DNA of 64,000 nucleotides from Candidatus Poribacteria bacterium (GTDB lineage: Bacteria > Poribacteria > WGA-4E > JAJDTR01). A program made the position numbers and the translations under genes. The DNA lies in NCBI GenBank assembly GCA_028820655.1, contig JAPPIK010000014.1, positions 335,079 to 399,078 on the forward strand, in the 5' to 3' direction. Position 1 is the stretch's first letter. Each line of letters opens with the position of its first letter. The notes beneath the pieces are model-generated. The model was not told the origin of the DNA and made no database searches. It was given only the letters and a program-made list of their open reading frames with translations. This document shows positions 1 through 64,000 of this stretch, one piece after another.

Positions 1-155
1 TCCTGTGTGTCGCAATTTGATTTCGGACTCAAGCGAATCTCAAAAGAAAAAACCCAGTTTTCCTAATAAAGAAAACAGATGGTCAATGACAAAGTTCCGC
101 AACGGTATTGATTGCGCGTCCTTACCTCTGTTGAATGGTAAGTGCAATCGAACCG

Positions 156-521
156 TCAAAAACAAAGCAACTGAGTCCCTGTCTCTTTGGCTTTACGCCG
201 CGCCTCTACGATTCCATTGACTTCATAAGCGGTGATTGCCAACCAATCCTTTTTCTGTGTCGGAATTATCGGAATGAATGTGTTAGTGCTCTCATGAAAA
301 AGAGCAGCATCAGCGCGTTCTAATCCAAGAAGACTCCTACGGACTATATCTCGCGGAATCTCAAGCTTCCGTTCGGCAAGACGAAGCGTGCAGTGATGTG
401 TTTGGAATATCCTGCCAAACTTCCTTTTCAGCTCATTTTGTTCTGGAGTAGCCGTTTCGGTAGCTATCTTCAGGTTCATTTGCGTAGCGATTCTTGCGAG
501 TGTGTCTTTGTAGTTTTCCAT
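156..521 (-). CDS. Hypothetical protein, 121 aa
   Basis: Not recognised. The 121-residue product is charged and mostly helical in appearance, with no signal peptide or membrane segment. The stretch DWLAITAYEVNGIVEARRK near the C-terminus looks like real protein sequence. There is no clear Shine-Dalgarno sequence before the ATG at 521. It lies 45 bp downstream of the antitoxin gene on the same strand, so it may belong to the same small defence/stress unit, but that is inference. The opposite-strand ORFs over it are less protein-like. Confidence 0.45.
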   Translation of the reverse strand: MENYKDTLARIATQMNLKIATETATPEQNELKRKFGRIFQTHHCTLRLAERKLEIPRDIVRRSLLGLERADAALFHESTNTFIPIIPTQKKDWLAITAYEVNGIVEARRKAKETGTQLLCF

Positions 522-566
522 GACATTTTTACAGCGGACAGAGTGAAGTCGGACAATGCAAGAGAC

Positions 567-926
567 TCAAGAAATCGATGTCAAATCAACCTCAAGCGCC
601 TCGGCGATGGCTTTCAAGGTTTTGACGGAGCCGGACTTGCGTCCGGTTTCAATCTCCGCCAAATAGGCGCGTTGAATGCCGCACTTGTCCGCCAGTTGCT
701 GCTGGGTGAGGCGTCGGTGGTCGCGGTAGACGCGAATCGGACTCTCCTCGTTGAGAATCAGGCGATTAACCACCTCGCTGGGGTAGGTCTCCTCATCCAC
801 GGCTTTCGCTTCGCGGAACTCGCGGATATCTCTGAGCATCTCCGCATCTTCCAAGAGTTGATTATATTGTTCTTTCGGGACAAGCACATATTCATGTCCG
901 TGTTCTTTGACGGTTTCAACTTTCAT
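567..926 (-). CDS. XRE-family antitoxin (HTH)
   Basis: The 119-residue protein has a charged helical N-terminal half (about residues 1-62) and a Cro/C1-type helix-turn-helix at about residues 63-119, where LTQQQLADKCGIQRAYLAEIE is the recognition region. Proteins of this shape bind and neutralise RelE/HigB-type toxins and repress their own operon. Its ATG overlaps the stop of the upstream toxin gene by four bases, so the two are translated together. Toxin first, antitoxin second is the HigBA order. The function is inferred from the domain and the pairing. Confidence 0.85.
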   Translation of the reverse strand: MKVETVKEHGHEYVLVPKEQYNQLLEDAEMLRDIREFREAKAVDEETYPSEVVNRLILNEESPIRVYRDHRRLTQQQLADKCGIQRAYLAEIETGRKSGSVKTLKAIAEALEVDLTSIS

Positions 927-1180
927 CGGTACACACCTCCTCTAGGTCCGATTTTGATGATTTCAATGACAAGCACATCGTCATGGATTTCGTACAACAC
1001 GCGCCAATCCCCCACCCTGAGCCGGTATCCTCGTTCACCCTTCAAGCGTGTCACATTGTTGTTCGGCGCATAGGGAGCCGCGGCGAGTTGGTCAATCTTT
1101 CGTACCACGGTCTTGGCGAGATTGCGCGGCATTCGCCGGAGCATCTTCGTTGCACTTGCTCGGTATCGAACCTTATACAT
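923..1180 (-). CDS. RelE/ParE-family toxin
   Basis: This 85-residue basic protein has the typical RelE fold signature: an N-terminal strand (MYKVRYRASATKMLRRMP), a helix, then GYRLRVGDWRVLYEI and a C-terminal I-K-I-G-P-R-G segment. RelE/HigB relatives cut mRNA on the ribosome, whereas ParE relatives poison gyrase. The sequence alone does not decide, but the RVGDWRVLYEI pattern favours RelE. It overlaps the antitoxin gene. No Shine-Dalgarno sequence precedes the ATG, and a strong promoter ends only a few bases upstream, so the mRNA may be nearly leaderless. Confidence 0.85.
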   Translation of the reverse strand: MYKVRYRASATKMLRRMPRNLAKTVVRKIDQLAAAPYAPNNNVTRLKGERGYRLRVGDWRVLYEIHDDVLVIEIIKIGPRGGVYR

Positions 1181-1190
1181 TATACACCAT

Positions 1191-1219
1191 ATTGTAGCTT
1201 AAAGCAACATAAATGTCAA
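1191..1219 (-). promoter_or_regulatory. Sigma-70-type promoter for toxin/antitoxin operon
   Basis: On the minus strand TTGACA (1219-1214) is followed by a 17-base spacer and TACAAT (1196-1191). The toxin ATG is at 1180, so the predicted transcript start is only about 4-6 bases upstream of it. A second TATAAT (1184-1179) overlaps the start codon itself. Confidence 0.6.
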
Positions 1220-1600
1220 ATATTTTTTGTAGCCGGCGAGTATGTTGTTCAATTTCGAAAAAAAATATGGTTAGTGTTGGGTGCCGGTGCGGTTAGAAAG
1301 GGATCTCTATCGCCTTCGCTATTCGCTCAGTTGATCCTACCGGCGTGGTAGAACAGTTTCTTTTGCCAGTCTCGTAAGCATTAGATACTTAGCGTATAGA
1401 CCAGTAAGCGGCGCACAAAACGCTTTTTGGCGGGTTCAACTAAGGTGGTAGGGGGTTGACGAAAGGCATGCCAGAACTCAACAGTGTCAATCAGTTCTAA
1501 AATATAACAAATGCAGTTTGAAGAGCGCGACTCACAGGCAGTCACTGCAGGACTTGACAGAAAGCGACTCAATCCGGCATTACGTTTTACGAATTACGCA
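1220..1600. other. Intergenic region, no gene seen
   Basis: No protein-like reading frame was recognised here. Positions 1580-1605 hold an inverted, degenerate copy of the short repeat (TAATACGTAATGCGTAA) that occurs at 2701-2717 and 7261-7277. Confidence 0.4.
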
Positions 1601-2626
1601 TTATTTCTTTTCCCACTTATCTTCCTGCACCGCCTCCGAGTCATCCTGTTCAAGAATCTCCGTCCACCACTCGCGGTTTTCGGCATACCACCGTGTAGTT
1701 TCTCGGAGTCCGGATTGAAAGTTGGTCTGCGGTTCCCAATCGAGTTCGTGCCGGATCTTTGACGAATCCAAGAGATAGCGGCGATCATGACCCGGTCGGT
1801 CCGGAACGTATGTCTTCAGAGACTGCGGTTTTCCCAACGCTACCAAGACGCCATCGGCAATCTCTTCGACGCTCTGCTCTAACCCGCTTCCGATGTTGTA
1901 GGTCTCGCCAACTTTCCCTTTCCGAATGATCAGATCGATAGCCCGGCAGTGGTCGGAGACCGCAAGCCATTCCCGGCGGTTCAGGCTGTTCCGATAGAGC
2001 GGAAGCGGTATGTCATCGAGGGCACGGGTGGTAAATAGGGGTATCACCTTTTCGGGGTGTTGGTAGGCGCCGTAGTTGTTCGAACAGTTGGAGATTGTGA
2101 CGGGAAGATGGTAGGTCTCAAAATAGGCGCGTACGGCGTGGTCCGCCGCCGCTTTGGAGGCGTTGTAAGGTGTGCGTGGCTGATAAGGGTGGTTTTCGGT
2201 GAACTTTACCGGCGAATCCAAGGCGAGATCGCCGTAGACCTCGCAGGTGGAGATGTGGTGAAATCGCGAGACTTTGTGCTTGCGGGCGAGTTCAAGCAGC
2301 ATTTGCGTCCCCATGAGGTTCGTTTCGAAGAATAGGCGGGGATTGAGCACGGCGCGGCTGTTGTGAGATTCGGCGGCAAAGTTCACGATTACATCCGGGC
2401 GATGCTCCGCAATGAGTGCATCTACGCAGTCGTAATCCCCGATATCTCCGTGCACGAAGCTGTACCGGTCCGGATGCGTTTCGCTGACATCGGCGAGGTT
2501 ATTCAGATTTCCGGCGTAGGTCAGCAAATCAATGTTGACAATTGAATCGCCGGGATAGTGTTGGAGCCAGTAGCGAATGAAATTGCATCCGATAAATCCG
2601 GCGCCGCCTGTGACCAGTAGCTTCAT
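1601..2626 (-). CDS. rmlB: dTDP-glucose 4,6-dehydratase (RmlB-type)
   Basis: The 341-residue protein belongs to the extended short-chain dehydrogenases that convert dTDP-glucose to dTDP-4-keto-6-deoxyglucose in deoxysugar and cell-surface polysaccharide synthesis. The NAD-binding GGAGFIG is at residues 7-13, the catalytic Y-x3-K is in TPYNASKAAADH, and the C-terminal substrate-binding domain is complete. The usual S-T-D-E catalytic triplet reads S-T-C-E here (ISTCEVYGDL), so the general-acid Asp is replaced by Cys. I believe some homologues share this variant, so it may be a subfamily with a different sugar nucleotide. No other rml genes are adjacent. Confidence 0.87.
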   Translation of the reverse strand: MKLLVTGGAGFIGCNFIRYWLQHYPGDSIVNIDLLTYAGNLNNLADVSETHPDRYSFVHGDIGDYDCVDALIAEHRPDVIVNFAAESHNSRAVLNPRLFFETNLMGTQMLLELARKHKVSRFHHISTCEVYGDLALDSPVKFTENHPYQPRTPYNASKAAADHAVRAYFETYHLPVTISNCSNNYGAYQHPEKVIPLFTTRALDDIPLPLYRNSLNRREWLAVSDHCRAIDLIIRKGKVGETYNIGSGLEQSVEEIADGVLVALGKPQSLKTYVPDRPGHDRRYLLDSSKIRHELDWEPQTNFQSGLRETTRWYAENREWWTEILEQDDSEAVQEDKWEKK

Positions 2627-2700
2627 GGGATTTCATGGAGTCACGAGATGAGACAGGGATTTCGAAAGATAGCTTCTGTCTGGAAGATGGTTTGGGTACG

Positions 2701-2717
2701 TAATACGTAATGCGTAA
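2701..2717 (+). repeat. Short dispersed repeat, copy 1
   Basis: The 17-base word TAATACGTAATGCGTAA occurs here and again at 7261-7277, both in intergenic DNA, with a degenerate inverted version near 1580-1605. Confidence 0.6.
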
Positions 2718-2784
2718 GAAGACAACCCAGAGACGGCATGCGGTTTCTTTGGTTTATCTGCCGGTGATTTGAATTGTCGTGACA

Positions 2785-3357
2785 TTATGCGAAAACGAAA
2801 ATGAAGGCAATATAAAGGAGCACGGATATGAAATTGACGGCAATCAGTGCGGCTTTGGCAATATAGGACCGGAGGCGCGGAAACAGATAGATGGATGCGC
2901 CAATCGTTGCCGTGATCTCTACCGCCGATACGATTCCCGCATAATAATCCGTCTCCCAGTACGAAATGGGGCTGTTGAATTTGTAGTCCCAGAACGGGAA
3001 AAAGTGTCGATGAGCATCCTCACGATGAAGGAAAAAATCGGCTAGGCAGTGGAGCAGCATGCTCCAACACACCACACGGGTGCGGTCGGACCGGAGAAGA
3101 TACCCGATGCCGACGCCGAGGAGAACGAGTGGAATGGAGTTGAACGGATCGATGACATTCTGCCATTCGGGTAGAAAATAGCGTTCCGACCAGATTTCCG
3201 ATTGCGAATGTCTCAATATCAGGGACTCAACGCCAAATAAGACAAAGATCGGAACATCGGGCAGCGCCGCGCCCAGCAGTGCGCACCCGTGACGATGCGG
3301 TTTGTGTGCCCGCGCGAGCAACGCCATGTTGATGAGCGCGTGGGATTGTGTATGCAT
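2785..3357 (-). CDS. Integral membrane protein, YdjM-like metal-dependent hydrolase family
   Basis: The 190-residue product has a conserved-looking N-terminus MHTQSHALINMAL followed by H-K-P-H-R-H-G, several hydrophobic segments (around residues 28-45, 78-92, 137-160, 165-190) and a second His cluster (LLHCLADFFLHREDAHRHFF). This His/Asp pattern between membrane helices resembles the membrane-bound metal-dependent hydrolase group (YdjM/DUF457-like). ATG 3357 is chosen over an upstream in-frame start at 3393 because the family motif starts with it. The substrate is unknown. It follows rmlB on the same strand after a repeat-bearing gap, with no sign of an operon. Confidence 0.6.
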   Translation of the reverse strand: MHTQSHALINMALLARAHKPHRHGCALLGAALPDVPIFVLFGVESLILRHSQSEIWSERYFLPEWQNVIDPFNSIPLVLLGVGIGYLLRSDRTRVVCWSMLLHCLADFFLHREDAHRHFFPFWDYKFNSPISYWETDYYAGIVSAVEITATIGASIYLFPRLRSYIAKAALIAVNFISVLLYIAFIFVFA

Positions 3358-3485
3358 ACGGTTCGCGCAACCTTGGGAACACTTCAGAGTCATGTATCAT
3401 TCTAACATACGGGCGGTTCATCGTCAAACGCAAAGCAGGTGTTGCTCAGCGGGTTCAAATCCGAAGAGGACCTAGTTTCGGCTTG

Positions 3486-3518
3486 GAGTTGGGTTTCACT
3501 GTGTTCAACCCAACCTAC
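3486..3518. repeat. Palindromic AGTTGGGTT / AACCCAAC repeat
   Basis: GTTGGGTT (3488-3495) and AACCCAAC (3507-3514) form an 8-bp hairpin followed by CTAC. Related copies lie at 10276-10308, 34480-34510 and, split by about 70 bp, at 60415-60516. Confidence 0.65.
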
Positions 3519-3555
3519 AGGATATTGCCCATAGGGTAGTCGCGAAAAAATGCTA

Positions 3556-3575
3556 GTGCGCAGTACGCACCCTAC
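3556..3575. repeat. Small hairpin repeat ending in CCTAC
   Basis: GTGCG and CGCAC pair around a CAGTA loop, followed by CCTAC. Hairpins of the same plan with different stems lie at 13461-13482 and 30299-30322. Confidence 0.55.
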
Positions 3576-3595
3576 AGGGATTGGCAGCATTCCTG

Positions 3596-3624
3596 TTGAC
3601 GTACCCTAAGCCGAGTGATATGAT
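3596..3624 (+). promoter_or_regulatory. Sigma-70-type promoter for mobA-moeA
   Basis: TTGACG (3596-3601), a 17-base spacer and TATGAT (3619-3624) lie about 54 bases upstream of the mobA start. Confidence 0.6.
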
Positions 3625-3677
3625 TCACATCAGTGTGAGAGGACGCTGTCCGATCAAACCACAGGAGCTTTACCAAA

Positions 3678-4334
3678 TTGGACGCTGTAAAGGCAACCGG
3701 GGTCATCCTCGCGGGAGGGGATAGTCGGCGCATGGGGCGAAACAAGGCGTTGATGCGCTTGGGGGATGAAACTCTCGTTTCACATACCTTGAAGCGGTTG
3801 CGGATGGTCACCGGTGAAACCATGGTTATTGCAAATTCGGCGCATCTGTATAGCGAGTTGAATGCGCGGGTATACGAGGATCTTATTCCCAAGTCAGGGG
3901 CGCTCGGAGGTGTCTACACGGGGCTTACTCACGCTGTCAACAACTCTGTCCTGTGCATCGCGTGTGATATGCCGCTCCTACAGCCCAAACTAATGAACTA
4001 TCTCCTCTCGGTTTTGGGAGACCATGATGCCGTAGTGCCGTATACGCGGGAGTTGGAGGAGTCCAATCCGAAGTTGCAAACGCTGTGCGCCGTGTATACG
4101 CTGCGCTGCAACCGCGTTATCCGCCAAATGCTTGAGGAAGGCGAGTTGCGACTGCATGCGCTTTGTAATCGTATCAATGTTCGCCGGGTTCCTCCGGGAG
4201 AATGGCGGGAATTTGATCCCGACGGGCTTTCGTTCGTAAACGTAAACACGCGCGAAGATTTTGAAAGGGTGAAAGAGATGTTGGAACACGAGACGATGGG
4301 GGAATTTGATGTTAACTGTAGAAGAGGCGCGTAG
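3678..4334 (+). CDS. mobA: Molybdenum cofactor guanylyltransferase
   Basis: MobA attaches GMP to molybdopterin to form the guanine dinucleotide cofactor used by formate dehydrogenases and DMSO-reductase-type enzymes. The 218-residue protein starts with the nucleotidyltransferase loop LAGGDSRRMGRNKALM (residues 11-26), has the metal-binding CDMP motif (residues 97-100), and continues with G-A-L-G-G-V-Y and a C-terminal F-x-N-V-N-T motif typical of MobA. The start is TTG at 3678, supported by AGGAG about 10 bases upstream. The gene overlaps moeA by about 26 bases. ModAB lies further along the window. Confidence 0.9.
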   Translation: MDAVKATGVILAGGDSRRMGRNKALMRLGDETLVSHTLKRLRMVTGETMVIANSAHLYSELNARVYEDLIPKSGALGGVYTGLTHAVNNSVLCIACDMPLLQPKLMNYLLSVLGDHDAVVPYTRELEESNPKLQTLCAVYTLRCNRVIRQMLEEGELRLHALCNRINVRRVPPGEWREFDPDGLSFVNVNTREDFERVKEMLEHETMGEFDVNCRRGA

Positions 4335-5523
4335 ACGGATGCTGGACACCGTCAGCATTTCAGCACCGGAAAAGCGGGGCATTTTAGACTGTCTGGGACA
4401 TGTGCTTGCGGAGGATATTTATGCCGGAGAACACATTCCTCCTTTTGACAACTCGGCGATGGACGGTTTCGCCGTTGTTGCGGAGGATGTGCTAGGCGCT
4501 TCCGAGGAAACGCCGGTGAGTTTGGCGGTAGTTGAATCAATCGCCGCCGGGTACGCGCCCGCGAAACGGATTGAACGAGGTCAAGCCGCACGAATCATGA
4601 CGGGCGCGATGATGCCGGCGGGAGCGGATGCGGTCGTCATGCAGGAGGTCACGCAGTTCGACGGTGAACAGGTTCGGCTTGCGGAAGCGGTAGAAAAGGC
4701 GGAAAACGTCCGGTTCACGGGGGAGAGCGTGAGAAGCGGGGATCTGGTTATGGGCAGCGGGAAACTTCTCCGTCCACAGGAATGCTCCATGCTGGCTTCG
4801 CTGAACAGATCGGAAGTGAAGGTGCACAGGCGTCCGCGGGTGGCGGTGGTTTCTACGGGCGATGAGCTGACACCGCTCGGCAACGCATTGGAACCCGGTA
4901 AGATTCGCGACAGCAACCGTTACGGCATCTGCGCCCAACTCCGGGAAGCCGGATGTATTCCAATCGATATGGGAATTGCTCGCGACGATGAGGAGGAAAC
5001 CGAGCGCATATTCCGCGACGGGCTGAATCGCGCCGATGCCCTTATTACCAGCGGGGGTGTGTCTGTCGGGGAGCACGATGTTGTCAAGTCGGTGCTGTCC
5101 AAGCTCGGAGAGATTAACTTCTGGCGCGTGGCGATGAAACCGGGAAAGCCGCAAGCGTACGGTATCGCCGACGGCAAACCAATCTTTGGCTTACCGGGAA
5201 ATCCTGTTTCATCTCTTGTCGTGTTCGAACTTTTTGTTCGTCCGGCGCTGCTCAAGATGGCGGGGCATTCAAACCCGTTTCGCCCGACTTTCAGAGCCGT
5301 ATTGGATGAAGATATCGTTAATAAGGATAAGCGAACCAACTACATGCGATCGATTATTGCGCGGCGTGAAGGGAGATATTGCGCCAAGACAACCGGACCG
5401 CAGGGGTCGGGTATCCTCTATTCACTTGTTCTGGCAAACGGGTTTATCGTTATTCCGCCGGGCGTGAGTCTGAAGTCAGGTGACGAGGTGGAAGCGCAGT
5501 TTTTGGGAGATGGTGTCGGATGA
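4309..5523 (+). CDS. moeA: Molybdopterin molybdenumtransferase MoeA
   Basis: MoeA inserts molybdate into adenylated molybdopterin, the last step of molybdenum cofactor synthesis. The 404-residue protein shows all family landmarks: PPFDNSAMDGFAV near the N-terminus, R-I-M-T-G-A-M-M-P and D-A-V-V-M-Q-E, VVSTGDEL, GGVSVGEHD, the MKPGKP motif, FGLPGNPVSSLV, and a C-terminal beta domain. ATG 4309 is preferred to the TTG immediately before it. The reading frame overlaps mobA, indicating one transcript with coupled translation. The natural stop is TGA, which shows that TGA works as a stop here. Confidence 0.94.
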   Translation: MLTVEEARRRMLDTVSISAPEKRGILDCLGHVLAEDIYAGEHIPPFDNSAMDGFAVVAEDVLGASEETPVSLAVVESIAAGYAPAKRIERGQAARIMTGAMMPAGADAVVMQEVTQFDGEQVRLAEAVEKAENVRFTGESVRSGDLVMGSGKLLRPQECSMLASLNRSEVKVHRRPRVAVVSTGDELTPLGNALEPGKIRDSNRYGICAQLREAGCIPIDMGIARDDEEETERIFRDGLNRADALITSGGVSVGEHDVVKSVLSKLGEINFWRVAMKPGKPQAYGIADGKPIFGLPGNPVSSLVVFELFVRPALLKMAGHSNPFRPTFRAVLDEDIVNKDKRTNYMRSIIARREGRYCAKTTGPQGSGILYSLVLANGFIVIPPGVSLKSGDEVEAQFLGDGVG

Positions 5524-5634
5524 TTCTCGCCCTGTTTTCATTGATGCAAGCGTTGTAGTCGTGGTAATATGAAAAAGCGGGAGCACCGCCAAGAACCCGT
5601 GGACGAACCGAGAATGGCGCGCGAGGCAACAACC

Positions 5635-5997
5635 ATGATCAACCCTTCAGACGACAAGATATGTCAAGAGATTGTTAGACACATTCGAGAGGTGGCGAGT
5701 CCGAGGAAGATTGTGCTATTCGGATCGCGGGCGCGCGGGGATGGCGATGAGGATTCGGACTTTGATTTGCTAGTTGTGAAAGATGAGGTTAAGTCACGCC
5801 CCGAAGAAGCTCATCAGATAAATGTGGCGCTCTTGGCACTCCCTATCTTCGCGGACGTACTTGTGCGAAGCGCTGAAGAGGATAGAAAATACCAACATAT
5901 CCGAGTCGGATTTCAGAAAAGGTTGATGGAGGATGGTGTCGTTTTGTATGAACGCAGCGGAAAAGGAGTTGGTTCAAACTCTGTTGAACAAAGCTGA
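5635..5997 (+). CDS. MNT-type nucleotidyltransferase (putative MntA antitoxin)
   Basis: This is a minimal nucleotidyltransferase of about 120 residues with the motif GSRARGDGDEDSDFDLLV, in which G-S and the D-x-D pair form the catalytic site. In MNT/HEPN pairs the MNT protein AMPylates and so silences the HEPN partner. An in-frame ATG at 5569 would add 22 residues of low-complexity charged sequence. ATG 5635 is preferred because it has GAGG at proper spacing and fits the family length. It overlaps the HEPN gene by 50 bases. Confidence 0.8.
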   Translation: MINPSDDKICQEIVRHIREVASPRKIVLFGSRARGDGDEDSDFDLLVVKDEVKSRPEEAHQINVALLALPIFADVLVRSAEEDRKYQHIRVGFQKRLMEDGVVLYERSGKGVGSNSVEQS

Positions 5998-6337
5998 AAC
6001 CGACCTGCTGAATGCCACCATTCTTCGTGATAGCACCCAAGGCAATCCTGAAGGGATAGGCTTTCATGTGCAGCAGGCGGTAGAAAAATCGCTTAAAGCC
6101 ATTCTGGTTTTTCATGTCATTGACTATCCGAGAACACACTCAATAGCCAGACTTGCACAATTGGTGAGCGATAACAACATTGATCTGCCGGCAGCGTTTC
6201 TTGATTCGAATCGCTATACAAGTTATGCGAGAGATTTGAGGTACGACGAGATTAGTCCTAACGAGGAGTTCGAATTTGACGAAGCAATTGCACATGCGGC
6301 GGAATGTGTGAATTTCGCCAAATCGCTCCTTCTCTAG
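5948..6337 (+). CDS. HEPN-domain protein
   Basis: The 129-residue helical protein has the HEPN core: GFHVQQAVEKSLKAILVF in helix 2 and YPRTHSIARL downstream, then a RYDEIS segment and a final helix AAECVNFAKSLL. HEPN proteins are frequent RNase toxins or nucleotide-binding partners of MNT proteins. No clear Rx4-6H catalytic motif is visible, so it may be of the non-RNase type (PF05168-like). ATG 5948 lies inside the end of the MNT gene, so the two are translationally coupled. Confidence 0.78.
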   Translation: MNAAEKELVQTLLNKAETDLLNATILRDSTQGNPEGIGFHVQQAVEKSLKAILVFHVIDYPRTHSIARLAQLVSDNNIDLPAAFLDSNRYTSYARDLRYDEISPNEEFEFDEAIAHAAECVNFAKSLLL

Positions 6338-6363
6338 TTGGGGTTGTTCCGTCAATCGGTAAC

Positions 6364-6400
6364 AAAAAAGGGCAGAATACGACCATTGCGTATCCTGCCC
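6364..6400 (-). terminator. Rho-independent terminator of the iscU-iscA unit
   Basis: GGGCAGAATACG (6370-6381) and CGTATCCTGCCC (6389-6400) form a 12-bp stem with one mismatch or wobble. On the minus strand it is followed by a run of six T (6369-6364), just after the IscA-like gene. Confidence 0.85.
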
Positions 6401-6421
6401 CGTGTCCACATTGAATCCAGA

Positions 6422-6751
6422 TTATACGCTGAAAGATTCCCCGCAACCGCATTCCGTCTTGGCGTTCGGATTGGTAATCTTGAAGCCGGAGTCCATCAGA
6501 CCGTCCTTGAAATCCAAGGTCGAGCCAGCGAGGTAAAGCGTACTTCGCGGGTCGACGAACACCTTGAGTCCGTGAAATTCAAAGACCTTGTCGTTACCTT
6601 TGGATTCGCCAAATGCAAGGTCGTATTGGAAGCCGGAACATCCCCCGCCGACAACCTTCATCCGCAGACCAAATCCTTCATCCGCGGAATGGCCCTCCCT
6701 TTCGATCAAGCCAATTGCCTTTTGCGCGGCGTTTTCAGTGACCGTTATCAT
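6422..6751 (-). CDS. HesB/IscA-family iron-sulfur cluster carrier (ErpA-like)
   Basis: A-type carriers receive Fe-S clusters from scaffolds and deliver them to target enzymes. The 109-residue protein has the standard length and all three ligand cysteines: GGGCSGFQYDL (Cys near residue 38) and the C-terminal C-G-C-G-E-S-F. Its ATG is preceded by GGAGGG. It lies 16 bases after the IscU-like gene and is closed by a strong terminator, so the two form a short operon. It stands near a radical SAM gene that needs a [4Fe-4S] cluster. Confidence 0.92.
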   Translation of the reverse strand: MITVTENAAQKAIGLIEREGHSADEGFGLRMKVVGGGCSGFQYDLAFGESKGNDKVFEFHGLKVFVDPRSTLYLAGSTLDFKDGLMDSGFKITNPNAKTECGCGESFSV

Positions 6752-6767
6752 GATCCATTCCCTCCGT

Positions 6768-7139
6768 TCAATCTGTTACCTTTGAAATATAATCGTTAAT
6801 CGCGGATTGAACAACATTTTGCGCGTCGATAGCGTAGTGTTTTTTATCTGGCGGCAATCCACCCAGCGCATCGTCAATTTGCCGATTCGTGATTTTTAAG
6901 GCTTCTTCAATTGTGGTATCGGTGGCGAGTTGCGTAGCCACGGAACCGGCTGCGATCACGGTCGGACACCCGAAAGCCTTAAAACTGGCGCTGACAATCC
7001 TGCCGCAGTGAACTCTAATCCAGAACTTTATCATCTCGCCGCTAGCGGGCGTTCCCACCGTTCCCACACCGTCGGCGTCCTTTATCATCCCGACGTTGCG
7101 CGGATTTTTGTGGTGGTCGATGACTTGCGGGCTATACAT
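6768..7139 (-). CDS. IscU/NifU-N-like scaffold protein with altered cluster ligands
   Basis: The protein aligns over its whole 123 residues with short IscU-type scaffolds: YSPQVIDHHKNPRNVG at the N-terminus, F-G-C-P-T-V-I-A-A in the middle, and A-L-G-G-L-P-P-D-K-K-H near the C-terminus. The canonical scaffold uses Cys in PxCGD, Cys in FGC, and His-Cys late in the chain. Here PxCGD reads PASGEM (Cys to Ser, Asp to Glu) and the late H-C reads H-Y. Only the middle Cys and the His remain. It may therefore not assemble a normal [2Fe-2S] cluster. It is followed by an IscA-like gene and preceded on the same strand by the radical SAM selenoprotein gene (259 bp away). Confidence 0.85.
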   Translation of the reverse strand: MYSPQVIDHHKNPRNVGMIKDADGVGTVGTPASGEMIKFWIRVHCGRIVSASFKAFGCPTVIAAGSVATQLATDTTIEEALKITNRQIDDALGGLPPDKKHYAIDAQNVVQSAINDYISKVTD

Positions 7140-7260
7140 CTACCTTGTTTCCGTCGGTTAAGCGAACAAGCATCCTAAATTATAAGTTACCCAATGCCCT
7201 ATGTCAAATCTTTACTAACGCAGGTTTTCCCGTTCCATAGCGACTGATGGGGATATTGTG

Positions 7261-7277
7261 TAATACGTAATGCGTAA
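7261..7277 (+). repeat. Short dispersed repeat, copy 2
   Basis: This is an identical copy of the 17-base word at 2701-2717, lying between the radical SAM and IscU-like genes. Confidence 0.6.
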
Positions 7278-7397
7278 CAAAACTCACCGGGTAGAATGAA
7301 TCGCCATTATTTGAGGAGATGGGACGTTCGGCTACATAAGTCCCAATAAAATCAAATCCGCGAGTTCGTTAGTGTCATTAGCCACTGACCGATTTTC

Positions 7398-8885
7398 TTA
7401 CACTCTCGGATCTTGCGTTTGAAGAAGGTCCAACTGACCTTCCGTCGGTTCTGCTCAGCAAAACCACGGTTCCGTAAGCCGCGGCGCTCTCTCCGAATCC
7501 TTGGGAAAAGCGCGATGATCCGGAGGGGCGCCGCCTTGCAAACTTGACGCAAGCTTCCAAATAGAATAGAACGTCTCGCACGGATCCACGCCCGCCTGGG
7601 AATCTCTTTCCGCCAATCCACTGACGGTTTTGTGGAGTTCATCCATTCGCGGATCGGGATGTGACCAATGGTAGCTAAATGCACTCTGATCCAGCGAGCC
7701 CAAATGAGGTTTCATGGCATCTCGATTCAATAAATGCGATCCCGGTGGAATCAACAATCGAACGGCGTACTGCACCGGATCAACGTGATCAATCAGGTCG
7801 TGTTTCGATACAAATTCGAACACATCCAAGTAATCGCTCAACGATGTCCACGGCGTGAATGCAACCCAAGTGGGACGCAGCGAAATGTCTGCCGTGCGGA
7901 CAATTTCGATTGCCTCCTCGACATCACGTCTTGTATGGTTTTTCTCCAAAATCTGAAGCACGTGATCGCTCAGTGATTCCACCGCTGAAACCGTGAACAA
8001 GCATCCCAATTGGTGGAACTCGGGGAACATCTCGCGATGTTTGATGATGTGTTCGACCTTCGTTGTAAAATCAAAAGTCAGGGACGGAAACTCGGCGTGC
8101 ATTGCTCGGACGAGACGCAGCGAATGGGTGGGACCGTTCAAAAAATCCGGATCGCCGAACGTGATGTGTGTCGCTCCCGCTTGAACTTGCCGGCGAACGT
8201 CTTCCAACACAATCTCCTGCGGGACGACAAAGAAACGCCCATCGTAAACCGGCGGGATGGGGCAATGCGTGCAGGAGTGTTTGCACCCGCGGCTGCCTTC
8301 GACGTATCCGACCAATCGGTGTTCACCGCGATGCGATAGGCGCGCATACGAATTCAGCGCCGGCAGCGGCGCACGCGAGGGCGGCGAGAAAGACAAGCGG
8401 TTTAGAAAAGGTCGGGCTTTCACTCCATGGCCAATCACACCATCAGGCAGTCTTAATTCCTTTGTCGAAATGGAAGACCCGTGCTTGTCTGCCATCTCAA
8501 CAAGCGCAAGTAGGGGCGATTCATACTCACCCGCGATACAGAAGTCCGCACCGTTGTCTAGCAGGTAATCTGCGTTGAGACCTGCGTAGAGACCGTAGAG
8601 GCAGATTATTGCATCCGGATTAAGCTTGCGAATACGCTTAACGACGTAAACACCCAGACGAAGGGCGGTGTGCATTGGGACGGCGATTCCGATAAAGCGG
8701 GCACGGGAGACCTTTTCCGCGTCTGAGGGTTCGACGGAAACGTCGATTGCGGCGGCTGGGAATCCCGCGCGTTCCAAGAAACCGAGAGGCATGGCAACCC
8801 CCATCGGTTGATGTCCCAACTCATAACAGGAAATCAACAGTACCGCACCGGGGGAACGTAAGTTATTTGCCTGCGTCTGCTTCAT
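7398..8885 (-). CDS. B12-binding-like/radical SAM selenoprotein with Cys-Sec-Ala-Glu-Pro tail
   Basis: The first ~150 residues resemble a cobalamin-binding Rossmann domain and lack an obvious DxHxxG. The radical SAM core follows, with C-x3-C-x2-C in GCKHSCTHCP, G-D-P-D-F-L-N-G and a V-S-A-V-E-S strand. The frame meets TGA at 7457-7455 after EPWFC, but reading that TGA as selenocysteine continues the protein as A-E-P-T-E-G-Q-L-D-L-L-Q-T-Q-D-P-R-V to TAA at 7400-7398. That gives 495 residues with Sec at 477. The tail C-U-A-E-P matches a family I recall as CUAEP/CCAEP-tail radical SAM (seleno)protein. A hairpin with an AGUUG loop starts 12 bases after the TGA. ATG 8885 is used (a TTG precedes it). 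The substrate is unknown. Plain calling would end the protein at 7455. Confidence 0.86.
7424..7457 (-). promoter_or_regulatory. Predicted bacterial SECIS element with UGA codon (radical SAM gene)
   Basis: UGA is at 7457-7455. The perfect 7-bp stem GAAGGTC (7442-7436) / GACCTTC (7430-7424) encloses the loop AGTTG. The loop begins 19 bases after the UGA and has G at its second position, both within the known bacterial SECIS rules (loop 16-37 bases downstream, G in the first two loop positions). Confidence 0.78.
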
Positions 8886-8993
8886 CAATGTAGTCTCTGT
8901 CTGTTATTTAAACGATCAGGAAATCTTCATTGTGGAATTTTTTTCTGCAGCATTGTCGGTGTAATTCCGCCACGTAGAAACGCCGTTCATTCT

Positions 8994-10052
8994 CTAATCG
9001 GCAATCTTGACCCGATATCGCTCGGCGACGGCTTTTATCTGCTCCCAAGTCTCCTCCTCAACGTAAATGCCGTCGCGCTCCCGTATTTCGCGTTCGCGGA
9101 ACCCGCGCTCGCCCGGAACAAAGATTTCTTCGACACCGGGAGATTTTTGCGCCGACTTGACATATTCGACGAAGCGGTCTACCTCTTCGTTGAACTCCGG
9201 TATTTCGACAAAGCTGGCGATGTTGATGGCAGTGACAAATATACCGTTGCCAGGTCTTGTCTCGTCCGCTCGCGTACAACCGGCGCCGCTCAACGCACCC
9301 GAAAGAATATCCACCACTAGGCTGAGTCCGAATCCTTTCTGTGCGGCAATTCCTCCGAACGGCAGCAACGCGCCGGGCGGATCCGAATAAAAGTCATCCA
9401 CGTTCGTCGTGGGTGTTCCGGTGGAATCGACAATCCATCCCTCCGGGGCAATTCCCGTCCGATGTTGCTGCACCCTGACTTTTCCCGAGGCGACAACGCT
9501 GGTGGACATGTCCAGCAGCAGCGGCTCGCGTCCCGGCAATGGAATCGCGCAAGCAAGCGGATTGGTCGATAGCCTCGGTTCAGTCCCTCCAAACGGCACA
9601 ACGCAACTTCCTGCGCCGTGATCGTTTACTGTCAGAAGGCAGATCATGTCGGATTCTGCGGCAATTAAGGCGTAACCTCCCAATCGCCCGACTTCGTTAG
9701 ATCTGGAGACTGCAACCGACCCCACATCGTTGGATCTAGCCTTCAGGACAGCGAGTTTCACGGCGTGAGTGGCGATGACGGGGCCGAATCCCCAATTTCC
9801 GTCCAATACCGCCATGGACGGGGATTCACGTTTAACTTCGATCTCTGCTCCCAAGTTAATCAATCCGGATTCGATTTCGGGAACATATTTGAGTGGCAGA
9901 TGGATAATGCCGTGTGAATCGTGTCCGACTAGGTTGGCGTCAACCATCGCGCGAGTGACCACCTCCGCCTCGGTGTGCGACGCTCCAAGTGCGCGAAAGA
10001 TTTTCCGACACGAATCTGTAAGTATTTCTGCCGTTAAGGTTGGCAACGCCAA
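8994..10052 (-). CDS. Malate/L-lactate dehydrogenase family (Ldh2) oxidoreductase
   Basis: The 352-residue protein belongs to the NAD(P)-dependent Ldh2/MDG2 family, which reduces 2-keto acids (malate, lactate, ureidoglycolate, sulfolactate). It shows the family's G-H-D-S-H-G-I segment (residues 43-49), the V-A-V-S-R-S-N-E-V-G-R-L-G region, N-D-H-G-A with the active-site His, R-L-S-T-N-P-L-A-C-A-I-P and the K-G-F-G-L-S-L loop. Length and ends are normal. It is 108 bp upstream of the radical SAM selenoprotein gene on the same strand and could be cotranscribed. The substrate cannot be fixed from sequence. Confidence 0.85.
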   Translation of the reverse strand: MALPTLTAEILTDSCRKIFRALGASHTEAEVVTRAMVDANLVGHDSHGIIHLPLKYVPEIESGLINLGAEIEVKRESPSMAVLDGNWGFGPVIATHAVKLAVLKARSNDVGSVAVSRSNEVGRLGGYALIAAESDMICLLTVNDHGAGSCVVPFGGTEPRLSTNPLACAIPLPGREPLLLDMSTSVVASGKVRVQQHRTGIAPEGWIVDSTGTPTTNVDDFYSDPPGALLPFGGIAAQKGFGLSLVVDILSGALSGAGCTRADETRPGNGIFVTAINIASFVEIPEFNEEVDRFVEYVKSAQKSPGVEEIFVPGERGFREREIRERDGIYVEEETWEQIKAVAERYRVKIAD

Positions 10053-10275
10053 TACCTCTTCATATTACCGCCGATACATTGCGAATCGATACTATTATAC
10101 GTCCTTTTAAGCGTTGATTTCAATCACATTACGTGGGGGAGGTTGAGCAGTCAGAATCCCACTGTGCAGACGTTTAACGGTGGGTGAGTAGTAGGGGATT
10201 CCAATGTGCTCACTATCCATTCGCTTGATTCCACCCTACTACTGCTGAACAAGACAATAGTTTGACGTGTGCGGG

Positions 10276-10308
10276 GAGTTGGGTATTACTAGGTTCAACG
10301 CACCCTAG
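10276..10308. repeat. Degenerate AGTTGGGTT-type repeat
   Basis: This is a variant of the 3486-3518 element in the intergenic region 10053-10453. No gene is visible in that region apart from this repeat and the promoter at 10361-10391. Confidence 0.5.
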
Positions 10309-10360
10309 CGATTATCGTAGAACAAGCTGGAGCGATTCCTTTCTTGATAATTGATTGCTG

Positions 10361-10391
10361 TTGACAATGGCGCTTGGAGTTATGGCATAAT
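10361..10391 (+). promoter_or_regulatory. Possible sigma-70 promoter for the dehydrogenase/hydrolase pair
   Basis: TTGACA (10361-10366) and CATAAT (10386-10391) are separated by 19 bases, longer than the ideal 17, about 63 bases before the ATG at 10454. Confidence 0.4.
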
Positions 10392-10453
10392 TAGCTGAAG
10401 TAATTTGATACAATTACCAAGATTCGCATAATTTGGAACCAGGATGGAGACAC

Positions 10454-11551
10454 ATGCATAATACTGCGCAAGTTGCGCTATTTCGCGGTGTTGGCCAACC
10501 ATTTGAGATTAGCAGACGGCCGCTAGACGATTCGAGCGACGGAAACGTCCGGGTTCGGGTCATGCTGGCCACAATTTGCGGCTCGGATCTGCACACTGTT
10601 ACGGGACGAAGATCTGTTCCGCTGCCGTGTGCGCTGGGCCATGAAGCAATCGGGGTGGTTGCCGCACCAACACAGTTACGCGATGCTTACGGGAATAGCC
10701 TAAATGAGGGGGATAGGATTACTTGGAGTATCGCCGCATCGTGCGGCAGATGCTATAACTGTGATAATAAGAACCTTCCTCAGAAATGCGAGGGGCTGTT
10801 CAAATACGGTCATGCCGGAGGCGAGACCAACGTCGGGTTCAGCGGTGGGTTTGCCGAGTACATCCAACTCCAGCCCGGCACTGCCATCTATCGCATTCCC
10901 TCTGCTTTGACCGAGCGCGAAACAGTGCCACTTAATTGCGCGTTCGCAACCGTGCTGGACGGGTTGGACGCTGTCGGCGTCAAATCAGGGGACGATGCTG
11001 TCGTGCAAGGAGCGGGGATGTTAGGCATTTATGCCGCATGCTATCTGCGTGAGAATGGATGTGAGAGTGTTATGGTTGTCGACTATCGAGAAGACCGGTT
11101 AAGAACTGCGGCTCGGTTCGGTGCAACCCACACCTTTAATCTCACGGACACCTCTGTAGATGATGTTGGGTACGCTGTCCAACAGATCACAAATCACCAC
11201 GGCGCTGACCTCGTCGTGGAGGTGAGCGGGGTGAGCGCTGCGTTGTCGAATGCGGTTGACTGGCTGGGATTCGGAGGTCGCTGTCTCACGCTCGGGTTTG
11301 TGTATCCTGGTGCCGAAGTTAGCCTGGACGCTCAGAAAGTCGTGACGAAGTGTTTAACAATTCGAGGGCTGCACAACTATCATCCGTCCGCGCTCGGCGA
11401 AGCGGTTCGGTTCGTTGAGGAAAAACGAGACCGCTATCCATTCGACGCGTTAATTGGTGCGACCTACCCGCTGGTAGAGATTGACGCGGCGTTTGAACGG
11501 GCCCAACGGGGCGACTTGATTCGCGTGGCGGTTGATCCGCAAATGGAGTAG
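10454..11551 (+). CDS. Zinc-binding alcohol dehydrogenase, phosphonate-catabolism (HpnZ-like) type
   Basis: This is a medium-chain dehydrogenase of 365 residues. The catalytic zinc site shows as C-G-S-D-L-H and G-H-E-A-I-G. The structural zinc site is CGRCYNCDNKNLPQKC, and the NAD-binding loop is G-A-G-M-L-G. The overall pattern, including the long loop before the structural zinc site and the late G-L-H-N-Y-H-P motif, resembles dehydrogenases associated with phosphonate breakdown. The next gene, 10 bp downstream, is a phosphonoacetate hydrolase homologue, which supports that reading. ATG 10454 is chosen for AGGATGGAG upstream; an in-frame TTG at 10433 is the alternative. The natural substrate is inferred, not shown. 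Confidence 0.82.
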   Translation: MHNTAQVALFRGVGQPFEISRRPLDDSSDGNVRVRVMLATICGSDLHTVTGRRSVPLPCALGHEAIGVVAAPTQLRDAYGNSLNEGDRITWSIAASCGRCYNCDNKNLPQKCEGLFKYGHAGGETNVGFSGGFAEYIQLQPGTAIYRIPSALTERETVPLNCAFATVLDGLDAVGVKSGDDAVVQGAGMLGIYAACYLRENGCESVMVVDYREDRLRTAARFGATHTFNLTDTSVDDVGYAVQQITNHHGADLVVEVSGVSAALSNAVDWLGFGGRCLTLGFVYPGAEVSLDAQKVVTKCLTIRGLHNYHPSALGEAVRFVEEKRDRYPFDALIGATYPLVEIDAAFERAQRGDLIRVAVDPQME

Positions 11552-11561
11552 CGAAAGGTAC

Positions 11562-12674
11562 ATGAGTAGACGGAAGGTTTTGATCATCTGCATCGACGCG
11601 GGCGGGCACGACTACCTCGCTGCCAGCGACATCCCGAATATTCGGAGACTTGCCGATTCCGGATTTTACAAGTGCGCCAACTCGGTGATACCTTCGGTTA
11701 CCAATGTTAACAACGTTAGTATCGCGACGGGGTGCTTTCCGGCGACGCACGGAATCACGACAAACTATCACGTTGATCGAAAGACCGGAAGCGGAGAGTT
11801 TGTCGAGGACAGCCGTTTTCTATTGGTTCCAACACTATTTGAGCGCGCAAAGTCGGTCGGATTCGCAGAAAAAACCGCGCTGCTCGTCACGAAGCAAAAA
11901 CTTTTGCGAATGTTGGAAGGGGGAGCGGACATACGGATTGCAGCTGAAGCCCCGTCCGCAGAGTACGTTGAATCGGTCGGAGCGCCGGAGTCAATCTATT
12001 CCGCCGAGATTAACTGGTGGTTGTTTCGAGCGTTGCGAAAAGTGTTGCGCGATGAAAATCCCGATATCGTTTTCTGTTCGACAACCGATTGGTCGCAGCA
12101 CAAATTCGCGCCCGATGAGTGGGAATCTCAGCGTCACATGGCTGAATTAGATCGGATACTTGGGGGAATTGTAGCCGATGATCCGAATCGAGAGATTTAC
12201 ATTACTGCTGACCACGGAATGTCCGCCAAAACAGATGCACTTGACCCGGGACGCTGGCTTACCGAACGCGGCTTGGAGGCGAGCGCGATTCCGATCATCA
12301 AAGATCGTTATGTTGTTCATCACGGGAATCTTGGCGGTGCAGCGTATATCTTTCTTGATGATCGAAGCGATAGTGAACGGGCAATCGCGCTATTGAGGGA
12401 GGCGCCGGGAATCGAGGAGGTGTGCACCGCCGCGCAAGCGGCGGAGACGTTCAATCTTCACCGAGACCGGATTGGTGACATCTTCGTGCTCGCGGATTGT
12501 GACACGGTCTTTGGGGAACTAGAACAAACACAAATAGATGTCCGGCTTAGATCTCATGGATCTCGGCACGAGAGTTATGTGCCGGTTATCGGCTACAATA
12601 GTCCATTGCGGGCTGAGGATTTTCATTATAATCTTGATGTCGGGCGATTGTTCTTGCAGAGTATTCTACATTGA
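11562..12674 (+). CDS. Phosphonoacetate hydrolase-like alkaline phosphatase superfamily protein
   Basis: The family hydrolyses phosphonoacetate to acetate and phosphate using two zinc ions. In this 370-residue protein the metal Asp sits in LIICIDAGG (residues 6-14), the nucleophile Thr in V-I-P-S-V-T-N-V-N-N, then G-C-F-P-A-T-H-G-I-T-T-N-Y, the region ADHGMSAK with Asp-His ligands, and a late S-H-G-S-R-H-E-S-Y with the final metal His. These match phosphonoacetate hydrolase rather than nucleotide pyrophosphatases. ATG 11562 has GAAAGG upstream. It is cotranscribed with the preceding dehydrogenase. The pair suggests use of a C2 phosphonate as phosphorus source. Confidence 0.85.
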   Translation: MSRRKVLIICIDAGGHDYLAASDIPNIRRLADSGFYKCANSVIPSVTNVNNVSIATGCFPATHGITTNYHVDRKTGSGEFVEDSRFLLVPTLFERAKSVGFAEKTALLVTKQKLLRMLEGGADIRIAAEAPSAEYVESVGAPESIYSAEINWWLFRALRKVLRDENPDIVFCSTTDWSQHKFAPDEWESQRHMAELDRILGGIVADDPNREIYITADHGMSAKTDALDPGRWLTERGLEASAIPIIKDRYVVHHGNLGGAAYIFLDDRSDSERAIALLREAPGIEEVCTAAQAAETFNLHRDRIGDIFVLADCDTVFGELEQTQIDVRLRSHGSRHESYVPVIGYNSPLRAEDFHYNLDVGRLFLQSILH

Positions 12675-12722
12675 TGCTGGGAGCTAACCCCATGAGGGGG
12701 AGCACATTGATTGGAGGACTCG

Positions 12723-13397
12723 ATGAAAACCGGATTTTTGATTTTTACCGCAATGATTCTGGTGTCAAACACTTTTGCAATGGAGAAGCAGGAAGGGAGG
12801 GCAATGTCGGACAAAGAGCGGTGGAACTTAAAGTATGAGGGGACAACCTATGTTTATGGGAAAGAACCGACGGCATTCCTCAAAGAGAAACTTCCCCTGC
12901 TAAAGAAAGGCAATGCGCTGGTTCTGGCGATGGGTGAAGGACGCAACGCGGTTTACCTCGCCGAAAATGGATTCGATGTTACAGGCGTCGATATATCCGA
13001 GGTTGGAATTGAGAAGTGTGAACGGCTTGCACAGGAGCGTGGTGTCGTGGTTAACTCCATTGTCGCGGATCTGACCGATTACGACTTGGGTAGGGAGCAG
13101 TACGATCTCATCACGAATTTCTACTTCTATGACAGACTGATTTTGCCGAGAGTGGTTGATTCGTTGAAGCCGGGAGGCATCTTTATCTTGGAAACCTATT
13201 CCCGCGATCACCCGAAGCACAGCAAGTTTGGCCCGAAGAATCCCGATTACCTTGTGAATCCCAATGAGCTTTTGAACACCTTCAAATCGTTGCGGATTCT
13301 TTACTACGAGGATACGATCGCCGAACTAGACGAGGGGATGCACAAGGGGAAAGCGGCGCTTATACGGTTAATTGCGAGGAAACCGGAGTCAGAATAA
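12723..13397 (+). CDS. SAM-dependent methyltransferase (TehB-like) with apparent signal peptide
   Basis: The methyltransferase part (about residues 27-220) has the SAM-binding motif LVLAMGEGRNAVYLAENG followed by G-V-D-I-S, then F-Y-F-Y-D-R-L and L-K-P-G-G-I-F-I-L-E-T, like the TehB/tellurite and thiopurine methyltransferase group. Unusually, the best supported start (ATG 12723 with GGAGG 6 bases upstream) adds a hydrophobic N-terminus, MKTGFLIFTAMILVSNTFA, which looks like a cleavable signal peptide. A cytosolic start at the later Met of MSDKERW is possible but has a weaker upstream site (GGAGGG, poorly spaced). TehB relatives methylate tellurite or selenite oxyanions in some bacteria. That role here is speculation. 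Confidence 0.8.
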   Translation: MKTGFLIFTAMILVSNTFAMEKQEGRAMSDKERWNLKYEGTTYVYGKEPTAFLKEKLPLLKKGNALVLAMGEGRNAVYLAENGFDVTGVDISEVGIEKCERLAQERGVVVNSIVADLTDYDLGREQYDLITNFYFYDRLILPRVVDSLKPGGIFILETYSRDHPKHSKFGPKNPDYLVNPNELLNTFKSLRILYYEDTIAELDEGMHKGKAALIRLIARKPESE

Positions 13398-13460
13398 CGC
13401 ATTCCGATGGAAGGGAGGATATGTGCGATACAAATCTGACTGAACTATGACATTTTGATC

Positions 13461-13482
13461 GGTGGGCAGTGCCCACCCTACC
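13461..13482. repeat. Small hairpin repeat ending in CCTAC
   Basis: GGTGGGC and GCCCACC pair perfectly around AGT, then CCTAC follows. It has the same plan as 3556-3575 and 30299-30322 but a different stem sequence. Confidence 0.55.
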
Positions 13483-13514
13483 GAGTTGGCGGAAACGGTA
13501 CTTACTTGGGTTAG

Positions 13515-14378
13515 CTATGTTAGATTTCGGACGGAACGATCGGCAATAGCCTCGTCACCGAGATGCGCTTGAATCCAGTCTCGGAGGGGAACATCTGCGT
13601 CCGTGGGTGTGGTGAGTGCCAAGTTGCTCGTAGTGGCGCCGAGCAATTGACGGCGGATTGGATCTGAGCGTTCCATCAGGTGGGCGACAGACATGTCGAC
13701 CGTGGGGTGGAACCAGCGATAGCTGTAGCCAATGGATACCGCTTTCTGTGTGATACCCGAGAGGTTCTGCCCATGTGCTCGCCAGAGTCGCCGATCGAAT
13801 ATAACAGCGGTTCCCGCCGGAATGCGAAGTTCAGTGGCTCCGTCAAGGTTTGAATCGCTAGCGAATGGAGCCTGAATCGAGCCCTCGAGATGACTTTCCG
13901 GCAAAACATAGGGATTGCCGCATCCGGAAGCGGTGAGGTCAGTCAAGAAGAATCCCACCGTCACAGAAATGCGTGGTGGCGGGGTTGCTTCCAGAAGTTC
14001 ACGATTCAAACGACCGCCCTCTTGGCTCCACCGTAGCCGTCGTTTCTCTCGACTCGATACTTTCGCTTCAGGAGGCGTGACTCTGAGTTCGGTGTGGCAC
14101 ACGTGGATGTTCCACTTTAGGATTTTCCACACTTTGGGGAATGTTCGCGGCCAATCAATGAGTTCGAGAAAGATGTCGTGCGCAGCCAGAATATCCGAGA
14201 TCGTCAATTCATTCTTTGAACATGCCTCCCCCCGCTTGACAATTATCCTATCCATTGCCGCGTTGAGTTCATCTATCATGTCCGTGGGCAGAGCACCGGG
14301 AATTGGAAGAAATCCATTCTTCTCAAACGCCTGATGATCATTATCCGTCAAACAGTGCTCTAGGCATGCGGCATCCAT
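13515..14378 (-). CDS. Phytanoyl-CoA dioxygenase (PhyH) family protein, iron motif degenerate
   Basis: The 287-residue protein is clearly homologous to its neighbour at 14471-15277: same start pattern (C-L-x-H-C-L/M-T-D), F-F-L-T/S-D-L-T, G-T-A-V-I-F-D-R-R-L-W and S-I/L-G-Y-S-Y-R-W-F. PhyH enzymes are Fe(II)/2-oxoglutarate dioxygenases that need an H-x-D...H triad. The neighbour has L-H-W-H-Q-D. Here the same site reads L-R-W-S-Q-E, so both proximal iron ligands are changed (His to Ser, Asp to Glu). It may be a catalytically inactive partner or a diverging duplicate. Confidence 0.85.
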   Translation of the reverse strand: MDAACLEHCLTDNDHQAFEKNGFLPIPGALPTDMIDELNAAMDRIIVKRGEACSKNELTISDILAAHDIFLELIDWPRTFPKVWKILKWNIHVCHTELRVTPPEAKVSSREKRRLRWSQEGGRLNRELLEATPPPRISVTVGFFLTDLTASGCGNPYVLPESHLEGSIQAPFASDSNLDGATELRIPAGTAVIFDRRLWRAHGQNLSGITQKAVSIGYSYRWFHPTVDMSVAHLMERSDPIRRQLLGATTSNLALTTPTDADVPLRDWIQAHLGDEAIADRSVRNLT

Positions 14379-14470
14379 CTTTTTGCCTTTACTTCAAAGC
14401 AATCGTTAACCGCTCGCGATGCGGTTCTGAATCGTATCGTTCCCTAGTAGCGGAGTCAACGATGCCTCTC

Positions 14471-15277
14471 CTACATGTTGGCGACGGCTTCTTCGCCCAA
14501 GTGTTCCCGCAGCCAGCCCCGAAGGGGCACATCCTCGTCTGTGGGGGACGTCAATCCGGCAGCCCCGGTGTGTGCGCCAAGCAGCTGCCTGCGAATTGGA
14601 TCAACTTTGTCCATATAGTGAGACACCGTCATAGCGTCCCTTACACGAAACCAGCGATAACTGTAACCGAGGAAAATAGCCTTTCGCGGCATCTCAGAAC
14701 AGTTTCGGCCCCCGTCATGCCAAAGACGACGATCAAAAATAACCGCTGTACCAGGTGCAGCCAGAACTTCAAGTGCATTTTTTGGATTTGAAATTCCGTC
14801 AGGCGGATATTCGAGTTCATCTTTCAGATGGCTTCCGGGGATGACGTTAAAATTGCCGCGCCCGCCTTCCGTAAGATCGGACAGAAAAAAGCCGACCTTT
14901 ACGGAGACTCGCGGTGCGGGAATGGACTCCATATCCAAAGTCACGCGGCCGCTGTCCTGATGCCAGTGAAGCCGTTTCTTTTCGTTCCGTTCTTCCGGCG
15001 GAAGCGGCGGTTTGGGGGTGTAGTGCGTGTGATACAGATGGATATTCCAACTCAGAATGTCCCATACTTTCGGCAGGATGGTTGGCAAATCAATCAATTC
15101 CAAGAACAGTTCGTGTTTCCCGACACAATTCACGCCGGGTTCTATCGAGTCTACCATCTCGTTAAAGTCCGAAGTCAATTCGGGTGACAGGGCATCTTGC
15201 ACGACGAGGAACCCGTCGCGCTCGAAAACTCTGCGTTCATCATCCGTCATGCAATGGTTTAGGCATGAGATGTCCAT
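14471..15277 (-). CDS. Phytanoyl-CoA dioxygenase (PhyH) family protein
   Basis: This is a 268-residue Fe(II)/2-oxoglutarate-dependent dioxygenase. The proximal iron motif H-Q-D is in RLHWHQDSGRV, and the probable distal region is D-R-R-L-W-H-D-G-G-R-N with a following R-K-A for 2-oxoglutarate. The family hydroxylates varied small molecules, so the substrate cannot be named. It is upstream of and paralogous to the gene at 13515-14378, 92 bp apart on the same strand, and probably arose by tandem duplication. PhyH expansion is typical of Poribacteria-like genomes. Confidence 0.88.
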   Translation of the reverse strand: MDISCLNHCMTDDERRVFERDGFLVVQDALSPELTSDFNEMVDSIEPGVNCVGKHELFLELIDLPTILPKVWDILSWNIHLYHTHYTPKPPLPPEERNEKKRLHWHQDSGRVTLDMESIPAPRVSVKVGFFLSDLTEGGRGNFNVIPGSHLKDELEYPPDGISNPKNALEVLAAPGTAVIFDRRLWHDGGRNCSEMPRKAIFLGYSYRWFRVRDAMTVSHYMDKVDPIRRQLLGAHTGAAGLTSPTDEDVPLRGWLREHLGEEAVANM

Positions 15278-15656
15278 CTGTTTTCTTCTCCTCCCGTCAC
15301 ACGATTCAGGAAACGGTAGAAAGGCTCGGGATTTTGAAATTCTCCATTGACATTTCGTGGGTCAGACGCGGAGGCTCTGTCACCACGGCACACTTCCAAC
15401 CGTGAATGGGCCACGTTCAAATATAGCATGATGACGGCAGCATGTCAATATAACGATGATGATCACGCTACGAATCCCGCGTGGTTCTCCAATCTTCTGT
15501 AGTAACATTCTTGCAGATGGTTGGCGGGCGGTTGGGCTCGTGGATTGACACTCGCGCTCGTCGAGTTTTCGGGACGCGCGTATTTTTTGGCAATACCGAT
15601 TACCTTAAACGAATCTTGAAGCAGAGCGCGGTTGCGTCACACTCGCTTGGAACGGA
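15278..15656. other. Intergenic region, no gene seen
   Basis: About 380 bp between the PhyH gene and the end of the 1174-residue surface protein gene. No convincing coding frame or hairpin with a T-run was found. Confidence 0.4.
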
Positions 15657-18600
15657 CTACAGTTCCATCACCACCTCCATCTCTAGCCGATGTTCAGGCG
15701 CTTCCTGCTTTGCCGAGAGCAGTCGATATTTGAGTCGGAGCAACAGATCTGTCACTTTGCGCATCTTGTATTCCGCATTCACTCGAATCTCGTGGCTCAG
15801 TCCCTCGTAAAAATGATACCGCGTGAACGGAATTCCACCGGTACTCTCCCCGAATCCGAGCCGATAGTTGAAATCGAATCTGCCTTTCCCGATCAGAGAG
15901 TAAATCGTTCGATTTTCGATTGAGATTGTGCGTGTATGCGCTTCAGGTTCATCCGCCAATCTCTCAAGATCCGAGGTTGTTTCATAGCCGCCGGTCAGGC
16001 TTGTCCGAAGCGCTCGGCTAAACTCGTACCGAAAGTCAATTTCGCGCCGTCGCTCAAACTGCACCAAATCGGAGATTCGTTCGGAAGTTCCGACTTCATT
16101 TGCAAGTTGGCTAAATTGCTCCTGCTCGCGGCGTTGCTCCCATCGTCCAACGAATGATATTCGGCGAGTAGGATTTAGCGTTAGGTTGATGTCCCAGTCG
16201 CGGTTTTTCCGCCATCGTTCTCTGTTGTTCACCCGCCTGTTAAGCGTTTGACTCCGGTTATAATTAAGGTTGAGATTCAATATGGCTGACGGGGAAATTT
16301 TAAGTCGGTAGCGCTGCCTTTCCTGTCCAAAAAGCGTCCGATTGTTCCGTAGGTCGCGGAGCAGGTATAGAGATGCGCTGTCAGCCTCTTCCTGTTCCTC
16401 CCGCACATCGAAGCGTATTTCTCCGCTGATTGCACTTGCCATCCACTCGAACGCAGTTGTCCGAGTCGGTGGTTCCTTTCCCAATCCTTTACTTCCGTCA
16501 CGCGGCGGGAGTTTCGAGTCGGTCGGTAGTATGCCGAGTCTGGAGGTTGAAATTCGGCCGGCTCGTCTACGCCGAGAGAAAATCTGCCGCGGGCGAAAGC
16601 GTAATCTCAGTTTGGCATTGATCGCCGAAACGGGCCTATCGTCAACATTCTGAATGATTTTTATGTAGTTTCCCTCCTCCGAATCTTCCCTATAGTGCAA
16701 CTCGTCAATTTTGACAAAGAATCCTTCACCCGGCTCGATCTTCCTACCTGTGAACGGATTGATGTCGGTATATATCTCTCTTCGTTCCGTGGCGAGCTTC
16801 TTATCAAGTTCATAGGTAAGTTCGCCATACAACGCACGGTTAAAAGGCGTGAGCCGCACACTGATGTCGGCTAGCTGCGTGGTTGAGTCGGTGTTTAGCT
16901 TGTGGCGGGATTCAAACACTCGGCGAGAGATGTTGGATGTCAGATTTGCCCATTTGCGGGGTTGTGAAAATAAACCGAGGGTCCATGTTCGTGCGGTCGT
17001 TTGAAGAGTCCAGTCCGAAAACGCTAACGTTTCTCCGTCAACGGTGAGTAGGTCCTCTTTCCCGTACGAATTTTCGGTAGAGAGCAGTGAGTTTATCGAT
17101 GCCCACTTGAAGTTCGCGACATCTATGCGGCCCGTCGAAATATTCCGTCTTCGATTGAGGTTGACTCCGTCGGCGTAATCAAGATCCAAAGATTCCAATC
17201 GTTCGGTAGCCGCACTCAGGTCGAATACACGAACCCTATGAGCAAGGTTCCATTGCTGATGTTCTTTGCGAAACTGATCATTTCCTCTTATTTGGGATGC
17301 GCTCCTGCGCACGTTCCATTTCAGTCGCGGAATCTTTTTGGGTCTGAGATCGACAGCCCAGTTTAAATTGTCGCGGATTGTTGTCTCGTCCCCCGGCGTA
17401 CTTGCCGCTGGATTGCTGTTATTCAAGGCGCCGCTGTCCACATTCGTGTTCACGGGTGGATGTGCGCGGAAGCGTTCCTCGGTACGCCCCATCCCCGAGT
17501 TAAGCCCCAACCACGTGAACGGCTTGAATTGGAGATCGAGGTCGAGCGATCGTTCGTCGGGAGATTGTCGCGGCGCCCTTTCCTCAAGCAAATAGAGGTC
17601 ATCGAATCTCTCCTGTTTGTATTGTTCTTCGTACCGAAAACGGGAGCGATTGGCGCTTGATGCGCCTACCGGGACAAAGTCGGCATCCAGTGAGCGCACG
17701 TCGAGATTCAATCGAATTCTCTCGTATGACGATATCGCGTGAACCTTCCACGCGCGGCTGACGACCTTCGGATCGAAATCGGAGAAGGTGTTTGTGTCGA
17801 GTGCGCTGAACGCAATTTCTCCCGTAAGGGAGGATTGATCGCCTAGATTCAGACCTCCGTCAAATCCCCACACCGTGTGTTTCTTCGGGGGAATTAGCAA
17901 ATTATCATCACCATCAGGATCCAACTCGTTTCGACGGAGGTCAATCAGATCTTCGTCACTAATGGCAATGAATGTACTTTCGAGGTTATTCAACTCTGAT
18001 TCAACGGCGTATGCGGCGCCAAGAGTAGCGCGGTTTCCTGGCAAATTGAGGGAGCCACTCGCACCGTAGAGATTTCGTTGATAGGCTCGGTCCTCCGGGA
18101 TAAACTCAAAGTCCACACGGATGACATCGTTGCTGGTGATTAGATGTTTGTTCGTGAACTCGATGGTTGGGTCGCCATATTCGCGGATAACGTAGTCGTT
18201 GTTCTTTCCGCGCCGCATTCGATTACCGTTGAGCCAGACAATGTCGCTTCCGGCTTTGACGACGACATATTCACCGTCAACATCGATTCGGTACTCGCTG
18301 CGTCCCTCTACACCTCGAATTATCTTGCTTGTGGATTGACCTTTCGGAATGCCGCTAGGTATAAGGTGGAAATTGCCCCACTTAAAATCACCCTTAACAT
18401 GTACGCCTTCCAAGGCCCGTGGGAAAAAGATGAACTCCGAGTGCCCGAGCGCACCTTCGAAATCGCCCAGAGTTGCGGTGACGAACGGGCTTGTAATGCG
18501 AATCAATTTCTGATCTATGTCCTGAATGTCTTCGGTTGTGCCGCTCGCTTGAATCGGCAAATCTTGGTCCGAAAGTGAAGCAATCACACTGACGTTTTCG

Positions 18601-19181
18601 GATACCTTGCCATCGACGCTTATGCGTAATTCTTGGTTTGGAGATAGCGATCGTTTGCTTCCAACAGAGATACCGAATCTCTGTGAACCCGAAACATGCA
18701 GTTGGGATGGAGCGGCTGTTGGTCTGTGCAGAGATGGTCTGCCAATTGCCGAATCTCGTGCAACGCGGGGGCTCGCCTTTTCGGGCGGTTCTTCTTGGCG
18801 GAAAAGGTCCCGCTTGTACCGTTTCTTGATAGCGAAGGGCAGGGTTTGGTAGGCAATCTCAATCAGTGCTTCATCGGAAAAATCACGTTGAAGGTAAATC
18901 ACACCTTCGCGGTAATCAATCTTGTAGTCAACGCCTCGTGCAAGCGTTTCACCATCGACCGTAACCGTCTCGCTGTCGCTGACTAAAGGTAAGAATTTTA
19001 GATTAAAGGGGCTCGGGAGGTCTTTAAATCGGTATTTTTCCGATTTGTGGAGCAGGGAAAGTAACGGGAGTTTAAGCTGGTCAGCTTCGGCTCCGGTTGA
19101 ATCTGCCTCATCCGAACCGTGAAGTATGGGATTTACGATTAGGAATAGACACAAACTCGGGGTTGCTAGGAATCTCCGCAT
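15657..19181 (-). CDS. Large secreted/outer-membrane beta-rich protein, 1174 aa
   Basis: The function is not recognised. An N-terminal signal peptide (RRFLATPSLCLFLIVNPILHG) is followed by a short beta domain with V-T-V-D-G-E-T-L-A-R-G-V-D-Y-K-I-D-Y (repeated in style as D-G-E-Y-V-V-V-K and L-N-G-N-R-M). From about residue 380 to the end there are long runs of alternating polar/hydrophobic residues rich in Arg, Asn and Glu, typical of transmembrane beta strands in large outer-membrane barrels. The chain ends L-E-M-E-V-V-M-E-L. The arrangement resembles big SprA- or LptD-sized barrel proteins in size only. It stands alone between PhyH and acyl-CoA synthetase genes on the minus strand. Confidence 0.75.
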   Translation of the reverse strand: MRRFLATPSLCLFLIVNPILHGSDEADSTGAEADQLKLPLLSLLHKSEKYRFKDLPSPFNLKFLPLVSDSETVTVDGETLARGVDYKIDYREGVIYLQRDFSDEALIEIAYQTLPFAIKKRYKRDLFRQEEPPEKASPRVARDSAIGRPSLHRPTAAPSQLHVSGSQRFGISVGSKRSLSPNQELRISVDGKVSENVSVIASLSDQDLPIQASGTTEDIQDIDQKLIRITSPFVTATLGDFEGALGHSEFIFFPRALEGVHVKGDFKWGNFHLIPSGIPKGQSTSKIIRGVEGRSEYRIDVDGEYVVVKAGSDIVWLNGNRMRRGKNNDYVIREYGDPTIEFTNKHLITSNDVIRVDFEFIPEDRAYQRNLYGASGSLNLPGNRATLGAAYAVESELNNLESTFIAISDEDLIDLRRNELDPDGDDNLLIPPKKHTVWGFDGGLNLGDQSSLTGEIAFSALDTNTFSDFDPKVVSRAWKVHAISSYERIRLNLDVRSLDADFVPVGASSANRSRFRYEEQYKQERFDDLYLLEERAPRQSPDERSLDLDLQFKPFTWLGLNSGMGRTEERFRAHPPVNTNVDSGALNNSNPAASTPGDETTIRDNLNWAVDLRPKKIPRLKWNVRRSASQIRGNDQFRKEHQQWNLAHRVRVFDLSAATERLESLDLDYADGVNLNRRRNISTGRIDVANFKWASINSLLSTENSYGKEDLLTVDGETLAFSDWTLQTTARTWTLGLFSQPRKWANLTSNISRRVFESRHKLNTDSTTQLADISVRLTPFNRALYGELTYELDKKLATERREIYTDINPFTGRKIEPGEGFFVKIDELHYREDSEEGNYIKIIQNVDDRPVSAINAKLRLRFRPRQIFSRRRRAGRISTSRLGILPTDSKLPPRDGSKGLGKEPPTRTTAFEWMASAISGEIRFDVREEQEEADSASLYLLRDLRNNRTLFGQERQRYRLKISPSAILNLNLNYNRSQTLNRRVNNRERWRKNRDWDINLTLNPTRRISFVGRWEQRREQEQFSQLANEVGTSERISDLVQFERRREIDFRYEFSRALRTSLTGGYETTSDLERLADEPEAHTRTISIENRTIYSLIGKGRFDFNYRLGFGESTGGIPFTRYHFYEGLSHEIRVNAEYKMRKVTDLLLRLKYRLLSAKQEAPEHRLEMEVVMEL

Positions 19182-19625
19182 ATAGGCGCATCCAAGTTGG
19201 CTCGCAGCATGACTCTACAGATTGTCACGGAGGAATGATCTTCAGGAATTCTCACGTCGTGTTATCCTTATTAGTTGCAGAGTGTCCTCCTTTCTTCAAG
19301 GATTGCAATTCCCGTTCAAGTGCATTGAATGTCACGTTCACGGACCGCTCAACCCGAGACCGAGAAGGTATGTCACCATCTCGATGAGATGTGGCGTCAG
19401 ACAGAAATTCAGCGCAGCGGGAGTGGTTTTGACTCCCTTCCGGACGAATCTTTATCTATCGGTTGCCACCTAGCAGCATAAATGAATCGACCTCAGGATC
19501 TATTTGAAAGTGAATATATAACCAATCGTGGACAATCAGGGTGCGAATTCCTCGGGGCATTCTATGCCAATGGGAGGTACGGCGCGCGTCTTATTGAGTC
19601 GATTGATTCATTCAGGTGATCGATC
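19182..19625. other. Intergenic region, no confident gene
   Basis: About 440 bp. On the minus strand 19265-19435 is open for some 60 codons (ending N-A-L-E-R-E-L-Q-S-L-K-K-G-G-H) but lacks an ATG and a ribosome-binding site, so it is not called. Confidence 0.4.
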
Positions 19626-21674
19626 TCATTCTGTGCTCTCGCCGCGAAGCAGGCGGCGCATAATTTTGTTGGATGCGGTTCGCGGCAATGAATCTCGAAC
19701 CACGACATCGTGAATTTTGAATAGGGGATTGAGTTGCTCGCGGATCGCTGCTCGGAAAGCAGCCCTTAATGAAGAGTCATCCGGATATGCCTCCGTCAAC
19801 AAGACTGCGTGGATTGTCAACTGACTGGGTCCTCCATCTTTGGGAGACACAGCCACGGCTGCAGTTTCGCGTACGCCGCTTACGGTGTTGAGAACCTGTT
19901 CAATTTCCGCCGAACTGACCTTAATCCCACCCAAGTTCATTGTGTCATCCACGCGCCCATGCGCCCGGTAATAGCCGCCCGCGAGCCGTTCAATCTGATC
20001 GCCATGTCTCCGAAGCGGCGCTGTATCCGGCAAGGTAGGATTGCCTTCGAAGTAAACTTCGTGATGATCGAATTTTAGCAATTCTGTTGAAAGACCCATG
20101 GATGGCGGGATGAGAAAAACCTCCCCGTTCTCCGTGTGTTTTCCCTCTACATCAAGTATGACCAAGTCTGAACCCAAGGCGGGCGTCGTAAAGGTGGCTG
20201 GCGCGGATGGTTGCAATAGCGTACCTGTGATAAAGCCGCCGCCGATCTCTGTCCCGCCGCAATACTCGATTATCGGCTTGTATTCCGCCAGCGACATTAG
20301 AAACAGCATATCCTCTGGGTTTGAACATTCGCCGGTTGAACTGAAGGCTTTAATCTTGCTCCAGTCAAGCCCTTTCATACACTCCGTGTTTTTCCATGCC
20401 CTGACCAAACTTGGAACAACCCCAAGCATCGCAACACTTGCATCTTGTACAAACTCGCCAAACGCTCTCTCGGTTGGCGAGCCGTCATATAATGCCATCG
20501 TCCCTTTGTTGATTAGACTTGCGTAAATTAGCCAGGGTCCCATCATCCACCCGAGATTGGTGGGCCATGCCAATACATCTCCCGGTTTAATGTCGTGATG
20601 CAAAAAAGCGTCTATCGCACATTTGATTGGGGTTGTGTGCGTCCACGGAATGGCTTTGGGCGCTCCTGTTGTTCCGGAAGAGAATAGTATGTTCGTATGT
20701 CCATGCGGGTGGCAAGCAACCGACTTGAATTCAACCCTTTGGCTCAGAAACTTATCCCACGTCACATCTTCCGGTCGCAGCTCGGTAGGTGAGTCTGCCT
20801 CGCGCCCCGACGACAGAACCACCGCCCTTGGTGCGCCCGCAGCCACAACCTTCTCATAGAGCGGCAGCCGTTTGCATCCACGGGGAATACAATCCTGAGT
20901 AAAAATTGCCTTTGTATCAGCGATATTGAGACGAGTTTCTATTTCGTGCGGTGCAAAACTATCCGCAACCGAAACTACCGTGCATCCGGCTTTGATAATT
21001 CCGAGGTAAATGGCCACCGATTCGGGCGTCATCGGCATGTCAACTGCAATAGAATCTCCCGGCGTGAATCCGGTTTCTACCAGCGAGTTTGCGACTCGAT
21101 TCGACAAGGAATCGAGTTCACTATAGGTCATAGTCGAAAGGGACGTGTTTTCCGATTTTGAAACGATTGCGGGAGCATCCCCCGAAGCGCCAAAGCAACT
21201 ATCTGCGATATTCAATGCAGCTCCCGGGAGCCAATGGGGAGATTCTGCGCCACGGGATAATTCTACAACCGCCTCAAAAGGCATTCCGAACCGAATATTC
21301 AAGCGATTTACCATCATTTCGAAAAAATTGGCACGATTCTCTACCGACCAAGCGTGGAATTTTCGGTAAGAACCAATGCCCATTTCTTTCATCAATCCGG
21401 TAATGTTTGCCCTTTGAACCTGTTCATTGGACGGAAACCAAGCCGGGGCAGGTCCATCGCGTGCCGTGTTCCAGTTTGCAAAAGTACAATCATGCAATAG
21501 CTTGTGTAGCGCGAAGGGATGGGCAGGCGTCAACACCTCATCGACAATTCGCCGCCAGCACTCCGGAGGAGACAATGACGAAAGCAAAGGATTTGCCTTC
21601 TGAAGTATCTTGGACGCTCCTGCCCTGTCCAATCCGCACTGGAGGAGGTGTTCAAGATTCAATTGAGTTGCCAT
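19626..21674 (-). CDS. AMP-dependent acyl-CoA synthetase (AAE17/18-like)
   Basis: The 682-residue ANL-superfamily enzyme activates a carboxylic acid with ATP and transfers it to CoA. The phosphate-binding loop is LFSSGTTGAPKAIPW, followed by the conserved C-W/A-P-T-N-L-G-W-M-M-G-P region, Y-C-G-G-T-E, the hinge G-R-V-D-D-T-M-N-L-G-G-I-K-V-S, and the late catalytic Lys in R-T-A-S-N-K-I-M-R-R. The pattern is closest to the acetyl-/acetoacetyl-CoA synthetase branch that includes plant AAE17/18. ATG 21674 is used because the upstream 26 codons look non-family. It lies 81 bp downstream of a 3-hydroxybutyrate dehydrogenase gene on the same strand, suggesting ketone-body use: hydroxybutyrate to acetoacetate to acetoacetyl-CoA. 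Confidence 0.85.
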   Translation of the reverse strand: MATQLNLEHLLQCGLDRAGASKILQKANPLLSSLSPPECWRRIVDEVLTPAHPFALHKLLHDCTFANWNTARDGPAPAWFPSNEQVQRANITGLMKEMGIGSYRKFHAWSVENRANFFEMMVNRLNIRFGMPFEAVVELSRGAESPHWLPGAALNIADSCFGASGDAPAIVSKSENTSLSTMTYSELDSLSNRVANSLVETGFTPGDSIAVDMPMTPESVAIYLGIIKAGCTVVSVADSFAPHEIETRLNIADTKAIFTQDCIPRGCKRLPLYEKVVAAGAPRAVVLSSGREADSPTELRPEDVTWDKFLSQRVEFKSVACHPHGHTNILFSSGTTGAPKAIPWTHTTPIKCAIDAFLHHDIKPGDVLAWPTNLGWMMGPWLIYASLINKGTMALYDGSPTERAFGEFVQDASVAMLGVVPSLVRAWKNTECMKGLDWSKIKAFSSTGECSNPEDMLFLMSLAEYKPIIEYCGGTEIGGGFITGTLLQPSAPATFTTPALGSDLVILDVEGKHTENGEVFLIPPSMGLSTELLKFDHHEVYFEGNPTLPDTAPLRRHGDQIERLAGGYYRAHGRVDDTMNLGGIKVSSAEIEQVLNTVSGVRETAAVAVSPKDGGPSQLTIHAVLLTEAYPDDSSLRAAFRAAIREQLNPLFKIHDVVVRDSLPRTASNKIMRRLLRGESTE

Positions 21675-21755
21675 GCAAGTAGCCTTCGGTTTTATTGGTT
21701 TATCGACATCCCGAGGCGAGAGAAAAATGTGCCAAGAGTATGTGCGTTCCAAAAT

Positions 21756-22514
21756 TTAGCGTGCGGTCCAGCCCAAGTCAACCGCCCAATCGGCGCCGGT
21801 GATAACGCCCGCTTCCTCGGAGCAGAGGTAAACCACAAGCGATGCAATCTCCTCCGGTCGAATGAGTTTCTTGATTGCTGCGGGCGCCAACATCACCTGC
21901 TCCAACACCTCATCGTGCGTGAGTTGGTTTGTTCGCGCCTGATCGGCAATCTGTTGCTCGACGAGGGGTGTCCGCACATAGCCCGGACATATGGCGTTCA
22001 CGGTGATGCCGTGCGCTCCGCCTTCCAATGCGGCGGAGCGGGTGAAACCGATCAACCCATGCTTTGCCGTAACGTAAGCGCACTTAAAGGGGGAAGCCAC
22101 TCGCCCGTGAATCGACGAGATGTTAATAATACGGCCCCAACCGTTGGATTTCATCGTCTGCCAGACATTTTGGGTGAGTAGGAATGGCGCGGTGAGCATG
22201 ACGGCGATCATCTTATCCCAAATTTCGGGAGGAAAGGTGTCTACGGATTCGACATGTTGAAAACCGGCGTTGTTGACCAAAATGTCGATTCTGCGATACC
22301 TTGCCAAGGTTTCGGTAACCAGTTGCTGGCAGTCTTCGCGAAGGGACAGGTCGGCATAGATGAATCGGGCGCCCGTTTCGTCTGCGGCAGCTTGACCGCT
22401 CTTTGTATCGATGTCAGCCACGACCACTCGGTCACCTCTTTGCGCCAATGCGCGAGCAATTGCGCGCCCGATGCCACTTGCCGCCCCGGTGACGATCGCA
22501 ACACTTTGATTCAT
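21756..22514 (-). CDS. bdhA: 3-hydroxybutyrate dehydrogenase (short-chain dehydrogenase)
   Basis: The 252-residue short-chain dehydrogenase has T-G-A-A-S-G-I-G at residues 8-15, N-N-A-G at about 84, catalytic Ser in INISSIHG and Y-x3-K in A-Y-V-T-A-K-H-G. The family-specific N-N-A-G-F-Q-H-V, H-G-I-T-V-N-A-I-C-P-G-Y-V-R-T-P-L-V and W-A-V-D-L-G-W-T-A-R ending are those of D-3-hydroxybutyrate dehydrogenases. ATG 22514 is preferred over an in-frame start at 22532 because the family starts just before the nucleotide-binding loop. The next gene is an acyl-CoA synthetase that could take up the acetoacetate produced. Confidence 0.9.
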   Translation of the reverse strand: MNQSVAIVTGAASGIGRAIARALAQRGDRVVVADIDTKSGQAAADETGARFIYADLSLREDCQQLVTETLARYRRIDILVNNAGFQHVESVDTFPPEIWDKMIAVMLTAPFLLTQNVWQTMKSNGWGRIINISSIHGRVASPFKCAYVTAKHGLIGFTRSAALEGGAHGITVNAICPGYVRTPLVEQQIADQARTNQLTHDEVLEQVMLAPAAIKKLIRPEEIASLVVYLCSEEAGVITGADWAVDLGWTAR

Positions 22515-22532
22515 GCTAAACCATCCTGCCAT

Positions 22533-23007
22533 CAGTTCCTAGCCGTTTCTTAAATCTTAACCTATTATTGTGTGTTATACAACAGCCAAATCCTGCGAAC
22601 AGCTTCTATCATTGGATCCTGATCGGATGGATGGATCTATCCGCAAAAACGATTTCAAAAGCTGGAGAATTCATATGTTCTATTCGTACGGAATAGATCG
22701 AAACCGGGACTGTCTAAACCGCATACAGTGTTGCGTTCGACTTTTCTCAACTCGGGTTGAAGGTGAACGTGCGCCGGGCGGATGTGTGCTGAATTACATT
22801 CCTGCACACCAATCAGTGCGCGAGAAGGGTGCAAGAGGCAAAATCGGGAATCGAAGTTTCTAAGGCAAGTAGCAGCGATGCCGGGAGAGTAGACTACCTA
22901 GATCCGTGTTTTCTAAGCTTCGATGCACGTAAACCCCGGTATGTCGTACACGCGTGAAAATTCGGTTGACCCTGTTACGATCGTCCTTTTCAGCGGGGAC
23001 AAATCAA
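22533..23007. other. Intergenic region, no gene seen
   Basis: The divergent region between bdhA (minus) and nusB (plus). No protein-like frame was recognised. The nusB promoter lies at its right end. Confidence 0.4.
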
Positions 23008-23036
23008 TTGACATCGAGTGATTCACTTGATAAAAT
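23008..23036 (+). promoter_or_regulatory. Sigma-70-type promoter for nusB operon
   Basis: TTGACA (23008-23013), a 17-base spacer and TAAAAT (23031-23036) lie 73 bases upstream of the nusB ATG. Confidence 0.65.
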
Positions 23037-23109
23037 AAATCGTTTGCACCACGCCAGACAGAGGCACACTTTACACGCGATTCATCGCAATCTTTAAATC
23101 GAGTAACCG

Positions 23110-23559
23110 ATGAGACCACGAACTAGAGCTAGGGCATGCGCTCTCCAGATGTTATACCAAGCCGAGATAACTCAAAACTCGATTGGGGTTGTCCAGAAGC
23201 TATACTGGCAATCGGAAAATGCCCCCGAGATTGTGCGAGAATTCGCAAATCCTCTCGTCGAAGGTACGTTTGAAAATCGGGAGACGATCGATTCGGTAAT
23301 CCGGTCGACTGCCGATAACTGGGTACTCGAAAGGATGCCGGTCGTAGATTTGTGTATCTTGCGCAGTGCTACGTATGAGTTGCTTTATCTCATTGATATT
23401 CCCTCCGCAGTCTCAATCAACGAAGCGGTTGAACTCGCCAAGACCTATAGCACCGACGACTCCCCGCAATTTGTAAACGGCGTTTTGGATCAGATCAAGG
23501 AGCTAGCGCCGACGATGGCCGAATTGAAACACCTGCGTACCAGCGGAGGCAATCGTTGA
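23110..23559 (+). CDS. nusB: Transcription antitermination factor NusB
   Basis: NusB binds boxA RNA with NusE and supports antitermination in rRNA operons. The 149-residue all-helical protein has the family signature: R-T-R-A-R-A-C-A-L-Q-M-L-Y-Q at the start, D-x-V-I-R-S, R-M-P-V-V-D-L-C-I-L-R-S-A-T-Y-E-L in the middle, V-S-I-N-E-A-V-E-L-A-K-T-Y-S and F-V-N-G-V-L-D at the end. The length is standard. Its TGA stop overlaps the TTG start of the following NHL protein gene. Confidence 0.93.
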   Translation: MRPRTRARACALQMLYQAEITQNSIGVVQKLYWQSENAPEIVREFANPLVEGTFENRETIDSVIRSTADNWVLERMPVVDLCILRSATYELLYLIDIPSAVSINEAVELAKTYSTDDSPQFVNGVLDQIKELAPTMAELKHLRTSGGNR

Positions 23560-25343
23560 CGCAATTTCGACGTTTCCTGATAGGTGTATTGATCCTAACG
23601 ATTCCCGCTTTCGCACAAGCGCATCGAGAGGTCAGATATATTCAAGAGTTCGGAGGAAAGGGGGAGAAGGGAGGACGGTTCGCCGAGAATGTGCATATCG
23701 CTTTCGATCGAGAGGGCGGAATCTATGTATCGGACACAGACAATTTCAGGATTCAGAAGCTCGATCCCGATGGAGGAGTTCAGTTTGAGATCCAAACGAG
23801 CGAAGTAGGATTTACACTCATCAACCCTACAGACATTGCTGTCGGGAAAGATGGAACAATCTACGTAATGGACTGGATCCTCATACCGATTGAGGGTACG
23901 AACGACCCGACAATCTTCAACTACGAACCGTGCGTCCACCGGTTTGATGCGACGGGCAAATTTGTTGCGAGTTATCCGATACAAGGTACCGGACGGAAGG
24001 TGCCGACGATTGCGTCGGCGGTGCCCGGGCTTGACGCGGAGGGTAATTACGCACTCATCATCCCTCACGGGGACGTTGAACGCTCGTTTCTCCTGACCGT
24101 TGATCGAAACGGTACCATCTATGTTTTGGATGCGGGCGTTATCCACAAACTCGACTCTAGCGGTCGCCCTCTAACAACCTACCCGGTGTCTCAGCCCAAA
24201 GCGGGGCAAGTGATTATGGCGGCGGATATGACGGTGGGCCCAGATGGGAACCTCTACCTCGTTGACAAAGCCGCAAATCGCGTCTTGAAGTATGGTTCCG
24301 ACGGGAAATATCAAACGGCGTTCGGTGAACGCGGCGATCGGGCTGGACAATTTATCTCACCGTTTCTTATATGTACCCGTGAAGACGGAGCGCTATTGGT
24401 CGCCGACAATGCCAAGTATAAATTGGACACGAAGTCGGATTTGCCGAGGAGGAAACAGGATCCGTTTCAATTCGGACGATTGCCGTACCGCGTATTTCGG
24501 ACTCGAATCCGAAGAGTTCAACGGTTCACACCGGACGGTGAATTCAAGGAAAAAACTCTAATTCGGTTCGCCAGAGAAAATGAACTGCACACATATCTTA
24601 AACTTAAAGCGATTGATTTCAGTGGGAACCTGTATTTCCTCGACACGGAGAGCCTAAAATTCAGGAAGTTTGCCCCTATCGGCAGATTTGTTCCGACCGC
24701 TTTAAAGTTGGAAGCCAAACTCGGCTACACATTAGAGATTCATGACGCAGAGATTGACAATCAAGATGATCTTGACGCGGATCTCTATAGCGGCGCCGAT
24801 TTTGATGAACGCTTAGTACTCAACGAGGCGAACACCAAGTTCACACTTGCCTACCTCGTGAACGAAGACCTCAGGTGCTCAATCTCCAATACATTGAGTT
24901 ATCTGTGGATGACGGATAAGAGTTTTTATCGTGCGCGGGAGTTCGAGGATTTTCGCGGGATTTTTAATCAGGATGATGAATCCACTCAGACATTCTGGGA
25001 CGATCGAATTGAACTAGATGTGATTGTGACGCGCGATCATCGTCCGTTCCATTACCGGGAGGCGAAGGGATTCCTCTATCTGAACGTCATACGCAACGAT
25101 TACGTCAACGCTGCGCTCAGTTTGTCCAACAATAGGCGCTTTGATTTTCGAGCACGGATTTCGGACTGGGGCGGCGGCGTTTATTACGATCTGAGTAGAG
25201 CATTTCGTCTACAATTCGAGGTAAACCATTTCTTCGGCTATAACACCTACACATATATTGATGAAACGAACATTTTGTACGCAACCGGATTCGTGGAAAG
25301 TGATTACACGTTAGCGTTGTTGACAGTTGATGGCAGGTTTTGA
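23556..25343 (+). CDS. Secreted NHL-repeat beta-propeller protein with C-terminal barrel-like domain
   Basis: The 595-residue protein begins with a signal peptide (TQFRRFLIGVLILTIPAFAQA). Residues 25-380 carry NHL-type propeller repeats, seen as G-G-I-Y-V-S-D-T-D-N-F-R-I-Q-K-L-D, G-T-I-Y-V-M-D-W, G-T-I-Y-V-L-D-A and G-N-L-Y-L-V-D-K-A-A-N-R-V-L-K. The last 200 residues are rich in amphipathic beta strands and end R-F, like an outer-membrane barrel. The start is TTG 23556, overlapping the nusB stop, so translation is coupled. NHL propellers bind protein, RNA or ligand. No enzymatic motif is visible. Confidence 0.8.
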   Translation: MTQFRRFLIGVLILTIPAFAQAHREVRYIQEFGGKGEKGGRFAENVHIAFDREGGIYVSDTDNFRIQKLDPDGGVQFEIQTSEVGFTLINPTDIAVGKDGTIYVMDWILIPIEGTNDPTIFNYEPCVHRFDATGKFVASYPIQGTGRKVPTIASAVPGLDAEGNYALIIPHGDVERSFLLTVDRNGTIYVLDAGVIHKLDSSGRPLTTYPVSQPKAGQVIMAADMTVGPDGNLYLVDKAANRVLKYGSDGKYQTAFGERGDRAGQFISPFLICTREDGALLVADNAKYKLDTKSDLPRRKQDPFQFGRLPYRVFRTRIRRVQRFTPDGEFKEKTLIRFARENELHTYLKLKAIDFSGNLYFLDTESLKFRKFAPIGRFVPTALKLEAKLGYTLEIHDAEIDNQDDLDADLYSGADFDERLVLNEANTKFTLAYLVNEDLRCSISNTLSYLWMTDKSFYRAREFEDFRGIFNQDDESTQTFWDDRIELDVIVTRDHRPFHYREAKGFLYLNVIRNDYVNAALSLSNNRRFDFRARISDWGGGVYYDLSRAFRLQFEVNHFFGYNTYTYIDETNILYATGFVESDYTLALLTVDGRF

Positions 25344-25441
25344 AAGACTTTAATCCAATCTGAGCAAAATTCAAAGAGTCATGGTGTTTCGCAGTCCCTT
25401 GGAGTTAGCGCCATTAAAGTCCCTGTCGGAAGGAGCAAATC

Positions 25442-26188
25442 ATGAGTCAATTCGTCGCAGATTTTGAAGCCTATATACCCGCGGAGTTTAACGAGGAGAC
25501 CTATGGCAAAGCCGGTGTTCTTGCCACGATGGATGAAGCGGGCATTGACGCCAGTGTGGTGTTCATCGGCGGCGTGTCGATTGATCCGAGGGAAGAGAAC
25601 GCGGAGCTACTGCGGGAGGTAAAGGGCGAATCACGAATCCTCCCGGGCGCCCTCATCAATCCTACGATGGGGGAGCTTGCAACGGACGACCTTAAACGCT
25701 GCGTCGATCATGGTGCTCGGACGGTTAAATTGATGGCTGCCGGTCACCGTTATCACCTTGATTCCGCATGCGTTGATCCGGTAATGGAACTTGCAAATTC
25801 GCTCAGGATTCCCGCCACGATTCATTCGGGATCGCCCATGAGCGGTTGTGCGCCGGAATTCATCGGTTCTCTCGCAGCTCGTCATCCGAATGTGACAATC
25901 ATTATGGATCATATGGGTTATCGCGAATGGATTGGGGGCGCCGTACAGGCGGCGGTGGAGAACCCGCAGATTTATCTTGGCACCACGCTCATCGCTGCGG
26001 CGGAGCCGATCTCGGTGAAGGGTGTGGCGCGGGGCGGGCAGGTCGGCGCCGATCGAATCGTATTCGGGTCGAACGCACCGTCCGGTGTGGCTGTACACGG
26101 CGTCAACGGCATCCGAAGCATCGGTTTTACCGACGAAGAGGAAACCCTTATCTTAGGAGAGAATTTCAAACGGATTTATGGGCTCTGA
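25442..26188 (+). CDS. Amidohydrolase-2 (TIM-barrel) family protein
   Basis: The 248-residue protein matches the amidohydrolase-related family that includes ACMSD-type decarboxylases and lactonases. Visible are D-A-S-V-V-F-I-G-G-V, the A-R-T-V-K-L-M segment, I-H-S-G-S-P (usual H of strand 5), I-I-M-D-H-M-G and a late R-I-V-F-G-S-N-A-P. The N-terminal H-x-H metal motif of the family is not present (it starts FVADFEAY), so metal use is uncertain. AAGGAG lies 7 bases before the ATG. It overlaps the following RNA methylase gene by 11 bases. Confidence 0.78.
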   Translation: MSQFVADFEAYIPAEFNEETYGKAGVLATMDEAGIDASVVFIGGVSIDPREENAELLREVKGESRILPGALINPTMGELATDDLKRCVDHGARTVKLMAAGHRYHLDSACVDPVMELANSLRIPATIHSGSPMSGCAPEFIGSLAARHPNVTIIMDHMGYREWIGGAVQAAVENPQIYLGTTLIAAAEPISVKGVARGGQVGADRIVFGSNAPSGVAVHGVNGIRSIGFTDEEETLILGENFKRIYGL

Positions 26189-26747
26189 AAGCCGCCGACT
26201 GAAGCAGTTGCGGGGCAAACCTCTCAAGGATTACTTGAAGCAAGTGCAGCACCCCGGAACCGATCTCGTCATCCTGCTCCAGGATGTGGAGGATCCCGTG
26301 AATGTTGGCGCGGCGTTCCGAATTGCGGATGCCTGCGATGCACGGGAACTGGCATTGACGGGTACAACCCCTGCTCCGCCCCATCCCTCGATCGCCGGCA
26401 TCGGGCGCGGAACGCATCGGCGCGTGAATTGGACCTATGCGGATTCCGCTCCGAAGGCGATTCAGGGCTTCAGGGAGCGCGGGTATACGAGTTGCGCCAT
26501 AGAGGTTGCATCGAATTCTGTTCCCTACTACGAGGTTGAATATCCGGGCAAAATTTGCCTCGTGCTCGGAAACGAGTATTACGGAGTCGCCAAGCGCACG
26601 ATTTCGGTCTGTGACATGGCGATTTATATCCCGATGTACGGAAAAGTGATGTCGCTGAATGTACATGTAGCGCTCGGGATTGCGGCATATCATATTATTC
26701 ATAGTGGTCGGATTCGGGGAAGACAATACGATTCTCCTGCAGAGTGA
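26178..26747 (+). CDS. SpoU/TrmH-family RNA 2'-O-methyltransferase
   Basis: The 189-residue SPOUT-fold methylase has the three family motifs: motif 1 D-P-V-N-V-G-A-A-F-R, motif 2 I-C-L-V-L-G-N-E-Y-Y-G-V and motif 3 I-P-M-Y-G-K-V-M-S-L-N-V-H-V-A. These form the SAM-binding knot and methylate ribose of tRNA or rRNA. The exact target cannot be told. There is no N-terminal L30-like extension. It overlaps the amidohydrolase gene and probably shares its transcript. Confidence 0.87.
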   Translation: MGSESRRLKQLRGKPLKDYLKQVQHPGTDLVILLQDVEDPVNVGAAFRIADACDARELALTGTTPAPPHPSIAGIGRGTHRRVNWTYADSAPKAIQGFRERGYTSCAIEVASNSVPYYEVEYPGKICLVLGNEYYGVAKRTISVCDMAIYIPMYGKVMSLNVHVALGIAAYHIIHSGRIRGRQYDSPAE

Positions 26748-26783
26748 TCGCGCCGAGCAGGTCATTTAGACGGATTTTTGTGC

Positions 26784-26812
26784 TTGACAAAAACAAAGAG
26801 AGATAGAATTAT
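26784..26812 (+). promoter_or_regulatory. Possible sigma-70 promoter for porin gene
   Basis: A perfect TTGACA (26784-26789) is followed by an AT-rich stretch. AATTAT (26807-26812) gives a 17-base spacer, while the better TATAAT (26812-26817) is 22 bases away, so the -10 assignment is uncertain. Confidence 0.4.
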
Positions 26813-26906
26813 ATAATCCCTTCACTGCCACACTAACCGCGTTGATTCTTACCACCGGCTCAGATGTATGAGTTGGTGCCCTGAAAGTCTAAAAGGAGGT
26901 TACATC

Positions 26907-27953
26907 TTGAAAATGAGCTACTTGCGCTATTTAAGCCTAGTATCTATTGTCTTATTTTTGACATCTTCCCAGTCGGTGTTTGCCGATGGTGGGAAAATTA
27001 GTGCCGTTTATTTCGGCGATTATTATTACATCGCCGCACATCACAACGATGAACTAAAATCGCGCAACGGATTCTGGACGCGCCGCGTATACCTGACGTA
27101 TGATCGAAAGTTGAATGAGACGTTTTCGTCGCGAGTGCGTTTCGAAGTGAATAGTCCGGACGGCTTGGCCGGTACCGGCGGCAAAAACATTCCGTATGTG
27201 AAGGATGCCTATTTGAAAATATCACCGAAAGGATCATCGCACAGCATTTATCTCGGACGGTCTATTACGCCAACGTTTTCGGTGGTGCCTAAATTATGGG
27301 GTTATCGAGCGGTTGAAAAGTCCATGCTTCTCATGCAAAAGTATGGCAGTACGCGGGACTTGGGGGTTGCGGTGAAGGGCAAAGTGCCCGGAGTCGACAT
27401 GCTGAGTTATCACGCCATGGTTGGCAACGGCGCAGGCACGAGTGCGGAAACCGACAAATACAAAAGAGGGTATTTGTCAGCAACACTTAAACCCTCTCAA
27501 GCCGTTGTTGTTCAGGGGTATGTTGACTTTGAGGCACGGGAGCCTGGCATGAATCGTATGACCCTAATGGGATTTCTGGGATATCAAATGGACAACTATC
27601 GGGCGGGAGTGCAGTTCGGTAACCAGATCCGAGGCCAGGGAGAAGGTGTGGACGATGTGTCGATTCAAGGGGTGTCGGTCTTTGGGGCAGCCGCTGTCAA
27701 GCCCGATAAGATCTGGGTGTTCGGACGCGTCGACAAGATGTTGAGTGTAAACCCGGGCGCGCCAAAAATCGCGTATACGCCGATGAGCGCCGACGCAAAG
27801 TCGAATACGATCATTGCGGGACTGGACTACCGGCCGGTGAAGAACGTGCACATCATACCGAATGTGTTGATGTCCTTCTACGATTCACCCGAAGTGGGCG
27901 AGAAACCGGGATCGGATTTGATGGCGCGGGTGACGCTCTACTATAAGTTTTGA
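26907..27953 (+). CDS. Porin-like outer-membrane beta-barrel protein
   Basis: The 348-residue protein has a signal peptide (YLRYLSLVSIVLFLTSSQSVFA) and then beta-strand-rich sequence (Y-F-G-D-Y-Y-Y-I, F-W-T-R-R-V-Y-L-T-Y-D). It ends R-V-T-L-Y-Y-K-F, with the terminal Phe preceded by aromatic residues that BamA recognises. The start is TTG 26907 with AGGAGG 7 bases upstream; ATG 26913 is the alternative. It precedes the oxyanion-type transporter cluster, so it could be the outer-membrane entry route for that system. This is inference from position only. Confidence 0.8.
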   Translation: MKMSYLRYLSLVSIVLFLTSSQSVFADGGKISAVYFGDYYYIAAHHNDELKSRNGFWTRRVYLTYDRKLNETFSSRVRFEVNSPDGLAGTGGKNIPYVKDAYLKISPKGSSHSIYLGRSITPTFSVVPKLWGYRAVEKSMLLMQKYGSTRDLGVAVKGKVPGVDMLSYHAMVGNGAGTSAETDKYKRGYLSATLKPSQAVVVQGYVDFEAREPGMNRMTLMGFLGYQMDNYRAGVQFGNQIRGQGEGVDDVSIQGVSVFGAAAVKPDKIWVFGRVDKMLSVNPGAPKIAYTPMSADAKSNTIIAGLDYRPVKNVHIIPNVLMSFYDSPEVGEKPGSDLMARVTLYYKF

Positions 27954-28300
27954 TGACTGACATTTTCGTAGATAACCAAAGTTGCTACTAGAAGAGCATC
28001 ACAGTAAAGTCAACACGTTCCAATTCGTAAAAACCGTTTGTCAATGGATGGTATTTTGGTAACTGTTTAATACATCGTTTGGTTCGTAGTAGTAATCAAG
28101 CGACTGAATAAGGAGCGCGATAGAGATCCTATCATTGCACGTCCGTTCTGGGCAGATAAGCTCTGATGAATTGGAATTAGCATTGTGCTTCCATACGCTC
28201 CACGTTCTCTCGCCGCTCGGTCTGGATTGGCAAATCCAGACCAGTGGACTAAACAGTTACATGTTTTGTATTATGAGATCAATAGGGAGACTATGTCTGA
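27954..28300. other. Intergenic region with palindrome
   Basis: No coding frame is recognised. The region holds the 10-bp-stem palindrome at 28215-28242 described separately. Confidence 0.4.
28215..28242 (+). repeat. Palindromic repeat flanking the transporter cluster (left copy)
   Basis: GGTCTGGATT and AATCCAGACC form a perfect 10-bp stem around GGCA, preceded by GCTC. An inverted near-identical copy (one mismatch) is at 34533-34560, on the other side of the transporter genes. Confidence 0.75.
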
Positions 28301-29179
28301 ATGAAATATGTGTCGAAAAAAGCATCGAAACTGATCGTCATTGTGGCAATTACCGTACTCTGTGTGTCCACCTCGTGGAGTAATGAACTGGTTTTCACGG
28401 CTATACCGGACCAGGACACATCACGGCTAGAGCAGCGTTTCGGAAAAATAGCGGATTACTTGTCGAAAGAGTTGGACATCGAGGTAAGATATATACCGGT
28501 TAAATCGTACAGCGCATCGGTGCAGGCGTTCAAGAACAACGAAGTCCAACTCGCATGGTTTGGGGGGCTATCGGGAGTTCAAGCGCGGCTAGGAGTGCCG
28601 GGGTCGGTCGCGATTGCGCAAGGTGTGGAGGATCCGTATTTTATCTCCTATTTCATTGCGAATACGAGCACTGGTTTGTCGTTTTCCGAGAAGTTCCCGA
28701 AAGACATAGCTGGCAAGACTTTTACGTTCGGATCGAAGGGATCGACTTCGGGGCGCCTTATGCCCGAATTTTTTATCCGTGAGGCCTTTGAAAAAATCCC
28801 GGATGATATCTTCAAGCGGGTCGGTTTTAGCGGCGATCATTCCAAGACATTGGCGTTGGTGCAGTCGGGTAGTTATGAAGTTGGCGCTATGAATTACAAA
28901 GTGTGGCGCAAAGAGGTCGAAGCCGGTAAGGTAGACCCAACTAAGGTGCAGGTCATCTGGCGTACGCCGCCGTACCCGGACTACAACTGGACAATTCGCG
29001 GAGATGTAGACAAGACTTTCGGGGACGGGTTTACCAAGAAGATACAGCAGGCTATCACCGACATTGATGATCCGGCGATTCTTGAGGCCTTTCCCAGAGC
29101 CAGTTTTATTCCTGCCAATAATTCTCTGTATCAACCTATCTTGGACACCGCCATTGAGGTTGGAATTATCAGGAAATAA
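28301..29179 (+). CDS. Putative selenate/phosphonate-type ABC transporter substrate-binding protein
   Basis: The 292-residue periplasmic protein has a signal peptide (residues 1-27, ...CVSTSWS). The mature start is V-F-T-A-I-P-D-Q-D-T-S-R-L-E-Q-R-F-G-K, followed by Y-I-P-V-K-S-Y and V-Q-L-A-W-F-G-G-L-S-G-V-Q-A-R, then I-A-Q-G. These words are the signature of the PhnD-like family annotated as putative selenate ABC transporter binding protein, which co-occurs with selenium metabolism genes. Ordinary PhnD proteins lack the A-W-F-G-G-L-S-G pattern. The downstream ATPase and PhnE-like permease complete a transporter. The two predicted selenoproteins in this window strengthen the selenium reading, but transport specificity is not proven. 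Confidence 0.84.
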   Translation: MKYVSKKASKLIVIVAITVLCVSTSWSNELVFTAIPDQDTSRLEQRFGKIADYLSKELDIEVRYIPVKSYSASVQAFKNNEVQLAWFGGLSGVQARLGVPGSVAIAQGVEDPYFISYFIANTSTGLSFSEKFPKDIAGKTFTFGSKGSTSGRLMPEFFIREAFEKIPDDIFKRVGFSGDHSKTLALVQSGSYEVGAMNYKVWRKEVEAGKVDPTKVQVIWRTPPYPDYNWTIRGDVDKTFGDGFTKKIQQAITDIDDPAILEAFPRASFIPANNSLYQPILDTAIEVGIIRK

Positions 29180-29519
29180 AAACACATCGACGAACGACCA
29201 TTCACATTCGATTAATCCGCGACGGTAGGTCCGCTTCGCTATTCTCTCAAGGAGCACTCTCGGAAAGCTAGTCATGGAGCGGAGGATTAATTGTTCCTGC
29301 TGAAGGATTGTAATCGCAAACTAACAGTTTGCGGTACGAGAGCGTTACGCGCTGATTGAATTATTCCGACAGGGAAATTGGCGTGCTATCAAGGGGCATT
29401 CTTTGGCGGCCTGCATCTAGGCAAAAAGAATTGCTCTTTGCTGATAGACTCATACCCATAGGAATAATGGCGTGCTTTAACACCTAGCGTCGCACCCTTC
29501 AAACCGTATTTTACATGCC
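29180..29519. other. Intergenic region, no gene seen
   Basis: About 340 bp between the binding protein and ATPase genes. It holds a small hairpin (CGCAAACT/AGTTTGCG near 29316-29334) without a T-run. No coding frame is recognised. Confidence 0.4.
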
Positions 29520-30218
29520 ATGGAGCCATCCGATAAATCCGCACTATTCGTTCTGGAGGGTGAGAGTGTTGCCTACGAGAATAACGTCGCCTTGAAAAGT
29601 GTCTCCCTGCGAATCCACCGTGGGGAAAAAGTTGCTTTGATTGGTCCAAGCGGCGCAGGGAAAACTACACTGCTCCGCACATTGTACGAACGAGTCGAGG
29701 GTAAATCATCGTTTGTCCATCAACATTACGCGCTCGTGCCGCAACTCTCCGCCTTCCACAACGTCTTCATAGGACGCCTCGACCAGCATTCCACAGTGTT
29801 TAACCTCCGAAATCTAATCAAGCCTCAGGAAAAGATCCTGGATGAGATTGTCCCGATTCTGTCCAAACTAGGGATGGAGGAAAAAATCTTTGAACGCGTA
29901 GGCGAATTATCCGGCGGTCAGCAGCAAAGGGTAGCCGTCGCACGCGCGATGTACCGCGGCGAGGATATTCTGTTGGCAGATGAACCCATCTCCTCAGTGG
30001 ATCCGCACCAGGCAACAACGGTGATGGAGTTGATTATGGGGAGTGCGGACACCATTGTGTTGTCCTTGCACGCTGTCGACTTTGCTCTGAAATTTGCCAA
30101 GAGGATTATCGGACTACGCGATGGGGAGGTTCAGTTTGATTTGCCGACTGAAATGGTTTCCCCGACTATGCTTAGCGAGTTGTACGAGAGTGAGTCTGTC
30201 GGGATTAACCTGTTGTAG
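29520..30218 (+). CDS. ABC transporter ATP-binding protein (PhnC-like)
   Basis: The 232-residue ATPase has Walker A GPSGAGKT (residues 42-49), a Q-loop region V-P-Q-L-S-A-F-H-N-V-F-I-G-R typical of PhnC-type ATPases, the signature LSGGQQQR, Walker B I-L-L-A-D-E-P and the switch His in L-S-L-H-A-V-D. PhnC-like proteins energise PhnE-type permeases, so its natural partners here are the binding protein at 28301 and the permease at 32802. It may also serve the ModB permease, since no ModC is present nearby. Confidence 0.9.
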   Translation: MEPSDKSALFVLEGESVAYENNVALKSVSLRIHRGEKVALIGPSGAGKTTLLRTLYERVEGKSSFVHQHYALVPQLSAFHNVFIGRLDQHSTVFNLRNLIKPQEKILDEIVPILSKLGMEEKIFERVGELSGGQQQRVAVARAMYRGEDILLADEPISSVDPHQATTVMELIMGSADTIVLSLHAVDFALKFAKRIIGLRDGEVQFDLPTEMVSPTMLSELYESESVGINLL

Positions 30219-30298
30219 TGTGAAGCAAGAAGAGACATGGGTTGACAGAGATTGTGCGGGCACAAATTGCAAAGTCTGTAAGCAACGAGAAGCAAATG

Positions 30299-30322
30299 GA
30301 TGGCGGACAGTGGCCATCCTAC
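30299..30322. repeat. Small hairpin repeat ending in CCTAC
   Basis: GATGGC and GCCATC pair around GGACAGTG, followed by CTAC. It is the third member of the family at 3556-3575 and 13461-13482. Confidence 0.5.
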
Positions 30323-30416
30323 AATAGATACAGGATTGTGGGTGAAGCAAACCTAATTTTCAAGAAAAAACTCGGTTTCACCGCATGAAAGCGGGCCCTA
30401 TTTAATTGTGTGACAA

Positions 30417-31223
30417 ATGGTTGTCCGGTCTATCAAAACCTGTGTTTTTATTCTTATTTTTATCTGCACGGTAGCGGCGTGCACGAATCCAAGACAAGAA
30501 CGAGCGCAGACGGAGAGTGAACTGGACCGTGTCGCTGAATTAACGATTTTTGCCGCGGCAAGTTTGACGGACGCCATTACGGATATCTCCAAATCGTTTG
30601 AATCCGGGCATAATGTTAAGGTTTACGCGAATTTCGCCGGTTCGCAGACGTTGCAGGTTCAGATTGAACGAGGGGCTCCGGCAGACCTGTTCATCTCCGC
30701 CAGCCCGAAACAGATGGATGCGTTAGAGGAGAAGAGCGCCATCCATGAATCCAGTCGCCGAAATGTGCTGAGAAATAGCTTGGTGCTGGTTACTCCGGTT
30801 CGGGGCTCGCACCAAATCGAGAAACTGGAAGAACTCGCGAACTCGCGTATCCGGAGAATTGCCATCGGTGAACCGAATTCCGTTCCGGCGGGAATATATG
30901 GTGCAGAAGCCTTTAAACGCCTGGGAATTTGGTCGGCGGTTGAATCGAAGCTAATCCCGGTAGCAGATGTTCGAGCCGTGCTCGCGTATACCGAGGCAGG
31001 GGAGACCGATTTCGGTATAGTTTACAAGACTGATGCTTCGTTGAGCGAGAAGGTCAGAATTGCCTATGAATTTCCCACCTCAAGCCACAGCCCGATTGTA
31101 TATCCAGCCGCGGTTATTCGGGGTACCGTGCGTGAAGATACCGCACGCTCATTCCTTCGATACCTTGAGACGTCGGAAGTCAAAAGCGTCTTCAAGAAGT
31201 ACGGATTTTCTGTCGTCAAATGA
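30417..31223 (+). CDS. modA: Molybdate ABC transporter substrate-binding lipoprotein
   Basis: The 268-residue protein has a lipoprotein signal with lipobox T-V-A-A-C (Cys about residue 21). The mature part shows ModA words: T-I-F-A-A-A-S-L-T-D-A-I, F-A-G-S-Q-T-L-Q-V-Q-I-E-R-G-A-P-A-D-L-F-I-S-A, I-A-I-G-E-P-N-S-V-P-A-G and T-D-F-G-I-V-Y-K-T-D-A. ModA binds molybdate or tungstate in the periplasm. Its stop overlaps the modB start (ATGA). It sits inside the selenate-type transporter cluster, and the window also has mobA and moeA. Confidence 0.92.
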   Translation: MVVRSIKTCVFILIFICTVAACTNPRQERAQTESELDRVAELTIFAAASLTDAITDISKSFESGHNVKVYANFAGSQTLQVQIERGAPADLFISASPKQMDALEEKSAIHESSRRNVLRNSLVLVTPVRGSHQIEKLEELANSRIRRIAIGEPNSVPAGIYGAEAFKRLGIWSAVESKLIPVADVRAVLAYTEAGETDFGIVYKTDASLSEKVRIAYEFPTSSHSPIVYPAAVIRGTVREDTARSFLRYLETSEVKSVFKKYGFSVVK

Positions 31224-31891
31224 ACCTAACCGATACAGAGGTCGCGGCGCTCGTTATATCCATTAAAACCGCTTTACTTAGTTTGCTGTGCATTCTACCG
31301 GTGGGTGTTGGAATTGGGTGGCTGCTTGCGAAGGTGTCGTTTCGCGGAAAGTCGTTACTGAATACCCTTGTGATGCTGCCTCTGGTACTTCCCCCCGTCG
31401 TGAGCGGTTATCTGCTGCTGATGCTGTTTAGCAAACAGGGACCTATCGGCGCCATCCTCTTTAGTCTGTTCGGACTTGAGATTGTCTTTACATGGTTAGC
31501 CGTTGTTTTAGCGATTTCCATTATCTCGTTTCCTCTGATGGTTCGCAGCATCGTGATCGCTATGGAGGGAGTCAACCCTCGACTGGAGGGGGCGGCACGG
31601 ACCCTCGGAGCCGGACGATTCAGAGTGTTCTTCTCGGTTACGCTGCCGTTGTCCTACCACGGGATTATCGGAGGCGCGATTCTGGCATTCGCTCGAAGCC
31701 TAGGGGAGTTTGGCGCCACCATAATGATAGCCGGGAACATACCCGGAAAGACTCAGACTCTTCCCTTAGCTATTTTCAATTATGTGCAAACGGGTCAACA
31801 ATTCAGCGCGTATCGGCTAGTGATGATATCGACGGTCATCGCATTTGGCGCGTTATGGTTTGCGGAAAGGCGATTCCTTAAATCGGACTAA
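31220..31891 (+). CDS. modB: Molybdate ABC transporter permease
   Basis: The 223-residue inner-membrane permease has five hydrophobic segments and the ABC-contact loop L-E-G-A-A-R-T-L-G-A-G-R-F-R-V-F-F-S-V-T-L-P-L. It has typical ModB words (L-P-L-V-L-P-P-V-V-S-G-Y-L-L-L, S-L-G-E-F-G-A-T-I-M-I-A-G-N-I-P-G-K-T-Q-T). It is translationally coupled to modA. No modC follows: the next gene is a SUMF1-like lipoprotein. The ATPase must come from elsewhere or from the PhnC-like gene at 29520. Confidence 0.92.
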   Translation: MNLTDTEVAALVISIKTALLSLLCILPVGVGIGWLLAKVSFRGKSLLNTLVMLPLVLPPVVSGYLLLMLFSKQGPIGAILFSLFGLEIVFTWLAVVLAISIISFPLMVRSIVIAMEGVNPRLEGAARTLGAGRFRVFFSVTLPLSYHGIIGGAILAFARSLGEFGATIMIAGNIPGKTQTLPLAIFNYVQTGQQFSAYRLVMISTVIAFGALWFAERRFLKSD

Positions 31892-31918
31892 TCGATTAAC
31901 TTGATGCAGAGGTGAAGG

Positions 31919-32746
31919 ATGCGCATAGTCGTGGAGGTCTTGGTTTTGCAAATTGCTGCTATGACGCTACACGGATGTAGCCCGAAAATGGCCAACCCGG
32001 AAATTACGCTGCCGGAGCGTATTGTGAATGAGAAAGACGGCGCCGAAATGGTCTTAATTCCAGCCGGAGAGTTTGAGATGGGGAGCCCGAAGAACGATGA
32101 CAAGCACTGGGAAAGACCCATTCACACGGTGTATTTGGATGACTTCTATATGGATGTTCACCCTGTCACGAATGCGCAGTATCGGTTGTTTGTCCAAGAG
32201 ACGGGTTACCCGACGCCGAAAACAACGCCCGCGTTCAGCCATCCGCAACAACCCGTTGTGTGGGTGACCTGGTGGGATGCCATGGAATATGCGCGATGGG
32301 CAGGCAAGACACTTCCATCGGAGGCACAATGGGAAAAGGCGGCACGAGGCGGACTCAACGGCAATCCTTACCCTTGGGGCGACGAGGAACCGAACCCGTC
32401 GCTGGCGAGTTACGATTCCATCTACCGGATTACGCTGCCGGTGCGCAGTTTTCCACCGAACGGCTACGGGTTGTACGACATGGCCGGAACGGTGTGGGAA
32501 CTGTGCATGGATGAGTGGCAGGAAGATTATTATTCGCGAAGTCCGCACGAGAACCCGGTGGCTGGCGGGGTGGTGTCAGCAACCGCCGACCTTCGATCGA
32601 TTAAAAGCCTTCGTGTCGCCCGCGGCGGTTGCTGGCAATTTAGGCCCGATCATGGACTGGAGGTGTTCCATCGTTCCTATAGCCCGGTCGACTTCATAGA
32701 GGATTTCCAAGGTTTTCGTTGCGTGAAACCGGTATTGCCTAGATGA
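31919..32746 (+). CDS. SUMF1/FGE-domain lipoprotein
   Basis: The 275-residue protein starts with a lipoprotein signal (L-H-G-C). The formylglycine-generating-enzyme-like domain runs from about residue 38: M-V-L-I-P-A-G-E-F-E-M-G-S, V-H-P-V-T-N-A-Q-Y, V-V-W-V-T-W-W-D-A-M-E-Y-A-R-W-A-G, L-P-S-E-A-Q-W-E-K-A-A-R-G-G, Y-G-L-Y-D-M-A-G-T-V-W-E-L and a final G-F-R-C-V. The paired active-site cysteines of true FGE are not evident (R-G-G-C-W-Q-F instead), so it probably has another, possibly binding, role. It lies between modB and the large permease in the same direction. Confidence 0.82.
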   Translation: MRIVVEVLVLQIAAMTLHGCSPKMANPEITLPERIVNEKDGAEMVLIPAGEFEMGSPKNDDKHWERPIHTVYLDDFYMDVHPVTNAQYRLFVQETGYPTPKTTPAFSHPQQPVVWVTWWDAMEYARWAGKTLPSEAQWEKAARGGLNGNPYPWGDEEPNPSLASYDSIYRITLPVRSFPPNGYGLYDMAGTVWELCMDEWQEDYYSRSPHENPVAGGVVSATADLRSIKSLRVARGGCWQFRPDHGLEVFHRSYSPVDFIEDFQGFRCVKPVLPR

Positions 32747-32801
32747 AAGACACCTCCGATGGCACCGGCTGAACGTGCATGCCTAGTCTGCGGGAAGCTT
32801 A

Positions 32802-34292
32802 ATGCTGAAAACTAGCCTCATCTTTGCCGCCATTGCTTTGAGCGCACTCCTGTTGGCGGACCTTGAAATTTCGACGCTCGATCCGTGGCTTGAATTTGGC
32901 AGGATGGCTAAAGGAGCGGTGACTCCCGACTTTCTCGCTGTCTGGGGATTTTGGCATGCCCTCTTGAACACGGTGGTATTTGCACTTTGCGGAATTTGCC
33001 TCGCCGTTGTGTTTGGCGTTGTGCTTGCGTTCTTTTTTCGCTTTACACCCATTCGGCTGTTCTGCGCTTTTGTCCGCGCCATTCATGAAATCTTCTGGGG
33101 ATTTATTTTCCTGTCCATAGTTGGGCTGAACTCGGTTTGCGGTGTGCTTGCCATCGCGATACCGTACGCCGGCATTTTTGCAAAAGTATATGCGGAGATT
33201 GTTCAGGAGTCAGACCACCGGCCGCGAGAGGGTGTGCCTACTCGGTGTGGTGGATTGAGTCGCTTTGTTTACGGCATTCTTCCCGTCATTTACGCCGATG
33301 CGAAGCACTATACCGGGTACCGTTTCGAGTGTGCCTTGCGATCAAGCGCTATTCTTGGATTCATTGGCCTCCCTACGCTCGGATTTCACCTGGAAACCGC
33401 GTTTCGTGAAGGGCTGTATTCGGAAGCGGCGGCTCTGCTTTATGTGTTCTATTTGCTAATCGCGTCGCTGAGGTATTGGGTCAAAGCCCGTTTTATACCG
33501 GTCTATATCGCGGCGGCGTTCGTTCTATTGTCGTGGGAGATTACGCTGTCCTGGGCGAACGTCGCTCGATTCTTTACTTATGAGATTCTGCCTTGGCCCA
33601 TGCGTCGTGAAGGGGTCTCGACAGGCAGCTTCGACGTATCGTATGCTTGGATGCCGATATGGCAGTGGATTCGAGATATCATCGCGGACGAGGGTGGGAG
33701 AGGCATCTGGAATACGGTGATACTGACCCAGATTGTGCTGGTAGGCACCGGAGTATTCACACTGTTAATTTTTCCGTTTGCCAGTCGGCATTTCACGGGG
33801 AAAATCCCTAGTAGAATCTCGCACTATCTACTCATTATTCTACGCACAACGCCGGAGTATATTCTCGCCTTCGTGTTTGTACAGCTATGGGGACCGTCGA
33901 TGCTTCCGGCGGTGTGGGCGATTCTCCTGCATAACGGGGCGATATTGGCCTTTCTGACGAGCAATAATGCAGACCTCGTCCGCCTCCGTTTAGATGCACC
34001 GCACAAGCGTACCGACCGTTATTTCTACGAGATCCTTCCGCGCGTGTATGGACAATTCCTTGCATTCCTCTTTTATCGATGGGAGGTGATGATGCGTGAG
34101 TCCGCCATGCTTGGCATACTTGGCGTTTATACGCTGGGATTTTACATCGACAGTGCGATTGAAGCCGTGCATATGGACAAAGTGGTGTTGCTCATCTTCA
34201 TCACCGCCTTGCTCAATATGGGGATTGACAGCGTGTCGCAATTGGTGCGCCGCGGTCTAAAGATTTCTACGAAACTGGTGACATCGGGATAA
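32802..34292 (+). CDS. PhnE-like ABC permease, double-length (two permease domains)
   Basis: The 496-residue inner-membrane protein contains two BPD-type permease halves. The first, about residues 45-230, has the cytoplasmic loop R-P-R-E-G...F-V-Y-G-I-L-P followed by Y-R-F-E-C-A-L-R-S-S-A-I-L-G-F-I-G. The second, about 300-485, has L-R-L-D-A-P...Y-E-I-L-P and Y-R-W-E-V-M-M-R-E-S-A-M-L-G-I-L-G. A single polypeptide with both halves suits a phosphonate/selenate-type importer with one permease gene. The ATPase at 29520 and the binding protein at 28301 are its likely partners although three genes intervene. Confidence 0.85.
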   Translation: MLKTSLIFAAIALSALLLADLEISTLDPWLEFGRMAKGAVTPDFLAVWGFWHALLNTVVFALCGICLAVVFGVVLAFFFRFTPIRLFCAFVRAIHEIFWGFIFLSIVGLNSVCGVLAIAIPYAGIFAKVYAEIVQESDHRPREGVPTRCGGLSRFVYGILPVIYADAKHYTGYRFECALRSSAILGFIGLPTLGFHLETAFREGLYSEAAALLYVFYLLIASLRYWVKARFIPVYIAAAFVLLSWEITLSWANVARFFTYEILPWPMRREGVSTGSFDVSYAWMPIWQWIRDIIADEGGRGIWNTVILTQIVLVGTGVFTLLIFPFASRHFTGKIPSRISHYLLIILRTTPEYILAFVFVQLWGPSMLPAVWAILLHNGAILAFLTSNNADLVRLRLDAPHKRTDRYFYEILPRVYGQFLAFLFYRWEVMMRESAMLGILGVYTLGFYIDSAIEAVHMDKVVLLIFITALLNMGIDSVSQLVRRGLKISTKLVTSG

Positions 34293-34479
34293 TTGTCAGC
34301 ACGATAATCTGGCGAGTTGAGTTGATGCGTTCAGAACGACGGGCTTGCAAGGTGGAAAGAGAAGAAGGCTGAAAGTTTTCCGTACTCATCATTTTCTATG
34401 GTTCTTTACCCTAGCTAATTTGGAGTGCTCCCGCTAATGTATAATCACTGGACCTAAGAAGATGAACATACTGGAAATA

Positions 34480-34510
34480 GTTGGGTCTCGCGGCGCTCAA
34501 TCCAACCCAC
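34480..34510. repeat. AGTTGGGT-type palindromic repeat
   Basis: GTTGGGT and a downstream CCAACCCAC form a variant of the 3486-3518 element. Confidence 0.5.
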
Positions 34511-34532
34511 GGGTTAGCGAATTCAAGTGTGG

Positions 34533-34560
34533 GGTCTGAATTTGCCAATCCAGACCGAGC
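34533..34560 (-). repeat. Palindromic repeat flanking the transporter cluster (right, inverted copy)
   Basis: Read on the minus strand this is GCTCGGTCTGGATTGGCAAA followed by TTCAGACC. It is identical to 28215-28242 except for one base, in opposite orientation. Confidence 0.75.
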
Positions 34561-34708
34561 GTGTAGGGGCGAACCGTGCGCGAATTGGGAGTACACCAGG
34601 CAGGAAGGTACGAAATCAGTTCCAAGTTGATAGTTTAACTCACCGATTCCTAGGTTCGAATACTACGAATCTGCACGGTTTTTAGACGTTTTTTAGGCGT
34701 AACCAGTG

Positions 34709-34742
34709 GTGAATGCCCATCTCACGGTTTCAGGGCATTCAC
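34709..34742. repeat. Perfect 10-bp inverted repeat
   Basis: GTGAATGCCC (34709-34718) pairs with GGGCATTCAC (34733-34742). There is no T-run, so it is not an obvious terminator. Confidence 0.6.
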
Positions 34743-34835
34743 TGACCAGCAAGCGAATGAATAATGAGTGATCAAGGGAACGAATAGTGATCGCGATAGA
34801 GTTCCCATAGAGATCCACTAAACACCTACGTTCCA

Positions 34836-35966
34836 ATGAATCAAATTGAATCGCTTTACATTCATGTACCCTTCTGTGCGACGAAGTGCCATTATTGCGC
34901 TTTTAATACGTACGCCTTTCATAAGGAACAGGCACGTCGATATCTCGGTGCATTACGAAGCGAAATGGAACTTTACCGTCTTGATTCCGACGGATTAAAG
35001 ACGGTCTTCATCGGAGGCGGAACTCCATCAATTCTCTCTGCGGAATCGTTGGAAGGGTTGTTCAAGCATTTGCACGCTGTTTTCGACGTGAATGGGACTG
35101 CAGAAATCACCGTTGAATGCAATCCGGGGACCGTTGATCGCCAGAAACTGGAAGTGATGCGTTCTGCGGGAGTGAATCGATTGAGTTTCGGGGTGCAGGC
35201 GATGGACGATGCCACATTGGAGCAACTCGGTCGGATTCATACGGTGGATGAGGTTCTCCAGAGTTATGACCTTGCGCGGAGAGTCGGGTTTGACAATATC
35301 AATCTGGATTTGATGTTTGGGCTGCCCAATCAGACGGTTGAAGGATGGAAGGCGTGTCTGAAGGAAGTTATCGCGCTTCGGCCCGAACATATTTCTGCCT
35401 ACAGTCTAATGCTTGAGGAGGGAACTGTTTTTTACGAGTCGTGGCGATCAGGAGAGCTTCAAAGGCTTCCCGATGAGATTGAAGCCGAGATGTATCAAGT
35501 AACCATTGACACGTTAATCCGGCACGGCTATGAACACTACGAGATTTCCAGCTTTGCGAAGCCGTCCTTTACCGCGAGGCACAATCTCGTATACTGGAAA
35601 AATCGGTCATATGTCGGATTGGGCCCGGGCGCGTGCGGGTATGTCAACGGCGCCCGTTACTCGAACATCCGTGGAGTTCAGGAATATGTGGAATCCCTGA
35701 AACTCGGCAGGAAACCGATTGCAGATTCCGAGCAACTAACCGGGAGAGATGAGAAGGCGGAAACAGTCATCCTCGGTCTACGAATGCGGGAAGGGATCCG
35801 AGAAGAAGACTATCGACGACGATTCGGCGAGCCAATTGAGGCCGAATTCGAGGATGTTCTCGACAAATGGATTGGCGTTAGTCTGTTGGAGTGGAGGGGC
35901 GAGAATCTTCGGTTGACCAATCAAGGACTATTCCTTGCCAACGAGGTCTTCGTAGATTTTCTGTAG
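34836..35966 (+). CDS. hemW: HemW-like radical SAM heme chaperone
   Basis: The 376-residue protein belongs to the coproporphyrinogen III oxidase-like radical SAM group. Near the N-terminus it has Y-I-H-V-P-F-C-A-T-K-C-H-Y-C, with the C-x3-C-x2-C cluster motif, followed by F-I-G-G-G-T-P-S, V-E-C-N-P-G-T, R-L-S-F-G-V-Q and a C-terminal HemN domain (G-L-R-M-R-E-G-I). HemW lacks the extra N-terminal residues of HemN and hands heme to respiratory targets. It is seven bases upstream of the peroxiredoxin-like selenoprotein gene, so the two are probably cotranscribed. Confidence 0.9.
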   Translation: MNQIESLYIHVPFCATKCHYCAFNTYAFHKEQARRYLGALRSEMELYRLDSDGLKTVFIGGGTPSILSAESLEGLFKHLHAVFDVNGTAEITVECNPGTVDRQKLEVMRSAGVNRLSFGVQAMDDATLEQLGRIHTVDEVLQSYDLARRVGFDNINLDLMFGLPNQTVEGWKACLKEVIALRPEHISAYSLMLEEGTVFYESWRSGELQRLPDEIEAEMYQVTIDTLIRHGYEHYEISSFAKPSFTARHNLVYWKNRSYVGLGPGACGYVNGARYSNIRGVQEYVESLKLGRKPIADSEQLTGRDEKAETVILGLRMREGIREEDYRRRFGEPIEAEFEDVLDKWIGVSLLEWRGENLRLTNQGLFLANEVFVDFL

Positions 35967-35973
35967 ATGGATT

Positions 35974-36468
35974 ATGCCGCGAAAAAACAAAGAACTCAAG
36001 ATTGGAGATACCGCACCCCCGTTTACGTTGCGCTCGGTTCACCAGGAGCATGTAGACCTGGAATCGTACGTCGGTAAAAAGCATGTCATTCTGGTGTTCT
36101 TCCGGGGAACCTGGTGACCCAATAGCCGCCGCCAGTTGGCGAGTCTACAGGAACACTTGGATGAATTTAGGTCCCGTCAAGCCGTAGTCATCGGCGTGGT
36201 TGGTCAGTGGCCCCGGGAAGTACGAAGATACGCAGATCGGCATAAAATCGGGTTTCCGCTGTTAACGGACAGAGACCGCAATGTCATCAAGCGTTACGGT
36301 GTGCACCATCGACTTGGAATTGATGCGTACAACATCGCGCGTCCCGCCACCTTCGTGATGGACAAGAACGGGGTTATTCGGTTCATGTATGTCGGATCAC
36401 ATCAATTCGACCTCGCCAATCATCAGAGCCTAATTGATTGTCTGGAATCCCTGCAACAGCTTTCCTGA
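35974..36468 (+). CDS. Peroxiredoxin-like (AhpC/TSA fold) selenoprotein
   Basis: Read from ATG 35974 with the in-frame TGA at 36115-36117 as selenocysteine, the protein has 164 residues and a complete thioredoxin-fold peroxiredoxin. It has L-K-I-G-D-T-A-P-P-F-T-L near the start, V-I-L-V-F-F-R-G-T-W-U-P-N-S-R-R-Q-L-A-S-L-Q around the active site (Sec48), F-P-L-L-T-D-R-D-R-N-V-I-K-R-Y-G-V and A-R-P-A-T-F-V-M-D-K-N-G-V-I-R-F. Family members have Cys exactly at the TGA position (F-x-R-G-x-W-C-P-x-C). The second Cys is Ser here (U-P-N-S). Gene callers would report only a 110-residue C-terminal piece from 36136. It likely reduces peroxides with a thiol partner. It follows hemW by 7 bp. Confidence 0.87.
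36115..36141 (+). promoter_or_regulatory. Predicted bacterial SECIS element with UGA codon (peroxiredoxin gene)
   Basis: UGA 36115-36117 is followed by CGCC (36130-36133) and GGCG (36138-36141) enclosing AGTT. The loop starts 17 bases after the UGA with G at its second position. The stem is only 4 bp but all G-C. The loop matches that of the radical SAM SECIS. Confidence 0.65.
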
Positions 36469-36714
36469 ATAAACTGCGGTAAGTCCGTATTGGTTATCCG
36501 CCGCGAGTTAGGGTTTTCGCGAGTTCGAGGTTGCTTCTCCAGTGGATAATTCAGGTCGCAATTCCGGCAAGTCTGCTATCGAGCGGGAATCTCTTCCGTG
36601 CCAACAATTCATGCCCTCAAACTTTGATCCCTTGCTTGGGTGTAGCAAAATGGGAAGTCGGCGATTTGATGATTGCCGACAACTGTTTTAGGGAATGCTG
36701 CGCATTTTTCTTTT

Positions 36715-36744
36715 TTGAATTGTCTATTGATGCTGTGATATAAT
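36715..36744 (+). promoter_or_regulatory. Sigma-70-type promoter of the riboflavin operon
   Basis: TTGAAT (36715-36720), an 18-base spacer and a perfect TATAAT (36739-36744) lie just upstream of the riboswitch. Confidence 0.65.
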
Positions 36745-36764
36745 ATCGGGGTGCAAAATTCTTC

Positions 36765-36910
36765 TGTTTCTGTGCGAGTACGGAATCTGTGGTGAACGGG
36801 TGAAAATCCGTGACAGCGGCAAAACCCGAGAACCTTGCAAATGCGAAACAGATTTGAGGACATGCCTAGCCTACGGTTGTCATTCGGAAGGGAAAAGACA
36901 CTGAAAGTAG
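36765..36910 (+). ncRNA. FMN riboswitch (RFN element), divergent
   Basis: The conserved core blocks of the RFN element are present in order: a hairpin ACGG-GTGAAAAT-CCGT (36796-36811), the A-G-C-G-G-C-A-A-A-A-C-C-C-G-x-G-A block, C-A-G-A-T-T-T-G, A-G-C-C-x-A-C-G-G-T-T, and T-C-G-G-A-A-G-G-G-A-A-A-A-G-A at the end. It aligns with the E. coli ribB element although several consensus bases differ. It precedes ribD and is followed by a terminator, so FMN would end transcription. A cobalamin riboswitch was considered because of the GGTGAAAATCC word, but the 3' part and the genes favour FMN. Confidence 0.76.
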
Positions 36911-36916
36911 CGTATC

Positions 36917-36946
36917 GCCCAAAGTTAGATTTTGGGCTTTTTTTAT
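36917..36946 (+). terminator. Riboswitch-controlled Rho-independent terminator
   Basis: GCCCAAA (36917-36923) and TTTGGGC (36931-36937) form a perfect 7-bp stem followed by a run of seven T. It lies between the FMN riboswitch and ribD. Confidence 0.88.
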
Positions 36947-37023
36947 TTCCGATGAATTTCAGCAACCTTTCCGAATTATAACAGAGATTTCAAGGGAGTG
37001 AGCGCATTTCGAAGGAGTTATCC

Positions 37024-38151
37024 GTGGCTGACGCATCGGCGTGGACGGCACAGGATGCGGAGTATATGCGTCGTGCTTTGGCGCTCGCCGCGCGGGCACG
37101 CGGACGAACCAGCCCCAATCCGCTCGTTGGCGCAGTTGTTGTGAAGGAAGGCGAGGTCGTCGGCGAGGGTTATCATCAATCGGCGGGAGGAGCCCATGCA
37201 GAGGTTCATGCCATCAATCAAGCGGGGACTGCGGCACGCGGCGGAACGCTTTATGTGACGCTTGAACCGTGCGTCCATTACGGACGAACTCCTCCGTGCA
37301 CGGAAGCGATTATCCGATCGGAGATTGCACAGACTTTTGTTGCTCACGTGGACCCGAATCCCAAGGTTGGCGGCAAAGGAATTCAGGAACTTGAGAAGGC
37401 TGGTATCCGCGTCCATGTGGGCTTGTGTGAACCGGAGGCGCGGCGTCAAAACGAGGTTTTCATAAAGTACATTCGGACAAATCGACCGTTCGTCATCTTG
37501 AAATCGGCAATGAGCCTTGACGGGAAAATCGCGACGGTTACCGGTGAGTCGCAGTGGATTTCGTCCGAGGCGTCGCGCTCGCGAGGACATGAGATTCGAG
37601 ATTCCGTAGACGCCATACTGGTGGGCGTGAATACAGTTTTAAACGACAATCCGTCTTTAACGACACGCCTCCCCGGACGAAATGGAAAAGACCCGGCGAG
37701 AATAATTGTCGATTCGGAATGCTGGACGCCGCTGACGGCGCGCGTTCTCAATCGGGATACAGACGGATACGCCATTATCGCCACGACCAAACGAGCGTCT
37801 AAGGAGCGGATAACCAGTCTGGAGGCAGCGGGAGCAAAGGTCTTGGTGGTCGAGGAAGAAGACGATCGTGTGTGTCTATCCTCACTGATGCAAGCGCTTG
37901 GCTGCGACGGGATCACGAGCGTGCTCATCGAAGGAGGTGCGAAGGTCAACGCCTCGGCGTTAAATGCCGGGATTGTTGACAAGATCATGTTCTTCATTGC
38001 CCCAAAAATAATTGGCGGTACGGATACCCCCAATCCCATTGGCGGTGTAGGCATTCAGCGTTTAGCGGAAGCACACGACTTGCGTGATGTGAGTGTCGAG
38101 TCGATTGATGGGGATATTCTTGTTGAAGGATATTTGGTAACGGAATGTTGA
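37024..38151 (+). CDS. ribD: Bifunctional riboflavin deaminase/reductase RibD
   Basis: RibD carries out the second and third steps of riboflavin synthesis. The N-terminal deaminase (residues 10-150) has the zinc motifs H-A-E-V-H-A-I and P-C-V-H-Y-G-R-T-P-P-C. The C-terminal reductase (about 155-375) begins V-I-L-K-S-A-M-S-L-D-G-K-I-A and has V-D-A-I-L-V-G-V-N-T-V and V-L-I-E-G-G-A-K-V-N. Its length of 375 is normal. The start is GTG 37024 with AAGGAG 6 bases upstream. It is the first gene of ribD-ribE-ribBA-ribH under the FMN riboswitch. Confidence 0.95.
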   Translation: MADASAWTAQDAEYMRRALALAARARGRTSPNPLVGAVVVKEGEVVGEGYHQSAGGAHAEVHAINQAGTAARGGTLYVTLEPCVHYGRTPPCTEAIIRSEIAQTFVAHVDPNPKVGGKGIQELEKAGIRVHVGLCEPEARRQNEVFIKYIRTNRPFVILKSAMSLDGKIATVTGESQWISSEASRSRGHEIRDSVDAILVGVNTVLNDNPSLTTRLPGRNGKDPARIIVDSECWTPLTARVLNRDTDGYAIIATTKRASKERITSLEAAGAKVLVVEEEDDRVCLSSLMQALGCDGITSVLIEGGAKVNASALNAGIVDKIMFFIAPKIIGGTDTPNPIGGVGIQRLAEAHDLRDVSVESIDGDILVEGYLVTEC

Positions 38152-38178
38152 TAGACTAACTCCACCAAGCTAGGTAGT

Positions 38179-38823
38179 ATGTTCACCGGAATAGTTGAAG
38201 AAATAGGTGTCGTAGGTGAGGTAAAGCGAACCTCCCAAGGCGTCGTTCTAAGCATCGGTGCTTCAGGCGTGCTGACGGATAGCAAGATTGGCGATAGTAT
38301 TGCGATTGACGGGGTCTGCCTGACCATGACACAGGTAGACAACGCGAAGTTTACCGCCGATGTCACCTCCGAGACCTTACGCCGTACAACCTTGGGTGAC
38401 CGAATTCGAGGTGACGGTGTCAACCTCGAGCGGTCGCTGCAACTTAACTCCCGATTGGGAGGGCACATTGTTTTGGGACACGTTGACGATGTGGGAGTTA
38501 TCAGTGATTGGAAGGATGAAGGCGATTCGTCCATGATGCGTGTCTCCGCATCTCCCGATGTGATGCGTTATGTTGTGTTCAAAGGATCTATATGCGTTGA
38601 CGGGATTAGCCTGACAATCGCCAATCTGTTTGAAACCGCATTCGAAATTGCGCTCATCCCGCATACAAAACGGGTGACGACCATTGGAAAAAAGCGGGCG
38701 GGCGACCGCGTGAATCTTGAGGTTGACCTGTTGGGCAGATATGTCGAAAAGCTGTTGGGCGAACAGTCACAGAGTATTCGTTCAGTTGATTTCGCGTTCT
38801 TGAAATCACATGGATTTGCGTAG
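38179..38823 (+). CDS. ribE: Riboflavin synthase alpha chain
   Basis: It dismutates two lumazines to riboflavin and ribityl-pyrimidine. The 214-residue protein has two lumazine-binding domains: M-F-T-G-I-V-E-E-I-G, G-D-S-I-A-I-D-G-V-C-L-T and L-E-R-S-L in the first; G-G-H-I-V-L-G-H-V-D at the junction; and F-K-G-S-I-C-V-D-G-I-S-L-T-I with N-L-E-V-D-L-L-G-R-Y-V in the second. It is the second gene of the operon. Confidence 0.95.
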   Translation: MFTGIVEEIGVVGEVKRTSQGVVLSIGASGVLTDSKIGDSIAIDGVCLTMTQVDNAKFTADVTSETLRRTTLGDRIRGDGVNLERSLQLNSRLGGHIVLGHVDDVGVISDWKDEGDSSMMRVSASPDVMRYVVFKGSICVDGISLTIANLFETAFEIALIPHTKRVTTIGKKRAGDRVNLEVDLLGRYVEKLLGEQSQSIRSVDFAFLKSHGFA

Positions 38824-38848
38824 TCAAATTCTCAAAAAGAGATAGGTC

Positions 38849-40114
38849 ATGAAGTTCAACACAATTTCGCAAGCCGTTGAAGCCGTCCGAGATGGGGAGT
38901 TAGTCGTAGTGGTGGACGACCCCGGTCGAGAGGATGAGGGCGATCTCATTATGGCGGCTGAAAAGGTGACGCCCGAAGCAATCAACTTCATGGCAAGGTT
39001 CGGACGCGGGTTAATCTGTCTGCCGGCATCCGCGAAACGCTTGGCTGAACTGAATCTCAATCCGATGGTGCCGGACAACACCGAGCACATGCGAACCGCT
39101 TTCACCGTAAGCATCGACGCAAAGGAGGTTACTACGGGGATATCCGCCTACGAACGCGCGTGCACAATCCGCAAATTCGTTGACCCGAACACGGTTTCGG
39201 AGGACTTTACCAAGCCCGGGCATATTTTTCCCTTGCAGGCGATGGAAGGAGGCGTCCTTCGTAGGGCGGGACACACGGAGGCGGCGGTGGATCTAGCGCA
39301 ACTCGCAGGGTTGGCTCCGGCCGGCGTGCTGTGTGAAGTCCTGAATGAAGACGGTACGATGGCGCGAGTCCCGGAGTTGTTGAAGTTCGCCGAGAAGCAT
39401 AGCCTAAAAATAATCACGATCGCCGACCTGATTGCCTACCGTCGGCAGACGGAAACCCTCGTCAAGCGCGTGGCAGAGGCTGAATTTCCAACGGATCACG
39501 GTGAATTTAAGCTTTATGCATACGAGAGTACCAACGATGAAAAGACGCATATTGCTCTCGTGAAAGGCGATTTTTCAGATGGCGCCCCGGTATTGGTGCG
39601 CGTTCATTCTCAGTGTCTCACTGGCGACGTGTTCGGTTCTCTTCGCTGCGACTGCGGAGAGCAGTTGCAGTTGGCGGAGGAGATGATTGAAAAGGAGGGG
39701 CGAGGCGTGCTGCTCTACATGAGACAGGAGGGGCGCGGCATGGGACTGAGGGACAAAATCCGTGCGTACAACTTGCAGGACAGCGAAGGCTTGGATACGG
39801 TGGAAGCAAACGAGCGTCTCGGATTCCCGCCGGATCTTAGGGATTACGGCATCGGTGCGCAGATTTTGGTGGACTTGGGTGTTCGCAAAATGCGATTGAT
39901 GACGAACAACCCACAGAAGGTCACAGGTCTTGCGGGGCACGATCTCGAGATTGTGGAGCAGGTGCCCTTGCAAACAGTGCCGCACGAGTTTAATCGGAAT
40001 TATCTCGCAGTCAAACGATCGAAACTTGGACATCTTCTGCTGCATCCGGTGCTAGAGTCCGAGGATTCGACCCCCTCCGTTCCGACCGACGGAACCCGCA
40101 AAACTCGGTCCTAG
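38849..40114 (+). CDS. ribBA: Bifunctional DHBP synthase / GTP cyclohydrolase II
   Basis: The 421-residue fusion supplies both riboflavin precursors. The N-terminal DHBP synthase (1-205) has [11 protein letters not shown], a F-G-R-G-L-I-C loop, T-G-I-S-A-Y-E-R and P-G-H-I-F-P-L. The C-terminal cyclohydrolase II (about 210-400) has the zinc cysteines in [29 protein letters not shown] and T-N-N-P-Q-K. Both active sites look complete. RibBA fusions are common in bacteria. It lies between ribE and ribH. Confidence 0.96.
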
Positions 40115-40140
40115 ATCAAAACGACGGATTTTATGCCATA

Positions 40141-40617
40141 ATGCCTACCACTTACGAAGGAAACCTCATCGGTACCAATCTCAAAATTGGAATCGTGGTA
40201 AGCCGATTTAACGGCTTTATAACCACCAAGTTGCTTGACGGCGCCTTGGATTCGCTGAAGCGGCACGGTGTGAATCTGGACGATGTAGACGTGTGCTGGA
40301 CGCCGGGCGCATTCGAGATTCCGGCCACCGCCAAGCGAATCGCCGAAAAAGGAGATTATGACGCGATTGTGTGTATTGGCGCGGTCATACGCGGTGCTAC
40401 GCCGCATTTCGAGTATGTCGCCAATGAAAGCGCGAAAGGAATAGCTCAGGTTGGTCTGAATACGGGAGTGCCTGTCATATACGGGGTGATTACCACGGAT
40501 ACGATTGAACAGGCGATCGAGCGCGCGGGAACAAAATCGGGAAACAAAGGTGCGGAGGCGGCGGTCACGGCGATTGAGATGGCAAATCTGTATCGACAGA
40601 TTGACGAGGTAGACTGA
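40141..40617 (+). CDS. ribH: 6,7-dimethyl-8-ribityllumazine synthase
   Basis: The 158-residue protein is the icosahedral-type lumazine synthase subunit, with [10 protein letters not shown] at the N-terminus, [23 protein letters not shown] and [11 protein letters not shown]. All substrate-contact motifs are present. It is the last gene of the riboflavin operon; no clear terminator hairpin was found after it. Confidence 0.95.
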
Positions 40618-40886
40618 ATCGGTGGCAGATTGTAATTACTTATTTGATCTTGTCCCTTGTTTAAGCAACTTCCAATGAACGAGTGATCGACACATCTTCT
40701 AGTTAGGGTTTTCCAACCGAGGTAATTAGAATTAATCAAATAGATTGGCTTACTGAATCCATCCGTCAAGTCATTTAGAATCTCAATGATTGTCTCTTGA
40801 TGCTATTGCTATAGCAGAGCAGAACATGCTCATGGCTTCTTGGATGTTATAACGGTTCTCTGGTTGAAGGGCTATGCACGCAATTT

Positions 40887-42206
40887 ATGAAGAAACTTAC
40901 AACTCAATTCTTAGTCCTGTTCGCCACAGTGGTGATCCAGACACAAACCTTGAATGCTGACGAATGGCCCCAATGGCGCGGTGAAAATCGCGAAGGCGTA
41001 TGGAACGAAACCGGCATTATTGAAAAATTCGAGGAGCCGGAAATTCCAATCCGCTGGCGTGTGCCCATCGGGAGCGGGTACAGCGGACCCAGCGTTGCTG
41101 AAGGGCGTGTCTATGTTACCGATCGGGTTACAAAGCCGAAACAGACCGAGCGTGTACACTGTTTCGATTGGGAGACGGGTGAATCCATCTGGTCCTATTC
41201 CTACGATTGCATATACAAGATTGACTATACAGCGGGCCCCCGTGCGACTGTGACAGTTCGGGATGGACTCGCCTATGCGTTAGGAGCGATGGGACATCTG
41301 CACTGTTTCGATGCCGCCACGGGCGAGATTGTATGGAAAAGAGATCTCAATGCCGAATACAACATTAATATGCCTACCTGGGGCATCGCGAGCGCGCCCA
41401 TTGTTGAAGGCGACCATCTCATCGTCCAAATCGGCGGTAAGCCGAACGCGTGTATCGTTGCATTTGACCGGAAAACCGGCGAGGAAAAATGGAAAGCGTT
41501 GGACGACAATGCCTCTTATTCCGCACCGATTGTAATCACACAAGCAGGTGAGCGCGTCCTTGTATGCTGGACGAGCACCAATGTTGCGGCGCTTGATCCA
41601 CAAACTGGCAGATTACACTGGCTGTATACGTTTGCGGCGGAAGGTGTTATATCTGCTATTGCTACCCCAACTTTCTATCGGAATGAACTCTTCGTTGCAC
41701 AATTCCAGCGCGGCGCTCTTCTCCTGAAGTTGTCGCCAGATGCATTGGAAGTAGAACTCGGTTGGTATCGCACGGGAAAAAATGAACAGAACACCGATGC
41801 CATTCATCCCGCAATGTCAACGCCCGTTCGAATAGGCGATTACATCTACGGTGTGGACAGTTACGGTGAACTCCGCTGTTTGGACGCGGGAAACGGGGAT
41901 CGGATATGGGAAGACCTCTCCGCTGTACGGAAAGCGCGTTGGAGCACCATCCATTTCGTCAGACATCCGGTCTCGGCAGATAACAGGGTTTGGATGTTTA
42001 ACGAACACGGAGAGCTTCTTATCACGGAACTCACTCCGCAAGGGCTGAATATTATAAGTCGCGCCAAATTGATCGAACCGACACTCGACCAGCTCAACCG
42101 AAGAGGCGGTGTTACTTGGGCGCACCCTGCATTTGCCTATAAACACGTCTTCGCTCGAAACGACAAGGAACTCGTTTGTGCAAACTTGGCAAAAAACAAC
42201 GAGTAG
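40887..42206 (+). CDS. Secreted PQQ-like beta-propeller protein
   Basis: The 439-residue protein has a signal peptide (KKLTTQFLVLFATVVIQTQTLNA) followed by W-P-Q-W-R-G-E-N-R-E-G and a series of quinoprotein-type propeller blades (C-F-D-W-E-T-G-E-S-I-W, C-F-D-A-A-T-G-E-I-V-W-K-R, A-F-D-R-K-T-G-E-E-K-W, L-D-P-Q-T-G-R-L-H-W). No PQQ-binding dehydrogenase residues were recognised, so it is of the BamB-like non-enzymatic class. Such W-x-Q-W-R-G proteins are frequent in Planctomycetes and Poribacteria-like genomes. Its partner is unknown. Confidence 0.82.
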   Translation: MKKLTTQFLVLFATVVIQTQTLNADEWPQWRGENREGVWNETGIIEKFEEPEIPIRWRVPIGSGYSGPSVAEGRVYVTDRVTKPKQTERVHCFDWETGESIWSYSYDCIYKIDYTAGPRATVTVRDGLAYALGAMGHLHCFDAATGEIVWKRDLNAEYNINMPTWGIASAPIVEGDHLIVQIGGKPNACIVAFDRKTGEEKWKALDDNASYSAPIVITQAGERVLVCWTSTNVAALDPQTGRLHWLYTFAAEGVISAIATPTFYRNELFVAQFQRGALLLKLSPDALEVELGWYRTGKNEQNTDAIHPAMSTPVRIGDYIYGVDSYGELRCLDAGNGDRIWEDLSAVRKARWSTIHFVRHPVSADNRVWMFNEHGELLITELTPQGLNIISRAKLIEPTLDQLNRRGGVTWAHPAFAYKHVFARNDKELVCANLAKNNE

Positions 42207-42209
42207 AAT

Positions 42210-42347
42210 GCAGATTACGTAGACAAGATGTTGGAAGCGATCCGGGGGCCGGAAACAGACTTACGCCCCGGCGAGCAACTCCACGGCTTTGAGGTAAAGG
42301 CCGTTACACCCATCGCGGAAAAACATGCTAGTGAATCTACGAAATGA
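42210..42347 (+). pseudogene. Remnant of an M16C (PreP-like) metallopeptidase N-terminus
   Basis: A short frame after the PQQ gene reads L-R-P-G-E-Q-L-H-G-F-E-V-K-A-V-T-P-I (about 42277-42330) and stops shortly after. This matches the conserved start of presequence-protease-like M16C peptidases, but nothing of the remaining ~900 residues follows. The rest was deleted or replaced by the methyltransferase region. Confidence 0.5.
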
Positions 42348-42412
42348 AGCGAAGACCAATGGTTTTCGGGTTTCCATAAACGGTGAGTATCTCACTGAAC
42401 AGAGCGTATAAT
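42326..42412 (+). CDS. Possible small ORF (28 aa) coupled to the DNA methylase
   Basis: An ATG opens a 28-codon frame (N-L-R-N-E-A-K-T-N-G-F-R-V...) whose TAA stop overlaps the methylase ATG as TAATG. It is either a leader peptide coupling translation or chance. There is no strong ribosome-binding site. Confidence 0.25.
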
Positions 42413-43298
42413 GAAAACAGCCTTGCATCACGGCGATTGCTTGTCGTTGCTTAAACAACACACCACTATCGAACCTATAGACCTTACATTTCTTGATCCG
42501 CCATTCAATCAAGACAAGGAATATAATGCGTGGAATGACAACTTGCCCGATGAGGAGTATTGGGGATGGATGCGGGATGTGTGTAAGGAGGTTCATGCGT
42601 TAACATCTGATGGCGGTGCAATCTACTTCATGCAACGCGAGAAAAATAGTGAATTCGTACTCCGGTGTTTGCGCGAGTCAGGTTGGACATTTCAAAATCT
42701 GATAATTTGGAAAAAGAAGACATCCGCTGTTCCCGCCATGAAGCGTTATGGCAAGCATTACCAAATCATTGCGTTCGGGACGAAAGGAAATACCCCAAGA
42801 CTATTCAACCGGCTGAGGATTGATCCGCCACTCCCCTCCGGCTACAAGTATCAAAGAGAAAATGGCATGTTTGTGACTGACGTATGGGATGACATTCGTG
42901 AGATGACCTCCGGATATTTTGCGGGCGACGAGGCTTTGTACGATACGGAAGGCAACCGTGCGCACAAACAACAATCGCCTATTCAACTCTTGATACGTAT
43001 TATTCTGTCCTCGACAAATCCGGGAGATGTCGTTCTTGATCCGTTTGCTGGTTCAGGAACAACATTGGTCGTCGCTAGTCAGCTCAATCGGAAGTCCATT
43101 GGAATTGAACTCGACCCCTTCAACGTCGAAATCATCCGCGATCGGCTTGCCGAGGAAAGAAAGGCCGATGATGTTTCGCGCTTTCTTGAGGACTATGCGT
43201 GCACTGAAGGTTTTGAAGCAATTTGCGGCCAAAGAAAAAATATATCATCAGGATCATCAGCAACGAAACAGATAGGACTGTTTGAGTCACATCAGTAG
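42411..43298 (+). CDS. Orphan DNA methyltransferase (N6-adenine or N4-cytosine, beta class)
   Basis: The 295-residue protein has the catalytic motif L-D-P-P-F-N (residues 27-32) before the SAM-binding motif D-P-F-A-G-S-G-T-T (residues 209-217), the order of beta-class amino-methylases. H-K-Q-Q-S-P-I-Q-L-L and G-I-E-L-D flank the latter. The base modified and target sequence cannot be told. No restriction enzyme gene is adjacent, so it is orphan: either regulatory or the survivor of a restriction system. It sits directly after a peptidase gene remnant, suggesting the region was rearranged by insertion. Confidence 0.87.
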   Translation: MKTALHHGDCLSLLKQHTTIEPIDLTFLDPPFNQDKEYNAWNDNLPDEEYWGWMRDVCKEVHALTSDGGAIYFMQREKNSEFVLRCLRESGWTFQNLIIWKKKTSAVPAMKRYGKHYQIIAFGTKGNTPRLFNRLRIDPPLPSGYKYQRENGMFVTDVWDDIREMTSGYFAGDEALYDTEGNRAHKQQSPIQLLIRIILSSTNPGDVVLDPFAGSGTTLVVASQLNRKSIGIELDPFNVEIIRDRLAEERKADDVSRFLEDYACTEGFEAICGQRKNISSGSSATKQIGLFESHQ

Positions 43299-43359
43299 TT
43301 GGCTTGTATAACTTGATTGCGGAATCTTCCAAACTAACCTCTTATCAACATAAAACTCA

Positions 43360-43965
43360 ATGATAGCAATTATAGACTACGGCGCAGGCAACCTGACGAG
43401 TGTTGAACGCGCGGTCAGCTACCTGGGATTTGACGGAAAAATCACCGCGGATGCGCATACAATTTTGTCATCCGAAAAGGTGATTTTCCCAGGGGTAGGT
43501 GCCGCGGGGGCAACGATGGACAACCTAAACGCGCACAGGTTAGCGGACGTGTTGAAAACGTGCTACACATCCGGCAAACCGATGCTCGGAATCTGTATCG
43601 GCATCCAAATCCTGTTTGATTACAGCGAGGAGGGAGACACCGAATGCCTTGGGATTCTGCCGGGTATTGTTGACAAATTTGAAGCAACGCCTCAACTGAA
43701 AGTTCCGCAGATTGGTTGGAACGAGGTGCATCAAACCGATTCGCACCCAATTTTTCAAGGGGTTCCGAATCCCGCACATTTCTACTTCGTAAATTCATAC
43801 TATCCCATTCCGGCACAACCCGCCGTTGTCATCGGCAAAACAACCTACGGAGTCGATTTCTGTAGTGTCGTCGCACGCCAAAACCTGATCGCAACCCAGT
43901 TCCATCTCGAGAAGAGTGGTCGAGTGGGGTTGAGAATGCTCGACAATTTTTTGCAGTGCAAATGA
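43360..43965 (+). CDS. hisH: Imidazole glycerol phosphate synthase, glutaminase subunit
   Basis: HisH makes ammonia from glutamine for HisF in histidine synthesis. The 201-residue class-I amidotransferase has I-I-D-Y-G-A-G-N-L at the start, the oxyanion region F-P-G-V-G, the nucleophile Cys in L-G-I-C-I-G-I-Q-I-L-F, and H and E in T-Q-F-H-L-E-K-S-G (usual F-H-P-E-K-S). The catalytic triad is complete. Other his genes are not in the window. Its end overlaps the start of a histidine kinase gene, an unusual partner. Confidence 0.94.
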   Translation: MIAIIDYGAGNLTSVERAVSYLGFDGKITADAHTILSSEKVIFPGVGAAGATMDNLNAHRLADVLKTCYTSGKPMLGICIGIQILFDYSEEGDTECLGILPGIVDKFEATPQLKVPQIGWNEVHQTDSHPIFQGVPNPAHFYFVNSYYPIPAQPAVVIGKTTYGVDFCSVVARQNLIATQFHLEKSGRVGLRMLDNFLQCK

Positions 43966-45572
43966 CAACCTTTCTGCTGTCATGCCTCGTCATTTTCATC
44001 AACTTCTTTGTTTACGGGTCACGCATCCCGCAGTATTACGATGTCGCTTCTTACCTTTACTACGTCGTGATGATTCTCGCGGCAAGGTACGATACTCGCC
44101 TGGGCCAGCGAATCCTGCTGACACTAACAACCACGGCCAACTGGTTGTTTGTCCTCCGCCATGTCAATCAGCAAACGCATTGGATAGTCGCCTCCGCGGT
44201 GGTGGCGACGTTGTATCCTTTTATCGCTTATTTCGTCGTTCGCACAATCAGACAGCTTAACGCACAGCGTCTCACGACCGAGAGACAGATTGGTCGGATT
44301 AATGCGGCGAACACCGATCTTGAGAAACGGATCCGAGATCAATCCACCCTGTTCGAGGTTAGCGAAGCCGCGAGCGCCAATATAGAACTGGAGGAGTTGT
44401 TTCAAAAGGTAATTCGGATTCTCGCGGACCGATTGGGCATCTACCGGGGTACGCTTCGACTGGAGAAGGACGGCGAGTTGGTAAAGTGCGCGGAAGTGAT
44501 GCTAGGTCTGACTTCGGCGGAAATCAAGCGCGGCACCGACAGTCAGATAGACGAAATCCAGCAAAGTGTGCTGTCCTCCGGTGAAGCGATTGGCGTGCCT
44601 CATACTCGCAAGCCGTTAAAACGGATGGAACTCCCCAAGGCGCGGTCTGTCCAATCCAAGGATCGAATCGCATTCTGGTGCATCCCGCTGATCGTGGATG
44701 AAAAGGTTGCGGGGACACTGACCATCGACAAGGGGTCGGACAGGTTCGCCACCGGAGATGAGGTTCGAATACTCACGATAATCGCGTCCATATTGGCTCA
44801 ACGCGTCAAGATTCAGCAGATGATAGATGCCTTGGTTCAATCGGACCGACTAGTGACTCTGGGAAAGTTGGCTACGACAGTTGCGCATGAGGTCAGGAAT
44901 CCCTTGGGCGGCATTCGCGGCGCCACTCAATTGCTCCAAATGACCGATGATGACCGTGAATCGGATGGCGAGATTCACGAATATACGAATGTGATAATCA
45001 ACGAAGTAGATCGGCTGAATCGTGTCATTGAGCAGCTATTGGCATTTGGCAAACCTCATACGCTATTATTTGAACCACACGAAATACGGGGTTTGATTGA
45101 TGACAGCCTCTCGATATGCGAACCTGAATTCAGTCAATATCGGATCCGCGTGGATCTTGAACATGATTCGAATTGCCCGCTTGCGCCCATCAACGCTGAC
45201 GGGTTAACGCAAGTTTTCCTGAATCTGTTTCGCAATGCGATCGAGTCGATGGAAAACGGCGGGGTTCTGTCTGTTAGAACATCCTACCATACGGAACAAG
45301 GCGTAATCCAAATCCGCATCCAAGATACCGGTCGAGGCATCTCGCCGCAACAAGCATCTCAACTGTTCGATCCCTTCTACACGACGAAACAGAAAGGCAC
45401 CGGCTTGGGGCTTTCAATCAGTCGACAGATCGTAGAGGAGCACGAAGGCGCAATCGAAGTCGATGTAACCCAACCACAAGGGACGGCGTTTGTAATTACA
45501 CTGCCGACACAGGTTGACAAGTCGGGAAAGCCCTACACTGCCGGTTCGCGTGTCACTGATTCATGCCCATAA
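43962..45572 (+). CDS. Sensor histidine kinase with GAF domain (NtrB-like)
   Basis: The 536-residue membrane kinase has N-terminal transmembrane segments (about residues 1-100), a coiled linker and a GAF domain (about 130-290, ending I-P-L-I-V-D-E-K-V-A-G-T-L-T-I-D). The H-box is V-A-H-E-V-R-N-P-L-G-G-I-R-G, the N-box L-N-L-F-R-N-A-I-E-S-M and the G-boxes D-T-G-R-G-I and G-T-G-L-G-L-S-I. It phosphorylates the adjacent NtrC-like regulator. ATG 43962 overlaps the hisH stop (ATGA); GTG 43956 is an alternative. It overlaps the regulator gene by 10 bases. The signal sensed is unknown. Confidence 0.92.
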   Translation: MTTFLLSCLVIFINFFVYGSRIPQYYDVASYLYYVVMILAARYDTRLGQRILLTLTTTANWLFVLRHVNQQTHWIVASAVVATLYPFIAYFVVRTIRQLNAQRLTTERQIGRINAANTDLEKRIRDQSTLFEVSEAASANIELEELFQKVIRILADRLGIYRGTLRLEKDGELVKCAEVMLGLTSAEIKRGTDSQIDEIQQSVLSSGEAIGVPHTRKPLKRMELPKARSVQSKDRIAFWCIPLIVDEKVAGTLTIDKGSDRFATGDEVRILTIIASILAQRVKIQQMIDALVQSDRLVTLGKLATTVAHEVRNPLGGIRGATQLLQMTDDDRESDGEIHEYTNVIINEVDRLNRVIEQLLAFGKPHTLLFEPHEIRGLIDDSLSICEPEFSQYRIRVDLEHDSNCPLAPINADGLTQVFLNLFRNAIESMENGGVLSVRTSYHTEQGVIQIRIQDTGRGISPQQASQLFDPFYTTKQKGTGLGLSISRQIVEEHEGAIEVDVTQPQGTAFVITLPTQVDKSGKPYTAGSRVTDSCP

Positions 45573-47038
45573 ACAATTCTATGGAACACTCAATTTTAAT
45601 CGCCGATGATGATGACAGCATTCGGTTTGTGTTAACCAAAGCGCTTGAGAAGAAGGGGTATCTCGTGCATGCGGCGCGAAATGGGAGTGAGGCTCTTGCC
45701 TGCCTTGGCGCGGAACCGATAGATGTTGTTCTTCTCGACATCTTTATGCCGGATTACAACGGATTGGAGTTGATCGAAGACATGCGGACGATCAATAGTA
45801 CCGCTTCGATTATTGTCATGACTGCTCACGGCAGCACGGAAACAGCCATTGAGGCTGCCAAGCGCCGCGCCTACGATTATTTCACCAAACCTTTCGATAA
45901 CAATGACGTCGCGTCGAAGGTGTCCCGAGCTGCAAAAGCGGCGGACGAGGCGAAGGCTTCTGCGGAAGCCGATGCCAAAGTGAAGAGAGAGAACGGCAAG
46001 CTTCCGCAACGTGCCGATGCAAAGGAGACACGTTTGGTCGGGGAGAGCGAGGCTATGCATGCCGTATACCTCGTAATTGGACGGGCAGCGGTCAACGACG
46101 AAACGGTCCTCATCATGGGAGAGAGTGGAACGGGCAAGGAACTGGTCGCCCGCGCAATTCACGAAAATAGCGGCAGGGCAGACAATGAGTTTGTTGTGGT
46201 TGACTGCAGTGCGATTCCACCGGCTTTGATCGAGAGTGCGCTATTCGGGCATGTGCGGGGTGCTTACACTGGCGCGGAAGTGGCGCGCCAAGGCAAGTTT
46301 GAGCAGGCGAATCGAGGCACCATTTTTCTTGATGAGATTGGGGAACTGCCCATCGAAGTGCAGATGAAGTTGCTGCGCGTGCTCCAAGAACGGGAGGTGG
46401 AACCCGTCGGTTCCAATGAAACGCGCCAAGTCGATGTTCGCATCGTTGCGGCTACGAATCGACGACTAGAACAATCTATTCAAGATAGTAGCTTTCGGAA
46501 GGATTTGTATTATCGACTCAACATTATCCCTATCTATCTGCCGCCTCTCAGTGAGCGCAAGACAGATATTCCCGACCTGATTGATTTCTTCATTGCTCGA
46601 TTTGCGGAGGAATACGCGCAACCCAAAGCGGCGATTTCGTCCGAGGCGTTCAAGCGACTCATGGCTTACGATTGGCCCGGAAACATTCGGGAACTCGAGA
46701 ATACACTAAAGCGAGCGCTTGTGTTGTGTTCGGGCCGCGTGCTGCTACCTGAACATTTTCCAACGCTTGCAGAAGAAGAAGGTTATTCATCGGCTCTAAA
46801 AGGAACCACGCTTGAGGGACACCTGCGCACACTTCTGAATGAGTGGGTGAATCAAAACCTTGATACCGAGCAATCTGAAGGGGTGCTCTATTCCAAGATT
46901 CGCGCAATCTTTGAAAAAACTCTGTTTGAGATTGTTCTTAAGCAAACCAACTGGAATCGAAGTAAGGCGGCAGACATTTTGGGGATAAACCGGAATACGC
47001 TTCATTCCAAAATGGACGAACACGGGATTAGGCACTAA
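45563..47038 (+). CDS. NtrC-family sigma-54-dependent response regulator
   Basis: The 491-residue protein has a receiver domain (residues 6-125, acidic cluster DDDD and phospho-Asp in V-V-L-L-D-I-F-M-P). A sigma-54 AAA+ domain follows (about 155-385), with Walker A G-E-S-G-T-G-K-E, G-A-Y-T-G-A (the sigma-54 contact loop, Tyr variant of GAFTGA) and Walker B G-T-I-F-L-D-E-I-G-E-L. The C-terminal Fis-type helix-turn-helix is N-W-N-R-S-K-A-A-D-I-L-G-I-N-R-N-T-L. It activates sigma-54 promoters when phosphorylated by the overlapping upstream kinase. Confidence 0.95.
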   Translation: MPINNSMEHSILIADDDDSIRFVLTKALEKKGYLVHAARNGSEALACLGAEPIDVVLLDIFMPDYNGLELIEDMRTINSTASIIVMTAHGSTETAIEAAKRRAYDYFTKPFDNNDVASKVSRAAKAADEAKASAEADAKVKRENGKLPQRADAKETRLVGESEAMHAVYLVIGRAAVNDETVLIMGESGTGKELVARAIHENSGRADNEFVVVDCSAIPPALIESALFGHVRGAYTGAEVARQGKFEQANRGTIFLDEIGELPIEVQMKLLRVLQEREVEPVGSNETRQVDVRIVAATNRRLEQSIQDSSFRKDLYYRLNIIPIYLPPLSERKTDIPDLIDFFIARFAEEYAQPKAAISSEAFKRLMAYDWPGNIRELENTLKRALVLCSGRVLLPEHFPTLAEEEGYSSALKGTTLEGHLRTLLNEWVNQNLDTEQSEGVLYSKIRAIFEKTLFEIVLKQTNWNRSKAADILGINRNTLHSKMDEHGIRH

Positions 47039-47066
47039 GCCGCTTCAGGGTTTTGGGTGTTATCGC

Positions 47067-47095
47067 TTGACATCGTTGGCGCAACTTTATATGAT
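47067..47095 (+). promoter_or_regulatory. Strong sigma-70-type promoter before the EutN genes
   Basis: Perfect TTGACA (47067-47072), an exact 17-base spacer and TATGAT (47090-47095) lie 32 bases before the ATG at 47128. The EutN/rhomboid unit is therefore transcribed separately from the two-component genes. Confidence 0.72.
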
Positions 47096-47127
47096 TTTAG
47101 GCACTATCCAAAGGATGTCGAACACCT

Positions 47128-47424
47128 ATGGACATTGGAAGAGTCATCGGTACTGTTGTGGCAACCCAAAAAGATTCCAGCCTGGAGGGCACGCGGTTAT
47201 TGATTGTGCAGCGTCTTGACGCAAAGGGCGAATCTGTGGGACAGCCACTCGTTGCCACGGATACGCACTGCCAAGCGGGCCGCGGAGATACTATCTATAT
47301 GGTCACGGGCGGAGACGCGGTCGGCGTGTTACCGGAGCGCAAGATGCCCGTTGACGCGGCTATTGTCGGGATTGTTGATTCACTTAGCCATGCCGAGGAA
47401 CCGCCAAGTAATGGGGAGGCGTAA
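47128..47424 (+). CDS. EutN/CcmL-family microcompartment vertex protein (first copy)
   Basis: The 98-residue protein starts M-D-I-G-R-V-I-G-T-V-V-A-T and has G-T-R-L-L-I-V-Q, A-T-D, G-R-G-D-T-I-Y-M-V-T-G-G-D-A-V and V-D-A-A-I-V-G-I-V-D, all diagnostic of pentameric EutN/CcmL proteins that cap the corners of bacterial microcompartments. It is followed 2 bases later by a paralogue. No BMC hexamer or enzyme gene is in the window, so either the rest of the compartment is elsewhere or these pentamers have another use. Confidence 0.9.
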   Translation: MDIGRVIGTVVATQKDSSLEGTRLLIVQRLDAKGESVGQPLVATDTHCQAGRGDTIYMVTGGDAVGVLPERKMPVDAAIVGIVDSLSHAEEPPSNGEA

Positions 47425-47426
47425 GC

Positions 47427-47750
47427 GTGTATATCGCCCGGGTCGTCGGAAAAGTGGTATCGGTTATCAAACATGCCGCCTATGAAAATCGGACGCTGTT
47501 ACTCGTGCAACCGTTAAGCCTAAAGTCGCAGCTTGTTAGAACCCCCACAATCGCCGTCGATTATGTCGGGGCGGGGGAAGGTGATGTCGTGCTTGTTGGC
47601 GCCGGTCCAGGCACGGCTGAAGAGGTGTTCGGAATCCAAAACGCGCCGATACGCGAATTGGTAATGGGGATCATTGATCGGTTTGATATGTCAGCCGATG
47701 TCGAAGCAGACGCGCTTGACACGAATGAGAATCGTCCTGTTGCCAAATAG
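47427..47750 (+). CDS. EutN/CcmL-family microcompartment vertex protein (second copy)
   Basis: The 107-residue paralogue of the preceding protein has Y-I-A-R-V-V-G-K-V-V-S-V, R-T-L-L-L-V-Q-P-L, V-D-Y-V-G-A-G-E-G-D-V-V-L-V-G-A-G-P-G-T-A and a V-M-G-I-I-D ending. It has an acidic C-terminal tail (residues 90-107). The start is GTG. The two may form homo- or hetero-pentamers. It is followed 21 bp later by a rhomboid protease gene in the same unit. Confidence 0.9.
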   Translation: MYIARVVGKVVSVIKHAAYENRTLLLVQPLSLKSQLVRTPTIAVDYVGAGEGDVVLVGAGPGTAEEVFGIQNAPIRELVMGIIDRFDMSADVEADALDTNENRPVAK

Positions 47751-47771
47751 TGACATTAAGGGTGTTAGATT

Positions 47772-48557
47772 TTGTTTGTTCCTTTGGGTAGTTTTCGATC
47801 AGACGAACAATCCGCGAAGCCGCGGGTTGTTCAATGTCTTATCTTCGTAAATCTCTCTGTTTGCGTATACCAACTCTGTCTATACTATGACGATATTTCC
47901 TTTATGATGAGGCACGGCGCGGTGCCACGGGATATCGTCACTGTTATCGACGCCGTACCGTTCTTTCCGGTTGTTCTCCCCAATCTTCTCCATCCAAGTC
48001 TGATTACTTCACTTTTTCTTCATGATGCCCGGGTCTTGGAGGGTGGATTGATTCACATTGTCGGAAACATGCTTTATTTGTCAGCTTTCGGTCCAAATCT
48101 GGAGGCTCGGATCGGGCATTTTAGGTTTCTTATCCTCTACCTTATTTCGGGCGTCGCCGCAACACTACTGTACGTCATCGTGCATTATGATTCTGCTATA
48201 CCTCTTATAGGGGCGAGCGGCGCCGTTTCCGGCGTGATGGGTGCGCACTTTATCGCCTGTCGAAGGTCGCAGATTCGATGTCTGTTTATAATTTTCATTC
48301 GTTACCTGCCCGCAGGTGTGGTACTATTACCGTGGATTGTCATTCAAGTCGTGAACATTTCTCTTTCCTACCACGGTTCCCCGGTGGCGTGGTTAGCGCA
48401 TATAGGCGGATTTGGAATGGGTATCTTCTGTATCAAGAAACTGTTGCGTTTTCCTCTTCATGCACAACCTCGGAGCAATCAGCGTGCGGCAAACCATCGA
48501 AGAGCTGATTGGACAGCTCAGACTGCGCTCATATCTACTGCGAGGAGAAGGAGATAA
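47772..48557 (+). CDS. Rhomboid-family intramembrane serine protease
   Basis: The 261-residue protein has six hydrophobic segments with the catalytic pair visible: Ser in G-A-S-G-A-V-S-G-V-M-G and His in W-L-A-H-I-G-G-F-G-M-G. The conserved H-I-V-G-N-M-L-Y-L-S-A-F-G and N-L-E-A-R-I-G-H-F-R-F (the E-x-x-x-G region) are present. It cleaves membrane proteins within or next to the bilayer. A TTG start at 47772 is assumed, so the exact N-terminus is uncertain. The C-terminal 35 residues are basic. It overlaps the following lipoprotein gene by one base. Confidence 0.87.
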   Translation: MFVPLGSFRSDEQSAKPRVVQCLIFVNLSVCVYQLCLYYDDISFMMRHGAVPRDIVTVIDAVPFFPVVLPNLLHPSLITSLFLHDARVLEGGLIHIVGNMLYLSAFGPNLEARIGHFRFLILYLISGVAATLLYVIVHYDSAIPLIGASGAVSGVMGAHFIACRRSQIRCLFIIFIRYLPAGVVLLPWIVIQVVNISLSYHGSPVAWLAHIGGFGMGIFCIKKLLRFPLHAQPRSNQRAANHRRADWTAQTALISTARRRR

Positions 48558-49156
48558 TGATTAAGCCGCTTGGCGTATGTTGTTTGTTCCTGCTTTGCAT
48601 TACGGTTTCCGGTTGTGTGTGGTCGTCGGTACTTTCAACAGATTGGAGCGACAACATTGCGCTCACGTCGTATGGTACTCAAGCGACGCATCCGGCACTT
48701 AATGACGGAAAACGTGACACGATTGCGACAGCTACCCTAAGGAATAAGGAACGTGTGTTTGGAATCAAGTTTGATTCCGTCAAACCGGTTAGAAGGATCG
48801 TCATCTACAACCACAATCTGTTTCGCTTCGATGTAGATTATCGCGACACAAAAGCCTCTGAACCAAAATGGAAGAACGCGCATTCCGTACGCCAGCGGCG
48901 CGGCGTGGGCGACCAGCGCGCTCAACCAAAATTTGTAATCGATCGGCTCAATTTTCAGACCGATGTGATCCGCATAAAGGTGAGCAGGACAGTTGACGAT
49001 CGGGTGATTTCAAAACCCATAGCGGACCCCGATGACATGATAGTCGATCACATTCGGCGCACGGTGGGCGGCCGCTATGTCGAATACTTCCGGGTAATAG
49101 CACCATCAATTGCGGCTGTGAACGAGATTGAGGTCTATCATCTGGCTGCAGAGTAA
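48557..49156 (+). CDS. Putative lipoprotein, discoidin-like
   Basis: The 199-residue product has a lipoprotein signal (IKPLGVCCLFLLCITVSGC) with lipobox V-S-G-C. The mature protein is beta-rich, with H-P-A-L-N-D-G-K-R-D-T near its start and R-R-I-V-I-Y-N-H-N-L-F and E-I-E-V-Y at the end. This is reminiscent of F5/8-type C (discoidin) binding domains, though the match is weak. ATG 48557 with AGGAG upstream is clear. It is probably in the same transcript as rhomboid. The ligand is unknown. Confidence 0.65.
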   Translation: MIKPLGVCCLFLLCITVSGCVWSSVLSTDWSDNIALTSYGTQATHPALNDGKRDTIATATLRNKERVFGIKFDSVKPVRRIVIYNHNLFRFDVDYRDTKASEPKWKNAHSVRQRRGVGDQRAQPKFVIDRLNFQTDVIRIKVSRTVDDRVISKPIADPDDMIVDHIRRTVGGRYVEYFRVIAPSIAAVNEIEVYHLAAE

Positions 49157-49371
49157 ACAGTGGGCCCCTTCCGCGCCCGCCACGCAATTCACCGAAGCAC
49201 CGTTTGCCGAAAGCAATCCTTCCAGAATTATAATTCAAGACAGCGAAAATCATTAAACCGGATCAACAACCTGCAGCAGGCGACCTCTCCCATTCTGCAT
49301 TCAGGATTGTAACCGTTGAACACCAAGTCCCCGTGCGTCAGTTGCGGGAACGACGCGAAAGGAGTGCCCCA

Positions 49372-51867
49372 GTGGAAGACTATCAACCAATTGACTTGTC
49401 CGCACAGTGCAATGCGGGATTGGAAGTGTTGGAGAATCGCTCGAATGTGCCGATTGGTGCGCAGAGTTTTCGAGGGTTGCCGTTTCTCGTCGGGACGGAA
49501 GCGGCGGACGCTGACAGGTGTTTCATCCTGTTCGATGGTGAGTCAAAAAGCACCGTTATTCCCATCGATCATTCTGCCCATCATGTCATCGTAGCTCATT
49601 GTTTGCTTGAATCGAAGTTGGAAGGCGGTGGCCCCGTAGGAGAACACGTCGCGGATTATATTTTCCGGTCATCATCGGGCGGAGAGTCTGAAGGGGAATT
49701 TCGCGTTCCAATCCGCGAGAGATTCGAGACAGCGTTGGCAGGTGACAATCGACCATTCGGTGCGGTTTCGCACGTCCAAGACTGGATGATGCCGCGGTAC
49801 GAGGGACCTTGGGGCGAAGCCGGCGCTCATCAGCAGGAAGCAAGACGCGGCAGATCGCTCGCCTACCATCTGTGGGCATGGAAAAACCCGGCACCGGAGC
49901 GAATTATTGAATCACTGGAAATCGTGCCAAGCCACTCCCGCTTTATTGTCGCCGCCATTACGCTCGGCAATGTGGACGAACATCCGTTTGTGCGAGCCGG
50001 GAAGCGCGAAACACGAATCATCTTGACTCGACCCGAAGATGCTGACAAGCCGTTCGACCTTGAAGTGGAAGTAGACCGCGGCCTGGCGAGATACACTCAC
50101 CCGCTGCCGGAGGACTCGGCAGAATTGTTCATGAACGACAGCTTCCAAGGGTGGGGCGAACCGCCAAATTCAAAATCGAGCCCAGCCTACACCGAAATCT
50201 CCGCTCTGCCTTCCGCAACCGTGAAGGTCAAACAGGGGATGGAAGAACTCGGAGCAGTGAGATGGGGCGACGTAGAGGAAAAGGGTGTCGTCGAAACTCC
50301 GAGAGTGCGGGTAGAACTCTCGGACCGGGGACGCAATTGGGTTCATGTTAACGTGATAGATGACGACACTGACAAACCGGTTCCGTGCCGCGTGCACTTT
50401 CGATCGCCCGAGGGCATACCTTACCAGCCGCATGGTCATCACAATCAAGTAAATTCCAACCTCGGCAACTGGCACATGGATGTTGGCGGCGATTTGACCC
50501 TCGGACAGGTCACTTACGCCTACATCGACGGCACGTGCCAAGGATGGCTGCCGCGCGGTGAGGTCATCGTGGATGTCGCGCGCGGGTTTGAGTATGAACC
50601 GTTACGTACGCGTGTTAACATTCAGCCGGGGCAACGAGAACTTACGTTGCGTCTCAAGCGTTGGATCAACATGAACGAACAGCGCTGGTTTAGCGGCGAT
50701 TCACATGTTCATTTTCTGTCCGCGCAAGGAAGCCACACCGAGTCACAGGGCGAGGATCTTAATGTCGTAAACCTGCTTCAATCGCAGTGGGGCAGCCTCT
50801 TTTCAAACAAGGAGGAGTTCACCGGAAAGCCCAGCGTCCTGCAGGACGGAAACAACATTGTCTACATCACGCAAGAAAACCGGCAGCATGTGTTGGGACA
50901 TCTAATCTTGTGGGGGTTGAAAAAGCCTGTAATGCCCTGGTGCAGCGGCGGATCGGGGGAAGCCGAAGCAGGTGGGACGCTTGAGGTCACGATGAGTGAC
51001 TGGGCAGACCAGTGCCGTTCGCAGGGCGGCACGGTCGTCATTCCTCACTTTCCGAACCCGAACGGTGAGCCCGCCGCGCTCGTTGCCACGGGTCGAGCGG
51101 ACGCCGTCGAGATGTTGGAGCACGCGCCGTTTAACCACTTGGAGTATTACCGTTATCTCAATTGCGGTTATCGTCTTCCGCTGGTGGGTGGCACGGACAA
51201 GATGACGAGCGATGTGCCCGTCGGGATTTATCGCACCTATACCCACATTCCCGATTCCGAGGAGTTCACGTACGACAATTGGTGCAAAAATGTGTCAAAA
51301 GGGCGCACTTTTTTGAGTGGCGGTCCCATCATCCATCTCTCGGTTGACGGACATTCCATCGGCGATACGGTACAACTGTCAGGTCAAGGAACGGTAGAGG
51401 TAGAAGCGTGGGCGGAAAGCATCTTTCCCATTCACACACTCCAAGTCGTTCAGGGCGGACTGGTTGTAGCATCCACGGAGGAGGAGAACGGATCACGGCG
51501 GTTAACCTTGCGAGCAAAAATAAAGGTAGACAAACACACATGGCTTGCAGCGAGATGCGCCGGGCCAGATTACAGCAGTATTCCCCACCACGATGGTTGG
51601 CAGCGCGGCATCTTCGCGCACACTTCTCCAATTTATATTGCCTGCGGCGGCCAATGGTCGATGTTTGACGAAACGGCGGCGCGATACATGCTGACGCTCA
51701 TTGACGGGTGTCTGACGTATATCCGTACCACGGCTCCGTTATACAGAGAGGGCACGACTACGCATCACCACGGAGAGGACGACCATACTGCCTACCTCGA
51801 GCGCCCCTTCGTCGAAGCGCGCGAGGCGCTTCATAAGCGAATGCATCAATTTGGAATCCCACATTAA
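49372..51867 (+). CDS. CehA/McbA-family metallohydrolase-like protein
   Basis: The 831-residue protein carries a PHP-type hydrolase half typical of CehA/McbA proteins: W-F-S-G-D-S-H-V-H-F (metal H-x-H, about residue 443), G-G-T-V-V-I-P-H-F-P-N and L-V-G-G-T-D-K-M, then a beta-sandwich G-R-T-F-L-S-G-G-P-I-I. The first ~420 residues are beta-rich and of unknown role. Related proteins hydrolyse carbaryl-type esters or phosphoesters, so the substrate is open. GTG 49372 (AAAGGAG 7 bases upstream) is preferred to GTG 49333. No signal peptide is visible. Confidence 0.78.
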   Translation: MEDYQPIDLSAQCNAGLEVLENRSNVPIGAQSFRGLPFLVGTEAADADRCFILFDGESKSTVIPIDHSAHHVIVAHCLLESKLEGGGPVGEHVADYIFRSSSGGESEGEFRVPIRERFETALAGDNRPFGAVSHVQDWMMPRYEGPWGEAGAHQQEARRGRSLAYHLWAWKNPAPERIIESLEIVPSHSRFIVAAITLGNVDEHPFVRAGKRETRIILTRPEDADKPFDLEVEVDRGLARYTHPLPEDSAELFMNDSFQGWGEPPNSKSSPAYTEISALPSATVKVKQGMEELGAVRWGDVEEKGVVETPRVRVELSDRGRNWVHVNVIDDDTDKPVPCRVHFRSPEGIPYQPHGHHNQVNSNLGNWHMDVGGDLTLGQVTYAYIDGTCQGWLPRGEVIVDVARGFEYEPLRTRVNIQPGQRELTLRLKRWINMNEQRWFSGDSHVHFLSAQGSHTESQGEDLNVVNLLQSQWGSLFSNKEEFTGKPSVLQDGNNIVYITQENRQHVLGHLILWGLKKPVMPWCSGGSGEAEAGGTLEVTMSDWADQCRSQGGTVVIPHFPNPNGEPAALVATGRADAVEMLEHAPFNHLEYYRYLNCGYRLPLVGGTDKMTSDVPVGIYRTYTHIPDSEEFTYDNWCKNVSKGRTFLSGGPIIHLSVDGHSIGDTVQLSGQGTVEVEAWAESIFPIHTLQVVQGGLVVASTEEENGSRRLTLRAKIKVDKHTWLAARCAGPDYSSIPHHDGWQRGIFAHTSPIYIACGGQWSMFDETAARYMLTLIDGCLTYIRTTAPLYREGTTTHHHGEDDHTAYLERPFVEAREALHKRMHQFGIPH

Positions 51868-52032
51868 AATCTGATCCTCCGCTTCTTGATTGCGGAACAC
51901 AGAATCCGTAGTTGCGCGCTTCTGCATTCCCGCTCAATCCATTCCGCAAAGAGAACACAATAAATTGGTGGGACACTTCATGGCGACGCTTACCCGTGCT
52001 CACTGTGAATGATCAGGAGCTGTCATATTAGG

Positions 52033-52061
52033 TTGCGTTTCCGCTCCTAATCGTTTATATT
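52033..52061 (+). promoter_or_regulatory. Sigma-70-type promoter before the second PhyH pair
   Basis: TTGCGT (52033-52038), a 17-base spacer and TATATT (52056-52061). Confidence 0.45.
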
Positions 52062-52085
52062 GAATCTAGAAAAATCCGCTACTGA

Positions 52086-52955
52086 GTGTCGTACACCCAC
52101 TGCACCATTATAAGGAAAGGTATTAGAACAATCGTAACCGATTACGACATTTTCTTCTTTGACTTGCGCGGTTATCTGCTTCTGGCTGGGGCGCTATCCG
52201 TCGAAGAAGTAGCTGACATGAACGCAGTTCTCGATTCGGCGCCGCCTTTAACGCCGGGGGAATGGTGGGGAAACGTACATGCACATTCCTACCGGGATAA
52301 CGATGGGCTGAACCTTCAGCAGATTTATGAAGCCGGTGAGCCGTTTGAACGCCTGATTGACCATCCGGCCTGGATCGAAAGGGTCAAGTGTTTCATCGGA
52401 GGCGAAGGCACGTTCGATTGGAATCACGGTCCGTTGTTCATCGACGAGAACTTTGCCAACTTGAGGGCACCGGGCGAAGCGATCGGGATGCACTCCGGCG
52501 GACATATTGGCCTCATACGAAACCAGTTTCGCGTCTTGAACGGTAAATTTCATTGCGGGCAGGTAAACGTCCTCATGGCGCTGTCGGATATCGGTCCCGG
52601 CGACGGCGGTACGCTTCTCATACCCGGATCGCACAAGTCCAACTTCGCGCATCCCGAGTTTGAAACCTATAGAATGCGGGGCGAACGTGCCGGGGAGATT
52701 CCGGATGGAGCGGTGGAGATTCAAATGAACGCCGGCGATGTGCTGCTCTTCGTTGACTCAATCTGCCATGGATCGCTGAAGCGCAGCAATCCCGGTTATC
52801 GCCGCACGGTTGTGTACCGGTACGGTCCCTCATGGGGCAATTTTCGTCACAATTATCGGGTGTCGGATGATTTGTTGGCGCGTCTGACTCCGGAACAACG
52901 GGGGATTGTTAAGCCGCGCTCCCACTGGCCCGCTGAAACGGTTGGACAATTATAG
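52086..52955 (+). CDS. PhyH-family dioxygenase with H-x-G iron motif
   Basis: This is a 289-residue PhyH-like protein. The family core is seen as G-Q-V-N-V-L-M-A-L-S-D-I-G-P-G-D-G-G-T-L-L-I-P-G-S-H-K-S-N-F, the distal His in S-I-C-H-G-S, and Arg in N-P-G-Y-R-R for 2-oxoglutarate. The proximal motif, H-x-D in hydroxylases, appears as M-H-S-G-G-H, i.e. H-x-G, the change seen in Fe/2-oxoglutarate halogenases, where chloride takes the Asp position. This may simply be a PhyH subfamily trait. The start is uncertain: GTG 52086 is used, but AAGGAAAGG lies inside the frame at about 52112. Confidence 0.8.
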   Translation: MSYTHCTIIRKGIRTIVTDYDIFFFDLRGYLLLAGALSVEEVADMNAVLDSAPPLTPGEWWGNVHAHSYRDNDGLNLQQIYEAGEPFERLIDHPAWIERVKCFIGGEGTFDWNHGPLFIDENFANLRAPGEAIGMHSGGHIGLIRNQFRVLNGKFHCGQVNVLMALSDIGPGDGGTLLIPGSHKSNFAHPEFETYRMRGERAGEIPDGAVEIQMNAGDVLLFVDSICHGSLKRSNPGYRRTVVYRYGPSWGNFRHNYRVSDDLLARLTPEQRGIVKPRSHWPAETVGQL

Positions 52956-52995
52956 TCGACTTTAAGCTTCTGTGACAGAAACTCCGAGGAATTTG

Positions 52996-53916
52996 ATGTC
53001 ACCAAAATATAGCGATATACCATTAGTATTAGACAAGGATCTTGGGCGTCCACAGTTGCCAAAACCCGATGCTTACTGTCTCAACAATTCCGAAGGAAGA
53101 CCGGTCGTCGAACTAACCCCAGCGCAGAAGTATGCGTTCGATTTACGTGGTTGGTTGCTTGTGCCGGGGGTTTTGTCGGACGAGGAAATGGAGCCGATGC
53201 GGGAGCACATCGTGCGGCTTCACACCGATCCTGACTCGATACCGGAGAAGGACAGATCGGCTATCGGGGGACCTTGCGCCAGCCTTACCGATCATCCGGT
53301 GGTAGTCGGCTTCATGAACGAGTTTGTCTATAATCCGTTCACCGACGGCAACAAAAGTGGGGCTATAGGAAGTCAGCATTGCTACGGTTTTCGACTTGAT
53401 TCGCCCAATTCGCAGTACAGACCCGCCAACGAGGAAACTCCCGAGGTTCCCAACAAAGGAAAATTCTTGCCGCACAACGGGAGCGGCATGATGCGCCTTC
53501 CCGGTGATCACCACACCTATCACGCGTTTCCGGGTCAGGCGAAATCAATCTTGACGCGCGCCGTATGGGAGTTAAACGCGGTGAAAAAAGGCATGGGCGG
53601 GACCCTTCTTTTGAGCGGAAGCCACAAAGCCGCCTTTCCCGTTCCCGAAGAGGCAATTACAGATATGAAGTCGCCGTTTTGGGACACCTACGAATGCCCG
53701 GCAGGTTCAGTGCTCTTTTTTACGGAGGCGGTGACACATAGCCCGAGTGTTTGGACAAATGAGGACCACCCGAGGGTAGCTGTTTTCAATCTCTACAACA
53801 TCGTCGGCAGCAAATGGTCGGAATGGAAACCCCATCCGGATCTGCTGAAAGAGATGCCGCCGCAGCGGCAAACGTTGTTTCGGCCCGTCTATGTGAATCG
53901 AAATGTCGTTACTTAG
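52996..53916 (+). CDS. PhyH-family protein
   Basis: The 306-residue protein has PhyH landmarks: Y-A-F-D-L-R-G-W-L-L-V-P-G-V-L-S at residues 47-62, G-M-G-G-T-L-L-L-S-G-S-H-K-A-A-F and the late A-G-S-V-L-F-F-T-E-A-V-T-H-S-P with the distal His. The proximal H-x-D is not clear. The region R-L-P-G-D-H-H-T-Y-H-A-F has several His but an unusual order. ATG 52996 has GAGG upstream; a GTG at 52972 is the alternative. It lies 40 bp after another PhyH gene in the same direction and is probably cotranscribed. Confidence 0.78.
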   Translation: MSPKYSDIPLVLDKDLGRPQLPKPDAYCLNNSEGRPVVELTPAQKYAFDLRGWLLVPGVLSDEEMEPMREHIVRLHTDPDSIPEKDRSAIGGPCASLTDHPVVVGFMNEFVYNPFTDGNKSGAIGSQHCYGFRLDSPNSQYRPANEETPEVPNKGKFLPHNGSGMMRLPGDHHTYHAFPGQAKSILTRAVWELNAVKKGMGGTLLLSGSHKAAFPVPEEAITDMKSPFWDTYECPAGSVLFFTEAVTHSPSVWTNEDHPRVAVFNLYNIVGSKWSEWKPHPDLLKEMPPQRQTLFRPVYVNRNVVT

Positions 53917-54428
53917 AAAGGCGGAGCTTCCACCGAATTGCCCGCAAAGATCGGACGAACAGAACGGTTATGTCGTAGTAAGAGACATCATCGATGACTC
54001 CGAGGCGGCTTTTACTTCCCATTATTTTAAATTGTGGTATAATGTGTGCAATTCCATCTTACAAGTGAGGTGACAGATTGGCCTTTCAGTTGGCTCGGGA
54101 GCAATGGGAGTGATCTGCCTCAGAACAACTGGCAAATAATCAGCAGGTTCCGTCTCCGTGGACATCACCCTCCAAACCACCCCCACTCTTCCCGTACCGG
54201 TTCGCCGCACCTTTGAATTCGCGATACTTGGTCTTACTGTGGCGCTGAAGGGCTAATTTAGTAATCAAGCACTTGACTTTGTTCACACCAAAAGCAACTC
54301 CGGTTCGGATAATCTGATTCTTAACCTGCCCGAAGCCGTTCCCAAGAAGTTTCGAACAAACCATTTTCATATTCTTCCGGTGCCATGAGCTATCACGTTG
54401 AGTCATTGAATCAGGAGGTGAGATTCAG
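53917..54428. other. Intergenic region with possible promoter
   Basis: About 510 bp without a convincing gene. A perfect TATAAT lies at 54038-54043 with a weak -35 (TTCCCA). AGGAGG at 54414-54419 belongs to the next gene. Confidence 0.4.
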
Positions 54429-55253
54429 ATGAAAGCAGTAATTGCAATTTTCGGGGTGTTGTTTATTCTAACATGCGTTTGCACCATCGCACTTGCCGAA
54501 CCCATTCCTGGCGCTTTGCTTTACCTTGACGCCCGCGACAATCCCGCGCATGATGATGCTTGGACGAACCTCGGCACGGTCGGTGGAGAATTATCAGGCG
54601 CGGGAAAGCCGCCGGTACTCGAAGAGGGCCCAATCGTGATACCTGACCTTGGTATCGATACAATCTCGAAGTTCTATACCCACAAGAAGGCTGGTCAATG
54701 CTGGGGCGACCAAGGTGACAACCTCAAACTGTTCCTCGAGGACTGGACCATTGATCTCCTCATCAGAATGAATGGCGATTCCCACCAAAATTCACCTAGG
54801 AATCAGCTTGTGGGCTTTCAGCCCAAGAAGCTGAAAGGCGAAAATGCGATTCGGCTCGGTTTTTGGGGTGATGTAGGCGAGCTTGTAGGCCAATTCAGTA
54901 ACGTGACTGCGACACTCAGACCGAATAAGGGGCTTGAGGAAGGCGTGTGGACCTGGATGACTCTTGTGAGCGGGGACCCGATGAAGATATACCACGAAGG
55001 CAGAATCAGGAATACATTGCCGGGTGGCAAATTCAAAAAGGAGCCCCCTATAGAGGTAGTCATTATCGGCGCGAATAGTTACGGTGAACGCGATCAGACC
55101 TTCAACGGTTCGGTTGCACTCGTTCGTATCTATGACAGAAAATTGAAAACCGCCGAGATTAAGCAAAACATTACCGCCTGGACAGAATGGCGCGGCGTCG
55201 ATCCCACCTCAAAACTCTCAACCACCTGGGCTGTCATCAAACGAGGAAAATAG
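54429..55253 (+). CDS. Secreted LamG/concanavalin-like protein (tandem copy 1)
   Basis: The 274-residue protein has a signal peptide (KAVIAIFGVLFILTCVCTIALA) and a single beta-sandwich LamG-type domain. Visible are P-G-A-L-L-Y-L-D-A-R, W-T-I-D-L-L-I-R-M-N, N-A-I-R-L-G-F-W, W-T-W-M-T-L-V-S-G, I-I-G-A-N-S-Y-G-E-R and F-N-G-S-V-A-L-V-R-I-Y-D-R-K-L, the last being the classic LamG C-terminal strand. The expected role is carbohydrate or protein binding outside the cytoplasm. A strong AGGAGG precedes the ATG. A close paralogue follows. Confidence 0.8.
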   Translation: MKAVIAIFGVLFILTCVCTIALAEPIPGALLYLDARDNPAHDDAWTNLGTVGGELSGAGKPPVLEEGPIVIPDLGIDTISKFYTHKKAGQCWGDQGDNLKLFLEDWTIDLLIRMNGDSHQNSPRNQLVGFQPKKLKGENAIRLGFWGDVGELVGQFSNVTATLRPNKGLEEGVWTWMTLVSGDPMKIYHEGRIRNTLPGGKFKKEPPIEVVIIGANSYGERDQTFNGSVALVRIYDRKLKTAEIKQNITAWTEWRGVDPTSKLSTTWAVIKRGK

Positions 55254-55267
55254 ACTCACAAAATCAA

Positions 55268-55291
55268 GTGGGGCAGTGCTCCCCCATTTTT
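55268..55291 (+). terminator. Possible terminator between the LamG genes
   Basis: GTGGGG and CCCCAT can pair around a CAGTGCT-type loop, followed by a short T-run (55287-55291). The stem is 5-6 bp. Confidence 0.45.
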
Positions 55292-55382
55292 CTAATTCCT
55301 TGATCTGGGACAATTATCAAATCCTTCCGAATGGTAAATATGTGGCGAGGAAAAATCGCATTGATTCAGAGGTGAATTCCAG

Positions 55383-56207
55383 ATGAAAACAGTCGTCTCA
55401 ATTCTCTTCGTGTTGTTCGTCATGCCAACTGTTTGTACCATAGCGTTCGCCGACGCGGTTCCCGGCGCTTTGCTGTACTTTGACGCGCGTGTCAACTATC
55501 GCGCGCATCCGACCGCTTGGTGGAACCTCGGCACGATTGGTGGAGAGTTATCGGGCGCGGGCAATTCGCCGGTACTTGAGGAGGGCACAATTGCTATTCC
55601 GGACCTTGGTATTGACACGATATCGAAGTTCTATACCCACAGCAAGCCCGGTCAGTGCTGGGGCGGCAAAGGCGACGGCCTCAAAATATTTCTTGAGAAC
55701 TGGACTATCGAATTGCTTCTCAGAATGAATTCCATTGACGATTCCCACAGAGCTGGGCTTAGGAATCAGATTGCCGGCTTTCAGCCCCAGAAGTTAGAAG
55801 GAGACAACGCCATTCGGATTGGCTTTTGGTGGGAGCCGGGCGAGATTGGAGGCCAATTCGGAGGGGCGAGAGACAATCTGCTTCTGCTTGAGGAAGATGA
55901 GTGGACCTGGATAAATTTTGTGAGCGGTGGAACAATCAAGCTTTACAAGAACGGTAAAGTGCGCAATCTGATGGAGGGGGCTAAATTCGATAAGAATACG
56001 CCAATAGAAGTGATCGTAATCGGCGCGAACAGCTACGGTGAACGCGCAAAGAACTTCAACGGCTCGATAGCTCTCGTTCGTGTTTATGACAGAGTGTTGA
56101 GCACAAAGGAGATTAAGCAGAACATCGCAGCCTGGACCGAATGGCGCGGCGTTGATCCTGCCTCGAAACTCGGGACGACCTGGGGTGAAGTCAAGGCAAG
56201 ATATTGA
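55383..56207 (+). CDS. Secreted LamG/concanavalin-like protein (tandem copy 2)
   Basis: The 274-residue paralogue of the preceding protein has the same length, a similar signal peptide (KTVVSILFVLFVMPTVCTIAFA), and shared blocks G-G-E-L-S-G-A-G, D-L-G-I-D-T-I-S-K-F-Y-T-H and A-W-T-E-W-R-G-V-D-P. Divergence is spread evenly, so both copies appear to be under protein-level constraint and are tandem duplicates rather than one decaying copy. The function is the same unknown binding role. Confidence 0.8.
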   Translation: MKTVVSILFVLFVMPTVCTIAFADAVPGALLYFDARVNYRAHPTAWWNLGTIGGELSGAGNSPVLEEGTIAIPDLGIDTISKFYTHSKPGQCWGGKGDGLKIFLENWTIELLLRMNSIDDSHRAGLRNQIAGFQPQKLEGDNAIRIGFWWEPGEIGGQFGGARDNLLLLEEDEWTWINFVSGGTIKLYKNGKVRNLMEGAKFDKNTPIEVIVIGANSYGERAKNFNGSIALVRVYDRVLSTKEIKQNIAAWTEWRGVDPASKLGTTWGEVKARY

Positions 56208-56276
56208 CTCCCGGTTGGTAAATGGGTCGCCCGCCTAGCCACCGATAGGAAATTTGGTCACCTCTACATGCCCTCC

Positions 56277-57452
56277 CTATCCACCCAGGCGTTTTTCTTC
56301 TTCGATATGCCATTCCGGGTCGGTCATCGGCATCGGTTCGGGCGCATCCAATCCAGCCTCTCTGCGCCACCGGATCAAAGGGTGTTCACGGTTGGGTTGG
56401 GGGAGATCTACGCGCGTACCGTATGCCGCCGACTCAAAAATACCCATAATAATTTCGACGACGTGACTCCCCTCCGCACCGCTGCATTCGTGCTCCCGCC
56501 CTTCATCCAGTGCCCGCACATATTCGTCCACAAACCAATAATCACCCTCATTCAATTTGAGATCCGGGGGAGTCTTTTCGACCGCTTGTGCAAAGCTGTC
56601 CGCATAGATGGGTGTTAGCGCTTCCCATGCATCCCGTTCATTTGCGGGCGGAACGTGGGGATTGGGCAACCACCAAGCCCCTCGCGGATGCCACATTAAT
56701 CGCCCCTCTGTTCCATAAAGTTCAACGACGTGGGCATCTAACTCGATTTGCTTAAATTTGTGTTGGAGAAGCGTCCCCGTCACGCCGTTGGCAAATTGTA
56801 AAGTCGCGGTGACGTGATCACCCGCCACGGTGCCATTTCCGCGCGGTGCGGGCAGCACGTCCTGTGGGGTGATTGGGCGCCCGCGGGTGGTCGCATGCGC
56901 CGTGACACTCTGACAATGGCCGCCGTATTTGATGACCTGAGTCAGTACATGCGTGCCAATCTCCATCAGACCAAAGCCTCCGTAATAGCCCTTCCCGCTG
57001 GCATAGATGTAGCGCAACTCCCCGATCTTGCCCGCCTGATAAGCATGATTGACAGCTTGGTTCCAAGCGCTCAACCGCCACTGGTGATGCACCGCGGTCT
57101 GGACGCCCTTTTCAGCCGCTTTTTTCATCACCGCATCCGTCTCGATGAGATCCATTCCCATCGGTTTTTCAACTTCGATGTTAACGCCATGTTCCAGCAC
57201 CCGCAACGCTAATGGAGCATGCAAGGCCGGTGCGGTCGGGATAGCGACGATATCCGGACCGGTCTGGCGAATCATCTCGTCCAAATCCGTAAAACGGGCG
57301 TCTAGGTCAAGCTCATCTCCCAGAGTGTTTAGTCGGTCTTCGATCAAGTCGCACAGTCCGACTACCTTCGTTCGAGGGTGGGCGTGATAGGCTCTGGCGG
57401 CTGATGTTCCCCGGGATCGACACCCTAAAATAGCGACGCGGTACGTTTTCAT
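56277..57452 (-). CDS. Gfo/Idh/MocA-family oxidoreductase
   Basis: The 391-residue NAD(P)-dependent oxidoreductase has an N-terminal Rossmann domain (V-A-I-L-G-C-R-S-R-G, residues 6-15) and the E-K-P-M-G-M-D-L motif (catalytic Lys, about residue 96). The C-terminal alpha/beta domain has H-H-Q-W-R-L and G-T-H-V-L-T-Q-V-I. Family members oxidise or reduce sugars and cyclitols. The nearby GH32 and other glycoside hydrolase-like genes suggest a carbohydrate substrate, by inference. It is convergent with the LamG genes. Confidence 0.88.
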   Translation of the reverse strand: MKTYRVAILGCRSRGTSAARAYHAHPRTKVVGLCDLIEDRLNTLGDELDLDARFTDLDEMIRQTGPDIVAIPTAPALHAPLALRVLEHGVNIEVEKPMGMDLIETDAVMKKAAEKGVQTAVHHQWRLSAWNQAVNHAYQAGKIGELRYIYASGKGYYGGFGLMEIGTHVLTQVIKYGGHCQSVTAHATTRGRPITPQDVLPAPRGNGTVAGDHVTATLQFANGVTGTLLQHKFKQIELDAHVVELYGTEGRLMWHPRGAWWLPNPHVPPANERDAWEALTPIYADSFAQAVEKTPPDLKLNEGDYWFVDEYVRALDEGREHECSGAEGSHVVEIIMGIFESAAYGTRVDLPQPNREHPLIRWRREAGLDAPEPMPMTDPEWHIEEEKRLGG

Positions 57453-57784
57453 TGTTCCTCTTTTATAGTAAACTCGCTGCTTGATTGTTACGATGCACCG
57501 TACCGTGAATCACGGCGCTAGTCTCACCGCTGGTGTTATTCGTGCCGGCTGAAGCGGTAATGAAGAATACGGGCTCAAGTAGGTTTGGCAACAATTAAAA
57601 TTTGGCAGCCTTCGCTGCCTACGTTGGATATAAAAATTATGTTGGCGTTAGTTTGTACAGGACCACCAGAGATTATCCGATAGAGTAACGAAATCGTCAA
57701 GAAGAAACTGCTTGCGTGCTAGATGAATCCTTTTTGACCACGCCCGGAGCCTATCGGTATCATACCACATGATGTCAGCCTTCA
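57453..57784. other. Intergenic region, no gene seen
   Basis: About 330 bp beyond the Gfo/Idh/MocA start. No gene, promoter pair or terminator was recognised. Confidence 0.35.
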
Positions 57785-58135
57785 GCCCAGGGGGTTACAA
57801 GGAAACGATATTTTTTGCTTGAGCAGTGGTCCGGAAATGCCGATTTCACCGAGGTGATGGACATGCTGACGGGTGCCGTCAAAGTCTCCGAATCCGTCGC
57901 CGTTCGAGTCTCGCGTCCGGTGCGCAGTCGGGCTCAGCAGAGCTAGGCGCGTTTTCCACGGCCCTGGCAGTTTGCCATGTATTGAGTCCTTCAAATCACG
58001 CCACCCATTCTTGGCGTAAGGTTCGCCAGTGGTGGCGCGGAGTTTGCTGCGTTTTTTTTTGTAGGACCGAGTTCTGCTTGCGACAGAAGATCGCGACCTG
58101 GAGGTCGCTCTTACAAGCAGTTGATTTGTTACCAC
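57785..58135 (-). pseudogene. Remnant of a GH13 alpha-amylase-family gene
   Basis: A minus-strand frame contains D-S-N-G-D-G-F-G-D-F-D-G-T-R-Q-H-V-H-H-L-G-E-I-G-I (about 57910-57836). This is the hallmark N-terminal stretch of GH13 enzymes (R-S-F-x-D-S-N-G-D-G-x-G-D-L-x-G), which continues W-x-S-P in intact proteins. Neither the preceding Y-x-R-S-F nor the following barrel is present, so only a fragment survives. Nearby at 58073-58117 is a short repeat-like GCGACC...GGTCGC palindrome. Confidence 0.55.
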
Positions 58136-58234
58136 AATCTTCAGTTGTCAAATCAAGTAACATCCAATCAATATATGTTTAAAAGTGAACGTCAATAACT
58201 ACATACATCCAGGATATTTCACCATCCTCGCCTA

Positions 58235-60358
58235 TTAATTCCGTTCGATGGCACAGCCGCTCCATCCCCAACGTTCGTAGCGGCCTCTTCCACCCGAAAA
58301 TATTACCTGAGTCAAACGCTCATCGGTGATTGTGACGTTGTAGCTCCTTTCGACCGTTTCATACTTTGCAGGTATTCTCAACTTTTTGATTTTCTTCTCC
58401 CCGTTGGCGATGAGATTCATCTCTAGCGGTTCAGAGCCGTCAGAGGAGAAATAGCACGTGACTTCATATTCGCCGTTGGGAAGAGCAACCCTGAAAACGC
58501 CATCCTCTTCACCCCACACACCGTCGCGATAGGGTTCCGGAAGGTTGGATTCGCTGGTGAACTCTTCACGTTCCGAGTGCGTCAACCAACCATACCTCCC
58601 ATCAATGTATACAGTATCCTCATAAATGGCGATGTGGTCTGGCGCCGTCTGTCCATCGTGGTTTTGCATGTCAAATTTTATCGTGTTTCTGCCGCCCCAG
58701 AGATTCTCGTCGGGGCTTGCCCTCTTGCGGCGATAGAGTCTGTTGTGGTTGTTGGAATGGATCGGTTCAAAGTCATCTTCCAACTCCTCTATTTCATCAT
58801 ATTCTGTCCGCCACAATATCAAGTGGTCGGGGGCGTAGTCGGTTATCCAGCGCTCCCCCGGCGCACTCTCCGCCGAATAGTCTCTTTCTTTGAAGCGTAC
58901 GGGGAAATGATCGGTGTGTGCCTCATAGTTGTCGAGATATGCGATTCCGTTTTCCACAGCCAACAAGCACTCCAAGTGACCGAACGGCGCCACGTATTTG
59001 GGTTTCCAACCCAGTGAGTCTGATATGCCATTCCACTCCTCCGGTCGGCTTGTGAGAATCGTATGATTATCAAGCATACCGAGCGACGACACAGCGTCAT
59101 CTATATCCTTATTCAAAAGATAATACGTCTGGACGTTGTAACCGAGATGCCATAATGATAGCGTGATGATGATCCCTGCCATTGCATATTTAATGTATTT
59201 ATGGAGACCGATGCTGAAAAATGGAAGGACCACCAGAAAGATGTAGAGGTGGATCCTGTCGTTAATCCAACCGCCGCCGTAGCCGACCCAAGGAAATTTG
59301 AAATACATTACCGTCAAGATAATTGCCAGTAGCAGAAATAGATCGCTTCTGCGCACAATTCTGGTCCATAGACGTTTGTTTGTATCTTCCGATTCCGATG
59401 ATCTGCGGAATTTGTAGACATTGCAGACTTTGTTTATGAGGGTTAGCAGAAAAGCTATGACAAAGACAACGAGTAGAACACGTCCGATGAGAATATGTTC
59501 ATCTCGGAAGGAGACCAGCGACTTCATAGAAAAGAAATATTCCTTCAACCATTCAAAACCCTTGTGTCCGCCGGCTCTACGAGGCCTGTCCAAAAAGTAG
59601 GAAATCATAATGAAATAGGCAGGCAGCATGGAAACCAGAAAGAGAAAGGTCGGTTTCAGTTTCCAAGCGAAACTTTTCAGGCTGCTTGCCAGTGACTTCT
59701 CATCATCTCCTGAGATTTTCCTATAGCCCCACGTGATACGCAGCGCCTCATACAGCGGCAGTGAGACTGAGAAAAAAGTAAGAGCCATCATAAGCGTCGC
59801 ATAGGATTGGTAGTGGGTGAGGTAAGTGGCGATTAGCAGTGCATACAACATCCCAATATTCGCGATGGTGAGTTCATTCCTGCGTTTCCACCAGTATCCC
59901 AAGGTGAAAAAGAATAGAGACATACTCAAGACAAAGTTGTAAAAGCCCATGTGGAGCAGGTAGTTGTAAGCGAAGATAAATCCAACAAGCCCGAAAATCG
60001 CGTTTCTCTTCTGGACGCTGTTGAGGAAATAGAACAGGGATAGCGGCAGCAGCCCAATACAGAGGCTGATCAGAATCTTCTCGCAGATAATGGGCGGGAA
60101 GACATACATCAGCAGCGCCAGAAACGCGTGCGACATCCAGTTTGGGAATAGCGTCAGCCTCAGTTCGTAGACTTCCCGCAGTCTGTAGTTTTCGTGTTTG
60201 TGATACTCCTTCAGTACATAGGAGTTGTATATGTGGCTTGCTCCATCTTGGGTGGGAAAATACGTGAATATCCAGACCGGCAGAAGATGTATAACCAGCA
60301 ACGCAATGATGACATTGCGCCCTACTGAAGCGATACCGGCGGATTCATGTTTCGTCAT
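58235..60358 (-). CDS. Multi-pass membrane protein, 707 aa, with C-terminal soluble domain
   Basis: The family is not recognised with certainty. Residues ~10-430 contain about ten to twelve hydrophobic segments (IALLVIHLLPVWIFTYF near the N-terminus, repeated Phe/Leu/Tyr-rich helices after it). An early F-P-T-Q-D-G-A-S-H-I-Y-N motif resembles the acidic loop of GT-C glycosyltransferases. The last ~280 residues are soluble and end in a beta-sandwich-like domain (G-V-F-R-V-A-L-P-N-G-E-Y-E-V-T-C-Y-F). A GT-C-type membrane glycosyltransferase is the best guess. ATG 60358 is used; GTG 60379 is possible. Confidence 0.65.
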   Translation of the reverse strand: MTKHESAGIASVGRNVIIALLVIHLLPVWIFTYFPTQDGASHIYNSYVLKEYHKHENYRLREVYELRLTLFPNWMSHAFLALLMYVFPPIICEKILISLCIGLLPLSLFYFLNSVQKRNAIFGLVGFIFAYNYLLHMGFYNFVLSMSLFFFTLGYWWKRRNELTIANIGMLYALLIATYLTHYQSYATLMMALTFFSVSLPLYEALRITWGYRKISGDDEKSLASSLKSFAWKLKPTFLFLVSMLPAYFIMISYFLDRPRRAGGHKGFEWLKEYFFSMKSLVSFRDEHILIGRVLLVVFVIAFLLTLINKVCNVYKFRRSSESEDTNKRLWTRIVRRSDLFLLLAIILTVMYFKFPWVGYGGGWINDRIHLYIFLVVLPFFSIGLHKYIKYAMAGIIITLSLWHLGYNVQTYYLLNKDIDDAVSSLGMLDNHTILTSRPEEWNGISDSLGWKPKYVAPFGHLECLLAVENGIAYLDNYEAHTDHFPVRFKERDYSAESAPGERWITDYAPDHLILWRTEYDEIEELEDDFEPIHSNNHNRLYRRKRASPDENLWGGRNTIKFDMQNHDGQTAPDHIAIYEDTVYIDGRYGWLTHSEREEFTSESNLPEPYRDGVWGEEDGVFRVALPNGEYEVTCYFSSDGSEPLEMNLIANGEKKIKKLRIPAKYETVERSYNVTITDERLTQVIFSGGRGRYERWGWSGCAIERN

Positions 60359-60414
60359 CTTGATATACCTGTTGAACACAGCAAAAAGTATGCGGGGGTT
60401 TTTGCGACAGACTC

Positions 60415-60516
60415 GTAGGTTGGGTTGTACGGAAATTCGTTATTAATCGCTAATCTTGTAACAGTTTTCGAGTGTCTACTTCGCTTGAACGCGCCAAAAT
60501 TCGAGTGAAACCCAAC
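60415..60516. repeat. Split AGTTGGGTT-type palindromic repeat
   Basis: GTAGGTTGGGTTGTACGG (60415-60432) and GAGTGAAACCCAAC (60503-60516) are the two arms of the element seen intact at 3486-3518, here separated by about 70 bases. Confidence 0.5.
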
Positions 60517-60601
60517 ACGTTCTACCACCATGAGACCTCTTCTGCAATTAGGTGCGTTTCCCTTGGGACCGCTGTTCCTTGACGTTCTCGCTTGGCGGCG
60601 A

Positions 60602-62176
60602 TTATCCTCCGTAGATGCTCTTCATCTCCCAGAGGTCGAGCGACAGAAGCTCCGCATCTCTGCCCTGCGCGCTCAAAGAGACGCCGGTGCTGTCCGGCCG
60701 GCCGGGGTAGACCCGCATAGCAACGCATTGGCGGCCATTGACGAACACTTCGATCACGCTGCGGTCAATGAATATGTGCAGCTTGAGTGTTTCTTCCGGA
60801 CCAACGACAACCGGGGCAGTCTCCGGCGCGCGGCCCAGAGCATCGGGGAGAATCGACGAGCGTGACGAATCGATACTGATGAGGCTGTCGCGAGAATTCG
60901 GTTGCCGTACCGGGTGCCCGAAGCCACGGTCGCGGTAGAAGACAATACGAGTGTGTTCCTGACGGTCCGGTGAACGCAGCACGTTGAGTTCCACCATCGG
61001 CGCTCCACCGGTGTCAATCTCCAACTCAAGCTCGATGGCATTGCCTTCGATGCCGTCAAGCACCGTTTCACTATTTGCAGGGATCGGCTGGCGCCCAACG
61101 CTCCTATGGGCGCCGCGGAGCGAGGCGATGTCACCGGCGGGATCAATCCCCAGTTCGTTATCGCCTATCAGCGTCAGCTTCCGCGGTAGGCTCATGAGTT
61201 GACCCCATCCCTTCTTCAGGAGGCCGGGATTCATGTTCCAGATACAGATGACGCCGCCGTTGCCGTCGGGCGTGGCGGACGGTGCATGCAATCCTGACGG
61301 GTTTGCGGCGCCAAAGTTAAACTTGCCGTGGGCGGTCGGATGAAATTTTGCGCCCTCTGCGTCGTAGTCGCCGAGCAGGTACTGCGGACCGCTCATGTGG
61401 CTGAAGATGAGCAAGATGTGCCGCTCGGCGGCACCGCTGCCGATAGGCCAGAAGTAGGGACAGGCACCGTCGTCGCCGTCGATTAAGCAGCTTTGGTCAT
61501 CTACGAACGGATGCAGATATTCCCAGTGCTCGAGGTCATTGGAGCGAAATACCGAGTCCATCGGATTCCAAGCGTCGCGCCCGTTGGACAGAGCGTAGTA
61601 GATGTCACCTACACGCCAAATGCAGGGATCGTGTACACGGTATGTCAAAGCCGATCCATCCGGCGCCATCAGCGGCACCACGGGACCGCCCGTCAGTTTT
61701 TCCCAGTTAAGCAGCAGTGGATCGCTCGATGTCGCGACCATCAAGCCCTGCTCGACGCCGAAGTACATGGCGATGACCCGATCCTCTTCAACCAGCGAGC
61801 TACCGGAGAAGCAATGGCGCTCCGGGCTCGGGTGAATGGCGTACGGAAGATCGCGCCAGTGAATCAGATCCGCACTTACCGCGTGTCCCCAGTGCACGCG
61901 ACCGCCGCCGTCCGGCGGATTGCCCTGATAAAAGAGGTGCCATTTTCCTCCCCAGAAGCAGAGGCCGTTTGCGTCGTTGTGATTCGATTCGGGACTCACG
62001 AAGTGGTAAGTTGGCCGGTGCGGATCACTGCTCAGAGTGGTGCGCGATTCACGCATACGTGTCAGGAGGGGGTTTGCCGCCAGTTCCTTCTCCTGTGTTT
62101 CGAGCGTGTTGCCGAAGTTGTATTTTGGTGTGTCCGTAGGTGGAAAGTATTTCGGTGGCAGGTTTTTTATCGTCAT
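60602..62176 (-). CDS. Glycoside hydrolase family 32 protein (fructosidase/invertase-like)
   Basis: The 524-residue protein has a five-bladed propeller and C-terminal beta-sandwich. The nucleophile motif N-D-A-N-G (WMNDPNG in classical GH32) is in ESNHNDANGLCFWGG, with H-W-G-H-A-V-S, F-S-G-S-S, and H-D-P in the R-D-P position. The usual E-C acid/base motif reads D-D-G-A-C-P-Y-F, so the catalytic Glu is not obvious. The beta-sandwich includes F-I-D-R-S-V-I-E-V-F-V-N-G, diagnostic of GH32. No signal peptide is seen. Classical members release fructose from sucrose or fructans. Confidence 0.85.
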   Translation of the reverse strand: MTIKNLPPKYFPPTDTPKYNFGNTLETQEKELAANPLLTRMRESRTTLSSDPHRPTYHFVSPESNHNDANGLCFWGGKWHLFYQGNPPDGGGRVHWGHAVSADLIHWRDLPYAIHPSPERHCFSGSSLVEEDRVIAMYFGVEQGLMVATSSDPLLLNWEKLTGGPVVPLMAPDGSALTYRVHDPCIWRVGDIYYALSNGRDAWNPMDSVFRSNDLEHWEYLHPFVDDQSCLIDGDDGACPYFWPIGSGAAERHILLIFSHMSGPQYLLGDYDAEGAKFHPTAHGKFNFGAANPSGLHAPSATPDGNGGVICIWNMNPGLLKKGWGQLMSLPRKLTLIGDNELGIDPAGDIASLRGAHRSVGRQPIPANSETVLDGIEGNAIELELEIDTGGAPMVELNVLRSPDRQEHTRIVFYRDRGFGHPVRQPNSRDSLISIDSSRSSILPDALGRAPETAPVVVGPEETLKLHIFIDRSVIEVFVNGRQCVAMRVYPGRPDSTGVSLSAQGRDAELLSLDLWEMKSIYGG

Positions 62177-62702
62177 ACTGTTTTCACCATTCCTTGATTC
62201 ATCATATAGGAGTCTGCGCCGGCGCGCAAACCGTTGCCCACGAAGTCGAACGCCTGCACGGCTACGTCGATTGAATTCGAAGGAATCAGAAGCGATGGAT
62301 AGAGCGCCACGGTTCTAAAATCCTACACCTGATAGTAAAGCATGCCCTAGCTATAAACCGGAACATTATCGCGAAGATATCAGTGCCTATCATGGAAATA
62401 TACGAAAGCAATTTTACCCGTTTTTCACTGCCCGCTCAATGACTATCTCACTGTTCAAAGGATTCTGGGTAATTCATACGCACGCTGTTTTGAGTTTAGC
62501 ATCCGAAGTCATTTATATATTCACATATAGGGTTGATGCGGTTACAAGAGATAGCTACAATAGGCAGGGCATCGTGGCCTGCTGCGCAGAGGAGTCGCCG
62601 CTCCTACAGTGCCTCTATCGTTACATTTTTGGATTGTCACATCGGCTTGCCAAAATTCGGTTATACTTAGATTTGAACGTATCCGACGGATTCTCGCTCT
62701 CT
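62177..62702. other. Intergenic region, no gene seen
   Basis: About 525 bp between the GH32 gene and the partial hydrolase gene. It contains a GGAGTCGCCGCTCCTACAG-type repeat fragment (62590-62612). No coding frame was recognised. Confidence 0.4.
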
Positions 62703-64000
62703 TTATTCATGGAAGCTGAACGAGAAGATCTTGGATTCTCGGAGTTCGAATTTCAATTTGATCTCCCGCCCTATGTGGCTCTTCAATGAAAACCCGCCTT
62801 TCCACTCTATTTTCGCATCTGAAACGGTGGTAGTGATTAACTCCCCCTCAGCCACTTGTTTGTTGTGGCTGTCCAAGAGCGTGACCCTAACGAAACCGGA
62901 CGGCGCCACATCGGCACTGATGCATAGCGAATTGCCCACAACCGATACGGAATTGGTCGTAAGGTCACCGGTTTTGTTGCTTCCGCCGGCAATCTGTTCG
63001 TAACCGGCAAATCCGTCGGGCCGCAGCCGAGCCAGCGCAAAGAAACCGTTGCGCCATCCCATGAATCTACCATCGTTCGCACCGTAGTAGAGGAGAATCT
63101 CGTCCTTCATCACAATCGGCGTGGCGGCAAAGATGCAGCCCCAGTCATAGTCGCCCATCACCGGGCCGTTGGGAATCAACGGCTTGCCGGGTTGGATTCG
63201 ATGCCATTGTTTGCTGTCCGGGCTCCACGCCAATTCGCACCATTGCCGGCTAGTTTCTATGTCAAAGAGTCCTACCATTCCGAGGTACACGCCGGCGTGA
63301 GGGAGTACGATCAAATCATGGATCTGCATACGCGGGTCAAGCCCCTCCATAACAGGTTCCGTTTTTGACCATTTCAGAAAATCCTCCGACTCGCTCCATA
63401 CCGCCTGCCGATGCCCCTGGTATCCGTAGCGGCCCGCGGTTTTCTCCCCGCCCCAACCACGTGTGATAAGCCCGTACTTCCCAAGATTTTCATCCCGCCA
63501 CACGCTCGGATGCGTGTCACCAATATCCATGGGTCCGACATCGTGCTTGCTGCTCCAATGAATCCCGTCCGAAGAGAACCAAGCCGCGCTGTTTCGTCTT
63601 TCCGGTTTGATTGCCTTGTAACGCCGTTGCGGATCGGTTTCATGCGGATCTTTCATTACCGCCAAGCGATAGTGTTCTATGACAATATTGTTCCTTTTGC
63701 TTCCGTTGAAGTCGATTAAACCCAATTCGGGTTTATGCCAATTTATACCGTCTTGAGAGGTCGCATAGCACACACCGAATCTACGCTTTCCCTCTGTCCA
63801 CTCGACCCATGCCCGTTTTTCGGAAGGTAAGCCCTCACCCGGGAGATCTCCTTTTGAATCGGACCGGGTGAAAATGCTGTACCAGCATTTGTAAATCTCC
63901 TCCTCCCGGTCATAGATGACGCTGCAGTAAGGATTGTCGAAGCGGGGTTCCCACGGCTTGTCTTCCTTGAAGAGCGGATTGTTCCCGTCTTTGTGCGCGG
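62703..64000 (-). CDS. Glycoside hydrolase-like five-bladed beta-propeller protein (partial, runs off the window)
   Basis: The frame stays open from the stop at 62703 to the window edge (about 432 residues), so the true start lies beyond 64000. The GTG at 63773 is only an internal codon. Repeated S-x-D-G-x-x-W units (T-S-Q-D-G-I-N-W-H, S-S-D-G-I-H-W, S-P-D-S-K-Q-W) and F-D-N-P-Y-C-S-V-I-Y-D mark a GH32/GH43/GH130-like propeller. A C-terminal beta-sandwich (about the last 100 residues) follows. It probably acts on carbohydrate with the upstream GH32 gene. Confidence 0.8.
   Translation of the reverse strand, partial: AHKDGNNPLFKEDKPWEPRFDNPYCSVIYDREEEIYKCWYSIFTRSDSKGDLPGEGLPSEKRAWVEWTEGKRRFGVCYATSQDGINWHKPELGLIDFNGSKRNNIVIEHYRLAVMKDPHETDPQRRYKAIKPERRNSAAWFSSDGIHWSSKHDVGPMDIGDTHPSVWRDENLGKYGLITRGWGGEKTAGRYGYQGHRQAVWSESEDFLKWSKTEPVMEGLDPRMQIHDLIVLPHAGVYLGMVGLFDIETSRQWCELAWSPDSKQWHRIQPGKPLIPNGPVMGDYDWGCIFAATPIVMKDEILLYYGANDGRFMGWRNGFFALARLRPDGFAGYEQIAGGSNKTGDLTTNSVSVVGNSLCISADVAPSGFVRVTLLDSHNKQVAEGELITTTVSDAKIEWKGGFSLKSHIGREIKLKFELRESKIFSFSFHE

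Follow-up and report, generated by a model that had tools for sequence, protein, structure and literature searches.

A predicted selenium-oxyanion ABC importer of the TIGR04553 family beside a selenoprotein gene in a poribacterial genome

The stretch of DNA analysed here, called the window, spans 64 kb (bases 335079-399078 of contig C15) of a 5.88 Mb draft genome whose near relatives carry the name Candidatus Poribacteria. Between 28301 and 34292 lie six genes on one strand, encoding in order a substrate-binding protein, an ABC ATPase, ModA, ModB, a lipoprotein-like protein with an FGE domain and a PhnE-like permease, with successive intergenic gaps of 340, 198, -4, 27 and 55 bases (Table 1). 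A porin-like gene stands on the 5' side of this set, and hemW and an AhpC/TSA gene with an in-frame TGA stand on the 3' side. The initial annotation had described a PhnC-like ATPase and a PhnE-like permease following the binding protein; both are there, but ModA, ModB and the FGE-domain lipoprotein are encoded between them.

Table 1. Predicted features of the transporter locus and its surroundings, in positions of the window.
Feature	Position	Strand	Evidence
CUAEP-tail radical SAM predicted selenoprotein	7398..8888	-	NF040546 679 bits, cut-off 500
Porin-like outer-membrane protein, possible entry route	26868..27953	+	Orthologues/homologues beside transporter in relatives
Substrate-binding protein, TIGR04553, putative selenium-oxyanion binder	28301..29179	+	379 bits, cut-off 250
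PhnC-like ABC ATPase	29520..30218	+	ABC_phnC (TIGR02315) 185.4 bits, below cut-off 266.1
ModA, molybdate-type binding protein, interleaved	30417..31223	+	TIGR01256 202 bits, cut-off 62.5
ModB, molybdate-type permease, 4-bp overlap with modA	31220..31891	+	TIGR02141 228.4 bits, cut-off 182.6
Lipoprotein-like FGE-sulfatase-domain protein	31919..32746	+	PF03781 199 bits
Double-length PhnE-like permease, two fused PhnE repeats	32802..34292	+	TIGR01097 in two stretches, 181.5 bits, below cut-off 216.7
AhpC/TSA-like predicted selenoprotein, UxxS motif (GTWUPNS)	35974..36468	+	PF00578 105 bits, in-frame TGA read as Sec

The binding protein, of 292 residues, contains all of the words first taken as marks of its family (TAIPDQD, PVKSY and LAWFGGLSGVQAR), and it matches the curated TIGR04553 model (ABC_peri_selen) at 1e-113 over residues 30-290 and model positions 2-265 of 266. 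The name of this family is 'putative selenate ABC transporter substrate-binding protein', and the window protein is its only match in the draft genome. Against the PhnD model (TIGR03431) the same protein scores 131.7 bits, under the cut-off of 261.1, and the ATPase and permease likewise fall below the PhnC and PhnE cut-offs, so that all three components lie beneath the equivalog thresholds for phosphonate transporters. The nearest solved structures are those of picocyanobacterial PhnD1 (7S6G and 5LQ5), which themselves exceed the TIGR04553 cut-off at 337 and 294.5 bits and are the only characterised proteins of the family; PtxB remains under the cut-off at 159 bits. In a maximum-likelihood tree, PtxB split from PhnD1 and 41 TIGR04553 proteins at 100/100, and the window protein was placed among Poribacteria (98/99). 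Membership of PhnD was rejected on score, membership of PtxB on the tree and on an aspartate, D227, in place of the glutamine of the PtxB capping loop, and a chance or misread frame on the HMM scores and the orthologues. The placement that the initial annotation had proposed, against PhnD and against the TIGR04553 group, has been confirmed by profile and phylogeny in favour of TIGR04553.

The predicted ATPase carries Walker A (GPSGAGKTT), signature (LSGGQQQR) and Walker B (ILLADEP) motifs, and its orthologues adjoin the genes for the binding protein and PhnE in relatives; a homologue of the permease is present at 73 of 80 related loci. The same three ABC parts, the double-length permease and, at the level of the family, linkage to selenium genes are common to this and other TIGR04553 systems. 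The window operon differs from them in the modA-modB pair and the FGE-domain lipoprotein gene between ATPase and permease, and its genome in having the selenium genes on other contigs. The modA-modB pair is found between these two genes only in the window's genus, at the same position in the congener, and for this reason was rejected as a general part of the transporter system. No modC follows modB at the locus in either of the two species of the genus, and in relatives of group f2 modA-modB, followed by an ABC ATPase gene, lies elsewhere in the genome. MoeA- and MobA-like ORFs are recognisable by sequence at 3.6-5.7 kb in the window. The FGE-domain protein was considered as a SenA and rejected, given that it scores 78 bits against the NF041186 cut-off of 420 and has the FGE domain only, with no DinB-like N-terminal domain. 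The porin-like ORF has no Pfam or NCBIfam match, but the earlier view of it as a porin just upstream of the transporter holds, the gene being real and repeatedly linked to the transporter: an orthologue (87%) lies 5' of the binding-protein gene in the congener, 41% homologues lie immediately 5' of that gene in the poribacterial relative G025 and immediately 3' of PhnE in a Gemmatimonadota contig, and two f2 genomes have another type of porin, DcaP-like, 5' of the binding-protein gene. An Rfam search of the 64-kb window returned no riboswitch at the gathering threshold, with only chance-level matches 5' of ribD.

The genome encodes SelD with an in-frame TGA in the context CAG(U)ASKL, SelA, SelB and tRNA-Sec together on contig C51, and SenA (518 bits, cut-off 420) and SenB (389 bits, cut-off 300) together on contig C35, all of them on contigs other than the transporter's. 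Given this complement, the cell can make and decode selenocysteine and can probably synthesise selenoneine. The two selenoproteins predicted in the window by the initial annotation are both credible. The AhpC/TSA-like gene (PrxU) keeps its in-frame TGA in the second species of the genus, and the changes between the two species, which number 4/1/10 over the three codon positions before the TGA and 7/4/25 after it, are biased to the third position on both sides; folding of the bases after this TGA was no more stable than that of shuffled sequence and gave no energy-only support for a SECIS. The CUAEP-tail gene clears its model's cut-off and lies 20 kb off, outside the operon, and is no evidence of one. 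What had been proposed as a region for selenium acquisition and use consists, in this genome, of the transporter and one adjacent selenoprotein gene.

The sel and sen gene neighbourhood that the window genome lacks is seen around TIGR04553 genes in two poribacterial relatives, G024 and G025, and on 39 other contigs. Both relatives have the order SBP-ATPase-PhnE-SenA-SelD-SenB, directly preceded in G025 by a porin homologous to the window's, which was not detected beside the same operon in G024. Genes known from selenoneine clusters (SenA, SenB, SenC/SelD) lie directly 3' of the transporter genes in both, and SenA and SenB are also present in the window genome; two papers on SenB mention no transporter. 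Unbiased clustering of all ORFs around the 80 related loci, which are nearest relatives from several phyla rather than a random sample and include many contigs cut short, placed SenB and an NADH dehydrogenase-SelD fusion (21 loci each) at the top after the ABC genes, followed by SelD (12) and SenA-type proteins (10) and, lower down, by SelB, EgtD-like proteins and SelA. Likewise, tblastn within 8 kb of these loci found SelD at 37, SenB at 23, SenA at 13, SelB at 6, SelA at 5 and EgtD at 5, with at least one selenium gene at 40 of the 80. Picocyanobacterial genomes are absent from the loci kept, and their gene context rests on papers. Within Poribacteria, 12 of 84 genomes have the TIGR04553 protein, and these belong to three families of one order; SenB is present in 11 of the 12 versus 4 of the 72 others, and SenA also tracks the transporter, an association that runs along clade lines. 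SelD, found in 75 of the 84, is near-universal and thus uninformative within the phylum.

The co-occurrence test covered 390 genomes from the order to which Marinobacter nauticus (G121) belongs; TIGR04553 is found in 116 of them and SelD in 232. All 116 carriers have SelD, and none of the 158 genomes without SelD has the transporter protein (Fisher 6.6e-34, ignoring phylogeny). PhnJ, the marker of C-P lyase, is present in 13 of the 116, a weak association (p = 0.054). Among carriers from other groups, SelD was found in 47 of 50, as well as in the window genome; it was not found in the other three or in one congener (G013, 92% complete), gaps that probably stem from incomplete assemblies. The transporter family is found almost only in selenium-using organisms, a pattern that favours selenium over phosphonates. 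The initial annotation had proposed co-occurrence with selD as a check and had named co-occurrence with phn instead of sel genes as the contrary result; it is the association with selD that was found, along with physical linkage to selD, senA, senB, selA and selB in relatives.

The characterised homologues provide some insight into the ligand. PhnD1 of MITS9220 contacts its ligand through Y44, S124-T125-S126, H156, D203 and Y204 (PMC10284923), whose counterparts in the window protein are Y70, S148-T149-S150, H180, D227 and Y228. The direct contacts are identical in the window protein and PhnD1 (7S6G/7ZCK, 5LQ5/5LQ8), which belong to one family by HMM and tree, although overall identity is 42-48% and PhnD1 has been studied as a binder of phosphite and phosphate; they are also kept in 72 or 73 of 73 homologues. 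PtxB (5O2J, 5LV1, 5JVB), of the same superfamily, has the tyrosine, the STS triplet, the histidine and the capping tyrosine in common with this pocket but has tyrosine where the window protein has W86, and D227, which is aspartate in 72 of the 73 homologues and in PhnD1, is glutamine in all three PtxB compared. In vitro affinities of PhnD1 proteins are 0.05-4.3 µM for phosphite and 7-182 µM for phosphate, a difference of about 10- to 3000-fold in favour of phosphite. Hypophosphite does not bind (PMC10284923). Given this order of preference, three oxygens in a trigonal arrangement appear to be required. Selenite has a trigonal three-oxygen shape like that of phosphite, and selenate resembles tetrahedral phosphate; further, at a pH close to neutral some of the selenite is protonated, a form that would suit an acceptor such as D227. 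Selenium goes unmentioned in the main texts of two papers on PhnD1, PMC10284923 included.

Taken together, 28301-30218 and 32802-34292 are best read as encoding a putative periplasmic-binding-protein ABC importer of a selenium oxyanion, with a probability of about 0.82. The proposal of a selenate-type transporter stands insofar as linkage supports a selenium oxyanion, but selenite, feeding SelD, is more likely than selenate to be the ligand, because the pocket of the homologues takes trigonal phosphite better than tetrahedral phosphate. Selenite (HSeO3-/SeO3 2-) would probably pass the outer membrane by way of the porin whose gene immediately precedes the operon, be captured between the two lobes of the TIGR04553 protein by the residues listed above, and be handed to the double PhnE-like permease, with the PhnC-like ATPase supplying the power. 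Inside the cell the selenium would be reduced and SelD would make selenophosphate, which might then serve selenocysteine synthesis (SelA/SelB/tRNA-Sec) and, in this clade, selenoneine synthesis through SenB and SenA.

Several other readings have to be weighed against selenite import. A selenium species other than selenite, whether selenate or an organic selenium oxyanion, would be a variant compatible with selenium import; linkage to selenium genes leaves the oxidation state unfixed, and the family is itself named for selenate. Given, however, the much weaker binding of the tetrahedral than of the trigonal ion in the nearest characterised proteins, and the apparent requirement for the trigonal three-oxygen form that the lack of hypophosphite binding indicates, this variant is considered unlikely, if not negligibly so. 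A phosphite or phosphate importer, as picocyanobacterial PhnD1CE is now interpreted, with only an indirect link to selenium genes, would be a larger departure. It would account for the identical phosphate-contact residues, for the two nearest structures and for their measured affinities, and the window operon itself, which holds no selD, sel or sen gene, is a point against selenium import. Yet the presence of SelD in every carrier of the Marinobacter order versus PhnJ in roughly a ninth, the operons with selD, senA, senB, selA and selB, and D227 where PtxB has glutamine all argue the other way, as does the inability of the tested Synechococcus strains to use phosphite, whose binding by PhnD1 was called fortuitous by authors who read these proteins as phosphate transporters (PMC10284923). 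Import of phosphite or phosphate is thus very improbable.

The modA-modB insert raises the further prospect of an operon for the uptake of both selenium and molybdenum, in which the PhnC-like ATPase would power two importers, one formed by PhnE and the TIGR04553 protein for selenium and one by ModB and ModA for molybdate. In two species of the genus the pair, without modC, separates the ATPase gene from that of PhnE, the f2 relatives keep modA-modB and an ABC ATPase gene elsewhere instead, and the MoeA- and MobA-like ORFs of the window are in keeping with such an arrangement. However, the absence of modC is established for the locus only, a regulatory domain of its own is usual in ModC, and sharing of an ATPase is not predictable from sequence alone; a shared ATPase is accordingly rated improbable.

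The implications of selenite import reach beyond this genus. According to a 2026 review, a transport system specific for selenium and of high affinity has yet to be identified in any prokaryote (PMC13188914), and the TIGR04553 family, with its near-perfect dependence on SelD, is a concrete candidate for one. Prediction of a putative selenate transporter at the level of the family (TIGR04553) is already known; the operon with sen genes, the presence of SelD in all carriers of one order and the inclusion of PhnD1 proteins in the same family are new here, although parts may be reported elsewhere, as preprints and most subscription papers fell outside the search. There is perhaps an even chance that the missing prokaryotic importers dedicated to selenite, and of high affinity for it, are the TIGR04553 transporters, the core PhnD1C1E1 system of picocyanobacteria among them, and that they supply SelD for the synthesis of selenocysteine, selenouridine and selenoneine; on this reading a single ATPase of the window's genus may work for ModAB as well. 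PhnD1 is present in all 97 picocyanobacterial genomes examined (PMC10284923), and selenite as the ligand would offer an answer to the paradox of a phosphite binder so widespread in organisms whose tested strains are unable to use phosphite. Further, SelD of marine picocyanobacteria is fused to an NADH dehydrogenase, and these organisms also have ybbB, for selenouridine (PMC1273633); in proteobacteria, a SelD fusion of this type is often found next to TIGR04553 transporters.

In five poribacterial genomes (G014, G015, G016, G024 and G025), the gene for the selenosugar synthase SenB contains an in-frame TGA, and the position of this codon is exactly that of the cysteine conserved in most SenB proteins, in the context FEV[C/U]V[IL]GHLRPVKDP. 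The poribacterial enzyme thus seems to be a selenocysteine-containing variant of SenB, and two papers on SenB structures make no mention of such a variant.

In Gemmatimonadota and Proteobacteria, egtD, senA, senB and selD share one contig with the TIGR04553 transporter, the proposed selenium-oxyanion importer, at four loci (L102, L156, L167 and L169); each of these selenoneine loci is apparently complete and brings its own uptake system. In Proteobacteria the transporter is also often adjoined by an NADH dehydrogenase-SelD fusion of ~757 aa (L114, L115, L136, L153 and 17 more loci), and a similar fusion was described in Prochlorococcus and Synechococcus in 2005 (PMC1273633). Within the selenium transporter operon itself, both sampled species of the genus carry modA-modB without modC, and ModA-ModB may possibly share an ATPase with the selenium transporter.

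Features of the window and of related loci
Feature	Location	Strand	Remark
Two neighbouring related ORFs	window 13515-15508	-	each ~300 aa; phytanoyl-CoA dioxygenase-type in appearance
modA-modB	window 30417-31891		
Stretch 5' of ribD	window 36780-36950		begins GGTGAACGGGTGAAAATCCGTGACAGCGGCAAAACCC; terminator-like TTTTTT at end
SenB with in-frame TGA	L062:15632-16648	+	further loci L066, L067, L075, L076

Elsewhere in the window, the stretch before ribD is riboswitch-like by eye and matched no Rfam family, and the paired minus-strand ORFs apparently arose by tandem duplication.
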